Source of the DNA: Thermalbibacter longus
GTDB lineage: Bacteria > Chloroflexota > Chloroflexia > Thermomicrobiales > Thermomicrobiaceae
Length of the DNA stretch: 64,000 nucleotides
Assembly (NCBI RefSeq): GCF_023806485.1
Contig: NZ_JAMSLR010000004.1
Coordinates: 248,001 to 312,000 of the forward strand
Direction: 5' to 3'
Under the pieces are notes generated by a model that had not been told where the DNA came from, ran no database searches, and saw nothing but the letters and a program-made list of their open reading frames with translations. The position numbers were made by a program, and so were the translations under genes. Below are positions 1 through 64,000 of this stretch, piece after piece (the stretch's first letter is position 1; every line of letters begins with the position of its first letter).

Positions 1-882
1 CGCTCTCGTCGCTTCGCTCGAGCCTCGGCCTGCCGGTGGAGGAAAGGCAGCGCCGGCCGTTGCCGGCTGCTGGTGCCAGCGGGACAGCGCCTCGGCGAGT
101 GCCCCGGCACTGGGGAATCGCTGGGCCGGGTCCTTGGCCAATGCGCGGAGCACGATCGCCTCTACCTGCGAAGGGAGATCGGGGTTGTACTGCCGCGGCG
201 ACGGCGGTGGCGCGTTGACGTGCTGCATGGCCAGGCCAATCGGGTTGTCAGCGTCGAAGGGAAGGCGGCCGGTCAGCATCTCGTAGAGGACTACACCCAG
301 TGAATAGATATCCGAAGCTGGGGTGGCCGGTTCGCCTCGCGCCTGCTCAGGGGACACATAGTGCACTGTCCCCATGCCGATGCCCGCCTCGGTCAGGCTG
401 GCGTCGGTGAGCCCCTTGGCGATGCCAAAATCGGTGACCTTTACCGTGCCCTGCTCGTCGACCAGGATGTTTTGAGGCTTGATGTCGCGGTGCACGAGGC
501 CGTGCCGGTGGGCGTAGTCGAGCGCGGCGGCGACCTGGCTGACGACGTACGCAGCCTCTTCGACCCGGAACGGTGCCTGGCGCAGGATCAGGTGCTTCAG
601 GGTCTGGCCGCGCACATACTCCATGACGATGTAGTGGACGCCGTTGTCGTGACCAACATCGTAGACATTGACGATGTTCGGGTGAGCGAGGCGAGCGGCG
701 GACTGGGCCTCCCGCTCGAAGCGGCGGAGAAAGCTGGCATCGCTCCCATATTGGCCGCGCAGGATCTTCACAGCTACCGGCCGGTTGAGGGCGAGGTCGT
801 AGCCGCGGTACACCACGGCCATCCCCCCCTCACCGATCAGTTCTTCCAGGCGATATCGTCCATTGAGGACTTTCGTCTGCAC
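1..882 (-). CDS. Serine/threonine protein kinase (3' end beyond window)
   Basis: Hanks-type kinase domain read on the minus strand. It starts at GTG 882, preceded by GGGAGAG; an in-frame TGA at 907-909 rules out an earlier start. Motifs in order: glycine loop GEGGMAVVY, ATP lysine in VAVKIL, catalytic loop HRDIKPQN, DFGIAKG and the activation-segment end SPEQ. The kinase domain ends around residue 270, and a Gly/Pro/Ser linker begins just before the window edge, so any membrane anchor or sensor domain (PASTA or other) lies outside. It should phosphorylate proteins on Ser/Thr. The substrate is unknown, and the divergent cysM cluster is not evidence of one. Confidence 0.93.
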   Translation of the reverse strand, partial: MQTKVLNGRYRLEELIGEGGMAVVYRGYDLALNRPVAVKILRGQYGSDASFLRRFEREAQSAARLAHPNIVNVYDVGHDNGVHYIVMEYVRGQTLKHLILRQAPFRVEEAAYVVSQVAAALDYAHRHGLVHRDIKPQNILVDEQGTVKVTDFGIAKGLTDASLTEAGIGMGTVHYVSPEQARGEPATPASDIYSLGVVLYEMLTGRLPFDADNPIGLAMQHVNAPPPSPRQYNPDLPSQVEAIVLRALAKDPAQRFPSAGALAEALSRWHQQPATAGAAFPPPAGRGSSEATRA

Positions 883-1272
883 CCGCGAGCGGCCTCTCCC
901 ACTGCCTCAACGCCCGGCGCCGGAGCCCATTCCCTCCCTGGCCCTTCCGGCAGCCGCCTCGATCCGAGGTTATCGTACTATGCCCGCTGGGATCGAACCC
1001 AGCCGCCACCGGAAGACGGCTCGACAATAAAGGTTGCTCGTCGTGGCGTACGGAGCAGTTCTCTCGGGTATCGTGCATTGTACCCTCATCCAGCTCGAGT
1101 GGCCCCGACCACGCCATTGGGAATAGGCGGTTACACCCCGGGGTTAGAGGTGATGCCGGAGGCGACAGCGGTCTTCGAGCCACGTACTCCGCCACCCAGT
1201 TTGGCTCTGGATCTGCGCGACGCAGCCTGGACGCTTCTGGCATCATTGAGGCCGGTACAGTGGGTAGGGGTC
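883..1272. other. Intergenic region between divergent kinase and cysM
   Basis: 390 bases with no convincing gene. It should hold the divergent promoters for the kinase and cysM, but I see no clear -35/-10 pair. A hairpin with 6-bp arms (GCTGGG / CCCAGC) and a 6-base loop lies at 986-1003. It resembles a tRNA T-arm but is one base short, and no acceptor or anticodon arms fit. Confidence 0.5.
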
Positions 1273-2202
1273 ATGGGATCGCGAGCGCATTGCATCAAGG
1301 GTGAGCAACTCACTGAGCGCATCGGCCGAACACCGTTACTTCGCCTTGCGCGCGTGCCCGCGCAGCTCGGGGTAGGCACTGAGGTGCAGATTCTGGCTAA
1401 AGCCGAGTGGTTCAACCCTGGTGGCTCGGTCAAAGATCGCGCCGCGCTCCGGATCGTCGAAGACGCGCGCCGCGATGGCCGCCTGCGCCCGGGCATGACC
1501 CTCCTCGATGCCACGTCCGGGAATACGGGCATTGCCTATGCGATGATCGGCGCGGCGTGGGGCTTCCCGGTGACGCTGGTCGTCCCGGCGAGCATCGGAG
1601 AGGAGCGGCGCCGTATCCTGCTCGCCTACGGTGCCAACCTTATCTTCAGCGACCCGTACGAGGGCACCGACGGCGCGATCCGGCTAGCCCGCGAGCTAGC
1701 CGCCCGCGAGCCGGATCGGTACTTCTATGCCGATCAGTACAGCAACCCATCGAACTGGCTAGCGCACTACGATACCACCGGTGTCGAAATCCTCGAGCAG
1801 ACCGGTGGTGAAGTGACCCATCTGGTCGCGGGGCTCGGCACGACGGGCACTATGATGGGAACTGGGCGGCGGCTGAAGGACGCCAACCCGGACGTCGTCC
1901 TGATCGGCGTGCAGCCGGACGACGCCTTCCACGGGCTTGAGGGGTTGAAGCACCTGCCGACGGCGATGCTGCCGGCGATCTACGATCCTTCGCTGGTCGA
2001 TCGGATGGAGCTCGTCAACACCGACGAGGCCTTCGCCATGGCCCGGCAACTGGCCCGGGAGGAGGGCCTGTTCGTCGGCCCGTCGGCGGCCGCGGCAATC
2101 GTGGCGGCCATCCGGGTCGCTCGTGAGTTGTCGAGCGGGTGTGTGGTAACGATCCTACCGGATGGCGGAGTAAAGTATCTAAGCACGCAATTGTGGCAGT
2201 AG
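1273..2202 (+). CDS. cysM: PLP-dependent cysteine synthase, CysM type (sulfur-carrier-dependent)
   Basis: 309-residue fold-type II PLP enzyme of the cysteine synthase family. The PLP lysine is K54 in GGSVKDRAA and the phosphate loop is TSGNTG (81-86). ATG 1273 is preceded by GTAGGGG; the reading frame is open far upstream only because it runs antisense to the kinase. The next two genes encode a ThiS/MoaD-like carrier and a JAMM protease, the same trio as mycobacterial CysM-CysO-Mec+. In that system CysM joins an activated serine (O-phosphoserine) to a protein thiocarboxylate. The same substrates are inferred here from gene order; an O-acetylserine/sulfide enzyme cannot be excluded. Confidence 0.9.
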   Translation: MGSRAHCIKGEQLTERIGRTPLLRLARVPAQLGVGTEVQILAKAEWFNPGGSVKDRAALRIVEDARRDGRLRPGMTLLDATSGNTGIAYAMIGAAWGFPVTLVVPASIGEERRRILLAYGANLIFSDPYEGTDGAIRLARELAAREPDRYFYADQYSNPSNWLAHYDTTGVEILEQTGGEVTHLVAGLGTTGTMMGTGRRLKDANPDVVLIGVQPDDAFHGLEGLKHLPTAMLPAIYDPSLVDRMELVNTDEAFAMARQLAREEGLFVGPSAAAAIVAAIRVARELSSGCVVTILPDGGVKYLSTQLWQ

Positions 2203-2233
2203 GCCGTAGCGAGGACGAGGGAGAGGAGCGAGA

Positions 2234-2512
2234 GTGGCGGTCACAGTCTTGATCCCGGCGCCCTTGCGCCGGTTCACCAACGAGCAGGCATCGGTGCAGG
2301 TCGAGGCGGGGACGGTCAGCGAGGCGCTGGCGAAGCTGGACGCGCAGTTTCCCGGCATCCGCGACCGGATCTGCGAGCCCGACGGTCGTCTCCGACGCTT
2401 CGTGAGCGTCTTCGTCAACGGCCGGGACGTGCGCTCGCTCGAAGGGCTCGACACGCCGCTGCGCGAGGGCGACGAGGTCGGCATCATCCCGGCGATGGCA
2501 GGGGGCCGATGA
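2234..2512 (+). CDS. cysO: Sulfur carrier protein, CysO/MoaD/ThiS-like, with Gly-Gly-Arg C-terminus
   Basis: 92-residue beta-grasp (ubiquitin-like) protein beginning at GTG 2234 behind GAGGAGCGAGA. Such carriers end in Gly-Gly, which is adenylated and converted to a thiocarboxylate. Here the protein ends AGGR, one arginine beyond the diglycine. The final codons overlap the ATG of the JAMM protease gene (CGATGA), so the two are translationally coupled. The extra residue would have to be removed before activation, and the adjacent metalloprotease is the obvious candidate. It is the likely sulfur donor for the upstream CysM. Confidence 0.88.
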   Translation: MAVTVLIPAPLRRFTNEQASVQVEAGTVSEALAKLDAQFPGIRDRICEPDGRLRRFVSVFVNGRDVRSLEGLDTPLREGDEVGIIPAMAGGR

Positions 2513-3006
2513 TCCGCCTGCCTCGGCCTCACTACGAGGCGATCGTCGCGCATGCCCAGCGGGAAGCGCCCCGCGAGTGCTGCGGCCTCCTAGCTGGCCG
2601 AGGCGACCTGGTCGAGCGTGTCTACCAGATCGCGAACCGGGCCGATCAGGCCGCGGATCTCTTTGCCGAGCGCGACCTGATGCCGCGGGTGGGGGCCGAT
2701 CCGGTCCTTCTCCCCACCGAGCGCTACTTCATGGATCCGGAAGAGTTGTTCCGCGCGCTACGCGATATCGAGGCACAAGGGCTGGAGCACATAGCAAACT
2801 ATCACTCGCATCCAGCGACACCAGCGAGGCCATCTCGCACGGATATCGAGTTCGCGGCCTACTGGCCCCACGTCTACCACCTGATCTGCTCGCTGGCCGA
2901 CCCTGAGCGGCCCGACCTCCGGGCTTTCCGCATCGTGGACGGTCAGGTGACCGAAGTTCCGATCGTGGTGGAAGACACGTCCGGTGGCCGTGTCGCGAAC
3001 CTGTGA
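2509..3006 (+). CDS. mec: JAMM/MPN zinc metalloprotease, Mec+-like
   Basis: 165 residues with a complete JAMM centre: E23 in PRECCGLLAG, H99-S-H101-P, S109 and D112. Mycobacterial Mec+ hydrolyses the CysO-cysteine adduct to release free cysteine. The same role is likely here, perhaps with an added one of trimming the carrier's terminal arginine. The ATG overlaps the cysO stop by four bases. The family also includes eukaryotic-like deubiquitinases, but the context favours sulfur-carrier processing. Confidence 0.88.
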   Translation: MIRLPRPHYEAIVAHAQREAPRECCGLLAGRGDLVERVYQIANRADQAADLFAERDLMPRVGADPVLLPTERYFMDPEELFRALRDIEAQGLEHIANYHSHPATPARPSRTDIEFAAYWPHVYHLICSLADPERPDLRAFRIVDGQVTEVPIVVEDTSGGRVANL

Positions 3007-3316
3007 CAGGACAGCCGGGGAGTCATACCGCCTCCGTGATCGCTGCTCATAACCTCTGGCGCAGTGTAAGCGGACCCAGACCGGTGCCGCGGACTGACCT
3101 CTTGATCGGCGGTCGATGCTGCGCCGCGACATGGAGCGCTTCGCCAGATGAGCCCCGAGATGGCGAGCGGCCGCGCGTCCTCTTCGGCGTGATTCTTCCG
3201 GTGTCGCATCCGTACCGGCTGGTGCTCCCATCGGGTAGCAGGCACTGCCAGGAGGGCATGTCCTGGCACAGCCGGTATCATTGCCTCGAGCACCGAAGAA
3301 CGACGACGAGGGAGCG
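3007..3316. other. Intergenic region mec-obg with a perfect hairpin
   Basis: 310 bases without a gene. An inverted repeat with 8-bp arms (TGCCAGGA / TCCTGGCA) and a 7-base loop sits at 3246-3268, about 50 bases before the obg start. There is no T-run after it, so it may be a terminator remnant or part of the obg leader. Otherwise I see nothing. Confidence 0.4.
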
Positions 3317-4717
3317 ATGTTCTACGACCGGGCGAAGATCTACGTCAAGGCAGGGAATGGAGGCAACGGGGCGATCAGCTTCCGGCGCGAGAAGTACGTG
3401 CCCAAGGGCGGGCCCGATGGCGGCGATGGCGGGCGCGGCGGCAACGTCTACCTGCGGGTCGACCCGCAGGTGAACACGCTGCTCGCCTTCAGCTACCAGC
3501 AGCACTTCCGGGCCGAGTCCGGCGAGCCGGGGCGTGGGAAGAAGCAGAGCGGGCGAGACGGGGCTGATCTGGTCATCGACGTGCCGCCGGGTACGGTGGT
3601 GTACGACGACGCGACCGGGGAGCTGCTGGGCGACCTGGTGGAGCCGGGGGAGACGCTGCTGGTGGCCCGCGGCGGCCTCGGCGGGCGGGGGAACCAGCAC
3701 TTCGCGACTCCCACGCGCCAGGCGCCGCGGCTGGCGGAGAAGGGGGAGCCGGGAGAGGAGCGGTGGCTGCGGCTGGAGCTGAAGCTCCTGGCCGATGTCG
3801 GGTTGGTTGGGCTTCCCAACGCGGGGAAGTCGACCCTGCTGGCGGCCTCCAGCGCGGCCCGGCCGAAGGTCGCCGATTACCCCTTTACCACGCTGGAGCC
3901 GGTGCTGGGCGTGGTGACGATCCCGGGCCGTGACGGCGGCTCGTTCGTGATGGCCGATATCCCCGGGCTGATCGCTGGCGCGGCGCAAGGGGCCGGGTTG
4001 GGGCACGAATTCCTGCGCCATGTGGAGCGCACGCGGCTGCTGGTCCATGTGCTCGATGGGTCGGGGGGCCTCGAGGGGCGCGACCCGCTGGCGGACTTCC
4101 ACACCATTAACGAGGAGCTGGCGGCGTACTCGGCCGAGCTGGCGGGCAAGCCTCAGGTGGTGGCGATCAACAAGCTCGACCTACCGGAGGCGCAGGCGAA
4201 CTTGCCGCGGCTGCGAGGTGCGTTGGAGCGCCTGGGCTACACGGTCTTTCCGATCTCGGCGGCTACGGGTGAGGGAGTAGGGGAGCTACTGCTCTATCTT
4301 TGGGAGCGGCTGCGATCCCTGCCGAAGCCGCTGCCGGCCGATGAGCCACGGCGCCGGGTCTACACCTTGGCGAGCGAGGATGCGGGCGCCTGGGAGGCGG
4401 AGCGGTTGTCGCGCCACCACTTCGCGCTGCGGGGGCGGCGGATCGAGCGGCTGACGCAGATGACCGACTTCGGAAACGAGGAGGCGGCCGATCGCTACCA
4501 GGCACTGCTGCGCAAGTGGGGGATCACGCGCAAGCTGGAGGAACTGGGGATCCAGCCAGGGGACGTGGTCCATGTGGCTGGCCAAGAGCTGATCTGGGAC
4601 GAGGCGGTACTGGAGGCGGAGCGAGAGGCCGAGCGGCGTCGCCGGCGGACCAAGCGTGAGCGCTTGGCGCGGAAGCTTGGCCTGGAGGAGCCGGCTGAGG
4701 GCTCGGACGAGGGGTAA
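3317..4717 (+). CDS. obgE: GTPase Obg/CgtA
   Basis: 466-residue Obg GTPase involved in 50S ribosomal subunit maturation and stress responses. The N-terminal glycine-rich Obg fold ([24 protein letters not shown]) is followed by the G domain ([19 protein letters not shown]) and a C-terminal OCT domain (about 335-430). The basic tail has an RRRRR-like stretch. The start at 3317 is chosen because [13 protein letters not shown] is the family N-terminus and GAGGGAGCG precedes it. The stop overlaps the region just before the next gene. Confidence 0.96.
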
Positions 4718-4758
4718 TGCAGCGTGGGCAGGAGCGAGGAGACGATAGGAACGCGTCG

Positions 4759-5796
4759 ATGAGAGCGTTAGTCTACGAGGCACCCCGAACCTTGCGGGTG
4801 CGCGACGTTCCAGCTCCGGAACCCGCCCCGGGCGAGGTGATCGTCCGCGTGGCGTACTCGGGCATCTGTGGATCCGAGCTCAGTGGTTATCTCGGCCAGA
4901 ACGAGCTGCGCCGGCCGCCCCTGATCTTCGGCCATGAGTTTTCCGGGTGGGTCGCGGAGGTGGGACACGGGGTCGAGGGGCGCTTCTCTACTGGCCAACC
5001 GGTGACTGTGAATCCGCTGATCGGATGCCAGGAATGCCGGCTCTGTCTCAGTGGCCGGCCGCACCTTTGCCCACGCCGGCGCCTGCTGAGCGCCTCGCTG
5101 CCTGGCAGCAATGCCGAGCTCGTGGCGGCTCCGGCCAGCGCGGTCTACCCGCTGCCGCCCGGCATGCCGCTCGATCGGGCCGCGTTGACCGAGCCCACGG
5201 CGTGCGCCATCCGAGCCGTACGGCAGGCTCATCCGCTGCCGGGGCAGACCGTGCTCGTCGTCGGCATGGGGCCGCTCGGCCTCCTGATGCTCCAGGTGCT
5301 CCGTGTGTATGGCGTCGAGCGACTGATCGCCGTTGAACGGAACCCTCATCGTCTCCGTTACGCTGAAGAGATGGGCGCTGTGGGGATCGTCCCGAGCGCC
5401 GATGTGGCTCAGCAGGTGCGCGAGCGCCTGGGCGAGGAGGGGCCAGCTATCGCGATCGATGCGGTGGGAAGCACAGCGACGCGCCGGCTGTGCCTCGAGT
5501 CCGTCGAGCCGGGTGGACGCGTCGTCTTCTTCGGCCTCCACGAGCCCGAGTCTTTGCTCCAGATCAACGCGATCGTGCGCCGGGAGATCGAGTGCGTCGG
5601 TTCGTTCGCGTACACTCCCGAGGACTTCGCCACCGCGCTGCGCTGGCTGCACCAGGGGAAGGTATCGCTTCCGGGGCGAACAGTCACTGCTCCCCTGGAT
5701 GACGGGGCGATCTGGTTCGAGCGCCTGCTCGAGTGCCAGGACGACGTGGTAAAGGTCTTCCTGCAGCCGTCTCCGGACGCTGAACGAGCGCTGTGA
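4759..5796 (+). CDS. Zinc-dependent medium-chain alcohol/polyol dehydrogenase
   Basis: 345-residue MDR-family oxidoreductase. The catalytic zinc ligands are in GICGSE (C37) and GHEFSG, the structural zinc site is a four-cysteine lobe (CQECRLC...C), and NAD(P) binds at VVGMGPLGLLM. Closest in pattern to threonine, sorbitol or butanediol dehydrogenases; the substrate cannot be read from sequence. It starts at ATG 4759 (MRALVYEAP), 41 bases after obg, probably in the same transcript, and is followed by a strong palindromic terminator. Confidence 0.88.
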   Translation: MRALVYEAPRTLRVRDVPAPEPAPGEVIVRVAYSGICGSELSGYLGQNELRRPPLIFGHEFSGWVAEVGHGVEGRFSTGQPVTVNPLIGCQECRLCLSGRPHLCPRRRLLSASLPGSNAELVAAPASAVYPLPPGMPLDRAALTEPTACAIRAVRQAHPLPGQTVLVVGMGPLGLLMLQVLRVYGVERLIAVERNPHRLRYAEEMGAVGIVPSADVAQQVRERLGEEGPAIAIDAVGSTATRRLCLESVEPGGRVVFFGLHEPESLLQINAIVRREIECVGSFAYTPEDFATALRWLHQGKVSLPGRTVTAPLDDGAIWFERLLECQDDVVKVFLQPSPDAERAL

Positions 5797-6105
5797 TATC
5801 CGGGGCGTTCCCTAGCCGCCGTTCAATCACGGCAGGGTCGGCGCGGTGCGGGGCCCACTCGTCCCCTGGGCTATTCCGCGCGGATGCGGGAATGGTTCAG
5901 AGCGCAAAAGCATTCGCCCTCGTATTGGGTGAGGCTGCGGGCATGGGGACGAGGCGCTCAGCGAGGCAGATAACGGAAAACAGCTCTTGGCACCGGCGGT
6001 GAACGCCTGCCGGACAACGCAGGGGCGCGTCGCGACGCGCCCCTGCGCAGGGAACTGCGGTCACAGGTGCGCGTGAGGGCGAATGATTAATCGTCCTCAC
6101 ACCAA
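5797..6105. other. Convergent intergenic region, dehydrogenase/guaB
   Basis: About 309 bases between two converging genes. The only structure I see is the large palindrome at 6019-6046 (separate entry); nothing in the rest looks coding. Confidence 0.5.
6019..6046. terminator. Bidirectional terminator-like perfect palindrome
   Basis: A 28-base perfect palindrome that can fold as a 12-bp GC-rich stem with a CGCG loop. It lies between converging genes, where a bidirectional terminator is expected. No T-tract follows on either strand, which is common in GC-rich thermophiles but lowers confidence. Confidence 0.55.
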
Positions 6106-7647
<1,542 letters not shown>

Positions 7648-7732
7648 TCACCCCCTGACGATTTTCGACTCTCCACGTGCCGCAGCTCTGTGCCCTGCGA
7701 GGGCCGGCGCTGCACCAGCAGCTGCACGTCTT

Positions 7733-8536
7733 TCAATCCGAGCCAGCGGCTACGGTACCAGCCGAGGTGGAGAGCGCCAGCCGTTCCAGCAGCTCCCGCC
7801 CCAGCTCGGCGTAGGCCTGGGCTGCGCGAGACGAGGGATCGTATTCGAAAATGGCCTTTCCGTAGCTCGGTGCCTCGGCTAGGCGAACAGTCCTCGGAAT
7901 GATGGTCCGGAACATCCGCCGGGGAAAGAAGCGCCGTACTTCCTGCACGACCTGCGCCGCCAATCGCGTGCGCGCGTCGAACATCGTCATCAACACGCCG
8001 AAGACGTCGAGCGGCGGGTTGAGCCGCCGCTTGATCAAATCGAGCGTGTTGACGAGCTGTACCAGGCCCTCGAGGGCAAGGTACTCGCATTGGATCGGGA
8101 TGATCACCTCCCGGGCCGCAGTCAACGCGTTCACCGTCAGCAAGCCGAGCGAGGGCGGGCAGTCGATCAAAATGACCTCGTATTCACTGCCGATTGGCTC
8201 CAGCGCGTCCCGCAGCCTGAATTCCCGCCGGGGCGCGCTGACCAGCTCGACTTCTGCGCCCGCGAGCGTACTGCTGGCCGGGAGGAGATCGAGACCCGGC
8301 CTCACATCCCTCAGCAGGCAATCGGTGACTGGCCGTTCACCGGCGAGCGCGTCGTAGACCGTCTCCGGGAGCGCGAGCTTGTCGATGCCGAGGCTGCTCG
8401 TTGCGTTGGCCTGAGGGTCGATATCCACCAGGAGGGTGCGGTGACCCGAACGGGCCAGAAACACACTGAGATTGACGGCTGTAGTCGTTTTGCCGACGCC
8501 GCCCTTCTGGTTCGCCAGTGCCAGGACCCGCCGCAA
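7733..8536 (-). CDS. parA: ParA/Soj-family chromosome-partitioning ATPase
   Basis: 267-residue deviant-Walker ATPase with KGGVGKTT at residues 11-18, Walker A' style, then DIDPQAN and the Walker B-like DCPPSLGLL. The family positions chromosomes, plasmids or protein cargo by ATP-dependent DNA binding. No parB or parS-like site is adjacent, unlike the usual parAB pair, so it is either separated from parB or serves another cargo. A plausible sigma70 promoter lies at 8578-8606. Confidence 0.9.
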   Translation of the reverse strand: MRRVLALANQKGGVGKTTTAVNLSVFLARSGHRTLLVDIDPQANATSSLGIDKLALPETVYDALAGERPVTDCLLRDVRPGLDLLPASSTLAGAEVELVSAPRREFRLRDALEPIGSEYEVILIDCPPSLGLLTVNALTAAREVIIPIQCEYLALEGLVQLVNTLDLIKRRLNPPLDVFGVLMTMFDARTRLAAQVVQEVRRFFPRRMFRTIIPRTVRLAEAPSYGKAIFEYDPSSRAAQAYAELGRELLERLALSTSAGTVAAGSD

Positions 8537-8577
8537 GCCGCCGCCCCCTGCCTCCGCAGGCCGATGTTAATTGTTAC

Positions 8578-8606
8578 AGTCTAGCATCTCGACACGTGCG
8601 AGACAA
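8578..8606 (-). promoter_or_regulatory. Putative sigma70 promoter of parA-guaB
   Basis: Minus-strand TTGTCT (8606-8601), 17-base spacer and TAGACT (8583-8578). Each hexamer matches consensus at 4 of 6 positions. It sits about 40 bases upstream of the parA ATG. Confidence 0.4.
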
Positions 8607-9012
8607 GGGCGTACGTTCTTAGGGTTGTTGCGATCTTGCACACCCTGGGCGCGCGTGCTGGCATCGCCCGGCGTGGAAGTTGAGATTCCGAGTACGCTGA
8701 AGCGAGCTCGCTATGCCGCCCCGCGAAGACGCATCAGCCTGAGCAGCGAAGCCGAGTTCAGCCGGCCATGCTGCGTGAGACTGGGCTCACTCCCCGCGCA
8801 GGGCGACGGCGGCAGGCCGGAATGGCAGGCGAGGAGCCGGATGTGATCGACCCTGAATGTACGTTCATCGCGCCGGCAAACGGCAGTGCGAGCTTGGCTA
8901 GTGGCTGCGCACGCAACGGTCACCGGCGTGAACCCCAGTGGACCGCGATCGGATGGGCTCCTTGCCTGTCCGGCACGCAGCCCTGCTGGACTTCGAGCCG
9001 AAGACAGGTTCC
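8607..9012. other. Intergenic region without recognised content
   Basis: About 400 bases between the parA promoter and the end of the MscS gene. Short frames on both strands have no ribosome-binding site or recognisable protein. I see no strong hairpin. Confidence 0.4.
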
Positions 9013-9975
9013 CTACGCTCGTCGTTCTTGAGTGGGCTGTTGCTGGGCCTGGCTGGGTGATGGGAACTCGGTAGCTGGCTGAACGATGGTCACGTTACGC
9101 GGATAGGGGATCGTAATTCCCGCTTGCTCGAACGCCGTCTTGATCCGCTGGCGCAGGGCCCGCGCAACCCGCCACTGCTCCATCGGTCGCGTCTTGACCA
9201 TGAGTCGTACCGTGGCGTGCGAAGGGCTGAGCGCCTCGACGCCGAGGATCTCGCCTGGCTCGAGAATGGCATGCGCGAGCTCGGGATCCTGGTCCAGACC
9301 GCCCAGCACCTCTTGCAGCACGGCCATGGCCTTGCCCAGATCCTCCTCGTAGGCGATATCGACATCGATCACGGCTCGAGCCCAGTCCTTGGTCAGGTTC
9401 GTAACGGTGCGGATGTCGCCGTTCGGCACGATGGTGTATGACCCATCGAGCCCGCGCAGCGCGGTGTAGCGCAAGGTGAGCTGCTCAACCAGCCCGCTCG
9501 GGCCGCTGGTGTTGTTGACCTGGATGACGTCGCCGACATGGTACTGGTCTTCCAGGACAATGAAAAACCCGCCGATCAGGTCACGGATCAGCGACTGGGC
9601 GCCGAGGCCGATTGCGAGGCCGGCCACGCCTGCGCTGGCGAGCAGCGGTCCGATCGGGATGCCGAGCGTGCTGAGAACCGTCATGCCGGCAACGATCAGG
9701 ACGACGAACCGGACGGCCGACTCGATGATGCTCGCCAGCGTGTTGAGTCGTACGGCGATCTCGCGCGGTGCCTCGCCGCGCCGCTCGAGCACCCGGCGGA
9801 TCGTTTGCCGGATCGCTCCGCGCAACATCCGCAAGACGAGCCAGGCCAGGCCGACGGTGATCACAATGGAGGGCAGCGCGGTGAGGATGCGGTCACCGAG
9901 CGCCTGACCACGATCCACAAGCGTGCCGGTTACGGTCGCGGTGTTGGTAGCCGCCTCGAGGATCCACCTGGGCAC
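9013..9975 (-). CDS. Small-conductance mechanosensitive ion channel, MscS family
   Basis: 320-residue MscS-type channel that opens on membrane tension to release osmolytes. Hydrophobic segments lie near residues 35-52 and 86-105, followed by the pore helix (about 108-130) with the alternating Gly/Ala pattern ASAGVAGLAIGLGAQ. The soluble vestibule follows (DVIQV, PNGDI). Start ATG 9975 has GGGAGAGGAGGGG just upstream. The C-terminal tail is Gln-rich and probably disordered. Confidence 0.93.
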   Translation of the reverse strand: MPRWILEAATNTATVTGTLVDRGQALGDRILTALPSIVITVGLAWLVLRMLRGAIRQTIRRVLERRGEAPREIAVRLNTLASIIESAVRFVVLIVAGMTVLSTLGIPIGPLLASAGVAGLAIGLGAQSLIRDLIGGFFIVLEDQYHVGDVIQVNNTSGPSGLVEQLTLRYTALRGLDGSYTIVPNGDIRTVTNLTKDWARAVIDVDIAYEEDLGKAMAVLQEVLGGLDQDPELAHAILEPGEILGVEALSPSHATVRLMVKTRPMEQWRVARALRQRIKTAFEQAGITIPYPRNVTIVQPATEFPSPSQAQQQPTQERRA

Positions 9976-10092
9976 GGCATTACCCCTCCTCTCCCGGAAC
10001 CCACGACGCTTCGGCGATCAAGGCTAACACTCTCGCTTGCGTCGATGCAGCTTTCCGGCTACCTGCGGTGGCCGGGTTGAACTTGTGAATTC

Positions 10093-10101
10093 TGATACAA
10101 T
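10093..10101 (+). promoter_or_regulatory. Extended -10 promoter for the NADH dehydrogenase gene
   Basis: TGATACAAT fits an extended -10 (TGn plus TACAAT, 5 of 6). There is no good -35 at 17 bases, which extended -10 promoters can lack. The start codon lies 77 bases downstream. Confidence 0.45.
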
Positions 10102-10177
10102 CTGGTTGAAAAACGTTAGCTGATCGCCTCCCCGCTTCACCGTACCCGGGTCAGCGACGGAGGGAAAGGACAGCACA

Positions 10178-11542
10178 ATGGAGTGGCTTCGTCCAGGTGA
10201 GCAGCAGCCCCCGCGCATTCTGATCCTCGGCGGCGGTTTCGCTGGCGTCTATACCGGTTACGAGCTTCAGCGCCGCCTGCGCCGTAGCCAGGCTGAGCTC
10301 GCGATTGTGAACCGGGAGAACTTTTTCGTCTTCTATCCGCTGCTACCCGAGATCATCTCCGGCTCGATCGCCGTCGAGGCGATTCTCACTCCGATTCGGC
10401 TGGTGGTGCCGGCAGCCATGCTCTATGTCGGTGAAGTGACCGAGATCGACCTGGCCGAACGGCGGGTGACGATCCGGCATGGACTGTACCAGCATCAGCA
10501 GGCGCCACGTTCACTCTACTACGATCACCTCGTGCTCGCGCTCGGAGGGGTGCCCGCGACGTTCGGCATTCCGGGGCTGGCCGAGTACGCCTTCGATGTT
10601 CAGCGGCTGAGCAATGCGTTCGCCCTGCGCAACCACCTGATCGACGTGCTGGAGCAGGCGGACATCGAGACCAACCCGCTGGAGAAGCGAAGGTTACTGA
10701 CCGTGGTCGTGGTAGGGGGTGGTTCGACCGGCGTCGAAGTCGCTTCGGAGGCCTGGAGCCTGTTCACCGATGCTGCTCGCTACTATCGGAACATCGAGCC
10801 AGAGGACTTCCGGGTCGTGATCGTTCAGGCCACTTCGCGGCTCATCCCCGAGTTCCCGGAGAAGCTCGGCGAGTACGCCGCCCGGTTGTTGAGGAGGCGG
10901 GGTGTCGAGGTCTTGCTCGACCGCAAGGTAGTGCGGGTCGAGCCCGAGCACGTCGAGCTGGACGACGGGTCGATCATCCCGGCCCACACCATCATCGGGT
11001 CGGTTGGGGTGCAACCGAACCCGCTCATGCAGAGCCTCGGAGTCGAGGTGGATCGCCGGGGTCGCGTCATCGTGGATGAGTTTCTCCGCGTGCCGGGCCA
11101 CGACAATGTCTGGGCGCTGGGCGACAACGCGCTGGTGGTCGATCCGGTCACTGGTCAACCGTATCCACAGACGGCACAGCACGCGGTACAGGAGGCGAAA
11201 GTCGTAGCGCATAACATCGCCGCAACCTTGCGCGGCCGGCCCTTGAAGCGCATGGAGTACCGGACCCGCGGCATGCTGATCTCGCTCGGGCACCGGTCGG
11301 CTGCCGCCGACATCCGCGGCTGGACGTTCTCCGGCTTCTTCGCGTGGTGGCTGTGGCGCACCTATTACTTGCTGCAACTGCCTCGCTGGGAGCGCCGGCT
11401 CCGAGTCGCATTCGATTGGACGCTCGATCTCTTCTTCCCGCCCGAGCTGGTGCAGCTTAAAGTGGGCCAGCCGGCTCCGGCCGCGCGGCGTCTCGTCCAC
11501 ACTGCGCTTGGCCGGCGTGAGCCTGAGCCGGTCCGCGAGTGA
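10178..11542 (+). CDS. ndh: Type II NADH:quinone oxidoreductase-like flavoprotein (NDH-2)
   Basis: 454-residue FAD/NAD(P)H enzyme of the NDH-2 family, a non-proton-pumping membrane-associated NADH dehydrogenase. The FAD dinucleotide motif LILGGGFAG is near residue 14, the NADH motif VVVGGGSTGVEVASE near residue 177, and the C-terminal FAD motif is WALGDNA. An amphipathic, Trp/Tyr-rich C-terminal region (about 385-425, FFAWWLWRTYYL) fits membrane attachment. ATG 10178 follows GGAGGGAAAGG. Its electron acceptor is presumably menaquinone feeding the ba3 oxidase; this is inference. Confidence 0.88.
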   Translation: MEWLRPGEQQPPRILILGGGFAGVYTGYELQRRLRRSQAELAIVNRENFFVFYPLLPEIISGSIAVEAILTPIRLVVPAAMLYVGEVTEIDLAERRVTIRHGLYQHQQAPRSLYYDHLVLALGGVPATFGIPGLAEYAFDVQRLSNAFALRNHLIDVLEQADIETNPLEKRRLLTVVVVGGGSTGVEVASEAWSLFTDAARYYRNIEPEDFRVVIVQATSRLIPEFPEKLGEYAARLLRRRGVEVLLDRKVVRVEPEHVELDDGSIIPAHTIIGSVGVQPNPLMQSLGVEVDRRGRVIVDEFLRVPGHDNVWALGDNALVVDPVTGQPYPQTAQHAVQEAKVVAHNIAATLRGRPLKRMEYRTRGMLISLGHRSAAADIRGWTFSGFFAWWLWRTYYLLQLPRWERRLRVAFDWTLDLFFPPELVQLKVGQPAPAARRLVHTALGRREPEPVRE

Positions 11543-11643
11543 GGCTACGCCGCGCGGTGCGCGCCGGTAGAAGAGCTATGGCATGCATGCCGCCCGGGCT
11601 GCGGCCCGAGCGTGGCCGAGCGCTTCGCCGAGAGCGTCAGGTC

Positions 11644-11672
11644 TTGTGTTCTGACGATGTCCTTGGTACACT
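11644..11672 (+). promoter_or_regulatory. Putative promoter of speH-speE
   Basis: TTGTGT, 17-base spacer, TACACT. The -10 matches at 4 of 6, the -35 at 3 of 6. It lies about 80 bases before the speH GTG. Confidence 0.35.
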
Positions 11673-11752
11673 CGTACGTCGTTCACGCCCGGACGGAACA
11701 TGCATGGGCGTTGGGGGGTGATTCACTTAGCAACGCGGAGGTACATGGGGGA

Positions 11753-12103
11753 GTGAAGAGCCTGGGTCGACATGTCATTGTCGAACTCTGGGGATGTAAG
11801 AACATCGACTCCCTGCCTGTAGTCGAAGAGGCGCTGCGTGACGCCGTCGCTGCGACGAACGCGACTCTGCGCGACCTTCAAGTCTTTCCCTGGGAACCGT
11901 ACAACGGCGTGAGTGGTATCGCGATTCTGTCCGAGTCGCACCTGAGCATCCATACCTGGCCGGAGCTCGGGTATGCGGCGGTTGACATCTTTACCTGCGG
12001 CGACCACACACAGCCGGAGGCTGCGGTTCCAGTGCTGCGGGAGTACTTCCGCCCCGAGCGGATGGAAGTGATGCAGGTGAGTAGGGGGTTGATCGTTGAT
12101 TGA
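11753..12103 (+). CDS. speH: S-adenosylmethionine decarboxylase proenzyme, SpeH
   Basis: 116-residue proenzyme supplying decarboxylated SAM for spermidine synthesis. The sequence ESHLSIHTWPE holds the self-cleavage site Glu61-Ser62, which yields the pyruvoyl group, with His67 and Cys82 completing the site. GTG 11753 is chosen because it gives VKSLGRH, matching the MKSLGRH start of known SpeH, with GGAGG about 11 bases upstream. Upstream in-frame sequence has no family resemblance. The 3' end overlaps speE by 8 bases, so the two are coupled. Confidence 0.93.
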   Translation: MKSLGRHVIVELWGCKNIDSLPVVEEALRDAVAATNATLRDLQVFPWEPYNGVSGIAILSESHLSIHTWPELGYAAVDIFTCGDHTQPEAAVPVLREYFRPERMEVMQVSRGLIVD

Positions 12104-13037
12104 CGGAGGGCTGTGGCACACCGATGACCCGGAGGTACCCAGCCAGCGGGTCATGCTCCAGGTGCGCGAAGAGCTGTACCGGCGGCGATCGCAGTTTCAG
12201 GAGATCGCCATCCTGGATACGGTGCTCTTCGGGCGCGCGCTGATTCTGAACAACATCCTGCAGACCGCCGAACGGGACGAGTTCTGCTATCACGAGATGC
12301 TCGTCCATCCGGCAATGCTGGCGCACCCCGCTCCTCGCCGAGTCTTGATCATCGGTGGTGGCGACGGAGGGGCACTGCGCCGGGTACTGGAGCATCCGGT
12401 CGAGCGCGTGACGATGGTCGAGATCGATCGCGAGGTCGTCGAAGCCTGCCGCGAGCATTTGCCGGCGATCCACGGCAACGCGTTCGACGACCCGCGGCTC
12501 GACCTCCGCTTCGAGGACGGGTTCGCATATGTCGAAGCCCGGCCTGAGAAGTTTGATGTCATCATCGTCGACGGGCCGGATCCGATCGGCCCGACGCCGG
12601 GAACCGTCCTGTTCGCGCGAGACTTCTACCGCGGGCTGGCCGACATGCTGGAAGACGGTGGCCTGGTCGTCCAACAGACCGAATCGCCGATGCTCCTGCC
12701 GGCGCAGACAGCCGCCACGCACCTGCATCTCCGCGATGTGTTGCCGATCGTGCGTACCTATCTGACGCATGTCCAGTCGTACGATGGGTGGTGGAGTTTT
12801 ACCGTCGCTTCGCGGACGACCGACCCGGCTGCAGTTGAGCTCGACGTGCTGGCCCAGCGGATGCGCGAGCGTGGCATCGATCAGTGCCGGTACTACAGCC
12901 CGGAGGTACACCGCGGCGCGTTCGAGCTGCCGGTCTTCCTCCGGCGTTACCTCGAGGAGTCGATCGCCCTCGGGCGACCTGCCGATACGCACCCGCTCAT
13001 GCCGGAAGTCAATGCCCGGCTTGCCCAGACGTCCTGA
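12096..13037 (+). CDS. speE: Spermidine synthase (polyamine aminopropyltransferase)
   Basis: 313-residue aminopropyltransferase that moves the propylamine group from decarboxylated SAM to putrescine or a longer polyamine. The Rossmann motif IIGGGDGGALR, the ligand VDGPDP and the conserved HPAML segment are present. It starts at TTG 12096, overlapping speH, with AGGGGG upstream. Thermophiles often use such enzymes with agmatine or to make branched polyamines, so acceptor specificity is open. An intrinsic terminator closes the operon. Confidence 0.94.
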   Translation: MIDGGLWHTDDPEVPSQRVMLQVREELYRRRSQFQEIAILDTVLFGRALILNNILQTAERDEFCYHEMLVHPAMLAHPAPRRVLIIGGGDGGALRRVLEHPVERVTMVEIDREVVEACREHLPAIHGNAFDDPRLDLRFEDGFAYVEARPEKFDVIIVDGPDPIGPTPGTVLFARDFYRGLADMLEDGGLVVQQTESPMLLPAQTAATHLHLRDVLPIVRTYLTHVQSYDGWWSFTVASRTTDPAAVELDVLAQRMRERGIDQCRYYSPEVHRGAFELPVFLRRYLEESIALGRPADTHPLMPEVNARLAQTS

Positions 13038-13056
13038 TCCTCGAGCTGTGCATGGC

Positions 13057-13084
13057 AGCCGCGGGCCACAACCCGCGGCTTTTT
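13057..13084 (+). terminator. Rho-independent terminator after speE
   Basis: GCCGCGGG / CCCGCGGC stem (extended by an A-T pair), six-base loop CCACAA, then five T residues. It starts about 20 bases after the speE stop. Confidence 0.9.
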
Positions 13085-13195
13085 CGTCTCCGCCAACGAT
13101 CTGCTGCGCGCGTGGGGCGGTTTCGGCCCGGGAGCGAGGTGGTCAGCCGGCGCCCGGCCCCGGCTTCCCGCGCGGTTCTGACCTCGTGCCTGTGA

Positions 13196-14470
13196 CTACG
13201 GGTCGACGAAGTAGCTGTGGCAGGCTCGGTCGATCAACTCCGGCGTCAGCCGCGGCTCCTGGCCCAGGTAGCGGGCTGCCCCGACGAGCGCGCGCAGGAT
13301 GTCCCGCGGATGGCAGGCCCGGAGCTCGCGCTTGTTCACATAGTAGGTCCGGAGCAGGTAGGCCAGTCCTTGCTGGTCGAACGGGATGCCGAGCATCTGG
13401 CACTGGCGCTGGAAAATCAGCGCGAACTGGCGCACCGAGGGATTGCCGATATGGATCTTGTTCGGGATACGGCGCAGGAAGGCCTCATCGACCAGATCGG
13501 TCGGGCGGAGGTTAGTCGAGAAGATCAGCAGGCCCTCGAAGGGGATCTCGAGCTGCTTTCCGGTGTGCAAGGTCAGGAAATCGACCCGTTGCTCCAATGG
13601 GACGATCCAGCGGTTGAGTAGTGCCCGCGGTGAGATCTGCTGCCGGCCGAAGTCATCGATGAGCAAGACGCCGTTGTTGGCTCGCATCTGCAGCGGAGCC
13701 TCGTAGACGCGCGCGTGAGGCTCGTAAATCAGATCGAGTGCTTCCAGAGTCAGCTCGCCGCCGACCATGATCGCCGGCCGCTTGCACAGGACCCAGCGAC
13801 GATCGGCATTCGCGTGAGGCGCGCTGCCCACCGGGTGGTGATGGTGCCGGTCGAAGACGCGGATGATTTGCCCATCGGCGATGACTGCGTACGGGATCAG
13901 TACCTCCCCGCCGAACATCTCGGCCACACGCTGGGCCAAGGCTGTCTTGCCGTTGCCCGGCTTGCCGAACAGGAAGATCGCTTGCCCGCTGTTCAGCGCC
14001 TGGCCGAGCGCGTCGATAACCGATTGGTCGAGCACCAGCTCGGCGAGGGCGCGGTGGATATCGGCCGGCGTGACCCGGCGGCCACGCAGGCTTTGCTGCA
14101 GGACCACCTCGCGATAGGCCTGGATGGTCACCGGTGCGGGTCCGACATAGCCGTTGCGCTCGAGCATCTCCTGGGCGCGGGTCAATCCCCTGGCCGTGAG
14201 GGCGAAGCGATACGCCAGCTCGCCGATTCCGTTGCTCCCGGTAATCTCTACCAGCTCCTCGCGTTTCGCCTGTGTCAGGGCGCGCTCCAACACCCCCACG
14301 TAGGGCAGGCAAAGTTCCTCGACCAGGTCTCGAGCCAGCATCGAGCCACGCGCGTACAGCGTCTTGAGCAGGAGTTCGGTAATCAGGCCGAGATCGAGCC
14401 CTGTCTCTTCGATCGACGTCGCTTCAGCGATGACGGGAGGGTTGAGCATCGATCGCGCCTGCGCCTGCAT
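13196..14470 (-). CDS. AAA ATPase with N-terminal winged-helix-like domain
   Basis: 424-residue ATPase. Residues 1-160 look like a duplicated helical/winged-helix region (repeated leucine-rich helices, ELAYRFALT). Then come Walker A GKPGNGKTAL, an HHHH run after it, Walker B VLLIDDFG, sensor 1 STN and an arginine-finger-like FLRRIPNK. Proteins of this shape are often annotated as ATPases with chaperone activity linked to Flp pili; no pilus gene is nearby and I do not assign a process. The gene lies downstream of the fusion-protein gene on the same strand, 132 bases away. Confidence 0.8.
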   Translation of the reverse strand: MQAQARSMLNPPVIAEATSIEETGLDLGLITELLLKTLYARGSMLARDLVEELCLPYVGVLERALTQAKREELVEITGSNGIGELAYRFALTARGLTRAQEMLERNGYVGPAPVTIQAYREVVLQQSLRGRRVTPADIHRALAELVLDQSVIDALGQALNSGQAIFLFGKPGNGKTALAQRVAEMFGGEVLIPYAVIADGQIIRVFDRHHHHPVGSAPHANADRRWVLCKRPAIMVGGELTLEALDLIYEPHARVYEAPLQMRANNGVLLIDDFGRQQISPRALLNRWIVPLEQRVDFLTLHTGKQLEIPFEGLLIFSTNLRPTDLVDEAFLRRIPNKIHIGNPSVRQFALIFQRQCQMLGIPFDQQGLAYLLRTYYVNKRELRACHPRDILRALVGAARYLGQEPRLTPELIDRACHSYFVDP

Positions 14471-14602
14471 CGTTCACAGCCTCTCGCTCTCAAGCTGCGC
14501 GCGTAGCTCCTTCCGTTGTAGTTATCGTCCGAATCGGCGCGAAGATTAGATGCCGAAGGGTCCTGAAATCGCGCGGGCCAAAAGTCCGGCCGGGTGAAGC
14601 GG

Positions 14603-15580
14603 TTACTCCCGTAAGATGACCCGCTCCCCCTCTTGTAGTCCCGAGGCCACCTCTACCATGCCCCCGCTGCGCAGGCCGAGTTGCACCTCTCGCTCTTCCT
14701 GGCCGCGCTCGGTCACTACCGTTACGAAGGCGCGTTCGCCGACTGTCCGCACGGCCTGCTCCGGTACGACGAGGACACCGCTGCGGAGCACCGCGCTCAC
14801 GCGCACAGTCGCGGTCATCCCTGGCCGAAGCGCCAAACCTTCAGGGGTATCGAGCGCGATGAAGGCAGGGAAGCTCGTCACTCCGGCGGCCTGCTGGGCC
14901 ACCGTGGCGAGCGTCGCTATGCGACCTGGGATCTCCTGACCCGGGAAGGCATCGACGCTCACGGTCACCGCGGTGCCCGGCTGGACATAGGCCAAGTCGA
15001 CCTCATCGAAGCCGGCGCTCACGCCGAGATCGCGAAGATCGGCGAGCTGCGCGACCACCGTTCCGGCGCCGACCGGCATTCCGCTCGTCACCGGGACTTC
15101 CAGGACCACGCCCTCGATCGGTGCCAAAATGAAGGTCTCTGCCAGTGCCCGCTGCGCCTCTTGGTACGCTTCCTCGGCCTGGCGCAGTCGCTGCTCAGCA
15201 ACGAGCCGATCCTCGAGCGCTGCTTGCTGTCCCGAGCGATCCAGCATAGCCACCGCAACCTCTGTGGCCAGGAGCTGGTCTTCCACCTGGCTGAGCCGTG
15301 CCTCTAGCGGGGCTGGATCGAGCGTGACCAAGATATCGCCCGCCTGCACGCGATCGCCCACCTCAACCGCGATGGTCTCCACCCGGCTCTCCACGGCGCT
15401 GCGCACGGCGACCGGGTGCGCCGGCGCGATACGTCCGCTCACCTCGATCGTTCCCTCGATGTCGCCTCGCCGCACCGTCCAGGCCTCCGGCTGACCGTGT
15501 CGTTGGCTGTTCAGGATCAGGACGATGACCACGAGGAGCAGGACGCCGAGCGCGATGACCGCAAGCCGGCGCCTATTCAT
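14603..15580 (-). CDS. HlyD/MacA-like periplasmic adaptor (membrane fusion protein)
   Basis: 325-residue adaptor subunit. An N-terminal membrane anchor (about 5-24, VIALGVLLLVVIVLIL) is followed by a biotinyl-lipoyl barrel split around a short coiled coil (about 95-150), then a beta-barrel and membrane-proximal domain. Start ATG 15580 overlaps the permease stop (ATGAATAG), so the pair is coupled. With the permease it forms a MacAB-like tripartite or extrusion complex. No ABC ATPase gene is adjacent. Confidence 0.88.
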   Translation of the reverse strand: MNRRRLAVIALGVLLLVVIVLILNSQRHGQPEAWTVRRGDIEGTIEVSGRIAPAHPVAVRSAVESRVETIAVEVGDRVQAGDILVTLDPAPLEARLSQVEDQLLATEVAVAMLDRSGQQAALEDRLVAEQRLRQAEEAYQEAQRALAETFILAPIEGVVLEVPVTSGMPVGAGTVVAQLADLRDLGVSAGFDEVDLAYVQPGTAVTVSVDAFPGQEIPGRIATLATVAQQAAGVTSFPAFIALDTPEGLALRPGMTATVRVSAVLRSGVLVVPEQAVRTVGERAFVTVVTERGQEEREVQLGLRSGGMVEVASGLQEGERVILRE

Positions 15581-17915
15581 AGCGCAGTACCTCGACGGGA
15601 CGGAGCCGTGCTGCAAGCAGGCCCGGCACGCTGCTTCCGATCGCGGTTGCCAGCAGCGCTAGCATGAGGGCCAGAATGAAGGTGCCGGGGGAAAGCGTGA
15701 AGGAGAGCCGGAAGAGCTGGTGACCGGTGAGATCGACCAGGTAGCGGGCCAGCGGGTACCCCACAGCCAGCCCGGTGGCATAGCCGATGGCAGCGAGACC
15801 CAAACCCTCGTTCACCACCACGGTGAAGACCTGCCCAGCGGCAGCGCCGAGCGCGCGGAGGATGCCGAATTCCCGTCTTCGCTCAGCGAGGTTGAGTAGA
15901 AGGGTATTGGCGATCCCGAACAGCCCGACCAGCGCGACGATGATCACGACACTGCGGAGGAGAAGAGTCAAAATAGCGATGACCTGCCGGGCAACCTGCT
16001 GATCCTGGTAGAAGGCGAGCGTCAAGGGACGGAACGCGCGATAGCGCTGCTCGAGCTGGGCCAGCGCCTGGTCCACCGCGGCTGGCGCGCCGTCGCGAAG
16101 CTGGAGCCCGAACAGCGATGCCCGCCCGTTTTGCCCGCGGAGACGCTGCAAATCCTCGAAGCGCATGAAGACTTTGCCGGTCGTCGTGGCACCGAGGTAC
16201 GTGCTCTCGTCGTCGACGATGCCGACCACCTTGACGAGAACCGCGCGGTCGTCAATATCCAGTCTACGAATGCTCCCGACCTGAGCGTCCGCTCGCTCGG
16301 CCAAGTTCCGGGTAAGCACCGCCGGTATGGGCCGATCCGCTCGTAACCAGTGGCCGGCCACCAGGCGCGGCCGGTAGATCTGGCTTGCCGCCGGTATTCC
16401 CCAGATATCGGTGCGGACGCTCCCGAGCGCTCCGGAGGCGCGTGCCCACGGCTCGGCCGCGACGACGCTCGGAGTAGCCTCCAGCTCGCCCGCGAGGGCG
16501 GGATCGGCCGGGCGGTTGAAGAAGATCCAGCCATCGGCCCGGTAGCGGGCGTAGAGCTGGTCGACCGTGAGGCTGACGGACTGGGTGACAGCCTGGCTCG
16601 CGACGAAGGCAGCCACCGCCACAGCGACGACGCTGGCGGTGATCCACGTCCTGGCCGGCCGCCTGGGAAGGTTACGCCATCCGAGCAGGGCGATCAGGCG
16701 CCAGCCGGTAGCCCGTGCTCCCAGCCGGTGCAGGAGACCGCGCCGCGCTTCGACAAGGATGCCGGGGGTGGCGAGCGACTGGGACGCGGGCAGGCGCACG
16801 GCGCCCCAGGCCGGCAGTAAGGCGGCGCCGAGACTCACGATCAAACCGCTGCTGAGCGCAAGGGCGAGATCGGCCCACCGGATGGAGAAGGGCGGCAGCA
16901 CAAGCCCGGTGAGTCCGGCGAGGTAACTCGTGATCGCCTGTCCCCCGAACACGCCCGCGAGCAGTCCACCGGCTGCGCCGAGCAACCCGAACGTCAGAGC
17001 CACTGGGAGATACACCAGCAGGATATCGCGACGCCCGGCGCCGAGTGCCTTGAGCACGCCGATCTGTCGTCGCTCCTCGATCATGATGGCCGCCATCGTG
17101 TTGGCCACCAGAAAGGTGCTGATCACGATACCGAGAACCGAGAACGCTTCGAGGAGTACGAGCAGCGTGGTCAGCTCGCGGCTTCCCACGAACGCCTCGG
17201 GGTCGCGGACCGTCCACCCGCTGCTCGCGACGCCGCGGCGAGCCAGAAAACGCTCGATCTCGTTGGCGGTCGCGCTCGCGAGCCCGGGGTCGAGCGTCTT
17301 GATCAGTACGGCATTGTCGTAGCGTGAACCGATCGCACGGCGAACATCGGCTGCCGGGGCGAAAGCGAGCGCCTGATGCCCGATGGAGGCGTCGAGCGTG
17401 GCTGGCGCTCGGGCAAATCCGCTGACCCGGCTATAGGTCGTCGCATCCGCGGCAGTGGGCTGGAGCGCGACGATGTCACCGACCTGGATACCCAATTGGT
17501 TGCGAGCCGTGACGTCGAAGACGACCTCCCCTCGCTCGGGCCACCGGCCCTCGATGAGCGTCGGGACATCGAGCTCGATGTCGTGGAAGTCCTCGACTCC
17601 GATCAGCTTGGTGCTGACCCAACCCCGGCCGTTGCTGGCCCGCGTGTACTGGATCGCCCGGCTATCGACCGCGGCCACGTTGTCGCGCCGCTCGATCACG
17701 CTGAGGAGAGACGGCGACGCCTGCGCCACGAAGGCGGTAATGTCTGGCTGCGAGGTCGAGGCATGGGTCGCGCGCTGCGCTTCCGCCAGCTTGTGCCCGG
17801 TCGCATTGATCGAGACGAGCGCAGCCACGCCGAGGGCGATCCCGCTGATGGTGAGCAGGGTGCGGAGCGGGCGGCGCGTCAGATCACGGATGGACTTGGT
17901 GAAAGCGAGCTTCAT
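15573..17915 (-). CDS. ABC transporter permease, FtsX/MacB type (duplicated)
   Basis: 780-residue permease containing two FtsX-type modules. The N-terminal TM (about 17-37), extracytoplasmic MacB-like domain and TM cluster (about 240-375) are repeated in the second half (TM near 420, extracytoplasmic domain, TMs at 650-775). The layout resembles permeases that move lipoproteins, peptides or drugs by mechanotransmission rather than through a channel. It requires an ATPase partner, which is not encoded nearby. Substrate unknown. A TACAAT -10-like element lies upstream near 17975. Confidence 0.9.
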   Translation of the reverse strand: MKLAFTKSIRDLTRRPLRTLLTISGIALGVAALVSINATGHKLAEAQRATHASTSQPDITAFVAQASPSLLSVIERRDNVAAVDSRAIQYTRASNGRGWVSTKLIGVEDFHDIELDVPTLIEGRWPERGEVVFDVTARNQLGIQVGDIVALQPTAADATTYSRVSGFARAPATLDASIGHQALAFAPAADVRRAIGSRYDNAVLIKTLDPGLASATANEIERFLARRGVASSGWTVRDPEAFVGSRELTTLLVLLEAFSVLGIVISTFLVANTMAAIMIEERRQIGVLKALGAGRRDILLVYLPVALTFGLLGAAGGLLAGVFGGQAITSYLAGLTGLVLPPFSIRWADLALALSSGLIVSLGAALLPAWGAVRLPASQSLATPGILVEARRGLLHRLGARATGWRLIALLGWRNLPRRPARTWITASVVAVAVAAFVASQAVTQSVSLTVDQLYARYRADGWIFFNRPADPALAGELEATPSVVAAEPWARASGALGSVRTDIWGIPAASQIYRPRLVAGHWLRADRPIPAVLTRNLAERADAQVGSIRRLDIDDRAVLVKVVGIVDDESTYLGATTTGKVFMRFEDLQRLRGQNGRASLFGLQLRDGAPAAVDQALAQLEQRYRAFRPLTLAFYQDQQVARQVIAILTLLLRSVVIIVALVGLFGIANTLLLNLAERRREFGILRALGAAAGQVFTVVVNEGLGLAAIGYATGLAVGYPLARYLVDLTGHQLFRLSFTLSPGTFILALMLALLATAIGSSVPGLLAARLRPVEVLRYE

Positions 17916-18090
17916 CGTGGTCGCTCTTACGGAATTGTGGTCCCCTTGCGATCATCTGGTCACCCGCTGCCAATTGTAGCGGGTTAGGGACAGCCGATCT
18001 GCTGAACGGCAAAGCTTGTCGCAGGACGAGATGGCAGTGATCGACTGGTACGGAGTGTCGCTTGCAATTCGCTAGTGCCTCGAGCATACT

Positions 18091-18260
18091 GAGCCCGGGT
18101 GGGGAGTAGCCTACCGGTCGGGCCGAGAGGCCCGCCGGTCCGGCCAGTCGTCAACACGGGGGCCGTGTGGTTCCTCGGCTGGTCGGGGCTCTCGGACAGG
18201 CGAGACCACTACGGCACACGCGTGACGTAGCGGCTCGCCGTCGTCGTTGGCGAGCCTCGG
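18091..18260 (+). promoter_or_regulatory. Probable yybP-ykoY (Mn2+) riboswitch upstream of terC
   Basis: The leader carries GGGGAGTAG (18101-18109), the signature loop of the yybP-ykoY class. A second conserved-looking element, GGCGAGACC (18199-18207), lies 90 bases on, with GC-rich arms between. A perfect 8-bp hairpin (GGCTCGCC / GGCGAGCC, 18232-18256) follows just before the ribosome-binding site AGGAGG, and could be the expression platform. TerC-family genes are known targets of this Mn(II) riboswitch. A covariance search is needed for exact limits. Confidence 0.65.
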
Positions 18261-18274
18261 CTAGGAGGAAGTGA

Positions 18275-19270
18275 ATGACGGTTCCCTTGTGGGCTTGGAT
18301 CCTCTTCGTCGCGGTCATTCTCGTCCTGCTCGCAATCGACCTCGGAGTGTTCCATCGCCGAGCCCATGCGGTCAGCATGAAGGAAGCCGGCATCTGGGTG
18401 TCGGTGTGGGTGACGCTGTCGCTCCTCTTCGGGATCGGCGTGTGGCTCGTGCGAGGATCGGAACCGGGCCTCCAGTTCTTCACCGGCTACCTCATCGAGC
18501 TCTCGCTCTCGGCCGACAACATGTTCGTGTTCGTGCTGATCTTTACCGCCTTCGCGGTGCCGGCGGCTTACCAGCACCGGGTGCTCTTCTACGGCATCCT
18601 CGGCGCGCTGGTGATGCGCGCGGCGATGATCCTCGGCGGCGCGTGGCTCATCGAGCAGTTCCACTGGATCCTGTACCTCTTCGGGGCCTTCCTGGTCTTT
18701 ACCGGCATTCGCATGGCGCTGGAGCGCGAAGAGAAGGAAGTCGATGTCGAGAACAACATCGCGATCCGGTTGGTCTCGCGCTTCGCGCCGATCGTGCCGC
18801 AATACCGGGGTGAGCACTTTCTGGTTCGGGAAGGCGGCCGGCTCTTTGCTACGCCGCTCCTCGTGGTGCTGGTGCTGGTCGAGCTGACCGATCTGGCGTT
18901 TGCCGTCGACTCGATCCCGGCGATCTTCGCGGTCACCCAGGATCCGTTTATTGTTTTCACCTCCAACGTGTTCGCCATCCTCGGGTTGCGCTCGATGTAC
19001 TTCCTCCTAGCCAACCTGGTGCAGCGGCTGGTGTATTTGCGGCTGGGCCTGGCCGTCATCCTGACATTCATCGGCGTCAAGATGCTGATCGCCGACTTCT
19101 ACAAGGTTCCGACCCTGCTCTCCCTGGGGGTCGTGATCACCACGCTGCTCATCACCATCGTCGCTTCGCTCATCGTCGCGGAGCGTCGTGGAGTTGCGCG
19201 GTCGGTGGCCGAGGCCGCCGCGGCGGCGCGCGAGCGCCCGCATGCGCCGACCAGCGAGCCCGGGTCGTGA
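18275..19270 (+). CDS. TerC/Alx-family integral membrane protein
   Basis: 331-residue membrane protein with about nine hydrophobic segments. The family's acidic motifs are present: ELSLSADNMFVF in the third segment and DLAFAVDSIPA further on. TerC/Alx proteins are linked to manganese export and to metal loading of secreted proteins. The gene lies behind a probable Mn(II) riboswitch, which fits that role. ATG 18275 follows CTAGGAGGAAGTGA. The C-terminal tail is Ala/Arg-rich and cytoplasmic. Confidence 0.93.
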   Translation: MTVPLWAWILFVAVILVLLAIDLGVFHRRAHAVSMKEAGIWVSVWVTLSLLFGIGVWLVRGSEPGLQFFTGYLIELSLSADNMFVFVLIFTAFAVPAAYQHRVLFYGILGALVMRAAMILGGAWLIEQFHWILYLFGAFLVFTGIRMALEREEKEVDVENNIAIRLVSRFAPIVPQYRGEHFLVREGGRLFATPLLVVLVLVELTDLAFAVDSIPAIFAVTQDPFIVFTSNVFAILGLRSMYFLLANLVQRLVYLRLGLAVILTFIGVKMLIADFYKVPTLLSLGVVITTLLITIVASLIVAERRGVARSVAEAAAAARERPHAPTSEPGS

Positions 19271-19347
19271 ACTACGCGGTTGGCTGCGCGGAAAAAAGCG
19301 ATCCGTGACTGCGACCGGAAGCGGTCGGAGGACGAAGAGAGGACAGA

Positions 19348-20235
19348 ATGCCGACGATTATCGTGCCGCTGCTCTGCGACCGGACGAAGGCTGATCCCCA
19401 CGGCGTCAGCGAACGCGCGCTGCCCTGGGCGCGCGGGCTAGCAAAGCAGCTCGCCGCCGAAGTCGTCCTGCTGACCGCGCTGGATATTCCGCCGGGGCTT
19501 CTGGCGATGGCCGATCAGGCCCTGCTCAGACAGCTCCTCGACGACTGGCGGGCGGAGTGCCTGACCTATCTCGAAGAGGTCGCGCGTACCTTCGACGGTC
19601 GCGTCGTCTCGCTCGAGGTCGACGAGGGCGACCCGGCTTCGGCCATCGTTCGGATTGCCAGTCAGGTCAACGAGCCGCTGGTAACGATGGCCAGCCACCT
19701 ACGCACGGGTCTGAGCCGGCTCGTGCTCGGCTCGATCGCCATGCGGGTGGTGTCGTTTATCGAGTGCCCCGTACTCATCGTCGGCCAGCGTGTTCCGGCT
19801 CCCCTCGAGACAGCGGCGGTCGAAGTGTCGCGCGTGCTCGTCCCGCTCGATGGCTCATCGCTCGCCGAGCAGGCGCTCGATGCACTGTCTATTGCGGGGT
19901 TTACGGGACTTCACGTCATCTTGCTCTACGTGACGGAGCCGGGGGCTCGTGACCGCGTCGGCGAGCGCGATCTCCGACCGGACGCCTACCTTGCAGATGT
20001 CGCCGCGCGGCTCAAAGAGCGTGGCTTCACCGTGGAGACGTCGGTTCGAGAGGGCAAGCCACCAGCGGCGATCGTCGCGACAGCCGGGGAGATGCGAGCT
20101 GACCTGATCGCCATGACCACACACGGGCGGAGTGGCCTGCGCGCAGTGCTGATGGGCTCGACGGTCGAGCAGGTGCTCCACGGGGCGAACACGCCGGTGT
20201 TGCTCGCCCGCCCCCGAGGCGAATCGAGTGGCTAA
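19348..20235 (+). CDS. Tandem universal stress protein (two UspA domains)
   Basis: 295 residues in two Usp domains (about 1-145 and 155-290). The second keeps the ATP-binding signature G-x2-G-x9-G-S/T (THGRSGLRAVLMGS). In the first, Thr replaces Gly early in the motif (LRTGLSRLVLGS), so nucleotide binding may be asymmetric. Usp proteins respond to stress and often modulate transporters. The gene converges on the KimA-like transporter, which itself has a Usp-like tail. Start ATG 19348 is preceded by GAAGAGAGGAC. Confidence 0.92.
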   Translation: MPTIIVPLLCDRTKADPHGVSERALPWARGLAKQLAAEVVLLTALDIPPGLLAMADQALLRQLLDDWRAECLTYLEEVARTFDGRVVSLEVDEGDPASAIVRIASQVNEPLVTMASHLRTGLSRLVLGSIAMRVVSFIECPVLIVGQRVPAPLETAAVEVSRVLVPLDGSSLAEQALDALSIAGFTGLHVILLYVTEPGARDRVGERDLRPDAYLADVAARLKERGFTVETSVREGKPPAAIVATAGEMRADLIAMTTHGRSGLRAVLMGSTVEQVLHGANTPVLLARPRGESSG

Positions 20236-20245
20236 CCGCGGCGTC

Positions 20246-22291
20246 TCATTCTTCCAGGTGGTAGGGAACACCGGTGACCGCCAGATCCGGGACGTGGGCC
20301 AGCGCTCGCTTCAGGCGCCAGGCGGTCTGCGTATGCAGTAATCGCTCCCACCAGTGCGCTGGCACGAACTCGGGGATCACGACCGTGATGTACGGGCATC
20401 CCTTTTCGAGGTGGAGTTTCTCGATGATCGCCACGAGCGGGCCGATGAGCTCGCGGTAGGGCGACTCCACGATGACGAGCGGTATGTCCAGCTCGGCCTC
20501 TTGCCAGCGTTTAAGCAGGACATCGTCGCTCTCCGGCTCCGTAGACACATGCACTGCCGTCACGTCGCGGGCGATGGAGCGCGCGTATTCGAGCGCGCGG
20601 AACGACGCGCGGTTGAGCGAAGCGATCGGCACGACGGCGGCGACGGTTCGTGGCACTGGCCGCCGCCGGCGGCGGATCTCGACCGGGCTGAGCCGGAGCT
20701 GGTCGGCGACGTGCCGGTAGTGCTGGTTGATGGCGAGCATTACCCCGACCAGAAGCGGAATCAGCAGGATCACGATCCATGCGCCGTGGACGAACTTGGT
20801 GGTGGCGATCACGAGCGTGACGACGGCGGTGGTTGCCGCGCCGACCGCATTGATCGCCAGGCTCGCCCAGGGGCGTCTCCCCTCGCCTAGCCGCCACCAG
20901 TGCACGACCATGCTCGACTGCGACAAGGTAAAAGCGAGGAAGACGCCGACCGCGTAGAGCGGGATGAGCGCCGAGACGCTGGCGCCGCGCGCGATGACCA
21001 GTAAGCTGGTCACCACCCCGAGCACGATGATCCCGGCGGAGAAGGCCAGGCGGTCGCCCTGGAAGCGGAACTGGTGCGGGAGGAAGCGGTCGCGGGCCAA
21101 GAAGTAGGCCAACCGCGGGAAATCAGCGAAGGCGGTATTGGCTGCCAGGAAAAGAATGCCGGCGGTCGCGGCCTGCACGACATAGTAGAACGGAGACCCG
21201 TCGACGAGCGTCCGCGCGAGCTGGGAGACGAGCGTCTCCTCTTCCGTCGGTACCAGGTGGAAGTGATAGGCGAGCACGGTGATACCGAAGAAGAGGCTGC
21301 CGAGGATTAGCCCCATCCAGGCGAGCGTCGTCCGGGCATTCTGGGCCTCTGGCGGCTTGAAGGCGGGCACACCGTCGGCGACCGCCTCTACGCCGGTCAG
21401 CGCCGCGCTCCCCGAGGAGAATGCGCGCAGGACGAGGAACAGCGTCAGCGCATGTGTCGGCTCGGGCGCATGAGTGGCGACCGGGTGAGGGGTGACGCCC
21501 CAGCCCAGCCACGCCGCGGCCCCGATCGCGAGTAGTGCATACATGCTGGCGATGAAGGCGTAGGTGGGCAGCGCGAAGATCGTGCCGCTCTCGCGCACCC
21601 CGCGCAGGTTCGCGATCGTGAGCAGGGTGATCGAGACCACCGCCAGCTCGACCCGTAGTGGCCGGAGTTGCTCGAAGGCCGACGTCACCGCCGCGACGCC
21701 GGCGGAGGTACTGACCGCGACGGTGAGCACGTAGTCGGTGAGCAGCGCCGCCGCCGCGACCAGGCCCGGATATGCTCCGAGATTGTCTTTCGTCACGATG
21801 TAGGTGCCGCCACCGCGCGGGTAAGCGCGGATCGTCTGGCGGTAGGAGATCACGACGATCGCGAGCAACAGGACAACCGCGAGCCCGATCGGCAGCACGA
21901 AGGCGTAGGCTGCCATCCCAGCTAGGATGAGGACGCGCAGGATCTCCTCCGTCGCGTACGCAGTCGACGACAAGGCGTCCGAGGAGAAGACGGCGAGCGC
22001 CTTAACCTTGCTGAGGCGCTCATGAGCCGCCTCGGCGGTCGACAGTGGCCGGCCGATGAGTAGCCGCTTGATGGCATACCATGCTCGTCCGATCGAGTCC
22101 TCAGGCTGCGTCGGCTCGGCGATGTACACGTTCTTGCCGGCGGGCTTGAGGGGCAGATCGGCTGCGGGAACCAGGCGTATGTAGCGATCTCCGGGGTGGG
22201 TTCCCGGGACGGTCGCGCCCGGGGCGAGCTGAGGTGAGGGCTCTGACTCCTCTGGCGTGATCGGCGTCATCGAGAGCAGTAACCTCCTCAT
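20246..22291 (-). CDS. APC-superfamily transporter, KimA-like potassium importer
   Basis: 681 residues. After a polar N-terminus of about 95 residues comes LSKVKALAVFSSDALSS, the characteristic first helix of KimA/YdaO K+ symporters, then about 12 TM segments (to about 520). A cytosolic Usp-like domain (about 535-680) follows. KimA imports K+ with protons and is inhibited by c-di-AMP. Two starts are possible: ATG 22291, or ATG 22270, which has AGGAGG 12 bases upstream. No c-di-AMP riboswitch is evident in the 160 bases upstream. Confidence 0.88.
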   Translation of the reverse strand: MRRLLLSMTPITPEESEPSPQLAPGATVPGTHPGDRYIRLVPAADLPLKPAGKNVYIAEPTQPEDSIGRAWYAIKRLLIGRPLSTAEAAHERLSKVKALAVFSSDALSSTAYATEEILRVLILAGMAAYAFVLPIGLAVVLLLAIVVISYRQTIRAYPRGGGTYIVTKDNLGAYPGLVAAAALLTDYVLTVAVSTSAGVAAVTSAFEQLRPLRVELAVVSITLLTIANLRGVRESGTIFALPTYAFIASMYALLAIGAAAWLGWGVTPHPVATHAPEPTHALTLFLVLRAFSSGSAALTGVEAVADGVPAFKPPEAQNARTTLAWMGLILGSLFFGITVLAYHFHLVPTEEETLVSQLARTLVDGSPFYYVVQAATAGILFLAANTAFADFPRLAYFLARDRFLPHQFRFQGDRLAFSAGIIVLGVVTSLLVIARGASVSALIPLYAVGVFLAFTLSQSSMVVHWWRLGEGRRPWASLAINAVGAATTAVVTLVIATTKFVHGAWIVILLIPLLVGVMLAINQHYRHVADQLRLSPVEIRRRRRPVPRTVAAVVPIASLNRASFRALEYARSIARDVTAVHVSTEPESDDVLLKRWQEAELDIPLVIVESPYRELIGPLVAIIEKLHLEKGCPYITVVIPEFVPAHWWERLLHTQTAWRLKRALAHVPDLAVTGVPYHLEE

Positions 22292-22335
22292 GGCGCTTTC
22301 GGCGCCGTGCCGGCAAGCCGGCGCGACCGCGCATA

Positions 22336-22341
22336 AGTATA
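22336..22341 (-). promoter_or_regulatory. -10 element for the KimA-like gene
   Basis: Minus-strand TATACT (5 of 6 to consensus), 45 bases upstream of the first ATG. There is no clear -35 at the right distance. Confidence 0.3.
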
Positions 22342-22451
22342 CTCCTCGCCCTTGTGGCGACGTGGCCTCTCGCCGCCAGCACCAGCCCCCTGTGGTAGGC
22401 TTGTGACAGACTGCACGGAGCGGGCCTGATGCTCTGGAGCAGAACGGCGAG

Positions 22452-23339
22452 ATGGTGAACCTGTTGCCCCTTCTCCACGGTGACGCCAGCGGCCCATTCT
22501 GGGCTGCCTGGAGCTGGAATCCTCCGGTGCTCGTTCTCCTGCTGAGCGCAGGGCTGGTCTACGGAGCGGCCCTGCGGTATCTGGGCCAGCGTGGCAGACC
22601 GCTTCCACCTGCCTGGCAGCCGATCGCCTTCTATGCTGGGCTGACCTCAGCGGCGCTTGCATTGATGGGCCCGCTCGACCTGTACAATGACGAGCTCCTC
22701 ACGATGCACATGCTCCAGCACCTCGTGCTGATCCAGGTGACTGCCCCGTTGATCCTGCTCGGTAGGCCGGTGCAGCTCGTGCTCCGCGGCTTGCCTCCGG
22801 AGCGGCTGGGAGCTGCGCTGCGCGTCGCGCTGCGACCGCAGTGGGTTCGGACCACCCTGACCGTGCTGACCGCGCCGCTGACGGTGACGCTGCTGGCCAA
22901 CGCCGCGCTCGTCTTCTGGCACTTCCCTCGTTTCTACGAGGCGGCACTCTACAGCACCGCCGTGCACGACTTGGAACACCTGAGCTTCTTCGTCACCGCC
23001 CTGCTCTTCTGGTGGCCGATTATCGACCCGGTGCCTCGTCATCATAAGCTGCCGGCCCTCTGGGCCATCGCCGCGATCTTCGCGACGCTGGTGGTCAGCA
23101 TGAGCATCGGGGCCATCATCACCCTGGCCGATCGAGTCATCTACCCGTTCTATGCTGGCGTGCCGATGCCCTGGGGCATGGCGGCGCTGACAGATCAGCA
23201 GGTCGCCGGGCTGATCATGTGGGTCGGTGGTGGGTTCCTCTACATGGGCGCTATCCTGGCGCTACTGGCTCGCTGGCTGCGCCAGGAGGAGCGGCGGCAG
23301 GCCACGCTCGCCGAGCAGCGCGCCCGTCACGCGCTCTAG
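22452..23339 (+). CDS. ctaG: Cytochrome c oxidase assembly factor CtaG (caa3_CtaG family)
   Basis: 295-residue polytopic membrane protein with about seven TM segments. The motif HMLQHLVLIQVTAPLILLGRP and a later HDLEHLSFF with WWPI are typical of the caa3_CtaG family, required for haem-copper oxidase (CuB) assembly in Bacillus. It is divergent from the KimA-like gene. The ba3 oxidase operon 7 kb away is the likely client. ATG 22452 has a weak GGAGCAG upstream. Confidence 0.9.
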   Translation: MVNLLPLLHGDASGPFWAAWSWNPPVLVLLLSAGLVYGAALRYLGQRGRPLPPAWQPIAFYAGLTSAALALMGPLDLYNDELLTMHMLQHLVLIQVTAPLILLGRPVQLVLRGLPPERLGAALRVALRPQWVRTTLTVLTAPLTVTLLANAALVFWHFPRFYEAALYSTAVHDLEHLSFFVTALLFWWPIIDPVPRHHKLPALWAIAAIFATLVVSMSIGAIITLADRVIYPFYAGVPMPWGMAALTDQQVAGLIMWVGGGFLYMGAILALLARWLRQEERRQATLAEQRARHAL

Positions 23340-23384
23340 GCTTACCCATTTCCTCGCCGATTAGGCGCGGCGTTTTCCGGTCGC

Positions 23385-23717
23385 TCATAGGAACTCCACG
23401 TGGTTCACCATATCCTCCGGCCCCAACACGTCGTGGATCAACATCAGGCCACGGATGATGGCCCCGATCGGCGTTCCCTGCGGGGCGTAGACGATGCCGG
23501 CGTGCGCACGTCCCGCCGCGTGCAGACGGAGGAAGTCCGCGTCCTGGGTAACGACCACGCGACCCTCTCGCAGCGCCAATGCCAAGTGCTCTTCGTCAGC
23601 CGCTTCTAGCATGCCGGCCTCCTGGGCACGTAGCACATCGATCCCGCGGCGGCGCAGCCCTTCAGCGACCGCCCGCGGTACATGCTCGTCCAGATAGAAC
23701 GTTAGCTGCTCAGCCAC
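23385..23717 (-). CDS. PIN-like toxin, DUF5615 (VapC45-like)
   Basis: 110-residue DUF5615 protein. FYLDEHVP near the N-terminus and VVVTQDADF place the acidic residues of a PIN-like nuclease site. The gene overlaps the stop of the DUF433 gene by 8 bases, the usual antitoxin-first toxin-antitoxin order on this strand. It is expected to cleave RNA when free of its antitoxin. Activity is inferred from family only. Confidence 0.85.
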   Translation of the reverse strand: MAEQLTFYLDEHVPRAVAEGLRRRGIDVLRAQEAGMLEAADEEHLALALREGRVVVTQDADFLRLHAAGRAHAGIVYAPQGTPIGAIIRGLMLIHDVLGPEDMVNHVEFL

Positions 23718-24006
23718 CGAGCTTGGCCCTCACTTTGGACGGGGTCTCGCGACGGAGCTCGGCGACGAGGGCTTCGTCGGCCCTGATGGCCTGGTCGATC
23801 TCCTCGCGGTGGTCGTAGTAGTAGGCGAGCGCCGCATACACGTCGGCCAATGAGAGGCCGTACTCGCTGGCAATCTCGTCAGCGCTCAGCCCGAGTCGCT
23901 CATGCCAGACCACGATGTCCTGCACGGTGATCCGGTGCCCGGCGATGCGCGGCTTGCCGCCCGCAACCCCGGGGGTAACCACAATATGGCTCGACACGGT
24001 GTCCAT
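23710..24006 (-). CDS. DUF433 antitoxin (VapB45-like)
   Basis: 98-residue DUF433 protein with a winged-helix core: GGKPRIAGHRITVQDIV and LSADEIASEYGLSLADVYAALAYYYDH are the family hallmarks. ATG 24006 is preferred because GGAGG lies 5 bases before it; a TTG four codons upstream would use that same sequence as coding. It should bind and neutralise the PIN-like partner and repress the operon. Confidence 0.87.
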   Translation of the reverse strand: MDTVSSHIVVTPGVAGGKPRIAGHRITVQDIVVWHERLGLSADEIASEYGLSLADVYAALAYYYDHREEIDQAIRADEALVAELRRETPSKVRAKLGG

Positions 24007-24039
24007 CACGACCTCCAATCGGCACAGCGGTCAACTCGT

Positions 24040-24430
24040 AGCCGCGGCCTTCCAATCTCGGATCATGTACCGGACGACCTTGACCACCTCTTCGGGCGCG
24101 AGCCGTGCGGCCGGATCTTGGATCGTGGAGAGCTGTGGAGTGGTGGCTGCTTGGTCGACGACGTAGAGCCAGCACTCGGCGCCTCACCATTGGGCCATCA
24201 GCCACTCATTGGGGGTTAGGGCGATAGGTCCAGTGCGGGCCCGCGGCTTGACCTCGATGCAACGGACAGACTCATCCGGTGCCTCTGAGCAGATATCATA
24301 GCCGAGCGGCTCAGCGGAAACATCATACGGCGTCCGGCCCGCGCCGCTCGTACTCGAGCGCAACTTGTACGCCGATGGCCTCGATCGCCGGATCGGGCAC
24401 CAGATTCTGGTCGGCAGCCTGGCGGAGGGC
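24040..24430 (-). pseudogene. Remnant of a DUF3883-domain protein
   Basis: Conceptual minus-strand translation reads as the C-terminal DUF3883 region: LGYDICS, IEVKPRARTGPIALTPNEW, WLYVVDQA, IQDPAARL and VVKVVRYMI. It is broken by an in-frame TGA (24183-24185) after LMAQW and a frameshift near 24330, upstream of which the pattern continues in another frame (AIGVQVALEYERRG). DUF3883 is found in restriction, helicase and defence proteins. The bulk of such a protein is absent, so this is a decayed 3' end. The 5' limit is approximate. Confidence 0.7.
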
Positions 24431-24625
24431 TACGTCTACACGGTGAACCGCGTGCTGGCGGTGGTCTTCCTGCTGCTCTTCGTCGGTGGCTTCATCCCGG
24501 CGTTCGTGGACCTTCTAGCGATCAACGCTGCCGATACGATCTTGCACCTCCTGAGCGCCCTGCTCACTGGATACTGGGGCTTCATCGCTCCGCGGCAAGT
24601 CGCACCAGCTCGTCCTCGAGTATGA
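24365..24625 (+). CDS. Small DUF4383-like membrane protein, possibly truncated
   Basis: 86 residues with two TM segments (about 30-48 and 55-75). GGFIPAF and a later LLHLLSALL-like helix resemble the first half of DUF4383 proteins, which normally have four TMs. The start is uncertain: GTG 24443, with GGAGG upstream, would give 60 residues beginning at the first TM. The 5' part overlaps the DUF3883 remnant on the other strand, so this whole segment looks rearranged. Function unknown. Confidence 0.5.
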   Translation: MYADGLDRRIGHQILVGSLAEGYVYTVNRVLAVVFLLLFVGGFIPAFVDLLAINAADTILHLLSALLTGYWGFIAPRQVAPARPRV

Positions 24626-24664
24626 GGCGCGTGCCGCCGTCTAGGCAGCGGAGAAGCAGACAAG

Positions 24665-24689
24665 GCCCGGCCGGCTAAACCGGCCGGGC
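24665..24689. terminator. Bidirectional terminator hairpin
   Basis: Perfect 10-bp stem GCCCGGCCGG / CCGGCCGGGC with a 5-base loop CTAAA, between two converging genes. On the minus strand CTTGTCTGCTTCT follows, a modest U-rich tail. Confidence 0.65.
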
Positions 24690-24716
24690 GCGCTGTGTCT
24701 CGTTGGCGTGCTGGGT

Positions 24717-24977
24717 TCAGCACGACGAGTAGCAGGGGCTTGAGAGTTCCGGAGCCAGCCCGCACGAGGATGGCTGACCGGCGATCCAGCCGCCGAGGGG
24801 CACGAGCGCCTCACCCAGTTTGCGGCGCAGCGATCCAGCGTGCCGTGCATCCTGTTGTAGTGGTGAGTGATCATTCGCCTCTACGAAGCGCAGCCATCGC
24901 CCCCAGGCAGCGCGTTCGCGCCGCTCAGCGAGATAGCTCTCCACAATCAGGTCGGAGAGTAGGGGATTCCAGTCCAT
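24717..24977 (-). CDS. Hypothetical small protein with cysteine-containing tail
   Basis: 86 residues, not recognised. It begins MDWNPLLSDLIVESYLAERR with GGGAGAG upstream; an earlier in-frame ATG lacks support. The middle is basic and helical. The last 20 residues contain three cysteines (SSCG, SPCYSSC). It is the last gene of the ArsR-flavin monooxygenase strand run, 81 bases after the monooxygenase, and the tail could bind metal or metalloid; this is inference. Confidence 0.6.
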   Translation of the reverse strand: MDWNPLLSDLIVESYLAERRERAAWGRWLRFVEANDHSPLQQDARHAGSLRRKLGEALVPLGGWIAGQPSSCGLAPELSSPCYSSC

Positions 24978-25058
24978 CGTTCTCTCTCCCTTCGTCAATT
25001 CCGGCGATCGGCTGGGCACAGACCAGCCATCGGGTCGAGCGGTCCCGCAGGCGTCGCC

Positions 25059-26411
25059 TCAGCAGCAGGCGCGGCTGCGCACGGCCGGCCGGATGAGTAC
25101 CGGCTCCGGCCTGGCCGCCGGTTCGCAGCAAGCCGCCTCGCCATCGGCGGCGACCGGGCCGCTACAGACGCCGGTGTGCGGCAGGACCAGTTCCACCCGC
25201 TCGGCGGCCTCCCAGTCCCCCGTCAGCGCCGCGACGACCGAGCGCGCTTGCTCATAGCCGGTTCGCATCAGGAAGGTGGGTGCCCGTCCATAGCTCTTCA
25301 GCCCGAGCAGGAAGAATCCCTCCTCGGGGTGTCGCAGCTCCTTGAACCCGTGCGGCGGCACGGTGCCGCAACTGTGCACGTTCGGATCGATTAGCGGTGC
25401 CAGCTCCACGGGCGCCTCCGTGATCGGGTCGAGGGAGAGTCGCAGCTCGCGGAGCGGAGCGAGATCGGGCCGGAACCCAGTCGCCGCCACGATCTCGTCC
25501 ACGGGGGCCAAGCTGTGCCCCTCGCCGACGGCGACGAGCCCATCCGGCGTCTCCTCGATCCGGGTCAACCGGAAACCGGTTACCAGCTTGACCAGTCCCT
25601 GCTCGACGATCGCCTGCGCTCGCTGGCCCAGACGGCCACGCTCCGGCAACTCGTCGCGCTCGCCGCCGCCGAACCGCCCCGCGAGCGAGTCCCGCCTCAC
25701 TGCCCACATCACGCTCGTCCCAGGTTCCTCTGCGGCTAACTGGACGAGATCGAGGAGCACGTTGAAGGCCGAATGCCCGGAGCCGACGACGAGCACGCGC
25801 CGGCCGGCGTAGCGCGCTCGGTGCTGCCCGAGCACATCGGGGATGCCGTAGAAGATCCGGTGGCGCATTGCCTCCTCACCGATCGCCGGTAGCCCGCTGG
25901 CGCCGAGCGGATTCGGCACCGCTCCCGAGGCGTCGATGACTGCCCGCGCGAGTATGTCGGTCTCGCCGAGCGGCGTCTCGACGCGTACCACAAACGGGGC
26001 GGCTGAGCGGCCGGTCGTCAACAGCCGGTCACGCCCCTGGCGCGCGACCGCGAGCACGCGGTGCCGAAGGCGAAGATGCGGCGCGATCGCCGGGTGTGCG
26101 GCCAATGGCTCGAGATACTGCTCGACCAGTTCTCCACCCGTGGGGTGCGCATCGGCCAGTGGAGCCACCCATCCGGTCCGGCCGAGTAGCTCGGCCGCCA
26201 GCGGGTCGAGGTTGTACTTCCAGGGAGAGAAGAGGCGGACATGCTGCCACTGCCGGGCCGACCAGCCGACTGCTGGCTGCGCCTCCAGCAACAGGAACGA
26301 CTGGCCGCGCGCGGCGAGGTGCGCGGCCGCGGCCAGCCCGACTGGCCCGGCCCCGATCACGACGACCGGTAACGACGATCTACGCGTTGCGTTGGATCCC
26401 GTGTTTGCCAT
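25059..26411 (-). CDS. FAD/NAD(P)-binding monooxygenase-like protein, ars-associated (ArsO-like)
   Basis: 450-residue flavoprotein. FAD binds at VVIGAGPVGLAAAAHLA (residues 16-32), NADPH at VLVVGSGHSAFN, and ATGFRPD is the family C-terminal motif. The tail ends LPHTGVCSG, then AACC and RACC, giving two Cys pairs. Flavin monooxygenases of this type (ArsO) recur in arsenic operons. An ArsR-type repressor lies upstream on the same strand. The chemistry is not established for this family, so I give a family name only. ATG 26411 follows CAGGAGTTTCGAG. Confidence 0.82.
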   Translation of the reverse strand: MANTGSNATRRSSLPVVVIGAGPVGLAAAAHLAARGQSFLLLEAQPAVGWSARQWQHVRLFSPWKYNLDPLAAELLGRTGWVAPLADAHPTGGELVEQYLEPLAAHPAIAPHLRLRHRVLAVARQGRDRLLTTGRSAAPFVVRVETPLGETDILARAVIDASGAVPNPLGASGLPAIGEEAMRHRIFYGIPDVLGQHRARYAGRRVLVVGSGHSAFNVLLDLVQLAAEEPGTSVMWAVRRDSLAGRFGGGERDELPERGRLGQRAQAIVEQGLVKLVTGFRLTRIEETPDGLVAVGEGHSLAPVDEIVAATGFRPDLAPLRELRLSLDPITEAPVELAPLIDPNVHSCGTVPPHGFKELRHPEEGFFLLGLKSYGRAPTFLMRTGYEQARSVVAALTGDWEAAERVELVLPHTGVCSGPVAADGEAACCEPAARPEPVLIRPAVRSRACC

Positions 26412-26444
26412 CTCGAAACTCCTGATGACTCGCCAGCGACATGC

Positions 26445-26624
26445 TCACACCCGGTGAAGATGATCGCCAGGCGGTGCGCGGCCGCGAGACCTGGTGCTGT
26501 CACTGGTCGAGGCGGGCGCGTTGCAGTCAGCATCAACGCCGGACCGCTCGCGCCGTTGCACCTGGCACGGGGCCATCGGCTCGATGGCGCCTATATCGAT
26601 AATGATCGATATAAACGGCTGCAT
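26445..26624 (-). CDS. Unannotated 59-residue ORF between arsR and the monooxygenase
   Basis: Starts at ATG 26624 with a strong GGAGGAG five bases upstream, and ends at TGA 26445-26447. The N-terminus is hydrophobic (MQPFISIIIDIG); the rest is polar with two cysteines and looks compositionally ordinary. It fills most of the gap between arsR and the monooxygenase. It may be a short peptide gene, a translational coupler or the remnant of a deleted efflux permease. The ribosome-binding site is the main evidence. Confidence 0.4.
   Translation of the reverse strand: MQPFISIIIDIGAIEPMAPCQVQRRERSGVDADCNAPASTSDSTRSRGRAPPGDHLHRV
26592..26613. repeat. Perfect inverted repeat, possible ArsR-type operator
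   Basis: Arms TATATCGAT and ATCGATATA around a 4-base centre (AATG). It is AT-rich in a GC-rich context. ArsR/SmtB repressors bind such AT-rich dyads, but this one lies inside the operon, just within the small ORF, rather than at the arsR promoter. Confidence 0.55.
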
Positions 26625-26654
26625 GAAGGCTCCTCCTCACAGGCGCGAGCGAGA

Positions 26655-26996
26655 TCAGCGGGTTGCAGGCTCCAGCATCAGGTGAGAGAGCGCGTGCAGC
26701 GCGGCACGGCCGAGCTCGGTCGCCTCGTAGTAGGCCCAGGTCCCCCGTCGCTCGGTGACGACTAGCCCGGCCTCGCGCAGGATCCGCAGGTGATGCGAGA
26801 CAGTCGGCTGGCTCACTGGGAGGCGGTCGGTCAGATGGCAGACGCAGAGCGGCTCGCGATTGGCGGCGATCATTTGGAGGATCGCCAGCCGAGTCGGGTC
26901 GCAGAGCGCGCGGGCCAACTCGGCGAGCCGCTCGAGCCGCGCGACATCGCCGGGGGCGAGCGGTGCGTCTTCGATACCACAGCATGACCGGCTCAT
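26655..26996 (-). CDS. arsR: ArsR/SmtB-family metalloid-responsive repressor
   Basis: 113-residue winged-helix repressor. The helix-turn-helix is VSQPTVSHHLRIL, and the metalloid-binding ELCVC-like motif is PLCVCHL, as in As(III) sensors. An extra Cys pair lies near the N-terminus (MSRSCCG). ATG 26996 is used, not the frame's earlier ATG at 27050, because that codon overlaps the -35 of a good promoter, and GGAGAG precedes 26996. It should repress this strand run until As(III) or Sb(III) binds. Confidence 0.93.
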   Translation of the reverse strand: MSRSCCGIEDAPLAPGDVARLERLAELARALCDPTRLAILQMIAANREPLCVCHLTDRLPVSQPTVSHHLRILREAGLVVTERRGTWAYYEATELGRAALHALSHLMLEPATR

Positions 26997-27021
26997 CGTC
27001 GTCTCTCCTTCACTGGCGCGA

Positions 27022-27050
27022 AGGGTAACATTTTCATCGAAGGATGTCAA
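27022..27050 (-). promoter_or_regulatory. sigma70-type promoter of arsR
   Basis: Minus-strand TTGACA (perfect -35), 17-base spacer and TACCCT. It ends 25 bases before the arsR ATG. AT-rich sequence around it (ATATATTGACA, GATGAAAAT) could include the repressor site. Confidence 0.7.
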
Positions 27051-27278
27051 TATATGCTGTACGCACGTCCCAACAGCGACTAGGCGCTGTTGGGGAAATT
27101 GTCTGGCTGGGTCAAGTCATGCGCAGGCGATCGCGTGTCGCTCAGGGACACCGACGTGCGCCGGTGAGGTAGCCTGGCATCCGCGTCACGGGATGCACGC
27201 AAATTCAACCCCGGGCGGCCATGCGGCGGCTATCATGGACTAGAGGCGTACGAGTTTGGCCCCAGGAGGAGGGTATCG

Positions 27279-28184
27279 ATGAGCCAGCTCCCGTTCGCCC
27301 GGCCAGGCCGCTTCTTTCGCGGGAACCTGCACGCGCATTCCACCAATTCGGACGGGCAGGCGACTCCAGAGCAGATTGTCGAGGCATATCGCCGGCAGGG
27401 CTACGACTTCATCGCTCTGACCGATCACTTCCTCGAGCGCTACGGCTTTCCCATCACCGATACCACCGCACTGCGCACGGCTGGATTCACCACCTTGCTC
27501 GGAGCCGAGCTGCATGTGCCGGCGCTCAGCAACGGCGAGCTGTGGCACATCCTGGCCGTCGGCCTGCCACCCGACTTTGCGCCACCGCATCCAGGCGAGT
27601 CAGGCCCCGAGCTGGCCGCGCGAGCCGCTGAGGCCGGCGCCTTCGTCGGGCTGGCGCACCCGGCCTGGTACTGCTTAACCATCGACGAAGCACGAAGCGT
27701 CGAGGCGGCCCATGCTGTCGAGGTCTACAACGAGACCTGCGCGATGGACAACGACCGCGGCGAGAGCTGGTACGTCGCCGATCTGCTGCTCTCGGAGGGG
27801 CGGCGGCTGACGGCGTTCGGGGCCGACGATACTCACCTGAAAGACGACCGGCCGGACGCTTTCGGGGCCTGGGTCTGGGTGCGAGCCGAGCGGCTCGAGC
27901 CGGATGCGCTGCTGGAGGCGCTCAAGACGGGGGCCTATTACACCAGCCAGGGCCCGCTGATCCACGATATCGAGCTCGACGATCGCGAGCTCGCGATCCG
28001 GTGCTCGCCGGTGAGCTCGATCTTCGTGAGCGGTGCGGGACGAAAGACCATGCACGTGCACGGGTACCGGCTCACCGAGTGGCGGTGCTCGCTCGAGCCG
28101 TTCCTCGGCTCGTACTGCCGCGTGACGCTGGTCGACGCCGCTGGCAAGCGCGCCTGGTCCAATCCGATCTGGCTCGACCGGTGA
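27279..28184 (+). CDS. PHP-domain metal-dependent phosphoesterase-like protein
   Basis: 301 residues. The PHP motifs are present: NLHAHST near residue 20, LTDH, GAELHV and LAHPAWY, with a late metal-binding GADDTH. PHP proteins bind two or three metals and hydrolyse phosphoesters; this one lacks polymerase or histidinol-phosphatase fusions. The last about 70 residues look like an added beta domain. Substrate unknown. ATG 27279 follows AGGAGG. Confidence 0.85.
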   Translation: MSQLPFARPGRFFRGNLHAHSTNSDGQATPEQIVEAYRRQGYDFIALTDHFLERYGFPITDTTALRTAGFTTLLGAELHVPALSNGELWHILAVGLPPDFAPPHPGESGPELAARAAEAGAFVGLAHPAWYCLTIDEARSVEAAHAVEVYNETCAMDNDRGESWYVADLLLSEGRRLTAFGADDTHLKDDRPDAFGAWVWVRAERLEPDALLEALKTGAYYTSQGPLIHDIELDDRELAIRCSPVSSIFVSGAGRKTMHVHGYRLTEWRCSLEPFLGSYCRVTLVDAAGKRAWSNPIWLDR

Positions 28185-28472
28185 AGTTCGGCAACCCCCG
28201 CATGCTGGTACGGGCACTCGGCGATGCGGCGAGCCGGGCATCCGCCAGCTCGGCGTGCCTGCAGTACCCGAGCGGCCGGCGTGGAAGCGCGGTAGAATGA
28301 CCGGGGTACACCGAGATGGTCCGCATGGCGCGTCCCACGCTCACCGCGGCGGTGAGCGGAGGGTGGATCGGTACCAGGGCCAGCGCAATGGCGCGCAAGA
28401 GTTGTCCCGGCTGCGAGCCGGGCGTTCTCACGTGTCGATACCGCAGAGATCGCCGTTGAGAGGAGTGGGTGC

Positions 28473-30107
28473 ATGCCTCAGATGACTGGTGGCCAGGCGC
28501 TGGTCGCGCAGCTCCTGCGCGAGGGGATCGAGGTCGTCTTCGGTTTGCCGGGCGTTCAGCTCGACTGGGCCTTCGACGCGCTCTACGACGCGCGTGACCG
28601 CATCCGGATCTACCACACGCGGCACGAGCAGGCGACGTCCTATATGGCAGACGGCTACGCCCGCACGACCGGCAAGGTCGGGATGTGCCTGGTCGTACCC
28701 GGCCCGGGCCTGCTCAATGCGATGGCCGGTCTCTCGACGGCCTATGCCTGCAATTCGAAGGTACTCTGCGTGTCGGGCCAGATCCCCTCAGAGCACATCG
28801 GCAAGGGGCGCGGGATGCTGCACGAGATCCCGCATCAGCTCGAGGCCGTGCGCTCGGTCACCAAGTGGGCGGCCCGTGCCATGCGGCCCGAAGAGGTTCC
28901 GGGCCTCGTCCGCGAGGCGTTCCGCCAGCTTCATACCGGACGGCCCCGACCGGTCGAGATCGAGATCCCGCCCGACGTCTTGATGAACACGGCCGAGGTG
29001 ACGTTGCTGGACCCGGAGCCAGCCGAGCAGCCGGAGGGCGATCCCGACCTGCTGGACCAGGCGGCCCGTGCTCTCGGGCAGGCCGAGCGGCCGATCATCT
29101 TCGCGGGCGGCGGAGTGCTCGCCGCTGAGGCCTGGGAAGAGCTGCAGGCGCTGGCCGAATTGCTTGAAGCGCCGGTCGTGATGTCGATGGACGGTAAGGG
29201 GGCATTGTCCGACCGGCACTACCTGGCACAGAACATGATCGCCGCGCGCGAGCTGACACCGCAGTCCGACGTGATCCTGGTGGTCGGCACACGCTTCCTG
29301 CAACCGGCGACCTCGGACTGGGGGCCGAACGGGCAGGTCGTGATCCAGATGGACATCGACCCGGAAGAGATCGGGCGCAACTACCCGCCAGCGATCGGGA
29401 TCGTGGCTGACGCCAAGCGTGGGCTGGCGGCGCTGGTCGACCGTGTGCCGAAGCACAATCGCAAGCGCGCCTCCCGCAAGGAAGAGCTGACCGCCTTGAA
29501 GGAGCGCATCGAGGATCTGCTCTGGGAGGTTCAGCCGCAGGCGGCCTACGCGATGGCGCTACGCGAGGTCTTACCGGACGACGGCATCCTCGTGAGCGAG
29601 AGCACGCAGGTGGGGTACTGGACCTGGAACGCGTTCCCGGTCTACCGGCCGCGGACCTTACTGACCTCCGGTTACCAGGGCACGCTGGGGTACGGCTTTG
29701 CGACCGCGCTCGGGGCCCAGGTAGCGAACCCCGACAAAGCGGTCATCTCCATCAACGGCGACGGTGGCTTCATGTACAACGTCCAGGAGCTCGCGACCGC
29801 TGTCCAGCACCGGATCAACCTGGTGACGGTGGTCTTCAACGACAACGCCTACGGCAATGTGCGTCGCATCCAGAAGGAGCGGTTCAACGGCCGGCTGATT
29901 GCGTCGGATCTGTACAACCCCGACTTCGTCAAGCTCGCAGAGGCGTTCGGCGTGGAGGGGATTCGAGCGGAGGGGCCGGAACAGCTCAAGCAGGCGCTCG
30001 AGCGCTCGCTCGGCGTTGGGCATCCGGTACTCATTGAAGTGCCTGTCGGGGAGATGCCGAGCATCTGGAGCATCGTCATGGCAGGTCGCCGACAGCAGGC
30101 GGTCTAG
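28473..30107 (+). CDS. Thiamine-diphosphate-dependent enzyme, acetolactate synthase-like
   Basis: 544 residues in the three-domain ThDP order: N-terminal Pyr domain with the catalytic Glu in RHEQATSYMADGYAR, central domain, and C-terminal PP domain with the GDG...N motif (GDGGFMYNVQE, NDNAYGN). It resembles the catalytic subunit of acetolactate synthase and other decarboxylases. No small regulatory subunit (ilvN) or ilvC is adjacent, so it may be a catabolic or accessory enzyme; the product is not settled. Start 28473 is ATG, with GAGAGGAGTG upstream. Confidence 0.85.
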   Translation: MPQMTGGQALVAQLLREGIEVVFGLPGVQLDWAFDALYDARDRIRIYHTRHEQATSYMADGYARTTGKVGMCLVVPGPGLLNAMAGLSTAYACNSKVLCVSGQIPSEHIGKGRGMLHEIPHQLEAVRSVTKWAARAMRPEEVPGLVREAFRQLHTGRPRPVEIEIPPDVLMNTAEVTLLDPEPAEQPEGDPDLLDQAARALGQAERPIIFAGGGVLAAEAWEELQALAELLEAPVVMSMDGKGALSDRHYLAQNMIAARELTPQSDVILVVGTRFLQPATSDWGPNGQVVIQMDIDPEEIGRNYPPAIGIVADAKRGLAALVDRVPKHNRKRASRKEELTALKERIEDLLWEVQPQAAYAMALREVLPDDGILVSESTQVGYWTWNAFPVYRPRTLLTSGYQGTLGYGFATALGAQVANPDKAVISINGDGGFMYNVQELATAVQHRINLVTVVFNDNAYGNVRRIQKERFNGRLIASDLYNPDFVKLAEAFGVEGIRAEGPEQLKQALERSLGVGHPVLIEVPVGEMPSIWSIVMAGRRQQAV

Positions 30108-30196
30108 CTGGCCGGAGCTCGAGCTCGGATACCGACCCTGGCTGGGGGGCGTGGGTTCGCCGGGGGCGAACTCATGGTCGCGGGCTTGCTGTGAAC

Positions 30197-30224
30197 CTAG
30201 GCGCCCGAAGTGGTAGGCGCCTAG
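30197..30224 (+). terminator. Hairpin after the ThDP-enzyme gene
   Basis: 9-bp perfect stem CTAGGCGCC / GGCGCCTAG with a 10-base loop, about 90 bases past the stop. No T-tract follows, so this is a weak terminator call. Confidence 0.4.
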
Positions 30225-30324
30225 AGGCGCTGGGTCGTGGCCTCAGGTGGACAGGAGAGGGTCGTTCGCTCCTGGTCAACTGGTTCGGCCAGGACAGAAT
30301 ACTAGCGCGTTTCTTACAGTTGGT

Positions 30325-30330
30325 TATAAT
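30325..30330 (+). promoter_or_regulatory. Consensus -10 TATAAT upstream of the RHH gene
   Basis: Perfect TATAAT 50 bases before the start codon. No recognisable -35 at 16-18 bases. Confidence 0.4.
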
Positions 30331-30380
30331 GAGCGTGATCGTACGCACTTTCGCTGGTGTATAAGATGGGAGACTGCACG

Positions 30381-30602
30381 ATGCCGAATGTAACGGTTCG
30401 ACTGTCGAAAGAGATGTACTGGCGTCTTCGTGAGCTTTCGATCCAGCAGGGGATACCTTTGGAGCGATTTATCGTCTCGGTCCTGCACAGTGCACTGGTC
30501 ACCAGCATGGTGCCGCCGGAGGCGGGATCGGTGGCTGCGCAGCCTGGAGTGGCGCTCGACAGTCTCTCCGTCGAGCAGGAGGCTCGGCCAGTCTCGTCGT
30601 AG
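30381..30602 (+). CDS. Ribbon-helix-helix (CopG/Arc-like) small protein
   Basis: 73 residues. NVTVRLSKEMYWRLRELSIQQG has the beta-strand then helix pattern of RHH DNA-binding proteins, and the following helix (LERFIVSVLHSAL) completes it. The C-terminal 30 residues are low-complexity. Start ATG 30381 is chosen over 30357 because GGGAG lies just upstream and the strand begins right after it. No toxin gene is adjacent; it may act as a free-standing regulator. Confidence 0.7.
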   Translation: MPNVTVRLSKEMYWRLRELSIQQGIPLERFIVSVLHSALVTSMVPPEAGSVAAQPGVALDSLSVEQEARPVSS

Positions 30603-30619
30603 CGCGCGATGGGGGGCGG

Positions 30620-30671
30620 AGAGGCGGAGGTGATTCCCCTCCCCCGCGCACGGCTAGTGTCCTCCGCCTCT
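30620..30671. repeat. Inverted repeat between converging genes
   Basis: AGAGGCGGAGG (30620-30630) pairs perfectly with CCTCCGCCTCT (30661-30671) across a 30-base loop. It may terminate transcription from both sides, though the loop is long. Confidence 0.4.
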
Positions 30672-30726
30672 TGCCCCGTCGTCGATCGAGGTGCCGTCGC
30701 GCAGGTTAGCCTCCCGGTGTTCCCGT

Positions 30727-32409
30727 TCAGTACACCCGAATCGGAGGTGAGACTGGGTTGAGCGGCAGGTACCCGAGGATCACTGGGACGTAGGCCACGA
30801 CGGCCAACCCCACCGCGATCAGGAACCAGAGTCCGAGCCTGTCGAACAGCGGCCAGCTCTCCCGCGCGCCGTGGACGGTCTCGGCCACCGGGATCTCTAC
30901 CGGCGCGGCGAGCGGGCGGGAGAAGAAGAGCGTCCGGAGCATAACGATGAAGAAGAGCAGGCCGCTCGTCGTCATCACGATGCCACCGATCGCCGTCAGC
31001 CAGTTATCGAGCGACCACTGGAACAGATCGAGATACGCGGCGTCGCCGATCGCCGTCCGGCGAGGCATGCCGCTGAGGCCGCCTGCGATCTGCCCGCGCG
31101 CGAAGACCAGCATCCCGATCGCCCACAGCCAGGCTTGTGCCAGCGCAAGTCGCCGCCCCCAGAGCTCGCGCCCGGAGAGAAACGGGATCAGCCAGTAGCA
31201 GATACCCATCGCGGTCAGCGCCACGGCCGTACCGACCGTCATGTGGAAGTGGCCGGGGACGAACGCCGTGTTGTGGACGACGAGGTTGACGCTGTAGCTC
31301 GCATTGACAATGCCGGTGGCCCCGCCGAGGGTAAAGACCAGCATCGCCAGGAGCTGAGCGTTGACGCTCGGATCCTTCCAGGGCAGTGCCCGGATCCAGC
31401 CCAGGAGTCCTCGCCCGCCCCGCGCCCGGCCACCCGATTCCAGCGCGGCCATCACGGTGAAGGCCGTGATGAAGCTCGGATAGACGACTGCGAAGGTGGT
31501 GAAGAGGTGGACTGTCTTCATCACGGTAGGCATGCCGGGGTCGGTGAACTGGTGGTGTAGCCCGGTTGGTGTCGACAGCACGAGGAAGAGCAGGAAGACG
31601 AAGCGTGTCAGGCCGTCGCTGAAGAGCCGGCCGCCGACCTGGGCCGGGATCATCAGATACCAGGAGACATAGGCTGGCAGCAGCCAGAAGTAGACGATCG
31701 GGTGACCGGTGAACCAGAAGAGCAGGCGGTCGAACTGCGGATCGACATGGCTCAGGATGCCGAGCGACCACGGCAGCAGGAACACGACGACGAGGATCGC
31801 CACGCCCACGGAGGCCAGATCCCACATCAGGTAGGGGACGACCGAGACGAAGCCGAGGAGGGGAATAGGCTCCTCCGGGTGCTCGCGACGCCAGGCCCGG
31901 AGAGTGAGAAGCTGGTTCGCCGAGGTGAGCCAGGTCGACAGCACCAGGAAGACGGCGCCCAGGTAGAACAGCGAGCTCGCCTTCAACGGCGCGTAGAAGG
32001 TGAAGAGCACTGTCGCCTGGTTCGTGAGGATGGCGAAGGCGGCTAGCACGGTGCCGGCCAGCATCGTCCAAAACGCCCCCTGAGCGAGCCAGGTGCTGGC
32101 GAGCGGGCGCTCGAACCCGCGGATGGTCGTGAGCGAGAGAAAGCTGTTCGAGAAGGCGAACGTGAACAGGAAGGCCAGCAACACGCCGTGGATCGTCAGT
32201 CCCTGGTAGTAGCTCTTCAAGAAGTGCGCGGAATACAGATCGATGCCGATCCGCTCCAGCGCCTGGAGCAGGCCGAGATAGCCGCCGACCGCCAGGCCGA
32301 GCAGCCCGAGGTAGAGCTGGCCGCGGATAGGCCAGAGCTGCTCGGCCAGATAGATCGTCTCCGCCGGCCCGCTGTACTCCATGCCGGTGGTTCGCGCGAT
32401 GCTGCTCAT
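30727..32409 (-). CDS. cbaA: Haem-copper cytochrome oxidase subunit I, ba3 type
   Basis: 560 residues, about 12 or 13 TM helices. Haem and CuB ligands are visible: GLTIHG, GHPIVYFW (with His-Tyr spacing of the cross-linked pair), HHQF and HNTAFVPGHFHM. The sequence is of the B-family (ba3) rather than the A-family, consistent with the short subunit II and a subunit 2A next door. It reduces O2 to water with proton pumping. ATG 32409 overlaps the subunit II stop (ATGA). Confidence 0.94.
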   Translation of the reverse strand: MSSIARTTGMEYSGPAETIYLAEQLWPIRGQLYLGLLGLAVGGYLGLLQALERIGIDLYSAHFLKSYYQGLTIHGVLLAFLFTFAFSNSFLSLTTIRGFERPLASTWLAQGAFWTMLAGTVLAAFAILTNQATVLFTFYAPLKASSLFYLGAVFLVLSTWLTSANQLLTLRAWRREHPEEPIPLLGFVSVVPYLMWDLASVGVAILVVVFLLPWSLGILSHVDPQFDRLLFWFTGHPIVYFWLLPAYVSWYLMIPAQVGGRLFSDGLTRFVFLLFLVLSTPTGLHHQFTDPGMPTVMKTVHLFTTFAVVYPSFITAFTVMAALESGGRARGGRGLLGWIRALPWKDPSVNAQLLAMLVFTLGGATGIVNASYSVNLVVHNTAFVPGHFHMTVGTAVALTAMGICYWLIPFLSGRELWGRRLALAQAWLWAIGMLVFARGQIAGGLSGMPRRTAIGDAAYLDLFQWSLDNWLTAIGGIVMTTSGLLFFIVMLRTLFFSRPLAAPVEIPVAETVHGARESWPLFDRLGLWFLIAVGLAVVAYVPVILGYLPLNPVSPPIRVY

Positions 32410-32873
32410 TCGACGATCACCTTCCCGAACATCTGGTGATGCCCGAACCCGCAGTACTCGTGGCACAGGAACACGTATTCGCCCGGTCGATCGAAGCGCG
32501 CCGCGACCTCGGCCACTTGCCCGGGGATCACCATCACGTTGATGTTCGTGTTCTCGACCAGGAAGCCGTGGATGACATCGGCAGAAGCGACGCGGAAGCG
32601 GACGGTCGAGCCGCGGGGAACGCGGATCTCGTTCGGCTCGAAGGCCCAGGCTCGCGCGATGATCACGGCCTCGTACTCGCCTGGCGCCACCTCACGGACG
32701 CCTGGCTGGTCGAACGGCGCTGTCCGGCGGATCTGCCGGGGATCGACCCGCCCGGCTGGCGCGGGCAGGTGAACCTCGGCAGCGAACACCCCTACCCCGA
32801 TTGCGGCCAGCGCGGCGAGGAGCACGACGAGCGTGAGCGCCATGAAGATCTTCTCGTACCGTTCGATGCGCAT
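32406..32873 (-). CDS. cbaB: Cytochrome oxidase subunit II, ba3 type (CuA)
   Basis: 155 residues. One N-terminal TM (about 9-32) anchors a cupredoxin domain with the CuA ligands in CHEYCGFGHHQM and an upstream His in VIHGF. The start ATG 32873 (MRIERYEKIFMALT) lies 2 bases after the stop of the subunit 2A gene. Length is typical of ba3 subunit II, much shorter than A-family ones. It accepts electrons from cytochrome c or a blue copper protein. Confidence 0.93.
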   Translation of the reverse strand: MRIERYEKIFMALTLVVLLAALAAIGVGVFAAEVHLPAPAGRVDPRQIRRTAPFDQPGVREVAPGEYEAVIIARAWAFEPNEIRVPRGSTVRFRVASADVIHGFLVENTNINVMVIPGQVAEVAARFDRPGEYVFLCHEYCGFGHHQMFGKVIVE

Positions 32874-32875
32874 CG

Positions 32876-33043
32876 CTAGCCTCGCTCCAGCATCGTGAGG
32901 TACACCGTGCCCCAGATGGCGATGACGACGATCAGGTACACGAGCAGAAGGAACAGAGTGCCGTACGGATGCCTCTCTTCGGCTGGGTCGGCGCGCTCCT
33001 CTGGAGCACGTACGGGACCGAGCTGCTGCCGCTGCGGATGCAT
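32876..33043 (-). CDS. Cytochrome oxidase subunit 2A (55 residues)
   Basis: A small ORF ending two bases before subunit II. ATG 33043 has GGAGG six bases upstream. A polar N-terminus (about 1-25) leads to HPYGTLFLLLVYLIVV and a single TM (about 28-50) ending in ERG. ba3 oxidases contain such a one-helix subunit (IIa), and its place just before subunit II supports the call. Short length makes it easy to miss in annotation. Confidence 0.8.
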   Translation of the reverse strand: MHPQRQQLGPVRAPEERADPAEERHPYGTLFLLLVYLIVVIAIWGTVYLTMLERG

Positions 33044-33046
33044 GCC

Positions 33047-33487
33047 TCACCTCCTGTCCCGGGCGTATTCGGCTCTCGTCATCCAGCGCTCGAAAACGCG
33101 TTTGCACCATGCGAGCAGAGCCAGCAGCACGACCAGCGCCGAGAGCGCCAGCGCGACCTGTCCCCCGCTGGCGCGGCCCTCTAAGGCGTCGTTGAGGGTC
33201 ATCCAGACGTAGAGCGCTGCCAGACCGCCGGTGATCAGGACAATTGACAGGACGGCGATGACACGCGACATCGAGCTGTCCTCGGCATTCCTGGGCCGGG
33301 GCGGTCGGTCCCGCTCGCCTGAGGAGGCGAGCCGGCCCTCGACACCAGTCGACTGCTTCTCGCGCCGCCCTGGCTGGCCGACGTGCGAGGCCCGCGCCTC
33401 GACGAACCTTCCGGCATCAGCATTCGGGGAGGCTGGATGCCTAGCCCACGGCTCCACTGTGCGGACTCGTCCTGCCTGCTCGCTCAT
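33047..33487 (-). CDS. Two-helix membrane protein at the head of the ba3 oxidase operon
   Basis: Up to 146 residues. The last 74 form two TM segments (ALYVWM-containing and LALSALVVLLALLAW) and a basic tail. The first about 70 residues are polar, Arg/Pro-rich. Two starts are plausible: ATG 33487 (GGAGG nine bases upstream) and ATG 33271 (GAGG eight bases upstream), which would give only the membrane part. The stop is 3 bases before the subunit 2A start. Not recognised; probably an accessory oxidase subunit. Confidence 0.6.
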   Translation of the reverse strand: MSEQAGRVRTVEPWARHPASPNADAGRFVEARASHVGQPGRREKQSTGVEGRLASSGERDRPPRPRNAEDSSMSRVIAVLSIVLITGGLAALYVWMTLNDALEGRASGGQVALALSALVVLLALLAWCKRVFERWMTRAEYARDRR

Positions 33488-33603
33488 CGCTCGATGCCTC
33501 CAGCGACACCTGCACTCCAACGTCGAGAGCGCGCCATCATCAACATTCCCACCGAAAGATGCGCGGAGGGTCGTGACGAATCCACACCCTCTCGGATAAG
33601 TTC

Positions 33604-33627
33604 GAACCTACCCGATCGGGTAGGTTC
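33604..33627. repeat. 24-base perfect palindrome upstream of the oxidase operon
   Basis: Arms GAACCTACCCGA / TCGGGTAGGTTC with no spacer. It lies 117 bases before the operon's first start and 110 bases after the end of the preceding gene. Size and symmetry fit a TetR-like operator; a terminator for the upstream gene is the alternative, but there is no T-tract. Confidence 0.5.
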
Positions 33628-33736
33628 CCGCGTGAGCTGGAGCGCACTCGCTGAACAGACCAGTTCAGGCGTGGCGCGCGAGGAGGCCGACCGGAGCGCC
33701 GGCGGGTGACAGGTGGGGATCTGTGCCGTGAACGAG

Positions 33737-34246
33737 CTACAAGGTCTCGGATGATGATGGGTCGAGCTTGGATGTGCCCGGCTGCCGGGAGCGCAGAGCG
33801 CGCAGGCCCTTGCCGGCCAGGCGTCCGGCGAGGCGCGCGCCCTCGCTCGCGAGCTGGCCGGCACGCTCCGCGCCGAGGGCGGTCAACTGAGCGATCGTTG
33901 CGCTGAGGGCCTGGATATCGGCGTCCACCTGCTGGCGGGTCAGCCCGACGGCGGCGAGGTGCTCGTCGATGACTGCCGGCTGGGCTTGGTGAAGGAGCGT
34001 CTGCAGGAGCCGGAGGACGCGGAGGAGGCGGCGAGCAGAGAAGAGCAGGGCGGCTGCTCCAGGCGCGAAGCGGAAGAGCGTCGCGTTCATCGCCAGCCCG
34101 TCGAGCAGCGAGGGGTGACGCGCGGCCAGGCGGGCGTCGTTCGCTAGCCGAGCGGAGAGCTCGACGTACTGCGGCGCCCGCTCCGCGATAGACGCGAACG
34201 TCTGTTGTGCTTGCCGCAGCGTCTCGCCCAAGTTCGACGACGTCAT
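33737..34246 (-). CDS. Hypothetical alpha-helical protein
   Basis: 169 residues, not recognised. Almost entirely helical by composition, with many Ala/Leu/Arg residues and one moderately hydrophobic stretch (about 55-80, LFRFAPGAAALLFSARRLLRVL). ATG 34246 follows GGGGAATGCTCGG. An extended -10 (TGGTATCCT on the minus strand, 34293-34285) lies about 40 bases upstream. It could be a membrane-associated or coiled-coil protein. Confidence 0.65.
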   Translation of the reverse strand: MTSSNLGETLRQAQQTFASIAERAPQYVELSARLANDARLAARHPSLLDGLAMNATLFRFAPGAAALLFSARRLLRVLRLLQTLLHQAQPAVIDEHLAAVGLTRQQVDADIQALSATIAQLTALGAERAGQLASEGARLAGRLAGKGLRALRSRQPGTSKLDPSSSETL

Positions 34247-34422
34247 CCGAGCATTCCCCGATCGGTTCGCGTTTCCTGCCTGACAGGATACCATGTGCGA
34301 GAGTGGGTCTCGCCCGCGAGCTCGGCGCGATCAGGGGCTCGAACCATCGGCGTCTCGCGTGGAAACGGCGCGGTGCGCGACGGGGCGGTGCGTAGGCGAG
34401 GACAGTTTATGCTGGCCTGGTT

Positions 34423-37316
34423 CGTCGGCCCCTCGTTCCGTGGGGATCATTGCCGAGGGCGACTGGAAGTCGGAGGCGCACTTGGTCCACCCCCACGTGC
34501 GTGGGGATGATTACAAGCGGCGCGGCTGGGCCGAGTACCGCACCGGTCCACCCCCACGTGCGTGGGGATGATATCGCCGGGTCGCGCTGGCGGCGCAGCT
34601 CCGCCGGTCCACCCCCACGTGCGTGGGGATGATGCCCACTTGAACAAGGTGGTCTTCGGCCCCCACGGTCCACCCCCACGTGCGTGGGGATGATGAATGG
34701 GAGCTGTTGCTGAAGAGGAGCCCTTCCGGTCCACCCCCACGTGCGTGGGGATGATGCCTGCCCAGCGTACGCGGGCCGAGTCCCTGCGGTCCACCCCCAC
34801 GTGCGTGGGGATGATAGCCAATGCCCGCAGGTCGAGCAGACATCCGCCGGTCCACCCCCACGTGCGTGGGGATGATGCAGCCGGGCTGGGAATACAAGGC
34901 AGTCTACCCGGTCCACCCCCACGTGCGTGGGGATGATTCCAGCTCTCGCATCACCTGGGCCGCACGCCCCGGTCCACCCCCACGTGCGTGGGGATGATTC
35001 CAGCTCTCGCATCACCTGGGCCGCACGCCCCGGTCCACCCCCACGTGCGTGGGGATGATTGCATCAGCGATTACGACTCCGTGCTGTAGTACGGTCCACC
35101 CCCACGTGCGTGGGGATGATAACACCTCGACGGAGAGCGGGATGCCCAGCACCGGTCCACCCCCACGTGCGTGGGGATGATGAGACGGGCAACGCCAGGG
35201 CGGCGGTGATCCGCGGTCCACCCCCACGTGCGTGGGGATGATGGCCGTGATCCGCGCCTGGGAGCGCCGCTCGTCGGTCCACCCCCACGTGCGTGGGGAT
35301 GATAGACGATGGCGATGAACTGGTGGACGCGGCTCCGGTCCACCCCCACGTGCGTGGGGATGATGCTAGGCGACAGTAGGAGCCCGGGAAGCACATCGGT
35401 CCACCCCCACGTGCGTGGGGATGATGACTGCAACGTCGCGTTCCCGCCCGCCGAGGGCGGTCCACCCCCACGTGCGTGGGGATGATGTCGCTGCGCCGGC
35501 GCCGGCGCTCATCCTCGTCGGTCCACCCCCACGTGCGTGGGGATGATGACTGGGCGACCGACGAGATGGCCGCCCGGAGAGGTCCACCCCCACGTGCGTG
35601 GGGATGATGAGGTCAGCCCCGAGCGCGTAGATGCGGTCCGCGGTCCACCCCCACGTGCGTGGGGATGATCACGAGCTGATGGACTCGGTCTACGGCGAGC
35701 ACGGTCCACCCCCACGTGCGTGGGGATGATGCGGTGGTCCGCTGGTGCGAGCGCAACGGCGTCGGTCCACCCCCACGTGCGTGGGGATGATCGGAGGAGC
35801 GCCTTCCATGCGTCGTCGTACTCCGGTCCACCCCCACGTGCGTGGGGATGATAGCTCCCAGTTGTCGGGATGCGGACGCACGTCCGGTCCACCCCCACGT
35901 GCGTGGGGATGATCCCAGGCTGGTGACCGTATGCTCGAGCAAAACCGGTCCACCCCCACGTGCGTGGGGATGATGCGAGGAGCGCCTTCCATGCGTCGTC
36001 GTACTCCGGTCCACCCCCACGTGCGTGGGGATGATATGCCGAGAGCGTAGACCGTCGCGTTGTACGTCGGTCCACCCCCACGTGCGTGGGGATGATCTGA
36101 CGCGGTCGTCCCGAGATGAGATCCAGGTCGGTCCACCCCCACGTGCGTGGGGATGATGGCCGTCTCAGGGCTATATTCTTCAATGGTATCGGTCCACCCC
36201 CACGTGCGTGGGGATGATTTGACCGTGGTCGTCAGCGTCACCTCGATGTGCGGTTCACCCCCACGTGCGTGGGGATGATATCGTATGACGGTGGCGCGCT
36301 CTGGACGGCCCCGGTTCACCCCCACGTGCGTGGGGATGATGTGCCGGTGCTGACCAAGGGCATGGGTATCCTCGGTTCACCCCCACGTGCGTGGGGATGA
36401 TCGGCGGGATTCTCGAGTAGGCGCGTACCTACGCGGTCCACCCCCACGTGCGTGGGGATGATAGCTCCCAGTTGTCGGGATGCGGACGCACGTCCGGTCC
36501 ACCCCCACGTGCGTGGGGATGATACCGCATCCGCAGCGCGCTTCAGGGCGGGAAACGGTTCACCCCCACGTGCGTGGGGATGATATCGTCCACATCCGGC
36601 CGCGCTGGCTGCTCCTCGGTTCACCCCCACGTGCGTGGGGATGATGGGTGAGCGGACGCGGGCGTGGCGCGGCAAGGCGGTTCACCCCCACGTGCGTGGG
36701 GATGATGTGGGGCAGGGGCGGCTAGAAGTCGTTACGACAGGTTCACCCCCACGTGCGTGGGGATGATTTCGTTGTCGCACAAGATCAGCGCATTCCCGAC
36801 GGTCCACCCCCACGTGCGTGGGGATGATAGGGAACCCGGTTCATCGGGGTGGACCGGGGCCGGTCCACCCCCACGTGCGTGGGGATGATACCGCATCCGC
36901 AGCGCGCTTCAGGGCGGGAAACGGTTCACCCCCACGTGCGTGGGGATGATATCGTCCACATCCGGCCGCGCTGGCTGCTCCTCGGTTCACCCCCACGTGC
37001 GTGGGGATGATGGGTGAGCGGACGCGGGCGTGGCGCGGCAAGGCGGTTCACCCCCACGTGCGTGGGGATGATGTGGGGCAGGGGCGGCTAGAAGTCGTTA
37101 CGACAGGTTCACCCCCACGTGCGTGGGGATGATCGCGAGGGTGAGCTGCAGCTCCGGCTCGTGGGCGGTTCACCCCCACGTGCGTGGGGATGATCCATTG
37201 ACCGAGAGACCCAGCACCGAGACCGCCGGTTCACCCCCACGTGCGTGGGGATGATCCATTGACCGAGAGACCCAGCACCGAGACCGCCGGTTCACCCCCA
37301 CGTGCGTGGGGATGAT
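34423..37316 (-). CRISPR. Type I-E CRISPR array: 47 intact repeats, one degenerate
   Basis: 28-bp repeats at 61-base spacing from 34484 to 37316 (one unit is 60). A flanking G, read on the minus strand, is nearly always present, so the unit is effectively a 29-bp repeat and 32-bp spacer. On the plus strand the repeat is GGTYCACCCCCACGTGCG then TGGGGATGAT. The minus strand (ATCATCCCCACG...GTGAACC) matches canonical I-E orientation, so transcription and the leader are at the cas2 side. A degenerate repeat (34423-34450) marks the old end. Two repeat alleles (GGTCC, GGTTC) and several duplicated spacers occur. Confidence 0.98.
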
Positions 37317-37389
37317 ACTGTGTCGTCTCAACGAAATCGGCCCCAACACCCCTCGATAGTCTCTTCCTCCCTCCGTAAACAGGTCATAC
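37317..37389 (-). promoter_or_regulatory. CRISPR leader region
   Basis: The 73 bases between the cas2 stop and the newest repeat. It is short for a leader, so promoter elements may extend into cas2. A TATGAC -10-like element lies near 37385-37390 on the minus strand. I see no clear IHF-type site. Confidence 0.5.
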
Positions 37390-37698
37390 TCAGGTGCTCG
37401 ACGGCTCGGGCGAAGCGCGCTGCTCCAGCGGCACGCGTACCAGCCACAGCCCTTCGTACTCCACGATCTGCCGCCCGGTCTCCCCGGCCGATCGAAGCGC
37501 GAACCCCTGTTCGGTGTTCGTGGTGTACACCAGGAGCGCCGCCCCTCCACGCAGCGACCGGCAGGCCTTGTCCCACAGCCGGTCGCGCACCCGCGCTGAC
37601 ACCGTGCCCACGAAGACGCCGGCTTTCGGCTCGATCAGCCACCGGGTCAGCTCGCCACGCAACCCCGGCGGTACTCGCTCCAGGATCAAGACGATCAT
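37390..37698 (-). CDS. cas2: CRISPR integrase subunit Cas2, type I-E
   Basis: 102 residues of the Cas2e type (MIVLILERVPPGLRGELTRW start). It forms the Cas1-Cas2 integration complex. ATG 37698 overlaps the cas1 stop (ATGA). The last cas gene before the leader. Confidence 0.96.
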   Translation of the reverse strand: MIVLILERVPPGLRGELTRWLIEPKAGVFVGTVSARVRDRLWDKACRSLRGGAALLVYTTNTEQGFALRSAGETGRQIVEYEGLWLVRVPLEQRASPEPSST

Positions 37699-38645
37699 GC
37701 TTCATCCTCGCCAGCTTCTCTCTCATCGGCCCAGTTCACGCCTCCCGCGACCTCGCCCTCGGGATCCCAGAGGCCGCCGGGAGCCGCTACGTCGTCGTCG
37801 AACATGGCTCGCTCCTCGGGCGGTCGATCCATGCCGAGGGCATGGCCGATGTCCGGTATGATCCGGCTCAGGAGCCGGCTCTCCCGAAACGCGTCCCGGC
37901 AGGCGTGACGGACGCGCATCTCGAGCCCCTCTTCGCCCTCGCTCGCGACGCGAAAAGCGATTGGGATGCTGATCTCGGTCTTGTACAAATCGGCGATGTC
38001 GTACACGAACGAGAGCATGCGTCCCGTGTGGATGAACCCGATCGCGGGCGAGAAGCCGGCCGCGACGATGGCCGCGTGGCAGATGCCGTAGAGACAGGAG
38101 TTGGCGCAAGACAGGGCGCGGTTCACCGGGTCTGCCGCGCGCCAGTCGTTCCGCTGGTAGGAGCGTCCATACCAGGGCACGCCGGTCTCGCGGCTAGCCC
38201 GCTCGTAGGCCCAGCGCACGCGCATCCCCTCGCGGCCGCGGAGCTGGCGCAAGGTGAGATTGGGCGGCAGCGGCTCCGCGAACCGCATGCGGTACATGCG
38301 CATGACCACGTCCAGGCGCCGCGCCGGGTCTGCCCACTGCCAGGCCTGCCACAGCACGTTGCGCGAGGAGCGCGTCTCGCCCAAGCCCTGCGCGTAGCAG
38401 CGCACGCCCTCCTCGCCGGCCCAGATCACGAGACACCCGTTCTCCGCGAGCGCGCGCACGGCGGCGTGCGTGATGCTCGTGCCCGGGCCCAGTAGGAGCG
38501 TCATCAACGTGGCGCACGGAACCGGCGTCTTGCCCCGCTCGTCGATCAGCGCGATGGCCTTGCCTTCCTGCTCTATCCGGCAGTGCTCGACATAGAGATA
38601 GCTCCAGCTATCGCGAATTGTCGGCAAAAGGTGCAGGTCGTCCAT
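37695..38645 (-). CDS. cas1: CRISPR-associated endonuclease Cas1, type I-E
   Basis: 316 residues. The beta-sheet N-domain and the helical catalytic domain (YAERAS..., GIMH-like FIHTGRMLSFVYDIADLYK) match Cas1e. With Cas2 it captures protospacers and inserts them at the leader end. The C-terminal 40 residues are acidic. It starts 4 bases after the cas6e stop. Confidence 0.97.
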   Translation of the reverse strand: MDDLHLLPTIRDSWSYLYVEHCRIEQEGKAIALIDERGKTPVPCATLMTLLLGPGTSITHAAVRALAENGCLVIWAGEEGVRCYAQGLGETRSSRNVLWQAWQWADPARRLDVVMRMYRMRFAEPLPPNLTLRQLRGREGMRVRWAYERASRETGVPWYGRSYQRNDWRAADPVNRALSCANSCLYGICHAAIVAAGFSPAIGFIHTGRMLSFVYDIADLYKTEISIPIAFRVASEGEEGLEMRVRHACRDAFRESRLLSRIIPDIGHALGMDRPPEERAMFDDDVAAPGGLWDPEGEVAGGVNWADEREAGEDEA

Positions 38646-38649
38646 TACG

Positions 38650-39384
38650 CTACTCCGGAGGGCGCATCACCGAGAGGAGGCCGAAGCCATACGCCTTGGC
38701 CGGGCCGACACCGCCGATGAGCGCGTCGCGAAACCGTGCCGCGTCGGTGACCTGGAGGAGTCCCTCGTAGACGACCGCGGCGAAGGTAAGCCGTTGGACT
38801 CCTCCGCGATCCTCCCGCCAGCCGGTCACGCGGCCGGCGGGACGCGGATCGACGCTCGGCGGGTTCGGCAGGAGCGTGACCGTATCTCGCCGCAGCTTCA
38901 CGTTGAGCAGGCGGAACCCGTGCTGCTCCCCTTTGCGCACGATCCAGGCGATCTGGTCTTCTGCTCGCCGGAGCTCGACCCGTCGCCCGTTGGGCCGGTA
39001 GCCCTCGCGTCCTTGCCAGCTATCGATCTTCTTCGTCGGGTTGGCACGCAAGCGGAAGGCGAGTATCGTCCCAGCCGTGATGTGATCGTACGCCTGCGCG
39101 ACGGGCTTGCTCTCCGGGTTCGGGGGGGCCCCACCGGTGTCCAGCAGGTATCCCTCTGGCAGGGCCGCCCAGGCGGGCGGCACGAGCGACTGCACGAGCA
39201 GGGTGTATCCCCTGCGGGTGTCCGCTTCCAGCCGGTAGAGCACGCCGAGGCGCGCGCGTGCGTCCTCCCGATCGGGCACGTCGGGGAAGAGCGACATGAC
39301 CCGCTGGTGGAGCCTCTGGCAGTCGGCCAGGTCGCGCTGGACGTCACGACTGCGCGGATCGAGAATCAGGCGCGAAAGATACAT
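38650..39384 (-). CDS. cas6e: crRNA-processing endoribonuclease Cas6e (CasE/Cse3)
   Basis: 244 residues, two ferredoxin-like folds. His26 (CQRLHQRV) corresponds to the catalytic histidine of Thermus Cse3, and a glycine-rich loop (GGVGPAKAYGFGLLSV) lies near the C-terminus. It cuts the pre-crRNA at the repeat hairpin and stays bound. ATG 39384 is used with GAGGAGTCCGACG upstream; the longer upstream frame is antisense-like. It overlaps cas5e by 41 bases. Confidence 0.95.
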   Translation of the reverse strand: MYLSRLILDPRSRDVQRDLADCQRLHQRVMSLFPDVPDREDARARLGVLYRLEADTRRGYTLLVQSLVPPAWAALPEGYLLDTGGAPPNPESKPVAQAYDHITAGTILAFRLRANPTKKIDSWQGREGYRPNGRRVELRRAEDQIAWIVRKGEQHGFRLLNVKLRRDTVTLLPNPPSVDPRPAGRVTGWREDRGGVQRLTFAAVVYEGLLQVTDAARFRDALIGGVGPAKAYGFGLLSVMRPPE

Positions 39385-40114
39385 CGTCGGACTCCTCTCG
39401 TACTGGCACATCAACGCCGAGGCGCCAGAACTCGGTGCGGGTGTACCGCAGGCCGAAGCGGCGCGTGGCGAATGCGGCGCCGAGCGGCTGGTCGAGCTGC
39501 GCGTAGTCGGCGCGCTCAGGGTTCGGCTCCTCGAGCACGACGCGCAGAGCCGGAGGCGAGGGCATGGGCCGCCGCGCGAGTCGCTCCGCGCTGGGCCACG
39601 GCTCGCTGCGGAGCGCTGCTTCGAGATCGACACCGGGCTTGATGCCATCCGGTATCCAGACAGGCGAACCGGGCACGAACGACTTGCGGCCGAGGTAGAG
39701 CGGCCAGCGCGGTTGCTTGAGTGCCTCGGCGATCTGCTCGAGTAGCGGCAACGGGCCGGCGAGCCCCACCAGGAAATCGGCATCAGCCAGGTAGTACCGG
39801 TTCGAGGGTACGGGTCGCAACCCTTTGCCATCCACGGTGACGACGCCGTACGGCTGGCCCGCCCACCGGCCGACGCCGGCCGTGTGGTAGTCGCGGGAAA
39901 GGATGCCCTCGAGGTCGACGCGCACCCCCATGCGCAGCTCCGCCAGGTCGTCGACAGACTCCTCGCGCGGCCGGCCGAGTGCGGCGCAGACGAGCCCGAT
40001 CACCCCGCTCTTGGTCGGCTCGCGCGCGGTGTCTCGCACGGTGAAGCGGCTCTGCACGCCCCACGACTGCATCGGGCCGGCCAGGCGCATCAGGAGCGTA
40101 CCGCTTGCGGTCAT
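39344..40114 (-). CDS. cas5e: Cascade subunit Cas5e (CasD)
   Basis: 256 residues. LLMRLAGPMQSWG, then FTVRDTAREPTKSGVIGL, are the family N-terminus. Cas5e caps the 5' handle of the crRNA in Cascade. ATG 40114 overlaps the cas7e stop (ATGA). Confidence 0.95.
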   Translation of the reverse strand: MTASGTLLMRLAGPMQSWGVQSRFTVRDTAREPTKSGVIGLVCAALGRPREESVDDLAELRMGVRVDLEGILSRDYHTAGVGRWAGQPYGVVTVDGKGLRPVPSNRYYLADADFLVGLAGPLPLLEQIAEALKQPRWPLYLGRKSFVPGSPVWIPDGIKPGVDLEAALRSEPWPSAERLARRPMPSPPALRVVLEEPNPERADYAQLDQPLGAAFATRRFGLRYTRTEFWRLGVDVPVREESDDVSFAPDSRSAQS

Positions 40115-41298
40115 GCCGGGGCTCCCTTCTGCTGGTGCGAGTCTGCTCCGAACGCGGCGGACAGCGCCTGCTCGATGACATGACTCACGGTCTTCACGGG
40201 ATGACAGGGGGCCGAGCGGAGCGCCTGGAGCTGATCTGGCTCGTGAGTCGCGACCCAACCACCTTGGATACCGTCAGCACCGTACATGCCAACCAATCGA
40301 CCCCAGTAGGTGTCGAGCTTGCGGATCGATTCCTGGACGAGGTCACGGCCGTCTCGCGGGCGTGCTGGCTCGACGAACGCGTTCGCGAGTGACCAGAGAC
40401 CGCGCTGGCGGACGACGGCGAACACGAGCGAGGGCGGGTTTTGGGCGGCGAAGCTGTTCTGCTTGCCGGTCGGGATCGCGGAGACCGCGGCCTGCAGGAG
40501 CGCGTGGAGCCCTGCCTTGGCCAGATCGGTATCGCCCTGAAGGTTGCTGACGAGCTGTTCGGTATCCACGTTGAGGTAGCGGTAGTAACAGGCGCTGTTG
40601 AATTCGACCGTGCCGATCATATCGGCCCCGGCCGTCTCCTCAGGGAGAAGGTCGTCGACGGCGGTGTAGTAGTCGAACTCCATCGTGACGCGGTTCGTCG
40701 AGATGGCGTGGGCCACCTGGCAGGCGGCATCGATATTGCGCTCTGGCAAGTCGGCCAGCATCCGGCCGAACAGCGCGAGGTCGACGGCCTTGCCGCCGTC
40801 CAGGATCTGGTGCGCTGCCCGGGAGATCTCGCTCGGGATTCCGCTCCTGGACTTCTTGCGCTGTTGCTCGCCGGAGCGAGCATCGTCTACGGCGACCAGT
40901 GCGTCCCATGCCTCTGCCGCCAGATTAGCGAGCCTCTCGACTTCGTGCCGACCAAGGAACACGAGGTATTCGGTCTTCTCCGGCTGCCTGGTTGCCAGGG
41001 CCAGACCCAGGCTCTCGATCAACCGCTGGGCGACCGCCAGTGCCTGTTCCCTGTCCTTGCCCGCCGCCACCAGTCTATCGGCCAGTTCCCCGAGGAGGCG
41101 CTTGGTGCGGATCGCCTGGTGCTCCGGGGAGAGCAATTGCTCGCGCTGGAAGGTGGTGCGGATCGCGCGCTTGATGCACTGGCTGGAGATGCGGGCCCGC
41201 CGGACGCCGCCGAACTCGCAGTCCTTCGGCGCGCCGGTGTCGTCCCGGTTGAGGTTCGAGGGCGCGAAGTGCTGGATCACGTGTAGCTCTACGAACAT
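40111..41298 (-). CDS. cas7e: Cascade backbone subunit Cas7e (CasC/Cse4)
   Basis: 395 residues, starting MFVELHVIQHFAPSNLNRDD. Six copies typically line the crRNA in Cascade. GGAGG precedes the ATG. It lies 54 bases downstream of cse2. Confidence 0.96.
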   Translation of the reverse strand: MFVELHVIQHFAPSNLNRDDTGAPKDCEFGGVRRARISSQCIKRAIRTTFQREQLLSPEHQAIRTKRLLGELADRLVAAGKDREQALAVAQRLIESLGLALATRQPEKTEYLVFLGRHEVERLANLAAEAWDALVAVDDARSGEQQRKKSRSGIPSEISRAAHQILDGGKAVDLALFGRMLADLPERNIDAACQVAHAISTNRVTMEFDYYTAVDDLLPEETAGADMIGTVEFNSACYYRYLNVDTEQLVSNLQGDTDLAKAGLHALLQAAVSAIPTGKQNSFAAQNPPSLVFAVVRQRGLWSLANAFVEPARPRDGRDLVQESIRKLDTYWGRLVGMYGADGIQGGWVATHEPDQLQALRSAPCHPVKTVSHVIEQALSAAFGADSHQQKGAPA

Positions 41299-41352
41299 GT
41301 CCGTGTCCTCCTGTCCGATCCTTGACCCGACTGACGAGCTGCCTGGTTAGCC

Positions 41353-41907
41353 TCAGCTTCCGCTCACGGTTGCCTCCTCTCCGCTTCCGAGCGTGTCGTA
41401 ATAGGCCCTAGCCCACTGTCGCTGCACGCGCAGGTCGTCGTGGCTCCAGCCCTGGATGTCTCGGAGGAGCCGTCCCCAGTCGACCGGCACAGCGTGAGAC
41501 CTGAGCAGGCCGATCGCGTGGCGAAGGTGCTCCCCGAGTTCATCCTCGTGGGCCAACAGCAGGTGGAGGAATCGGCGCGTGACCCCCTCGCGGTTGCTCG
41601 ACCGCTGAGCCAGCAGCGCGAACGACGCACCGAGGTTGGTCAGCCGCCGCCCCCGCTCGTCACCCTCCCAGCCCAGCGGGTGGAGCGCGAACAGCGAGGC
41701 GACGAGATAGCACGCTCGTTCGAGCCGCCAGGAGGGGTTGCTGGGTAAGAGCGGTACGACGTAGGGGAACATCTCCGGCGCGGTGCCGGGAGGTTTGCCG
41801 AGACCCCGGCGCAACGCTGCCAGCGCCGCGCGGTCGTCTCGCTGCGCCAGCTCCGCCAGTGCCTGCGCGAAGCGATCCTCGAACTGGATGGGCATCCTCT
41901 CAGCCAT
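41353..41907 (-). CDS. cse2: Cascade small subunit Cse2 (CasB)
   Basis: 184-residue helical protein with the family RRFLHLLLAHEDELGEHLRHAIGLL core. Two copies stabilise the R-loop in Cascade. It overlaps the end of cse1 by 8 bases. Confidence 0.94.
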   Translation of the reverse strand: MAERMPIQFEDRFAQALAELAQRDDRAALAALRRGLGKPPGTAPEMFPYVVPLLPSNPSWRLERACYLVASLFALHPLGWEGDERGRRLTNLGASFALLAQRSSNREGVTRRFLHLLLAHEDELGEHLRHAIGLLRSHAVPVDWGRLLRDIQGWSHDDLRVQRQWARAYYDTLGSGEEATVSGS

Positions 41908-43480
41908 GAGCTACCTCCTCCACAGGTGGGTCAAGGAACACCCTCAACGTCTTGTGCAGGCGAAGAGTGAACCAGCGATGGTGCTCGGCGATCGCGAGAA
42001 ACGCGCGAGGGGACTCTTGGAGCGGCTCGATCGCCTCGTCGAAGGCCCGCCGAGCCGCGTCGCCGACGTGCTTGGCCCAGGACGCGAGCGCTCTGCGAGT
42101 AGAGGCGTCATCGTCTCGGGTCTCCGCGAGCTGCTGTACTGTCTGGTAGAAGGAAATCTCCAGCGCTGGCCAGTACGATCGCTCTGGCCCTAGTGCCGCG
42201 GTCAAGTTCGCGGCATCGCGCGAGCCGTCGGGCAGGGTCGCGCGGGCAATGTCTCGTACGGCCTGCCGCAGAGTCTCTCCCGCCGACTCGGCGACATCGA
42301 GGATCTCCTTGACCCGCGAGACGAGCTGTTGGTTGTCCAAGATCGCGGCTGGCAGCGGGAGGCGCTCGTGTCGCCAGAAGCGCACGGCCGCCTGATCGGT
42401 CGTGAGGCCATAGATGTCGATCGGGAAAGTCGTTCGGCGGTCGAATGCCCCGAACTCGACGAGCTCCGTCAACCAGTCGATGAGTCTCGGCGGTTGGAGC
42501 GATTCGTCGACGCGCGCGCGAGCTGTCTGCATGAGAGCCAGGCTGTCGCGCCAGAGCGCCCGGTCTTCGCTCAGCGCGAGGGGAAACGGCGGCCTGTCCC
42601 TGACCTTGCGGAACGGCACCATCGTCTCGCCTTGCCAGAGTTCCCAGTCATCGGGGAATTGCTCGCCCTTCATGATCACCACGCCAGGCACGACGTCCGT
42701 GCCGTCTGGCCTCGTCTCCGGGAGCAGGAGGATCCGGCGCGGCTGCCAGGTGAGCAGGTCGAGGTAGCCATCGGGACGGCGGTCGGCCGGCTTCGGCCCC
42801 TGATTGCGCTCCCAGGCTGGACGGTCATCGCCACGGAACTCGAAGGGCTTGCCCTCCTCGGGCTCGTAGGCGACCAGGTTGAGCATGAGCGTGCGGAACA
42901 GGCTTTCGCCCTTGGCCAGGCAGACCGCGGCCTTGCAAAGGGGCGCCGCGTCGGCGTATTTCTCGTCACCGACTCCGGAAACGAGCCCGCCCACTGCAAA
43001 GGCCTGGTGGGCGACCAGGTACCGCGCAGCCTGGGCGGGGGTAAGCAACATCTGTCCGGGCAGCGTGTGGTCGAACAGCGATACCGGGTTCACTGGCGAT
43101 GCGAGCTCGTGGGTCAGCTTGGTGATCGGTGCCGCGTACCGCTCATCGACCTCGTAGGACTGGTAGAACGGGCGCTCCTCGGCGAACAGGTCGAAGCGGT
43201 GGCGCCACCGATCGAGGTAAGCGGAGACAGCGTCGGCATTCCAGGTTCCTGCCTCCCACCACTCTCGCCACTGGTCGACGTCTCTCGGGCCGTTCAGCGC
43301 GCGGTGGAGGACGGCGAGCAGGAGCCGGTGCAGCGCAACGGTCACCGTCGGTGCAGGGTCTACGATCTCGCGCACGTCTCGGGGCCTGGTGAGCGCCTCA
43401 CGCAGGCTCAGCTCCGTGAAGCGCCCGTCCACCGTGAGGCACGGGATCCACGGTCGGTCTACGAGGTCAAAGCTCGGCAC
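41900..43480 (-). CDS. cse1: Cascade large subunit Cse1 (CasA)
   Basis: 526 residues (FDLVDRPWIPCL start). It recognises the PAM and recruits Cas3. The first 14 bases overlap the end of cas3. No truncation seen. Confidence 0.95.
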   Translation of the reverse strand: MPSFDLVDRPWIPCLTVDGRFTELSLREALTRPRDVREIVDPAPTVTVALHRLLLAVLHRALNGPRDVDQWREWWEAGTWNADAVSAYLDRWRHRFDLFAEERPFYQSYEVDERYAAPITKLTHELASPVNPVSLFDHTLPGQMLLTPAQAARYLVAHQAFAVGGLVSGVGDEKYADAAPLCKAAVCLAKGESLFRTLMLNLVAYEPEEGKPFEFRGDDRPAWERNQGPKPADRRPDGYLDLLTWQPRRILLLPETRPDGTDVVPGVVIMKGEQFPDDWELWQGETMVPFRKVRDRPPFPLALSEDRALWRDSLALMQTARARVDESLQPPRLIDWLTELVEFGAFDRRTTFPIDIYGLTTDQAAVRFWRHERLPLPAAILDNQQLVSRVKEILDVAESAGETLRQAVRDIARATLPDGSRDAANLTAALGPERSYWPALEISFYQTVQQLAETRDDDASTRRALASWAKHVGDAARRAFDEAIEPLQESPRAFLAIAEHHRWFTLRLHKTLRVFLDPPVEEVAHG

Positions 43481-46340
43481 CTGTGCCCTCCTTCGCGTCG
43501 ATCACCAATCCAAGCTCGGGGTCGAGTCGTGCTACCCACCTCCCTCCGTCGAGCGCGCACTGTCCCCGTTCGTCTAGGAACAACGGCCGGGCATTTCGCA
43601 GCAGCGGCGATTGCTGCCACCCTGTCGGGACGGCGGTCTCCCGCTGCAAGAGCGAGACGTTCCGCCGGCCGGTGACGACGACGGAACGCTCGAGCAGGCT
43701 GCGGGTACGATCCAGGTCGGGCTTCAGCCGCAGGTCGAGCGCCTCCTCATCGCCGGGCTCCAGCCGTGGGAACTCCGGCGACCCGTAGAGCAGCACGACA
43801 GTCAGCGACGGCTCGGCCAGCCTGGTCAACGCCTGGTGGGACGCGTGGAAGTCGGGTGCGTCCTCTTCTTTGAGATCCCGAGTGAGTTCCCAGAGTCCGC
43901 CACGGTGCGACGGCCGGCGCAGCCAGCGCTTGGCCGCTTCGTTCTCGTCAGCCGCGAGTTGCGCGTCGAGCTCCGCGCGCGTCCGCGCAAGCTCGGCTCG
44001 CAGTCCCGGCGATAGCTCGCCGGGCCAGTCCCGCTCGTCGTAGACGAGCCCGATCAGGCCCTCCACGTCATCGGGGACGACGATGCGCTCGCGCGTCCGT
44101 AGCGCCAGCCAGGTGCGGAGCAGCAGGTGGCGGTCGTAGATCCACTCAGTTCCGCTGCCGAAGCGTGGGATGCCGTGCTCGTCTAGCTCAGGCGCGAGCA
44201 GCCAGAGCCTGGGCTCGGTGAGGCGCAGCGGGCGCTCGGTGCGCCGGTGCCGGTGGAGCCTGCCGGCGCGCTGGAGCACGAGGTCGACCGGAGCGACGTA
44301 GGTACCCATCAAGTCGAAGTCGAGGTCGAGACTCTGCTCGATGACCTGGGTGGCGACCAGGACGGCCCGGTGCGGTCGTCGGACGGGCGTCACCGTGCCG
44401 TCGGGCAAGGCCACGGTGCCGCCGGGCTTGCCGAAGCGCTTCAGCACCCGGCGCTCCCGCTCTCGACGGTCGAGGAAGCGAAAGCGAGCGTGCAGGAGGT
44501 CGAGCTCCGGCAGGCCGTCGTCGGCGAGCCCCGGGAAATGAGGCTGGAGCGCCCGGTACAGATCCTGCGCCTGGCGCACGGTGTTGCAGACGACCGCGGC
44601 GCAGCCCCCGCCGGTGAGTGCCGCGCGTAGCCGGTCGGCGAGGATTTCGGCCGGATCGCCGTCCTGGCTGGTGGCGCTGATCCACTCGAGCTCAATCGTT
44701 CTGCTGCCGGTACTCGAGGCTGCGACGTGCTCAGCGCCGGCTTCCGTGGCGGTCACCCAGGTGACGCGAGGGTACGGAGCCTCGGGCACTGCCGGCGGTT
44801 CGTGGAGGCCGGTCAGCCCGCGAGCGTACGCCTGAGCTAGGCGCCGGCGGCGCTCGGACGGGAGGGTGGCCGAGAGCACCACGACGCTCGTGCCCAGCGC
44901 CCCGAGCCACTCCAGCAAACGTTCGAGCAACGTGGACATGTAGGTGTCGTAGGCGTGAGCTTCGTCGATGACCACCGTGCGCGCAGCGAGGCCGAACAGC
45001 CTGACGAAGACGTGCCGCACGCGGAGCACGCCGAGCAGCGCCTGGTCGACTGTTCCCACGCCGAACGGTGCCAGCAAACCACGCTTGCGGTGGGTGAACC
45101 ACTCGCCGGCGATCACCGCGCCGGCTCCGCCTACGGGTCGCGTCTCGTCGCCGACATTGGGCTCCGGCAGGCCCCCTGCTTGCCCGCGCAGAGCGGCGAA
45201 CTCGGCCGACAGCGAGGCATGCCCGTGCAGCAGTTGGAGCGCCACGCGGCTGCGGTCGTCTGTCGCGCCGTAGCGGTGCTCCAGAAAGGTGCGCACGCGG
45301 CCGAAGAGGCCGTCGCTGGTAGCCTGGGTGGGCATGGCGACGTAGACCCCGCGCTGCGCCCCAGCGATAGCCCAGCGGTCTGCCAGAAGCCAGGCTGCCT
45401 CTGTCTTTCCCTCACCAGTCGGGGCCTCGATGACGACGAGCGCGGGATGCGTGTCACCTAGCCGGTCGGCCAGCGCGTCGACTAGGCGCTGCAGCTCGTT
45501 CGGCTCGGATATCCCAGGGAACAGGGCGGCGAAACCGGCCGGTGGTTGCCTGGGCGGCGCGCGCCAGTCGATCGCATCGAGCGCTTGGCGGGCCTGTCTG
45601 CGTGCGGCTGCGACATACTCGGCCGGATCGATCCGACTCTGGGCCCCCAGCTCGGCCGCGTGCGGGAAGTGCGGCGACTCGATCGAACCGATCCAGTCGG
45701 CGACCGAGACCAACCCTGCCAGCAGAGTCGCGGACGCGGTGGGGAGCGTGCCAGCCGGAGGCGAGATCGCCGAGACTCCAGTGACCGCGGCGAGAGGCTC
45801 GGCCAACTGGCGCCGGGCATCGGCCCACGGGCCAGCAGATGGCACCTGGGGATCCACGTTGAGGACGTCGGTGGCAGTGGGGAATGCTCCGTGATGTCCG
45901 CCGACCGCGTACGCGACGGCGCGAGCGAGGTCTGGCGAGTGCGCGAACTCCTCGACGAGGAGCGATTTCAGCACGCAGGCCGTAACCGTGCCGTGCGGGG
46001 CTGGCTGCACCGTGGGCATACCGCGCGGGAAGCCGGCAGCGAGTACCTGCCGTGTCGCCGCCCGTTCGATCGGCGACCCTTGCTCGCGGATCTGAAAGCC
46101 TGGAAAGGCCTTGCCCACGTCGTGCAGCCCGGCCCAGAAGGCGAGCCAGCAACGCGCTTCGTCCTCGCGGAGGCCCAGCGCGTGCGCCAAGAGCTGCCGC
46201 GCTCCGGACGTGAGTCCGAGTTCCCAGAGCGCCTCGGTCACGCACGCGACGTCGATCAGGTGGCAGATCAACGGGTGGTAAGTGTGGCGGTCGGGCTCTC
46301 GCGGCAACTTGGCCCAGAGCGTTAGGATATGGTCGTCCAC
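43467..46340 (-). CDS. cas3: CRISPR effector nuclease-helicase Cas3, type I-E
   Basis: 957 residues. The HD nuclease domain (YHPLICHLID, HDVGKAF) is followed by the SF2 helicase (PTGEGKTEAAW, DEAHAYD, SATLP, RAGRLHRH). It nicks and degrades DNA at the Cascade R-loop. GTG 46340 (VDDHILTLWAK) is used, since family members begin near this point; GGGG lies about 10 bases upstream. The frame continues upstream without similarity. All catalytic motifs look intact. Confidence 0.95.
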   Translation of the reverse strand: MDDHILTLWAKLPREPDRHTYHPLICHLIDVACVTEALWELGLTSGARQLLAHALGLREDEARCWLAFWAGLHDVGKAFPGFQIREQGSPIERAATRQVLAAGFPRGMPTVQPAPHGTVTACVLKSLLVEEFAHSPDLARAVAYAVGGHHGAFPTATDVLNVDPQVPSAGPWADARRQLAEPLAAVTGVSAISPPAGTLPTASATLLAGLVSVADWIGSIESPHFPHAAELGAQSRIDPAEYVAAARRQARQALDAIDWRAPPRQPPAGFAALFPGISEPNELQRLVDALADRLGDTHPALVVIEAPTGEGKTEAAWLLADRWAIAGAQRGVYVAMPTQATSDGLFGRVRTFLEHRYGATDDRSRVALQLLHGHASLSAEFAALRGQAGGLPEPNVGDETRPVGGAGAVIAGEWFTHRKRGLLAPFGVGTVDQALLGVLRVRHVFVRLFGLAARTVVIDEAHAYDTYMSTLLERLLEWLGALGTSVVVLSATLPSERRRRLAQAYARGLTGLHEPPAVPEAPYPRVTWVTATEAGAEHVAASSTGSRTIELEWISATSQDGDPAEILADRLRAALTGGGCAAVVCNTVRQAQDLYRALQPHFPGLADDGLPELDLLHARFRFLDRRERERRVLKRFGKPGGTVALPDGTVTPVRRPHRAVLVATQVIEQSLDLDFDLMGTYVAPVDLVLQRAGRLHRHRRTERPLRLTEPRLWLLAPELDEHGIPRFGSGTEWIYDRHLLLRTWLALRTRERIVVPDDVEGLIGLVYDERDWPGELSPGLRAELARTRAELDAQLAADENEAAKRWLRRPSHRGGLWELTRDLKEEDAPDFHASHQALTRLAEPSLTVVLLYGSPEFPRLEPGDEEALDLRLKPDLDRTRSLLERSVVVTGRRNVSLLQRETAVPTGWQQSPLLRNARPLFLDERGQCALDGGRWVARLDPELGLVIDAKEGTGAEL

Positions 46341-46631
46341 GGTGAACGATCCCCTTTCCCCGCGTGTCAGAGCGTTTAGTCCTAGGATGGAGGGCCGGTG
46401 AGAACCCTGTGGTTCCCTCCCTATCCGTCGCTCGCGAAACCGGTGAGCATTCGCAGCAAGCTTCAGGTCGGGACTGCACCTGGTCAAGAGAGACGGACGT
46501 ACCGCTAGCGTTGGCGGGTGCTTCTCGTTGGCAGAGAGTGTGACGGTACTATTCGAGGTGGGCGTGGTGCCGCGTCCCCACGCTGTGCGTGGGCCCTGCC
46601 TGCAGCCAGGCGTTACCGGAGGGAGCGAGGG
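46341..46631. other. Region between divergent cas3 and the dehydrogenase pseudogene
   Basis: About 290 bases. It should contain the cas promoter (a TTGACC hexamer lies at minus-strand about 46480). Near 46380-46440 there is an imperfect GGAGGG/CCCTCC hairpin that would fall in the cas3 leader. A CRISPR-repeat-like hairpin is at 46571-46595 (separate finding). Confidence 0.45.
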
Positions 46632-47543
46632 ATGGACGTCGGATTCGTCGGCCTAGGAAACATGGGGCTGCCGATGGCGCGCAACTTGCTGCGCGCCGGC
46701 CACCGGGTTCGGGGCTGGAACCGCGACGCGTCACGCGTCGCTGAGCTCGTCCGGGAAGGCGCCGTGCGCGCATCCACGCCGGCCGAGGCAGCGCGGGCTG
46801 GCGTCGTCTTCACGATGCTCGCCGACGACGCCGCCACGCTGGCCGTCGTCGAGGGGCCGGACGGTGTCCTGGCCGTCCTGCCGGCGGGTGGGATCCACGT
46901 GGCGGCTAGCACTCTGGGTGTGCCGTTCTCCAGGCGGCTGGCCGAGCTGCACCGGGAGCGCGGCCAGCAGTACGTCGCCGCGCCGGTCTTCGGCCGGCCG
47001 GCGGCCGCCGAGCAGGGCGAGCTGCGCGTGGTAGCCGCGGGGCCTGGCGAAGCGATCGGTCGCGTCCGCCCGCTGCTCGAGTCGCTGGGCACGCAGGTGT
47101 TCGTCGTCGGTGAAGAGCCGTACCTCGCGCACGCGTTGAAGCTCGCGGGCAATTTCGTGATGTAGGCCATGATGGAGGCACTCTGTGAGGCCTTCGTCCT
47201 CTCGGCGAAGACAGGGGTCGAGCCCGGGCGCTTCGCTGAGGTGCTGACCGCGGTGTTCCGCTCGCCGCTGGTGGAGAACTACAGCCGGCTGCTCCTCGAG
47301 CGGCGCTTCGATCAGCCGGCCTTCCGGTTTCGGCTCGGCCTCAAGGACCTCAGGCTCGCGCTGGAGGCGGCAGAAGAGACCAGCACGCCGTTGCCGCTGG
47401 CCGACCTGATCCGGCAGCATGCGCTCGAAGGGATGGCGCACGGGATGGGCGAGCTCGACTTCACGGCGCTCCTGCAGGTCGTCGAGGCGCATGCTGGCCT
47501 GCGCTCGCTGCCGGCGCCCGACGGCCTGGCAGAGGCTCCGTGA
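46632..47543 (+). pseudogene. Beta-hydroxyacid dehydrogenase (HIBADH-like), interrupted by in-frame TAG
   Basis: The gene reads as one NAD-dependent 3-hydroxyisobutyrate/6-phosphogluconate-like dehydrogenase of about 303 codons, beginning GFVGLGNMGLPMA, with the catalytic KLAGN at residue 170s. A single TAG (47163-47165) follows NFVM; translation resumes in the same frame with AMMEALCEAFVL, which continues the family's helical domain normally. So the lesion is one base or codon. Either the gene is freshly inactivated, two fragments are made, or the stop is a sequencing error. Confidence 0.8.
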
Positions 47544-47604
47544 GTCCCGCACCGTTGCCGAGCTGCACAGTATCCCCGGTCGCGCATATCCGGCGCTGGG
47601 CCGA

Positions 47605-49524
47605 CTACCGACCTCGGACTGACGTCGCCCGCATCACGGGGAGCGTGCCGCTGACGCTGTTGTCCGCGGGGTTCCGATCGCCGGCTAGCGTCGCCGTGGC
47701 CGTAAGCCGGTACGACCCGGGCGCCGTCTGGCTGCCGGTGCGCCAGGTGAAGCGCACGGTCTTCGACTGTCCGGGATCGACAGTCACCTGGACGCGCAGC
47801 GTGCCAGCGGCCGGGTTCGACGGGTTCGAGGTGAGGCTCACCGGTACAGTCTCGCGCGCGTTGCCGCGGTTGGTGACCGTCACGTAGATCGTTGCCTGCT
47901 GCCCTTGCCGGACTGAGCTCGGAAGACGCAGGTTGCTGAGCGAGACGTCACGGATCGGCCCAGACTGCGCGTTGACAGTGACGCTGGCCTGGCGACTATT
48001 GTCGGCTGGATCGGCATCGGTCGCGTCGATACTCGCGGTCGCGACGAGCGTTACGCTGCCGGCAGCCGCCGGCTGCCAGGTAAAGCTCAGGGACTTGGAC
48101 GCGCCCGCGTCAAGCGAGACCGTTTGGGTCGAACCGACGGCGCTGCCGTTAGCGGTCAGCGAGACGCGCGCGTTCTCAGCGGTGGTGCCCTCGTTGCGGA
48201 CGGTGACCTGCACGCTCACCGCGCTCCCCGCCGTGACTGTTCCCGGCACGCTGAGGCCGGTGACGGCGACGTCGTGGAGCGCGTCGCTCGGCGGCGGAGC
48301 CTGGCCTGAAGAGCCGACGTTGACGAGCGGCTGGGAGCCCCAGCTTCCGGACTCACCGCTGCTGACCAGCCAGGAGCGCACTTGGGCTGGTGAGGCGCCA
48401 GGGTTCGAGGCCAGGTAGAGCGCAGCGGCCCCAGTCACGTGCGGCGTCGCCATGCTGGTGCCGCTCATCAGCGCGGTGCCGCCACCAGGGTAGGTCGAGA
48501 GGATGCGCACGCCCGGCGCATAGAGATCTACGACTGAGCCGTAGTTGCTGAACGAGGCGCGGGTGTCGTCGTTGCCATAGGAGGTACCGGATCCGAGCCC
48601 GCCTGGCTGCCCATCGGTGTCGACGATCGCCCCGACGGCGATCGCCTCGGGGTAGGCGGCCGGGATCGTGTTGCTGGCATCCCGCCCGTCGTTGCCCGCC
48701 GCGACGATGAAGGGCACGCCGGCTTCGACCAGGCGGCACACGGCCTGGTGCAGGGGATCGGTTCCCTGGCCGCAGTTGGCCGTATTGCTTCCGCCCGCGC
48801 CACCGCTGAAGTTGGCGACCTCGATCGTCGAGGCGCGCTGGACGACCCAGTCGATGCCGCAGATGAGCCAGGAGACGTACCCTGAGCCGTTATCGCTGAA
48901 CACCTTCACGGCCCAGAGCCGAGCGCCCGGCGCGACGCCGACCACGCCGCTCCCGTTGTCGCGCGCGCCGATCGTCCCGGCGACGTGCGTCCCGTGGCCG
49001 TTGCCGTCGTCATAGCTGCCGCTGCCAGTGCAGTCGTAGCCGCCGACGACGTTCAGGTCGGGGTGATCCACGTCGATGCCGGTGTCGAGCACCGCGACGT
49101 CGACAGAGAGCGGATCGTCGACGCCGTCGATATTGGCTGTGCTGTTGCTCAGCGTGCCGATCCGCTTCACCCCCGTCGGCACCGTCTGGGCGGAGACGCT
49201 CGTCGGCAGGTCGGGCACGATGGCGGCGACCTCGGCTCGGGCGAGCAGCGCCCGCACCTGGCCTGGCTTCAGCTCGGCGGAGAAGCCCTGCACGGCGCGG
49301 GTATAGACCCGCTCCGGTCGAGCCGACACGGCCTGCGCGAGCAGGTCGACGGCGGATCTGACCGTCTCGCTCTGGGCGCTGACCTGCTGGGCCCGCAGGA
49401 GCACGATGTAGCGAGCAGGCTGCTCAGCTTGCCCGGCTGCAGCCGCCGGCAGAGCGCCGAGCGCCAGGCTGAGAGCAGACAGCACCGCCAGTATGAACCG
49501 CGATCCCCGATCCCTGCCGCTCAC
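47605..49524 (-). CDS. Secreted subtilisin-like serine protease with CARDB-type repeats
   Basis: 639 residues. A signal peptide (about 8-30, FILAVLSALSLALGALPAAAAG), an inhibitor I9 propeptide (about 37-110) and an S8 peptidase domain with Asp147, His180 and Ser357, plus oxyanion Asn278. Cysteines at 165, 222, 251 and 263 may form disulfides like proteinase K relatives. The last about 230 residues form two CARDB-like beta domains. GTG 49524 is chosen: GAGGAGG lies eight bases upstream and the signal peptide starts right after it. Confidence 0.92.
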   Translation of the reverse strand: MSGRDRGSRFILAVLSALSLALGALPAAAAGQAEQPARYIVLLRAQQVSAQSETVRSAVDLLAQAVSARPERVYTRAVQGFSAELKPGQVRALLARAEVAAIVPDLPTSVSAQTVPTGVKRIGTLSNSTANIDGVDDPLSVDVAVLDTGIDVDHPDLNVVGGYDCTGSGSYDDGNGHGTHVAGTIGARDNGSGVVGVAPGARLWAVKVFSDNGSGYVSWLICGIDWVVQRASTIEVANFSGGAGGSNTANCGQGTDPLHQAVCRLVEAGVPFIVAAGNDGRDASNTIPAAYPEAIAVGAIVDTDGQPGGLGSGTSYGNDDTRASFSNYGSVVDLYAPGVRILSTYPGGGTALMSGTSMATPHVTGAAALYLASNPGASPAQVRSWLVSSGESGSWGSQPLVNVGSSGQAPPPSDALHDVAVTGLSVPGTVTAGSAVSVQVTVRNEGTTAENARVSLTANGSAVGSTQTVSLDAGASKSLSFTWQPAAAGSVTLVATASIDATDADPADNSRQASVTVNAQSGPIRDVSLSNLRLPSSVRQGQQATIYVTVTNRGNARETVPVSLTSNPSNPAAGTLRVQVTVDPGQSKTVRFTWRTGSQTAPGSYRLTATATLAGDRNPADNSVSGTLPVMRATSVRGR

Positions 49525-49697
49525 GATCCCGTCCTCCTCACAGCGACGCGAGAGGTACCACGCGTGCCCTCTCACTCTCGTTCTTCGGGCGGGATCGAGC
49601 CGGGCGACAGCGCTCGTTGTTCCCAGAAGGCTGCGTCCAACGGTACTGCTACGGTATGAGAGATCAGGGGGATGCCAGTGGCCTGAGAAGACGACGG

Positions 49698-51566
49698 CTA
49701 GCGCACGGTGAGGCGCCGGTAGACCTCTGCCAGCTTCACCGCCAGCGCTGGCACGTCCTCCACCACCACGTAGTGGTAGGGGCCGAACATGTAGGGCATG
49801 TAGTCGCGCGCCTCCGCGTCGATGGTCAGCGCAAACGTCGCCAGGCCCCGCTGGCGTGCTTCGAGCAGCGCCCGGCGCGTGTCCTCGATGCCGTACCGCC
49901 CGCCGTAGCCGTCGAAGTCGTTCGGTCGGCCGTCGGAGATCAGCATGAGCAGCCGCACGCGGGCCGGCTGCCGCGAGAGGATGCCGCCGACGTGACGCAC
50001 CGCTGGGCCGATGCGGGTGTAGGCCCCGGGTGAGAGGCCGGCGATCCGGCCCTTGACCTCGGCCCCGTACGGCTCGTCGAAGCTCTTGATCACCCGGATC
50101 TGGCACTGCTTACGGGTGGTTCCGGTGAAGCCGTAGATGGCGTACCAGTCTTCCAGCACGCTCAACGCCTCGCAGAGAAAGACAAGCGCCCGGCGGGTGA
50201 CCTCGATCACCTGCTCGTTGCGCGGGTCGTCGTCGATCCAGGCTCCAGTCGAACCGCTGAGGTCGACCAGGCAGGCCAGCGCTATGCTCCGCTCGCGCTC
50301 GAGCGTGCGGCTGTAGAGCTTCTCGCTCGGGCTGAGCCCGGCGTGCTGGTCTGCCGTGGCATCGACGATGGCGGCGAGGTCGAGTTCGTCGCCGTCGAGC
50401 TGGCGTGTGAGCCGGAGGCGCTCTGGCCGGAGCGCCTCGAACTGCTGCTTGAGGTGCTGCACCAGGGGTCGGTGCTGGCGCAGGATGCGCTCGACGAGCT
50501 CGAAATTGCCGCCGCGGGCACGCGTCTCCCGCACGGCGCACCACTCGGCGAGGTAGGAGCCGGAGTAGTAGTCCCACTCGGGGTAGAGCGCGGCGCCAGC
50601 TTTCTCTGCCTCGCTCAGCGGGGTCAGCCGGGCCATCGTCGGCGGTGCGTCGCGGTCACCCAGGCTGAGCTGGACAGCCTGGCGGCCTCCCCGGCTCGAT
50701 CCCCGGGCTCGCCGGGGCACCTGAGCCGGGCCTCGTGCCTCGATGACCAGCGGGTCGCCGCGCCGCGGTGCTGGCCGACCGGACTGCGCCGCGGATGGCC
50801 GATCGGGTAGCTCCACTGCCTCGAAGAGGAGGTGGCGGGCCAGAAGTTCCGGTCTGATGCGTGCGCGGTACGCTGGGAGCTCCAGCGGCCCGCTGACGGG
50901 AACGCCGCCCGCGAGCTCCAGCGCCAGCGCCCGCAACGGCTCGGGTTCGGCGCCACCGAGCGCAGTCACGAGCCGCTCCCACAGCGGCCCGGCGAGCGAC
51001 GCGGGCGGAGCGTCGCGAGGGACAGCGAGCGCTGCCGAGGACGCTAGAGGCATCCCCAGCAGGTGAATGACGGCCTGCTCCAGCGGATCCTCGCCCGGCT
51101 GCCGCCTTGCCAGCCGGGTGGCCAGCTCTTCCCGGCGTAGCTCCGCGAGGACGGGCGCCAGGCCCGGCCACTCGCGGGCCACCCGCCGGTCGATCCACTC
51201 GCCCTGGAGCAGTTCGTACCAGGCGAGCGCGCTGGCCGGCCACTCGGGCGGCAAGGGGGCCTGCTCCAGGCAGCCTGTCCGGGCCTGGAGCACGGTCCAG
51301 GCGGCCATCAAACGGTAGCGACGCCGCGCTGTTTCCGGCGATGGGTTCGCGGGCAGCGCTGGGGGCAAGAAGACTGTCCGCCCGTCGGTCGCGGGGCTGC
51401 GGGCTCCCGACGGCCCGGCCGCGATCCGGAGCGACCCGGCAGAGAGCGCGCGCACGTAGAGGCTGAGCACAGCTTCCAGTTCGGCCAGCTCAACCGTGGC
51501 TCTCTGTTCCGGCGGGTGGTGGGGCAGCTCGGGCGCGCGCAGGCGCTTGAGAAAGGAGCGCAGCAT
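49698..51566 (-). CDS. VWA-domain protein, NorD/CbbO-like
   Basis: 622 residues. The C-terminal von Willebrand A domain (about 430-615) carries the MIDAS motif DLSGSTG. The N-terminal half is helical and resembles NorD/CbbO, which partner a MoxR AAA protein to remodel or load metals into a client enzyme (nitric oxide reductase, Rubisco). It ends next to the AAA partner with a three-base gap. No nor or cbb structural gene is in the window, so the client is unknown. Confidence 0.85.
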   Translation of the reverse strand: MLRSFLKRLRAPELPHHPPEQRATVELAELEAVLSLYVRALSAGSLRIAAGPSGARSPATDGRTVFLPPALPANPSPETARRRYRLMAAWTVLQARTGCLEQAPLPPEWPASALAWYELLQGEWIDRRVAREWPGLAPVLAELRREELATRLARRQPGEDPLEQAVIHLLGMPLASSAALAVPRDAPPASLAGPLWERLVTALGGAEPEPLRALALELAGGVPVSGPLELPAYRARIRPELLARHLLFEAVELPDRPSAAQSGRPAPRRGDPLVIEARGPAQVPRRARGSSRGGRQAVQLSLGDRDAPPTMARLTPLSEAEKAGAALYPEWDYYSGSYLAEWCAVRETRARGGNFELVERILRQHRPLVQHLKQQFEALRPERLRLTRQLDGDELDLAAIVDATADQHAGLSPSEKLYSRTLERERSIALACLVDLSGSTGAWIDDDPRNEQVIEVTRRALVFLCEALSVLEDWYAIYGFTGTTRKQCQIRVIKSFDEPYGAEVKGRIAGLSPGAYTRIGPAVRHVGGILSRQPARVRLLMLISDGRPNDFDGYGGRYGIEDTRRALLEARQRGLATFALTIDAEARDYMPYMFGPYHYVVVEDVPALAVKLAEVYRRLTVR

Positions 51567-51569
51567 CGC

Positions 51570-52400
51570 TCACTCCGGGAAGACGGTCGCTACCAGGTCG
51601 AGCACTGCCTCCCGCACGGCCGGGTCGTCGCTGATCGGGGCGGCGATGGCCAGCTCGCAGGCGCGGCGAGGCGCGATGCCGGAGTGGATCAGCAGGCCAG
51701 CGTAGACGAGCAGCCGGGTGCTGGCCGGCTCGTCGAGCCCGGCGTCCCGCAAGTTGCGGATCAGACCGCCGAGCTGCACCAGTCGTCGGGCTGTCTCCCG
51801 GTCGACACCGCTCTCGTGGGCAACGATCTCGACCTCGAGGTCGGGCGGGGGGAAGTCGAAGTCGATGGCGACGAAGCGCTGGCGCGTGCTCGGCTTGAGG
51901 TTTTTGGTCAGGCTCTGGTAGCCGGGGTTGTAGGAGATGACCAGCATGAACTCGGGCGGGGCGACCAGCAGCTCGCCGGTCTTCTCAAGCCGCAGTCGGC
52001 GGCGGTCGTCGGTGAGCGGATGGATGACGACGGTGGTGTCCTTGCGCGCCTCGACGATCTCGTCCAGGTAACAGATCGCCCCGATCCGCACCGCGTGGGT
52101 CAGCGGCCCGTCGATCCAGACCGTCTCACCGCCCGTGATGAGGTACCGGCCGAGCAGGTCGCTGGCGGTCAGGTCGTCGTGGCAGGCGACCGTCACCAGT
52201 GGCCGACCCAGCCGCCAGGCCATGTAGCGCAGGAAGCGAGTCTTGCCTGCCCCGGTCGGCCCCTTCAGCATCACCGGGAGCCGGCGCGCATAGGCCGCCT
52301 CGAACACGGTCACCTCATCGCGCACCGGCAGGTAGAACGGCTCCTCGCTGACCTCGGCGACCTGAGCGTCCGTCCAGCGAGCATTGACCGGAGACTCCAC
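51570..52400 (-). CDS. MoxR-type AAA ATPase, NorQ/CbbQ-like
   Basis: About 276 residues. Walker A GPTGAGKT, Walker B LDEIVEA, and an arginine-rich sensor 2 region mark the MoxR/CbbQ family. With the VWA protein it forms a chaperone pair that activates a metalloenzyme. The start is best placed at GTG 52400, which has GGGAGG eight bases upstream; the frame extends up to 52541 but that part is low-complexity and overlaps hemW's start on the other strand. Confidence 0.85.
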
Positions 52401-52539
52401 GTCGACGTCCTCCCTCGCGCCCTGATCATCTCCGCCGCCCCCGGCTCTAGCCGAGGACCCGGCGGTGGATGCCTGAAGCATACTTGGAGAGATGAAGGAC
52501 ATGCGCTGCCCTGACAACGGAAGAGGCTCGAGACCGGCC

Positions 52540-53730
52540 ATGCGCGCGCCACTCCCGCACGACGCGCCGCTAGGGCTCTACATCCACATCCCGTTCTGCG
52601 CGCGCGTCTGCCCGTACTGCGACTTCAACGTCTACGCCCGGCAGGAGCGCCTGATCCCCGACTACGTCGAGGCGGTGGTGCGCGAGATGGATCTGCTGCG
52701 CGAGCGATTGGGCCCGGTCGCCGTGACGACGATCTACTTCGGCGGCGGGACACCGTCGCTACTGCCTCCGGAGTCCGTGGCCCGGCTCGTTCAGGCGGCG
52801 CGCGAGCGCTTCGCGGTGGCGCCAGACGGCGAGATCGACCTGGAGGCCAACCCGGAGTCGGCACGGGAGGACAACCTCGCTGGCTACCGCGCGGCTGGCG
52901 TCAACCGGCTCAGCATCGGGGTGCAGACGCTCCAGGCGCGGGGGCTCAAGGTGCTGGGCCGGGCCCACAAACCACACGTGCCCGAGCAGGCGCTGGCCGC
53001 GGCCCGCTCGGCCGGCTTCACCAACGTCAACCTCGACTTCATCTACGGCTGGCCAGGGCAGACATTGGAGGACTGGGAGCGCGACCTCGATACTGCGCTC
53101 TCCTGGCAGCCGGAGCATCTCTCGCTCTACGCTCTGACGCTCGAAGCCGGCACCCCGATGCAGCGGGCGGTCGAACGTCGCATCCTCACGGTGCCGGACG
53201 ATGACCTGGTGGCCGAGATGGCCGAGCTGGCCGAAGCGAAGCTGGCAGCCGCCGGCTGGGTGCATTATGAAGTCTCCAACTGGGCCCGGCGGCCCGCGCT
53301 GGCCTCGCGCCACAACCAGATCTACTGGAAGAACGGGCGGTACATCGGTCTGGGCGCCGGCGCTCACGCCTACCTGGGGAATACCCGCTCGAGCAACGAG
53401 CGCCTGCCGGCCCGCTACATCGAGCTGGTAAGAGAGGGGCGCTTGCCGGTCGTCTTCGAGGAGACGATCGATCCACCGACCGAGATGGCCGAGACGATGA
53501 TCCTGGGGCTCCGGCTGCTGGAGGAAGGAATCTCCGCCGAGGCCTTCGCAACACGGCACGGCCGGACGCTCGAGGAGGTCTATGGGCAGGAGTTGAGGGC
53601 GCTGGCCGAGCGCGGGCTTCTGGAGTGGGACGGCGAGCGAGTGAGGGTGAGCCGGGATCGCTGGCTGCTCGTCAACGAGATCGCAGTGTGGTTCGTGCCG
53701 GAGACGGTCACCAGCTGGCCTGCCGGGTGA
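52540..53730 (+). CDS. hemW: HemW, radical SAM haem chaperone (coproporphyrinogen oxidase-like)
   Basis: 396 residues. The radical SAM motif [10 protein letters not shown] (CxxxCxxC) sits near the N-terminus after YIHIPF, and GGGTPS follows. HemW proteins of about 380-400 residues transfer haem rather than oxidise coproporphyrinogen, and lack the N-terminal extension of HemN. It could supply haem to the ba3 oxidase. ATG 52540 ([12 protein letters not shown]) is the likeliest start. It is divergent from the MoxR gene. Confidence 0.9.
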
Positions 53731-53747
53731 GACAGGGAGCCAGGAGC

Positions 53748-54863
53748 ATGAGCGAGGACCGGCGACAGGACGGCCAGCGGCATCAGACAGAGCCGGAGAT
53801 GGCCGCGGAGCCGAGCCGTCCTGACATGTCCACCCATGCCGGGCCGCACGAGCACCACAGTGCTGAACACGAAAGCGTGATAGGCCGGGTTCGGCACTGG
53901 CTCGCCCACTTGGGACACAGCCACGAGGTCGGCGCGGCCATCGACCCGGCGCTGGCCGGGAGCGAGCGGGGCATCTGGGCCCTCAAGGTCTCGATCGCTG
54001 GGCTCGGCCTGACAGCGTTGTTCCAGCTCGTCATCGCCCTGCTCTCGGGCTCGGCGGCGTTGCTCGCCGACACCGTGCACAACATCGGGGACGCCGCGAC
54101 CTCGATCCCGCTGTGGATCGCCTTCTCGCTGAGCCGGCGCCGGCCCACGCCGCAGTACCCCTATGGCTACGGCCGCGCTGAGGATCTCGCCGGAGTGATC
54201 ATCGTGCTGGTGATCCTGGCTTCCGCGGTCATCGCCGGGTACGAGTCGGTCAGCAAGCTCCTGGATCCCCGGCCGATGACTCACCTCTGGTGGGTGGGTG
54301 CTGCGGCGATCGTCGGCTTCCTGGGGAACGAGGCCGTCGCCGGCTATCGCATCCGGGTGGGGAAGCAGATCGAGTCAGCGGCGCTGGTCGCTGACGGCCA
54401 GCATGCCCGGATCGATGGCCTGACCAGCCTGGCGGTGCTGGGAGGCGTCATCGGCACGGCGGCTGGGTTCCCGATCCTAGATCCCTTGATCGGGCTCGGT
54501 ATCACGGTGGCTATCCTCTTCATCCTGAAGGACACGACCGTCTCGGTCGTCCGACGGCTGATGGACGCGGTGGAGCCGGAGATCAGGGCCCGGCTGGAGC
54601 GGGCGGCTGCCGGCACGCCCGGCGTCCACGACGTGCACGACCTGCGGGTGCGCTGGCTCGGTCACACCTTGCACGCCGAGCTGCACATCACCGTGGACGA
54701 AGACCTGCCGACCCGGGAGAGTCACCGGATCGCCGAGGAGGTGCGTCACCGGCTGCTCCACGCCGAGCCACGGCTGGTCGCGGTCTTCGTCCACGTCGAC
54801 CCGTGTGGCCACGGGGGCCGAGACCCTCACGACATCACCGCTCACCACCAAGGAACACGGTAG
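53748..54863 (+). CDS. Cation diffusion facilitator (Zn/Co/Cd exporter)
   Basis: 371 residues. After a histidine-rich N-terminus (about 1-60, HAGPHEHHSAEH) there are six TM helices with metal-site motifs ALLADTVHNIGDAATS and ALVADGQHARIDGLTS, and a C-terminal cytoplasmic domain. CDF exporters swap divalent metals for protons. The His-rich ends suggest Zn. ATG 53748 follows CCAGGAGC. It starts 17 bases after hemW. Confidence 0.93.
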   Translation: MSEDRRQDGQRHQTEPEMAAEPSRPDMSTHAGPHEHHSAEHESVIGRVRHWLAHLGHSHEVGAAIDPALAGSERGIWALKVSIAGLGLTALFQLVIALLSGSAALLADTVHNIGDAATSIPLWIAFSLSRRRPTPQYPYGYGRAEDLAGVIIVLVILASAVIAGYESVSKLLDPRPMTHLWWVGAAAIVGFLGNEAVAGYRIRVGKQIESAALVADGQHARIDGLTSLAVLGGVIGTAAGFPILDPLIGLGITVAILFILKDTTVSVVRRLMDAVEPEIRARLERAAAGTPGVHDVHDLRVRWLGHTLHAELHITVDEDLPTRESHRIAEEVRHRLLHAEPRLVAVFVHVDPCGHGGRDPHDITAHHQGTR

Positions 54864-55026
54864 CCACCGCCCAGCCACCGTGCTGGGCGCATCGAGTTGG
54901 AGCCAGGCACGGCCGGCTGGCCTTGTGCGCTGTGGTATGCCGGGATGGGCGTGGTAGACTGGACGCGCGAACGAGAAGAACATGGATCGTGACTGAGCTC
55001 AGGGGCACAGGGAAAGGACGAGCTGC

Positions 55027-55137
55027 ATGGCGCGTAACCTGGTCAGAGGCATCTTGAGCCTGGTGCTTGCCGCGGCGGCGACCTGGTTGGCGAACTACAT
55101 CGTCGAGCGGATCTTCGGGCCCGAGGAGTCGCTCTAG
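55027..55137 (+). CDS. 36-residue single-helix membrane peptide
   Basis: ATG 55027 to TAG 55135-55137, with GGAAAGGACGAGC upstream. One hydrophobic helix (about 8-25, ILSLVLAAAATWLANYIV) and a short charged tail. It sits 46 bases before the aeRF1-like gene. Not recognised; the ribosome-binding site and clean composition support it, but no function can be given. Confidence 0.55.
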   Translation: MARNLVRGILSLVLAAAATWLANYIVERIFGPEESL

Positions 55138-55182
55138 CTCCTTTCCGACGATCGATGGCGACGAGAGCAGCGGGAGGCCAAC

Positions 55183-56352
55183 GTGCACATCACGCGACAA
55201 GCAGTCGAGCGCCTGGCCAGCTATCACAGTCCCGACTGGCCGATCGTCAGCCTGTACCTGCGAGTCGATCGAGAGCACATCACCGATGATCACTACTCGA
55301 TCCGGCTCAAGAACCTGCTCAAGCAGGTCTCGGATAATCCCGGGATCGAGCTGAGCCGCGCCCAGCTCGAGGCAGTCGAAGCCGATCTCGACCGCATCAG
55401 GGTCTTCTTCCGTGACCACGGCGACGAGTTCGGGCAGGGCGTCGCGCTCTTCGCGAGCTCCGCTGCCAACCTCTGGGAGGTGTACGAGACACCCCGCGAG
55501 GTCGGCAACCACGTCGAGGTCGACTTCCGGCCGGTCATCGCGCCTCTGGTGCGGGTGCTCGAGCTGTGCGAGCCGTTCTGCGTCTGCCTGGTCTCGCGCG
55601 ACCGGGCGCGGATCTTCATGGGGCATATGAGCGAGTTCGGGGAGCGAGCGGTTCGGCTCGACCAGGAGGTGCCCGGCCAGCACGAGCAGGGCGGCTGGTC
55701 GCAGGCGCGCTACCAGCGGCACATCGAAGAGCACGTCCACCAGCACTTCAAGCGCCTCGCGGCCGATCTCTTCGCCCTGTTCGAACAGGAGCCGTTCCGC
55801 TTTCTGATCCTCGGCGGCCCCCACGAGGTGGTGAGCGACTTCCTCGACTACCTCCACCCCTACCTGCGCGAGCGCTATATCGGCACCTTCTACGTGTTAA
55901 TGGAGGCGACCGCCAAGCAGGTGCGGGAGGAGGCGGCGAAGATCGTCCGCGAGTGGCTTCGCCAGGAGAAGCAGCGCTACCTCGATCTCCTGCGCAACGA
56001 GGCGCTGAGCAACGACATGGGGGTAACCGGCCTCGAGAAGGTTGTCGAGGCCCTGCAGATGGGCAATGTGCTGAGCCTGATCGTCGACGATCGGCTCGAG
56101 GCACCGGGTTCGTCGTGCCTCCACTGCGGCGCGGTGCAGCCCCCGGCTGCTGAGCAGCCCGATCGCTGCCTCTACTGCGGTGGCCCGGTTCGCAGGCACG
56201 CGAATATCGTGCCGAACGTGTACGCCAACGCCTACCGCCAGAAGGCTAACCTGGTCTTCTTGACCGAGCGCGAGCTCCAGGAGCAGCTCGCTGAGCTCGG
56301 CGGTATCGGCGCAATTCTTCGTTTCCGGGTCACCCCAGCCCCTGGGTCATGA
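55183..56352 (+). CDS. Archaeo-eukaryotic release factor (eRF1-like)-domain protein with zinc ribbon
   Basis: 389 residues resembling bacterial aeRF1-like (baeRF) proteins. The middle domain carries RARIF and GGPHEVVSDFLDYLHPYL, a pattern of eRF1-like middle domains; the C-terminal has a CLHCGA...CLYCGG zinc ribbon. Such proteins may rescue stalled ribosomes or act on tRNA, but the catalytic GGQ is not present in standard form, so the exact activity is unclear. Starts at GTG 55183 with GGGAGGCC upstream. Confidence 0.75.
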   Translation: MHITRQAVERLASYHSPDWPIVSLYLRVDREHITDDHYSIRLKNLLKQVSDNPGIELSRAQLEAVEADLDRIRVFFRDHGDEFGQGVALFASSAANLWEVYETPREVGNHVEVDFRPVIAPLVRVLELCEPFCVCLVSRDRARIFMGHMSEFGERAVRLDQEVPGQHEQGGWSQARYQRHIEEHVHQHFKRLAADLFALFEQEPFRFLILGGPHEVVSDFLDYLHPYLRERYIGTFYVLMEATAKQVREEAAKIVREWLRQEKQRYLDLLRNEALSNDMGVTGLEKVVEALQMGNVLSLIVDDRLEAPGSSCLHCGAVQPPAAEQPDRCLYCGGPVRRHANIVPNVYANAYRQKANLVFLTERELQEQLAELGGIGAILRFRVTPAPGS

Positions 56353-57254
56353 GCGAGCGCTCGCCAGCGGTCATGATCGTGAACCCTCGCGCGGGCCGGC
56401 TCCGCGCGGGATCGGTCGATCGCCTGGTAGCGATCCTCAGAGAGCGCTACTCGCTGGTCGTGCTCGAGTGCGGGGATCTGCGCGAACTGGCCCGTACGGC
56501 TCGGGAGGCCACCGGGCGGGCCGATACGGTGATCGCTGTCGGTGGTGATGGGACGGTGAGCCGTGTCGCCACCGGGATCCTCGGGACTGAGGCCAGGCTG
56601 GCTGTTTTGCCAGGAGGTTCGACGAATCACATCGCCCGATTACTGGGGATGCCTACGAGTCTGGTCGCCGCGGCTCGCGCCTTGGCTGGGCCGACCCGGC
56701 TGCGGCGCCTCGACGTCGGCTGCGCCGGGCAGCAGGCGCTGCTCTTTCTCGGTGGGGTGGGGGTCGACGCGCTGATCGTGCGCGACGCACCAGCCACGGT
56801 GAAACGGTTCCTGGCCTGGGTGGGGTATATCCCTCCCGGGCTACGTCATCTCCAAGACGGCCCCTGGCACGTGCAAGTTTCGGTCGATGGCACGGTTGTC
56901 GAGGTGACCGCGCGCACCGTGCTGGTGGCCAACGGCTCGTTCCTGGTTCACCCGTGGTTCCGGGTAGGCCGGGACATCAGCCCGGACGACGGCCTGCTCG
57001 ACGTCTGCATCTACTCGCCTGCCCGCTTCGTCGACTGGGTGACCATCGGCCTTTGGATGCTGGCCGGCCAGATACATCGCTCGCGGCACGTCCGCCAGCT
57101 CAGGGGACGCTCGGTCGCGATCCGGACGAGCCCTCCAGCTCCCGTCGAGATCGACGGCGACTACCTCGGCGAGGGCGATCTTTCGATCACCATGTGTCCG
57201 GCGGCGCTCACGGTGGTGGTACCGGCCGGCGCGCGTGGCGTGGGCGAGGACTAA
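56349..57254 (+). CDS. Diacylglycerol/lipid kinase family protein
   Basis: 301 residues of the DAGK catalytic fold. NPRAG at the N-terminus and GGDGTVSRV bind nucleotide, LPGGSTNHIAR is the family's second motif. It phosphorylates a lipid such as diacylglycerol or a sphingoid base; the substrate is not clear. Start ATG 56349 overlaps the previous stop (ATGA), so it is coupled to the aeRF1-like gene. Confidence 0.9.
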   Translation: MSERSPAVMIVNPRAGRLRAGSVDRLVAILRERYSLVVLECGDLRELARTAREATGRADTVIAVGGDGTVSRVATGILGTEARLAVLPGGSTNHIARLLGMPTSLVAAARALAGPTRLRRLDVGCAGQQALLFLGGVGVDALIVRDAPATVKRFLAWVGYIPPGLRHLQDGPWHVQVSVDGTVVEVTARTVLVANGSFLVHPWFRVGRDISPDDGLLDVCIYSPARFVDWVTIGLWMLAGQIHRSRHVRQLRGRSVAIRTSPPAPVEIDGDYLGEGDLSITMCPAALTVVVPAGARGVGED

Positions 57255-57286
57255 CCGTTGGCGTGTCTCATCCTGGGCCGGACGCG

Positions 57287-58141
57287 CTACTGGCCGCTCT
57301 CTCGCGGGAAGGTAGCCTCGTCATCCCACTGAGCGCCGAGCAACCCCTGGTCGACTCCGTCGACGATCACGCGGACGAGCGGCGCGTTGCCGGAGACGAC
57401 GTGAAGTTGGGTTCCCCTGAAGGAGCGTCGCTCGCCTGCCGCGAGGATCTCGGAGAGGACGACCTGGCCGTCGACCGTGGCCTGAACCCAGACCCGATCC
57501 ATAGCGATGATCTCGAAGGTGTGCTCCTGGCTTGCTGGCGTGGCAGTAGGAGCAGGCTCCGGCGTGCTGGTCGGCGCTACCCCGGTGGGTGTGAGACCGG
57601 GCACGGGCGTGCTCAGGGCCTCAGCCGGGGTGCTGGCCGGGGCCGGCGCGACTTGTGTCCCAACAGTCGGAGCGCTCGCCGTAGGCACGGGGCTCTCGAG
57701 GGCGAGCGAGCTCGGGGTCTCGGTCTCGACCCGGGTCACCGGGGGGGTGGCGGGCATGGTCGGAGGGGCGAGGTAGGCGCTGTAGAGCCAGGCGAAGACG
57801 ACGGCAGACATGACAACCATGAAGGCGATGATAGCGAAGTTGGGAGCCCAGTGCGTGGGAGCCTGGATCGGTTTGACCGCCGGGACCACCCGGAACCCCC
57901 CGCTTCGCTGGCCGTGCGCGTTCTCGAACATGGCCAGCACGCTGACCGGGTCGAGACCCAGGTATTGCGCGTACGTGCGGACGATACCCCTGGCATACGT
58001 GAGCGGTGGCAGCTCGTCGAAGTTTTCCTGCTCGAGCGCCGCGAGATACCGGCGATTGATCCGGGTCGCGCGCTCCACGTCGCGGAGCGTTACCCCCTTG
58101 TAGGCGCGGGCGTTTTGCAGGAATTCTCCGAATTCCCCCAT
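57287..58141 (-). CDS. RodZ-like membrane protein with N-terminal HTH and DUF4115
   Basis: 284 residues. An N-terminal helix-turn-helix (about 5-75, TLRDVERATRINRRYLAALE) of the RodZ (HTH_25) type, one TM (about 105-125), a Pro/Thr-rich linker, and a C-terminal DUF4115 beta domain (about 205-275). RodZ links the MreB cytoskeleton to the envelope. Here it has no mre genes nearby. It converges on the lipid kinase gene. Confidence 0.88.
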   Translation of the reverse strand: MGEFGEFLQNARAYKGVTLRDVERATRINRRYLAALEQENFDELPPLTYARGIVRTYAQYLGLDPVSVLAMFENAHGQRSGGFRVVPAVKPIQAPTHWAPNFAIIAFMVVMSAVVFAWLYSAYLAPPTMPATPPVTRVETETPSSLALESPVPTASAPTVGTQVAPAPASTPAEALSTPVPGLTPTGVAPTSTPEPAPTATPASQEHTFEIIAMDRVWVQATVDGQVVLSEILAAGERRSFRGTQLHVVSGNAPLVRVIVDGVDQGLLGAQWDDEATFPRESGQ

Positions 58142-58186
58142 GTCCCTCCCTGCCCGATTGCTCCGGCTCTGAAGCGGGTAGATCGG

Positions 58187-59251
58187 CTAGGAGCCGACCC
58201 GACGGCGCCGGGTGGCCTCCTGCTCGGCCTGCAACTGCCGCAGGTACTCGTCGACGTTGGGCGTCGGCATTCCGTGATGGCTGATATCCGCCTGCTGCAG
58301 CCACCAGTCGTCGCTCGGCAGCCACCACGACCCCAGGGAACTGTAGCAAGCGAGGTCATCGGCAGACACCCGGGTGCGCTCTGGGAAAGCGTAGGGATTG
58401 CCACACCAACCCTGGCTGCCATCGCCGATGGGTCGGTAGTCGCGGCATGTGCGGCAGCACTGCGGGATCGAGGGCAGCCCCGTCCCCGTTATCTGCACCG
58501 GTGGCTCCTCGCTCGCTCCGTCCCAGTCTCCAGGCACGCCGGGCGGCTCGTCCTGCCGCGCGGTCGCCGCCCCTTCAGGCAGGTAAAACGGCTCGGTCTC
58601 GCCACTCTGGTGCCAGCCGTGCCTTGGCGCTTCCATAGCGGTTTCTGGCCCCTTCACGACCGCTGCTGGAGGCTCGTGCACGCCCGTGGCCGCGACTCCG
58701 GTGGGCTTTGACGCACGTGGCTTTTCGCCAGCGTAGCTGGCCCCCCGCGGGCGCTCGCGCTGGGGGCGAGCGTGCTCACCGCGCGTGGCTGGCACGGCTG
58801 GCTTCGGGCGCTTGACCTCCGCTGCAGGCAGGACGTCCGGCTCCGTGGGCACGGCAGCAGTGCCGCTGTTCGCTGTCCGTGGGGCGGGCTCCATCCGATC
58901 CACGTCCCGGCGTGGCGGCGTCCCTGGCTGCCTGGTCTCCTGGGCCGCCTGGGCTGCCGTTGCCAGCGGTCGTGGCGGGCTCACTGTCTCTTCTTGCCGT
59001 GTGAGCGGTGCTGCCGGTGTCTCGGTCGCCAGCGTGTCTTCACCCGCGACGAGCGACAGGTGAGGTCGCTCGCGTTCAGGGGTTCTCGGTTCCCAGTAGT
59101 CTTCGTCCCAGCCGGTTCGGCAGGCTAGTTCGCTCTTTCGAACCAGGACCATGTGCTGGAGATCTCTGCGCTGCGGGTGTCGGCACCAGCCGGAGCCGGC
59201 GATCGCTCCTTCCTCGAAGTAACGGCAGGTTCCACACCGGCGCTGCGACAC
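58187..59251 (-). CDS. Unrecognised protein with duplicated four-cysteine motif
   Basis: 354 residues. Two similar terminal modules share C-x2-C-x13-C-x18/20-C: the first starts CGTCRYFEEG (C6, C9, C23, C44), the second CRTCRDYRPIG. GxxGWC and DLAC/ELAC end each module. The 200-residue centre is low-complexity (Pro/Ala/Glu/Arg). A zinc or iron-sulfur binding role is suggested by the motif but nothing more. GTG 59251 has GGGAGGGGAAGGC directly before it. It lies 45 bases upstream of the RodZ-like gene on the same strand. Confidence 0.75.
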   Translation of the reverse strand: MSQRRCGTCRYFEEGAIAGSGWCRHPQRRDLQHMVLVRKSELACRTGWDEDYWEPRTPERERPHLSLVAGEDTLATETPAAPLTRQEETVSPPRPLATAAQAAQETRQPGTPPRRDVDRMEPAPRTANSGTAAVPTEPDVLPAAEVKRPKPAVPATRGEHARPQRERPRGASYAGEKPRASKPTGVAATGVHEPPAAVVKGPETAMEAPRHGWHQSGETEPFYLPEGAATARQDEPPGVPGDWDGASEEPPVQITGTGLPSIPQCCRTCRDYRPIGDGSQGWCGNPYAFPERTRVSADDLACYSSLGSWWLPSDDWWLQQADISHHGMPTPNVDEYLRQLQAEQEATRRRRVGS

Positions 59252-59413
59252 GCCTTCCCCTCCCATCATGGTGTGACTCCGAAGAGCGGCCAGCCGACCC
59301 GGAAGGTTGCGACCTCTCGCCCTCGGAGCCGGAAAACACCATCGATGAGCTATGGTAGCACAGGCGGGCGGGGCGGGTCAGCACCCGGTCGGCCCGCCCC
59401 GCAGAACGAGATA

Positions 59414-59442
59414 ACGCGCCAGTTCAACGTGAACTGGCGCGT
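59414..59442. repeat. Perfect inverted repeat, 13-bp arms
   Basis: ACGCGCCAGTTCA / TGAACTGGCGCGT around a 3-base ACG. It lies between divergent genes, so an operator is as likely as a terminator; no T-tract. Confidence 0.5.
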
Positions 59443-59567
59443 CATCCCGGGCCACGGCTCTTGCCCCATCGTGCAAGCCCGGGCCTCCCCTCCCCCTGGC
59501 GCTATCCCCCATTCTTGTCAAACGACCATGGTAGCAATCGGTTGCGGCTTGCCCCTGAGTCATCGGC

Positions 59568-59573
59568 TATACT
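59568..59573 (+). promoter_or_regulatory. -10 element of miaB
   Basis: TATACT (5 of 6), 49 bases before the miaB start. No good -35. Confidence 0.35.
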
Positions 59574-59621
59574 TTTGCGTTGTACGTCATCCGCCGGGTT
59601 CGCGGAGGGCCAGGAGTGTCC

Positions 59622-60974
59622 ATGCTCGTGCAACCGCAGGTCGAATCGGTGGCGGAGCCAGACATCGGCATCAAGCGCTTCCACATCTGGACGATCGGCT
59701 GCCAGATGAACGAGGCCGAGTCCGCGAAGGCCGCGGCCCTCTTGCGCCAGGCTGGCTACCTGCCGACCCAGGTCGAGGAAGAAGCCGACGTCATCATCGT
59801 CAACACTTGCGTGGTGCGGCAGCAGGCCGAGGACAAGGCGGTCGGCCATATCGGCTCCCTCGCACGCCTGAAGCGGTACAAGCCGGGCCTTCGCATCGCT
59901 GTTACCGGATGTCTGGTCACCGGGCAGCAGGCAAAGCTCGCGGAGCGCTTTCCGTACGTCGACCTTTTCTACGGCCCGTCCGAGTTCGAGCGTTTGGTCG
60001 AAATTGCGCCCGAACTGCGGGAAGTCGACTTCGACCTGGCCGAGCTGCCCCACTACTACGACGAGGGGCAGTCCGACCCGGACGTAACGGCGTTCGTTCC
60101 GGTGATCTACGGCTGTAACTTCGTGTGCTCGTACTGCATCGTGCCGTACCGGCGCGGGCGCGAGCGAAGCCGCCCGATGGAACAGGTGCTCACCGAGGTG
60201 CGCCGGCTCGCGGCTCGCGGCGTCAAGGAGGTGACCCTGCTCGGCCAGACGGTCAACGCATACGGTCACGATCTGCCGGGGCAGCCGGATCTCGCGGATC
60301 TGCTCGCCGCGGTGCACGAGGTCGAGGGAATCGAACGGATCCGCTTCTTGACCTCGCATCCGAAATACTTCAGCGACAAGCTGATCCAGACGATCGCTGA
60401 CTTGCCGAAGGTCTGCGAGCACGTGAACCTGCCTGTGCAGGCAGGGGACAACGAAGTTCTGCGCCGGATGCGGCGGACGTACACCGTCGAGTACTACCGG
60501 GAGCGGATCCAAAAGATCCGTGAGACGATCCCTGGCGTGACGCTCTCGACGGATATCATCGTCGGGTTCCCGGGGGAGACGGACGAGCAGTTCGAGGCGA
60601 CGTACCGGCTGCTCGAAGAGATCCAGTTCGACAAGGTGCACGTGGCGATGTACTCGCCTCGACCGGGGACGCTGTCGGCGCGGTGGGAAGACGACGTGCC
60701 GCGCCAGGAGAAGTGGCGCCGCCATCGGGCGATCGAGACGCTCCAGGAGCGGATCTGCCGCGAGCGGAACCAGCGCTACTTGGGGACGACGGTCGAGGTG
60801 CTGGTCGACGGTATGGCGAAGGGCCGGTGGCGCGGTCGGACGCGAGGGAATACGCTCGTGTTCTTCGATTCCCCTGGGGAATGGAAGGGGCGGCTGGTCG
60901 ACGTGCGGATCACGGAAGCGAGCCCGTGGTATCTCCTCGGCGAGCCGGTCGGCCAGCCAGCGGCGCCACTGTGA
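59622..60974 (+). CDS. miaB: MiaB, tRNA (2-methylthio-N6-dimethylallyladenosine) methylthiotransferase
   Basis: 450 residues. The UPF0004 cluster has three cysteines (IGCQMN, NTCVVR, TGCLV) and the radical SAM cluster is GCNFVCSYC. A TRAM domain follows at the C-terminus. The enzyme puts the methylthio group on i6A37 of tRNAs. ATG 59622 follows CAGGAG by five bases; the longer frame extends 14 codons upstream past the likely transcription start. It belongs with the TPR gene downstream. Confidence 0.95.
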   Translation: MLVQPQVESVAEPDIGIKRFHIWTIGCQMNEAESAKAAALLRQAGYLPTQVEEEADVIIVNTCVVRQQAEDKAVGHIGSLARLKRYKPGLRIAVTGCLVTGQQAKLAERFPYVDLFYGPSEFERLVEIAPELREVDFDLAELPHYYDEGQSDPDVTAFVPVIYGCNFVCSYCIVPYRRGRERSRPMEQVLTEVRRLAARGVKEVTLLGQTVNAYGHDLPGQPDLADLLAAVHEVEGIERIRFLTSHPKYFSDKLIQTIADLPKVCEHVNLPVQAGDNEVLRRMRRTYTVEYYRERIQKIRETIPGVTLSTDIIVGFPGETDEQFEATYRLLEEIQFDKVHVAMYSPRPGTLSARWEDDVPRQEKWRRHRAIETLQERICRERNQRYLGTTVEVLVDGMAKGRWRGRTRGNTLVFFDSPGEWKGRLVDVRITEASPWYLLGEPVGQPAAPL

Positions 60975-61158
60975 TCGTGAGCGTCTACATTCACCCGAAA
61001 CCAGTCGGTGCAGCGGTCGGGGCAGTCTTCAGCCACCGCTGGCAATGTCGAAGTCACGGCGCCTGGCTGGACGAGAACGATGACGAGTTGGGATCCATTC
61101 CCTGGGCAAGGGAGCGCAAGACGACGTAACGAAGGACATTCAGGAGGAGACAGCACGG
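60975..61158. other. Spacer miaB-TPR gene
   Basis: 184 bases. A 50-codon GTG-started frame (60980-61129) exists but lacks a ribosome-binding site and has ordinary composition, so I do not call a gene. Confidence 0.4.
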
Positions 61159-62058
61159 ATGGCATCGATTCCAGGCCAGGTCAATCAGGAACGGCGGCTC
61201 GTCCGGCGGCTCACCGCCGCCGCGAAGCAGCTCGCGCTCGAAGGGCGCTGGGCCGAGGCCGCCGAGGTGAACCGGCGGATTTTGGAGCTCGCGCCGCGCG
61301 ACGTAGCGGCGCATAATCGCCTGGGCCGGGCGCTGGCCGAACTCGGCCAGATCGCCGAGGCGAAGGAGATCTACGGGCGCGCGCTGGAGCTCGACCCGAA
61401 CAACCAGATCGCGCAGCGCAACGTCCACCGTCTGGAGTGGCTGAGCGGGCAGCCGGTCGAAGCCGGCGCGGCGCCCAGCGCGACAGCGGTTCGGCCGCGT
61501 GCCGACGTGTTCGTCGAAGAGGTCGGCAAGACCTACGTTACCGACCTGGTACGCCCATCGGCTCCGGGCCTCCTCGCCCGGCTCTTTCCTGGCCAAGAAC
61601 TCGAACTGCGTGTCGAGGACGACGCCGTGCAGGTGTACGACCTGAGCGGCGTACGCCTGGGCCAGCTCGAGCGCTGGCTGAGCCTGCGGCTGATCGAGCT
61701 CATGGGGCTCGGGAATCAATACCGTGCCTATGTGATCTCTCTGACCGGCGACACCCTGCGGGTCATTCTCCGCGAGGTCTACCGCCACCCGGATCAGCTC
61801 AACCGCCCGTCCTTCCCGCGGCAGGCCAAGATCGCCGCTCCGCGACCGTACCTCCGCGAGGCGGAGTGGCTCGGGCGCGAAGAGGAAGTGGAGGAGCTGC
61901 TGGAAGAAGAGGAAGAGGTGGAGGCGGAGACGCTCGCCGAGGCCGAAGAGGAAGAGCTGGTCGAGGAAGAGGACGAGGAGGTCGCCGAGGATCTGCTCAC
62001 CGGCGACGAGCCGATTATTTCCGACCTCGACCTCGACGAGGAGTCACCGTTGGGCTGA
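61159..62058 (+). CDS. TPR protein with highly acidic C-terminus
   Basis: 299 residues. About two TPR repeats (25-90, LGRALAELGQIAEAKEIYGRA). A middle beta-rich region (about 110-220), then a Glu-rich tail (about 230-299, long runs of E). Not recognised. The acidic tail is longer and more biased than its neighbours and could bind basic proteins or nucleic acid-binding factors. ATG 61159 follows CAGGAGG. Confidence 0.75.
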   Translation: MASIPGQVNQERRLVRRLTAAAKQLALEGRWAEAAEVNRRILELAPRDVAAHNRLGRALAELGQIAEAKEIYGRALELDPNNQIAQRNVHRLEWLSGQPVEAGAAPSATAVRPRADVFVEEVGKTYVTDLVRPSAPGLLARLFPGQELELRVEDDAVQVYDLSGVRLGQLERWLSLRLIELMGLGNQYRAYVISLTGDTLRVILREVYRHPDQLNRPSFPRQAKIAAPRPYLREAEWLGREEEVEELLEEEEEVEAETLAEAEEEELVEEEDEEVAEDLLTGDEPIISDLDLDEESPLG

Positions 62059-62116
62059 CCCGGATCCTCGGCAGCCGCGGCTGTTTGCCCTCCAGCCGAG
62101 ACAGCGATTGCCGACA

Positions 62117-62143
62117 CCGGCCCGCGCTCTGCGCTCGGGCCGG
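62117..62143 (+). terminator. Terminator-like hairpin after the TPR gene
   Basis: CCGGCCCG / CGGGCCGG stem with an 11-base loop, then TTCGCTGTTC. Weak T-tract. Confidence 0.5.
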
Positions 62144-62249
62144 TTCGCTGTTCAGCGAAAGGGCACGGCTACGGCGAGCGCCAGCTCGACCGTATGGCCC
62201 GGTCACACGATTGCGACAGGATCTCGGCAGCGCAGGGTAGCCTTGCCGT

Positions 62250-62510
62250 TTAGCGCAGGACGACGGTTAACGCCACCAGCAGCAAGAGGATGAGCAGGGT
62301 AATCAGGAGAAGCCGTCTGAGGTCCGCGCGGATGATGGCGTATTCCTCATCGACGCGACCCCACGGCGAGGCGATGGTTCCCTGGCTCGACGGCTGGGCG
62401 GCGCGTGGAGCGACCGCAGCGGTCCTCTTCGGCTGCGCGTTGGTCGACGGCGCGGTCCGGCGCTTAGGTGGCCGGCGATGGGGCATCTGTCGCTGTTGGC
62501 GTCGTGCCAT
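62250..62510 (-). CDS. Small basic protein with C-terminal membrane helix
   Basis: 86 residues. The first 45 are Arg/Pro/Gln-rich (RRPPKRRTAPSTN), the last 22 form one TM helix (LLLITLLILLLLVALTVVLR). Not recognised; tail-anchored by design. A TATACT -10-like element (62602-62597 on the minus strand) is about 90 bases upstream. Confidence 0.6.
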   Translation of the reverse strand: MARRQQRQMPHRRPPKRRTAPSTNAQPKRTAAVAPRAAQPSSQGTIASPWGRVDEEYAIIRADLRRLLLITLLILLLLVALTVVLR

Positions 62511-62643
62511 AGGCTGCGCGTATCCTCGCCATTACCTGGTTGTGCCGGTAGCGTCTCGGGAAGGCGGGCGCTCCGATACGCTCACCCCCGCGCCACAGTA
62601 TACATGCCACTGGCGGCGGGACGCTCGGAGCTCTGACGGCGGC

Positions 62644-63459
62644 TCAATCCGGCGCCAAGACCTCCACCAGCGAGCCGCGTGCGATCTCCCAGGCGCGCGC
62701 GGCGTTGCCTTCGCGTACGGCGATCTCCAGCCCTCCGTGACTCCCGAACAGCGCCAGTGTCCGGCCCGGGGGCACATCGCCGAACGCGCGCACGATGCCC
62801 CGGATCGAGAGCGCGCCGCAGCGAACGAGCACGCGCTCGGGCGGTGCCGGCAGGTGCTCGGGCCGGATCAATGTGCGGCAGTTGCCGAACCGGTCGATGG
62901 AGACGACGGGACCCGTCGTGCGGTCGCCGAGCTGGCGCACGGGCTCGACGTCGAGCTGGACGAGGGTAGCCGGCTCGATCAGGCTGCCAACCTCCGCGGG
63001 CTGTCGCCCCAGCGCCAGCCGGGCGGCTACCGGCCCGAAGAGATCGCGGCCGTGGAAAGTGCGCGCGACCGGATGGCGAAAGTGCTCGGGGCGATCAAGC
63101 GTCACGGCGATCTCTACGGGATGGTGCTGGAAGACTAGCGTCCCCAGGCCGTTATCCGGCAGAACGAAGCAGTGCCCGCCGGCGAGACAGGCTACCGGCC
63201 GGCGCTCGGTTCCGACGCCGGGATCCACAACGGCGAGGTGGACAGTTCCCGGGGGGAAGGCTTCCCAGGCAGTTGCGAGCTGGAAGGCTCCCTCGAGCAC
63301 GTCTTGCGGCGGCACCTCGTGGGTCAGGTCGACCAGCCGAGCCTGCGGCGCGAGGCTCAGGATCACCCCTTTGACCTGCCCGACATAGTTGTCGTGCAAC
63401 CCGAAATCGGTGAGGAGGGTGATGATCCCGCTCGGTTGCCAGGGTTGATGGCGAGCCAT
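62644..63459 (-). CDS. S-adenosylmethionine hydrolase, DUF62 (SAM hydroxide adenosyltransferase)
   Basis: 271 residues. LLTDFG near the N-terminus, VDPGVGT, and the C-terminal GNCRTLI are the DUF62 motifs. The family hydrolyses SAM to adenosine and methionine, and is related to fluorinases; the residues for chlorination are not evident. It is 33 bases downstream of the gamma-glutamyltransferase gene. Confidence 0.9.
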   Translation of the reverse strand: MARHQPWQPSGIITLLTDFGLHDNYVGQVKGVILSLAPQARLVDLTHEVPPQDVLEGAFQLATAWEAFPPGTVHLAVVDPGVGTERRPVACLAGGHCFVLPDNGLGTLVFQHHPVEIAVTLDRPEHFRHPVARTFHGRDLFGPVAARLALGRQPAEVGSLIEPATLVQLDVEPVRQLGDRTTGPVVSIDRFGNCRTLIRPEHLPAPPERVLVRCGALSIRGIVRAFGDVPPGRTLALFGSHGGLEIAVREGNAARAWEIARGSLVEVLAPD

Positions 63460-63492
63460 TGTCTCGTCCTCCCGGGCCGCCTGGCCGCTCGC

Positions 63493-64000
63493 TCACCACG
63501 CCAACGCGTAGGCGTCCGATCGAGGGTCGGCGGCGGCTTGGAACACGCAACCGGCCAGGTCTACAGCTACGGCCTGGCAGGAGCCGATCGGCCCCCACTT
63601 GCCCAGCCGCACGACCCGGTGACCGCGCGCCTGCAAGCCCTCGATCGTCTGGTTCGGCATGCGACCTTCGACGTGTAGCTCGTCGCGCTCGCCGTGCGGC
63701 CAGTTCGACTCGTGGCCAGGCGCGAAGCTGCGCCAGCGCGGCAGCTCGATAGCCGCCTGGAGCGCGAGGCCATAGTCGAGCACGTGCACCAGCACCTGGA
63801 AGATCGTCTGAACCTGGCCGTCGCTGCCCGGCGTGCCGATCGCGAGCGCGTGAGTGTCACTCAGCATGAGCGCCGGGCTGATCGTGTGGCGCACCCGCTT
63901 GCCTGGCTGGAGCGCGTTCGGATGGCCTGGATCCAGATGCCAGTAGGTCATGCGGTTGTTGAGGAGCACCCCGGTGGAGCCAGCGACGAAGCCGGAGCCG
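63493..64000 (-). CDS. ggt: Gamma-glutamyltransferase, small-subunit region (5' end beyond window)
   Basis: About 168 residues visible, continuing past the right edge. GSGFVAGSTGVLLNNRM, HTISPALML, GTPGSDGQ and the following segments match the C-terminal half of gamma-glutamyltranspeptidases, including LNNRM and the Gly-Ser-Asp loop after the catalytic Thr (outside the window). It should hydrolyse or transfer gamma-glutamyl groups, e.g. from glutathione. Confidence 0.9.
   Translation of the reverse strand, partial: GSGFVAGSTGVLLNNRMTYWHLDPGHPNALQPGKRVRHTISPALMLSDTHALAIGTPGSDGQVQTIFQVLVHVLDYGLALQAAIELPRWRSFAPGHESNWPHGERDELHVEGRMPNQTIEGLQARGHRVVRLGKWGPIGSCQAVAVDLAGCVFQAAADPRSDAYALAW

Follow-up and report, generated by a model that had tools for sequence, protein, structure and literature searches.

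The window analyzed here is a 64,000-nucleotide stretch of the Thermalbibacter longus genome (C34:248001-312000 of an assembly of 3.6 Mb in 80 contigs). Near its start, a cysteine synthase gene, a sulfur carrier gene, and a JAMM protease gene follow one another in the order cysM, cysO, mec:

1273..2202, + strand: CysM-like PLP cysteine synthase, 309 aa, ending 31 bp upstream of the carrier gene
2234..2512, + strand: CysO-like sulfur carrier, 92 aa, GTG start, C terminus AGG-R
2507..2509, + strand: cap codon CGA, the encoded Arg after Gly-Gly, read from the sequence
2509..2512, + strand: ATGA overlap of the carrier stop codon and the JAMM gene start, 4 bases, read from the sequence
2509..3006, + strand: JAMM/Prok-JAB metalloprotease, Mec+/HcyD/QbsD-like, 165 aa, PF14464 (E 7.1e-26)

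The capped carrier and the genes around it

The ThiS profile PF02597 covers residues 5-91 of the carrier (E 4.8e-19), a beta-grasp ThiS match over the whole of the protein. Its best PDB match is Mycobacterium tuberculosis CysO (3dwg_C, E 1.1e-17); this structure and 4n6e_B are the closest solved carriers, and both end exactly at Gly-Gly. As translated, the carrier of the window instead ends in ...GIIPAMAGGR, the final codons being GGG GGC CGA TGA, and a free Gly-Gly would thus become available only after removal of the arginine. An earlier note on this DNA had described a CysO-like carrier ending in AGGR beside a JAMM gene whose ATG overlaps the carrier stop codon, and the codons, the 4-base overlap, and the PF02597 and PF14464 matches bear out this description.

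The protease carries an intact JAMM catalytic set, with the catalytic glutamate (E23) and an HxHx(7)SxxD motif (H99, H101, S109, and D112). All five residues are invariant in the homolog alignment. The protease was also aligned to Pyrococcus JAMM1 (PfJAMM1) and the Desulfitobacterium JAMM protein 2kks, the closest solved proteases. An AlphaFold2 model (pLDDT 86) has the MPN fold and superimposes on PfJAMM1 in 5lda, a complex with the ubiquitin-like partner SAMP2, with a Z score of 18.3 and an rmsd of 1.6 over 126 aligned residues. By profile search, this is the only Prok-JAB protein above the cutoff in its genome.

The upstream enzyme belongs to the PALP family (PF00291, E 6e-73). It scores 363 bits against the TIGR01138 cysM model, under the cutoff of 394, and its best PDB match is Escherichia coli CysM; M. 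tuberculosis CysM is absent among its PDB matches at E 1e-60 or better. Two ThiF-family E1 enzymes are encoded in the genome, at C1:371845 (with a rhodanese domain) and C1:557450, neither of which adjoins the carrier locus. Locus L005 (1471-3675) encodes a second E1-like protein, of 345 aa, with a cysteine-desulfurase-like gene directly behind it.

The cap in close relatives and across Chloroflexota

In the independently assembled genome HRbin26, the carrier is 97% identical and likewise ends in GGR. Exactly one residue, Arg or Gln, follows Gly-Gly at all ten distinct Thermomicrobiaceae loci with an overlapping JAMM gene, and none of the ten has plain Gly-Gly. The cap codons are CGA or CGG (Arg, in HRbin26 and several genera) and CAA or CAG (Gln, in other genera), each followed by TGA, and each of the ten distinct loci where JAMM lies downstream keeps the RTGA overlap, with ATG or GTG as JAMM start. 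This agreement between independent assemblies rules out that a sequencing slip or frameshift produced the extra residue: the cap is real. Nor does the geometry of the overlap force an additional codon, since plain Gly-Gly would be compatible with GGA-TGA or GGC-TGA-TG.

At most of the ten loci, one C-to-T change in the cap codon would create a stop, plain Gly-Gly, and a standard TGATG junction. Close relatives that end in plain Gly-Gly through a single-base difference, which the earlier note had named as evidence against its reading, were looked for among these loci and not found. On a tree built from the ten carriers, the cap codon has kept its first base in all 10 lineages; at four-fold sites, two to four changes are usual, and just 1 site of 35 has none. 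Because this base has stayed the same although at most of the loci one C-to-T would give plain Gly-Gly, there is modest evidence that the Arg/Gln cap is retained in Thermomicrobiaceae and is not drifting. Two members of the family without a neighboring JAMM gene have the tails ADF and ASV; an order mate has SVA and another Chloroflexi MAG has SRV, with JAMM just downstream in each. No Thermomicrobiales carrier with plain Gly-Gly was found among those examined.

We then extended the comparison to 400 Chloroflexota genomes, 318 of which have a CysO-like carrier and 330 a Prok-JAB protein. From these, 138 distinct standalone carriers were taken, comprising the best-scoring places and all carrier-positive genomes lacking JAMM; among JAMM-positive genomes the sample leans to high-scoring matches, and many of the genomes are probably MAGs. 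Residues follow Gly-Gly in 86 of the 138 sampled carriers; as a correction to the earlier note, the extra residue is common and no oddity. As that note had proposed to check, it co-occurs with the protease gene: 34 of 36 carriers with a same-strand JAMM gene no more than 2 kb away are tailed vs 52 of 102 otherwise (Fisher p 9e-7; the counts are non-independent). A similar division is seen at the level of whole genomes, with 83 tailed and 36 plain carriers where JAMM is present vs 3 and 16 where none is detectable (p 1e-5, again from non-independent counts). Restricting the sample to carriers of at least 100 bits gives 81:35 with JAMM in the genome and 0:5 with none (p 0.003, counts likewise non-independent). 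A tree-aware pairing on JAMM presence in the genome yielded 8 supported independent pairs, with a mean of 2.8 for and 0.2 against; the association points the same way but is not significant in this underpowered test.

All three tailed carriers from genomes in which no JAMM was found come from MAG-like assemblies, and two of the three belong to families otherwise bearing JAMM, so the gene may be missing from the assemblies. Most of the leftover weak Prok-JAB matches in JAMM-less genomes are RadC-like in size. In the other direction, the JAMM-adjacent carrier L114 ends in plain Gly-Gly, and plain carriers of Nostoc and Okeania lie mostly in JAMM-bearing genomes, so the presence of JAMM does not imply a tail; plain carriers of Thermosynechococcus come from genomes without a JAMM match. 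From these comparisons, JAMM seems to permit a tail without requiring one. Adjacency as a necessity for the tail is ruled out by the 52 of 102 nonadjacent carriers that are tailed.

Tails vary in composition and, beside JAMM genes, range from 1 to 14 residues; no fewer than 27 tail changes fall on the carrier tree. AGG is invariant before every tail in the aligned carriers. That tails vary while Gly-Gly stays fixed suggests that Gly-Gly is still needed in exposed form. At two loci in the phylum, L170 and L172, the carrier is encoded with GG-Cys, a translation product identical to the adduct of carrier and cysteine in the CysO pathway.

Why the cap exists is a separate matter from how it is removed. 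The cap may have arisen as a ratchet, in which JAMM is present for other tasks, near-neutral shifts of the stop codon accumulate, and the carrier becomes dependent on the protease. The high variability of the tails across the phylum, with their many changes on the carrier tree, fits such a history, as does the occurrence of both states in JAMM-positive genomes while JAMM-less genomes have nearly always plain Gly-Gly. It is harder to reconcile with Thermomicrobiaceae, where every cap codon is either CGR or CAR and its first base shows a constancy matched by only 1 of 35 four-fold sites. We give this history a little less than even odds, and it is compatible with trimming by JAMM.

Fusions through Gly-Gly and the proposed reaction sequence

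Carriers extended beyond Gly-Gly include fusions to whole domains. The genome containing the window encodes a MoaD-MoaE fusion (G000:C12:255866-256447, minus strand; loci L001 and L229) with the junction VSGG-SGPF. Fused-length MoaE frames occur in 14 of the 16 JAMM-positive genomes that were checked; among 14 JAMM-less genomes with MoaE, two fusions are confirmed and one case is unresolved, and both confirmed fusions belong to genera whose other members have JAMM. The Thermomicrobiaceae genome G347 (loci L231, L259, and L261) has no CysO-like carrier match and has kept both JAMM and the MoaD-MoaE fusion, which fits MoaD-MoaE as a second JAMM client. The JAMM protease of the window probably also cuts the fusion encoded in its own genome. 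A further carrier-like ORF of G347 ends in GG-SAGR and adjoins a formamidase-like gene.

In Gemmatimonadota, Firmicutes, Spirochaetes, and other groups, the carrier is fused at Gly-Gly to its own E1-rhodanese, nearly always with JAMM just upstream. Such carrier-E1 fusions through Gly-Gly, with or without rhodanese, were found at L028-L060, L101, L110, L124, L139, L142, L158, L173, L178, L182, L188, and L192, and at most of these fusion loci outside Chloroflexota a JAMM gene is nearby. At L052, from the Selenomonadaceae MAG G415, the fusion occurs in a genome in which no JAMM was found; either this assembly is incomplete or the fusion is functional uncut.

These extensions bear on who removes the cap. 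An unrelated carboxypeptidase could take off the arginine, with JAMM confined to Mec+-type hydrolysis of the carrier-cysteine adduct (and to MoaD-MoaE) and its adjacency reflecting the cysteine step. General carboxypeptidases typically act on a terminal arginine, a plain carrier can adjoin JAMM, as at L114, and M. tuberculosis CysO ends in plain Gly-Gly, yet Mec+ hydrolyzes its adduct. The tails, though, vary in residue and, beside JAMM, from 1 to 14 in length; they include whole fused domains, which are beyond a carboxypeptidase; and in Streptomyces, deletion of the JAMM gene abolished the use of capped carriers (PMC6006322). We therefore regard a separate carboxypeptidase as improbable. Equally improbable, in our estimation, is a role of the extra codon in translating the JAMM gene, the GGA-GGN glycine codons forming a ribosome-binding site and the cap codon a spacer: GGAGG or GGGGG does lie 3-4 bases before the JAMM start at several loci, but GGC-TGA-TG would keep this spacing with plain Gly-Gly and is never seen, and tails are found as well on carriers whose JAMM gene is upstream or unlinked. 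Finally, an inactive or repurposed ubiquitin-like modifier that is never thiocarboxylated, to which an NCBIfam SAMP1 match of the carrier slightly above the cutoff (66.8 vs 60 bits) and a weak, below-cutoff desampylase match of the protease might point, is very improbable given the invariant AGG before every tail in the aligned carriers and the position of the carrier gene between cysM and JAMM.

Removal of the cap by the adjacent JAMM protease is, by comparison and precedent, strongly supported. This part of the earlier note's interpretation stands, given the PtmS1 precedent, the intact active site, the close fit of the protease model to PfJAMM1, and the ratios of tailed to plain carriers (34:2 beside JAMM vs 52:50 otherwise, and 3:16 in genomes without it, all non-independent counts). 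The dual role that the note had also proposed, trimming and then release of cysteine, may follow from the chemistry and from the precedents of Mec+ and HcyD. In the M. tuberculosis CysO-cysteine adduct, cysteine is peptide-bonded to the last glycine. Since the encoded GG-Arg and GG-Cys share this type of linkage, a single active site could serve both with no new specificity.

We thus favor, with a probability of roughly 70%, a CysO-type cysteine-making locus with a capped carrier precursor, in which the overlapping JAMM protease first trims the carrier, then frees cysteine, and also splits MoaD-MoaE. In this scenario, translation yields the capped form, and the JAMM protease would cleave off Arg92 behind Gly91, which leaves Gly-Gly exposed before adenylation. 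An E1-like enzyme from another genomic locus would adenylate and thiocarboxylate the trimmed carrier, and the CysM-like enzyme would pass the sulfur to a serine derivative. The predicted product is carrier-Gly-Gly-Cys, once more with one residue in peptide linkage to the final glycine, which the same protease would cut into cysteine and free carrier; MoaD-MoaE is probably split by it as well.

A broader form of this proposal makes the one JAMM protease a maturation hub for all GG-X substrates in the cell (the capped carrier, MoaD-MoaE, and the cysteine adduct), with the Arg/Gln cap selected as an adduct mimic that holds the carrier inactive for as long as no protease has been made. We consider this doubtful; if true, the start-up of the cysteine pathway would be tied to the level of the protease.

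Capped carriers in known systems

In the thioquinolobactin cluster of Pseudomonas, the protease QbsD exposes the Gly-Gly of the capped carrier QbsE, as proposed here, but the pathway is that of a siderophore and the cap is longer, reportedly Cys-Phe. The dual role proposed here is that of the metalloprotease HcyD of Wolinella, which reportedly strips a one-residue cap (Ala) from HcyS and later frees the amino acid product. HcyS/HcyD reportedly makes homocysteine with MetY, whereas the CysM-like enzyme of our locus points to cysteine. The trimming precedent in Wolinella, which the earlier note had mentioned, was confirmed as a citation.

A capped carrier with a JAMM gene clustered with it is likewise described for Streptomyces platensis, where PtmS2 (GG-MV) and PtmS3 (GG-C) need the JAMM protease PtmS1, whose deletion abolishes their use; QbsD is cited there as a biochemical example (PMC6006322). 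That system differs from ours in its readout, thioplatensimycin production, and in its cap residues, and an overlapping junction is not described in the available text. The CysO-CysM-Mec+ system of M. tuberculosis comprises the same three gene families as our locus, and Mec+ hydrolyzes the CysO-cysteine adduct, as cited in PMC3227635. Its CysO ends in plain Gly-Gly (3dwg_C) and needs no trimming, whereas the carrier here is capped.

In Deinococcus radiodurans, DRJAMM cuts a MoaD-MoaE fusion and leaves a C-terminal Gly, and the available text makes no mention of a capped CysO-like carrier (PMC8832034); the genome of the window likewise has such a fusion, together with one clear JAMM protein. 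With a single JAMM protease, a capped carrier, and a MoaD-MoaE fusion, the genome of the window is well suited to ask cleanly whether several carriers share one protease. The gene content of our locus also matches the ThiS/MoaD-JAB-cysteine synthase neighborhoods of Iyer et al. 2006 (rows 4c/4d, which include a Chloroflexus example), although the E1 gene here is not adjacent. In the accessible portion of that study, JAB was predicted to free fused ThiS/MoaD, its role in siderophore-type operons was called "mysterious," and the short cap is not noted (PMC1779556).

In conclusion, our locus joins the known capped-carrier systems, since the Ptm, Qbs, and Hcy cases and the 2006 neighborhood catalog precede it. 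Capped carriers with a clustered JAMM gene were thus already documented, and what we add is another example and a phylum-wide count. Short caps after Gly-Gly, easily dismissed as annotation errors, are here real and frequent, and they would bring into primary sulfur metabolism across Chloroflexota a maturation step described for pathways to siderophores, methionine, and thioplatensimycin.
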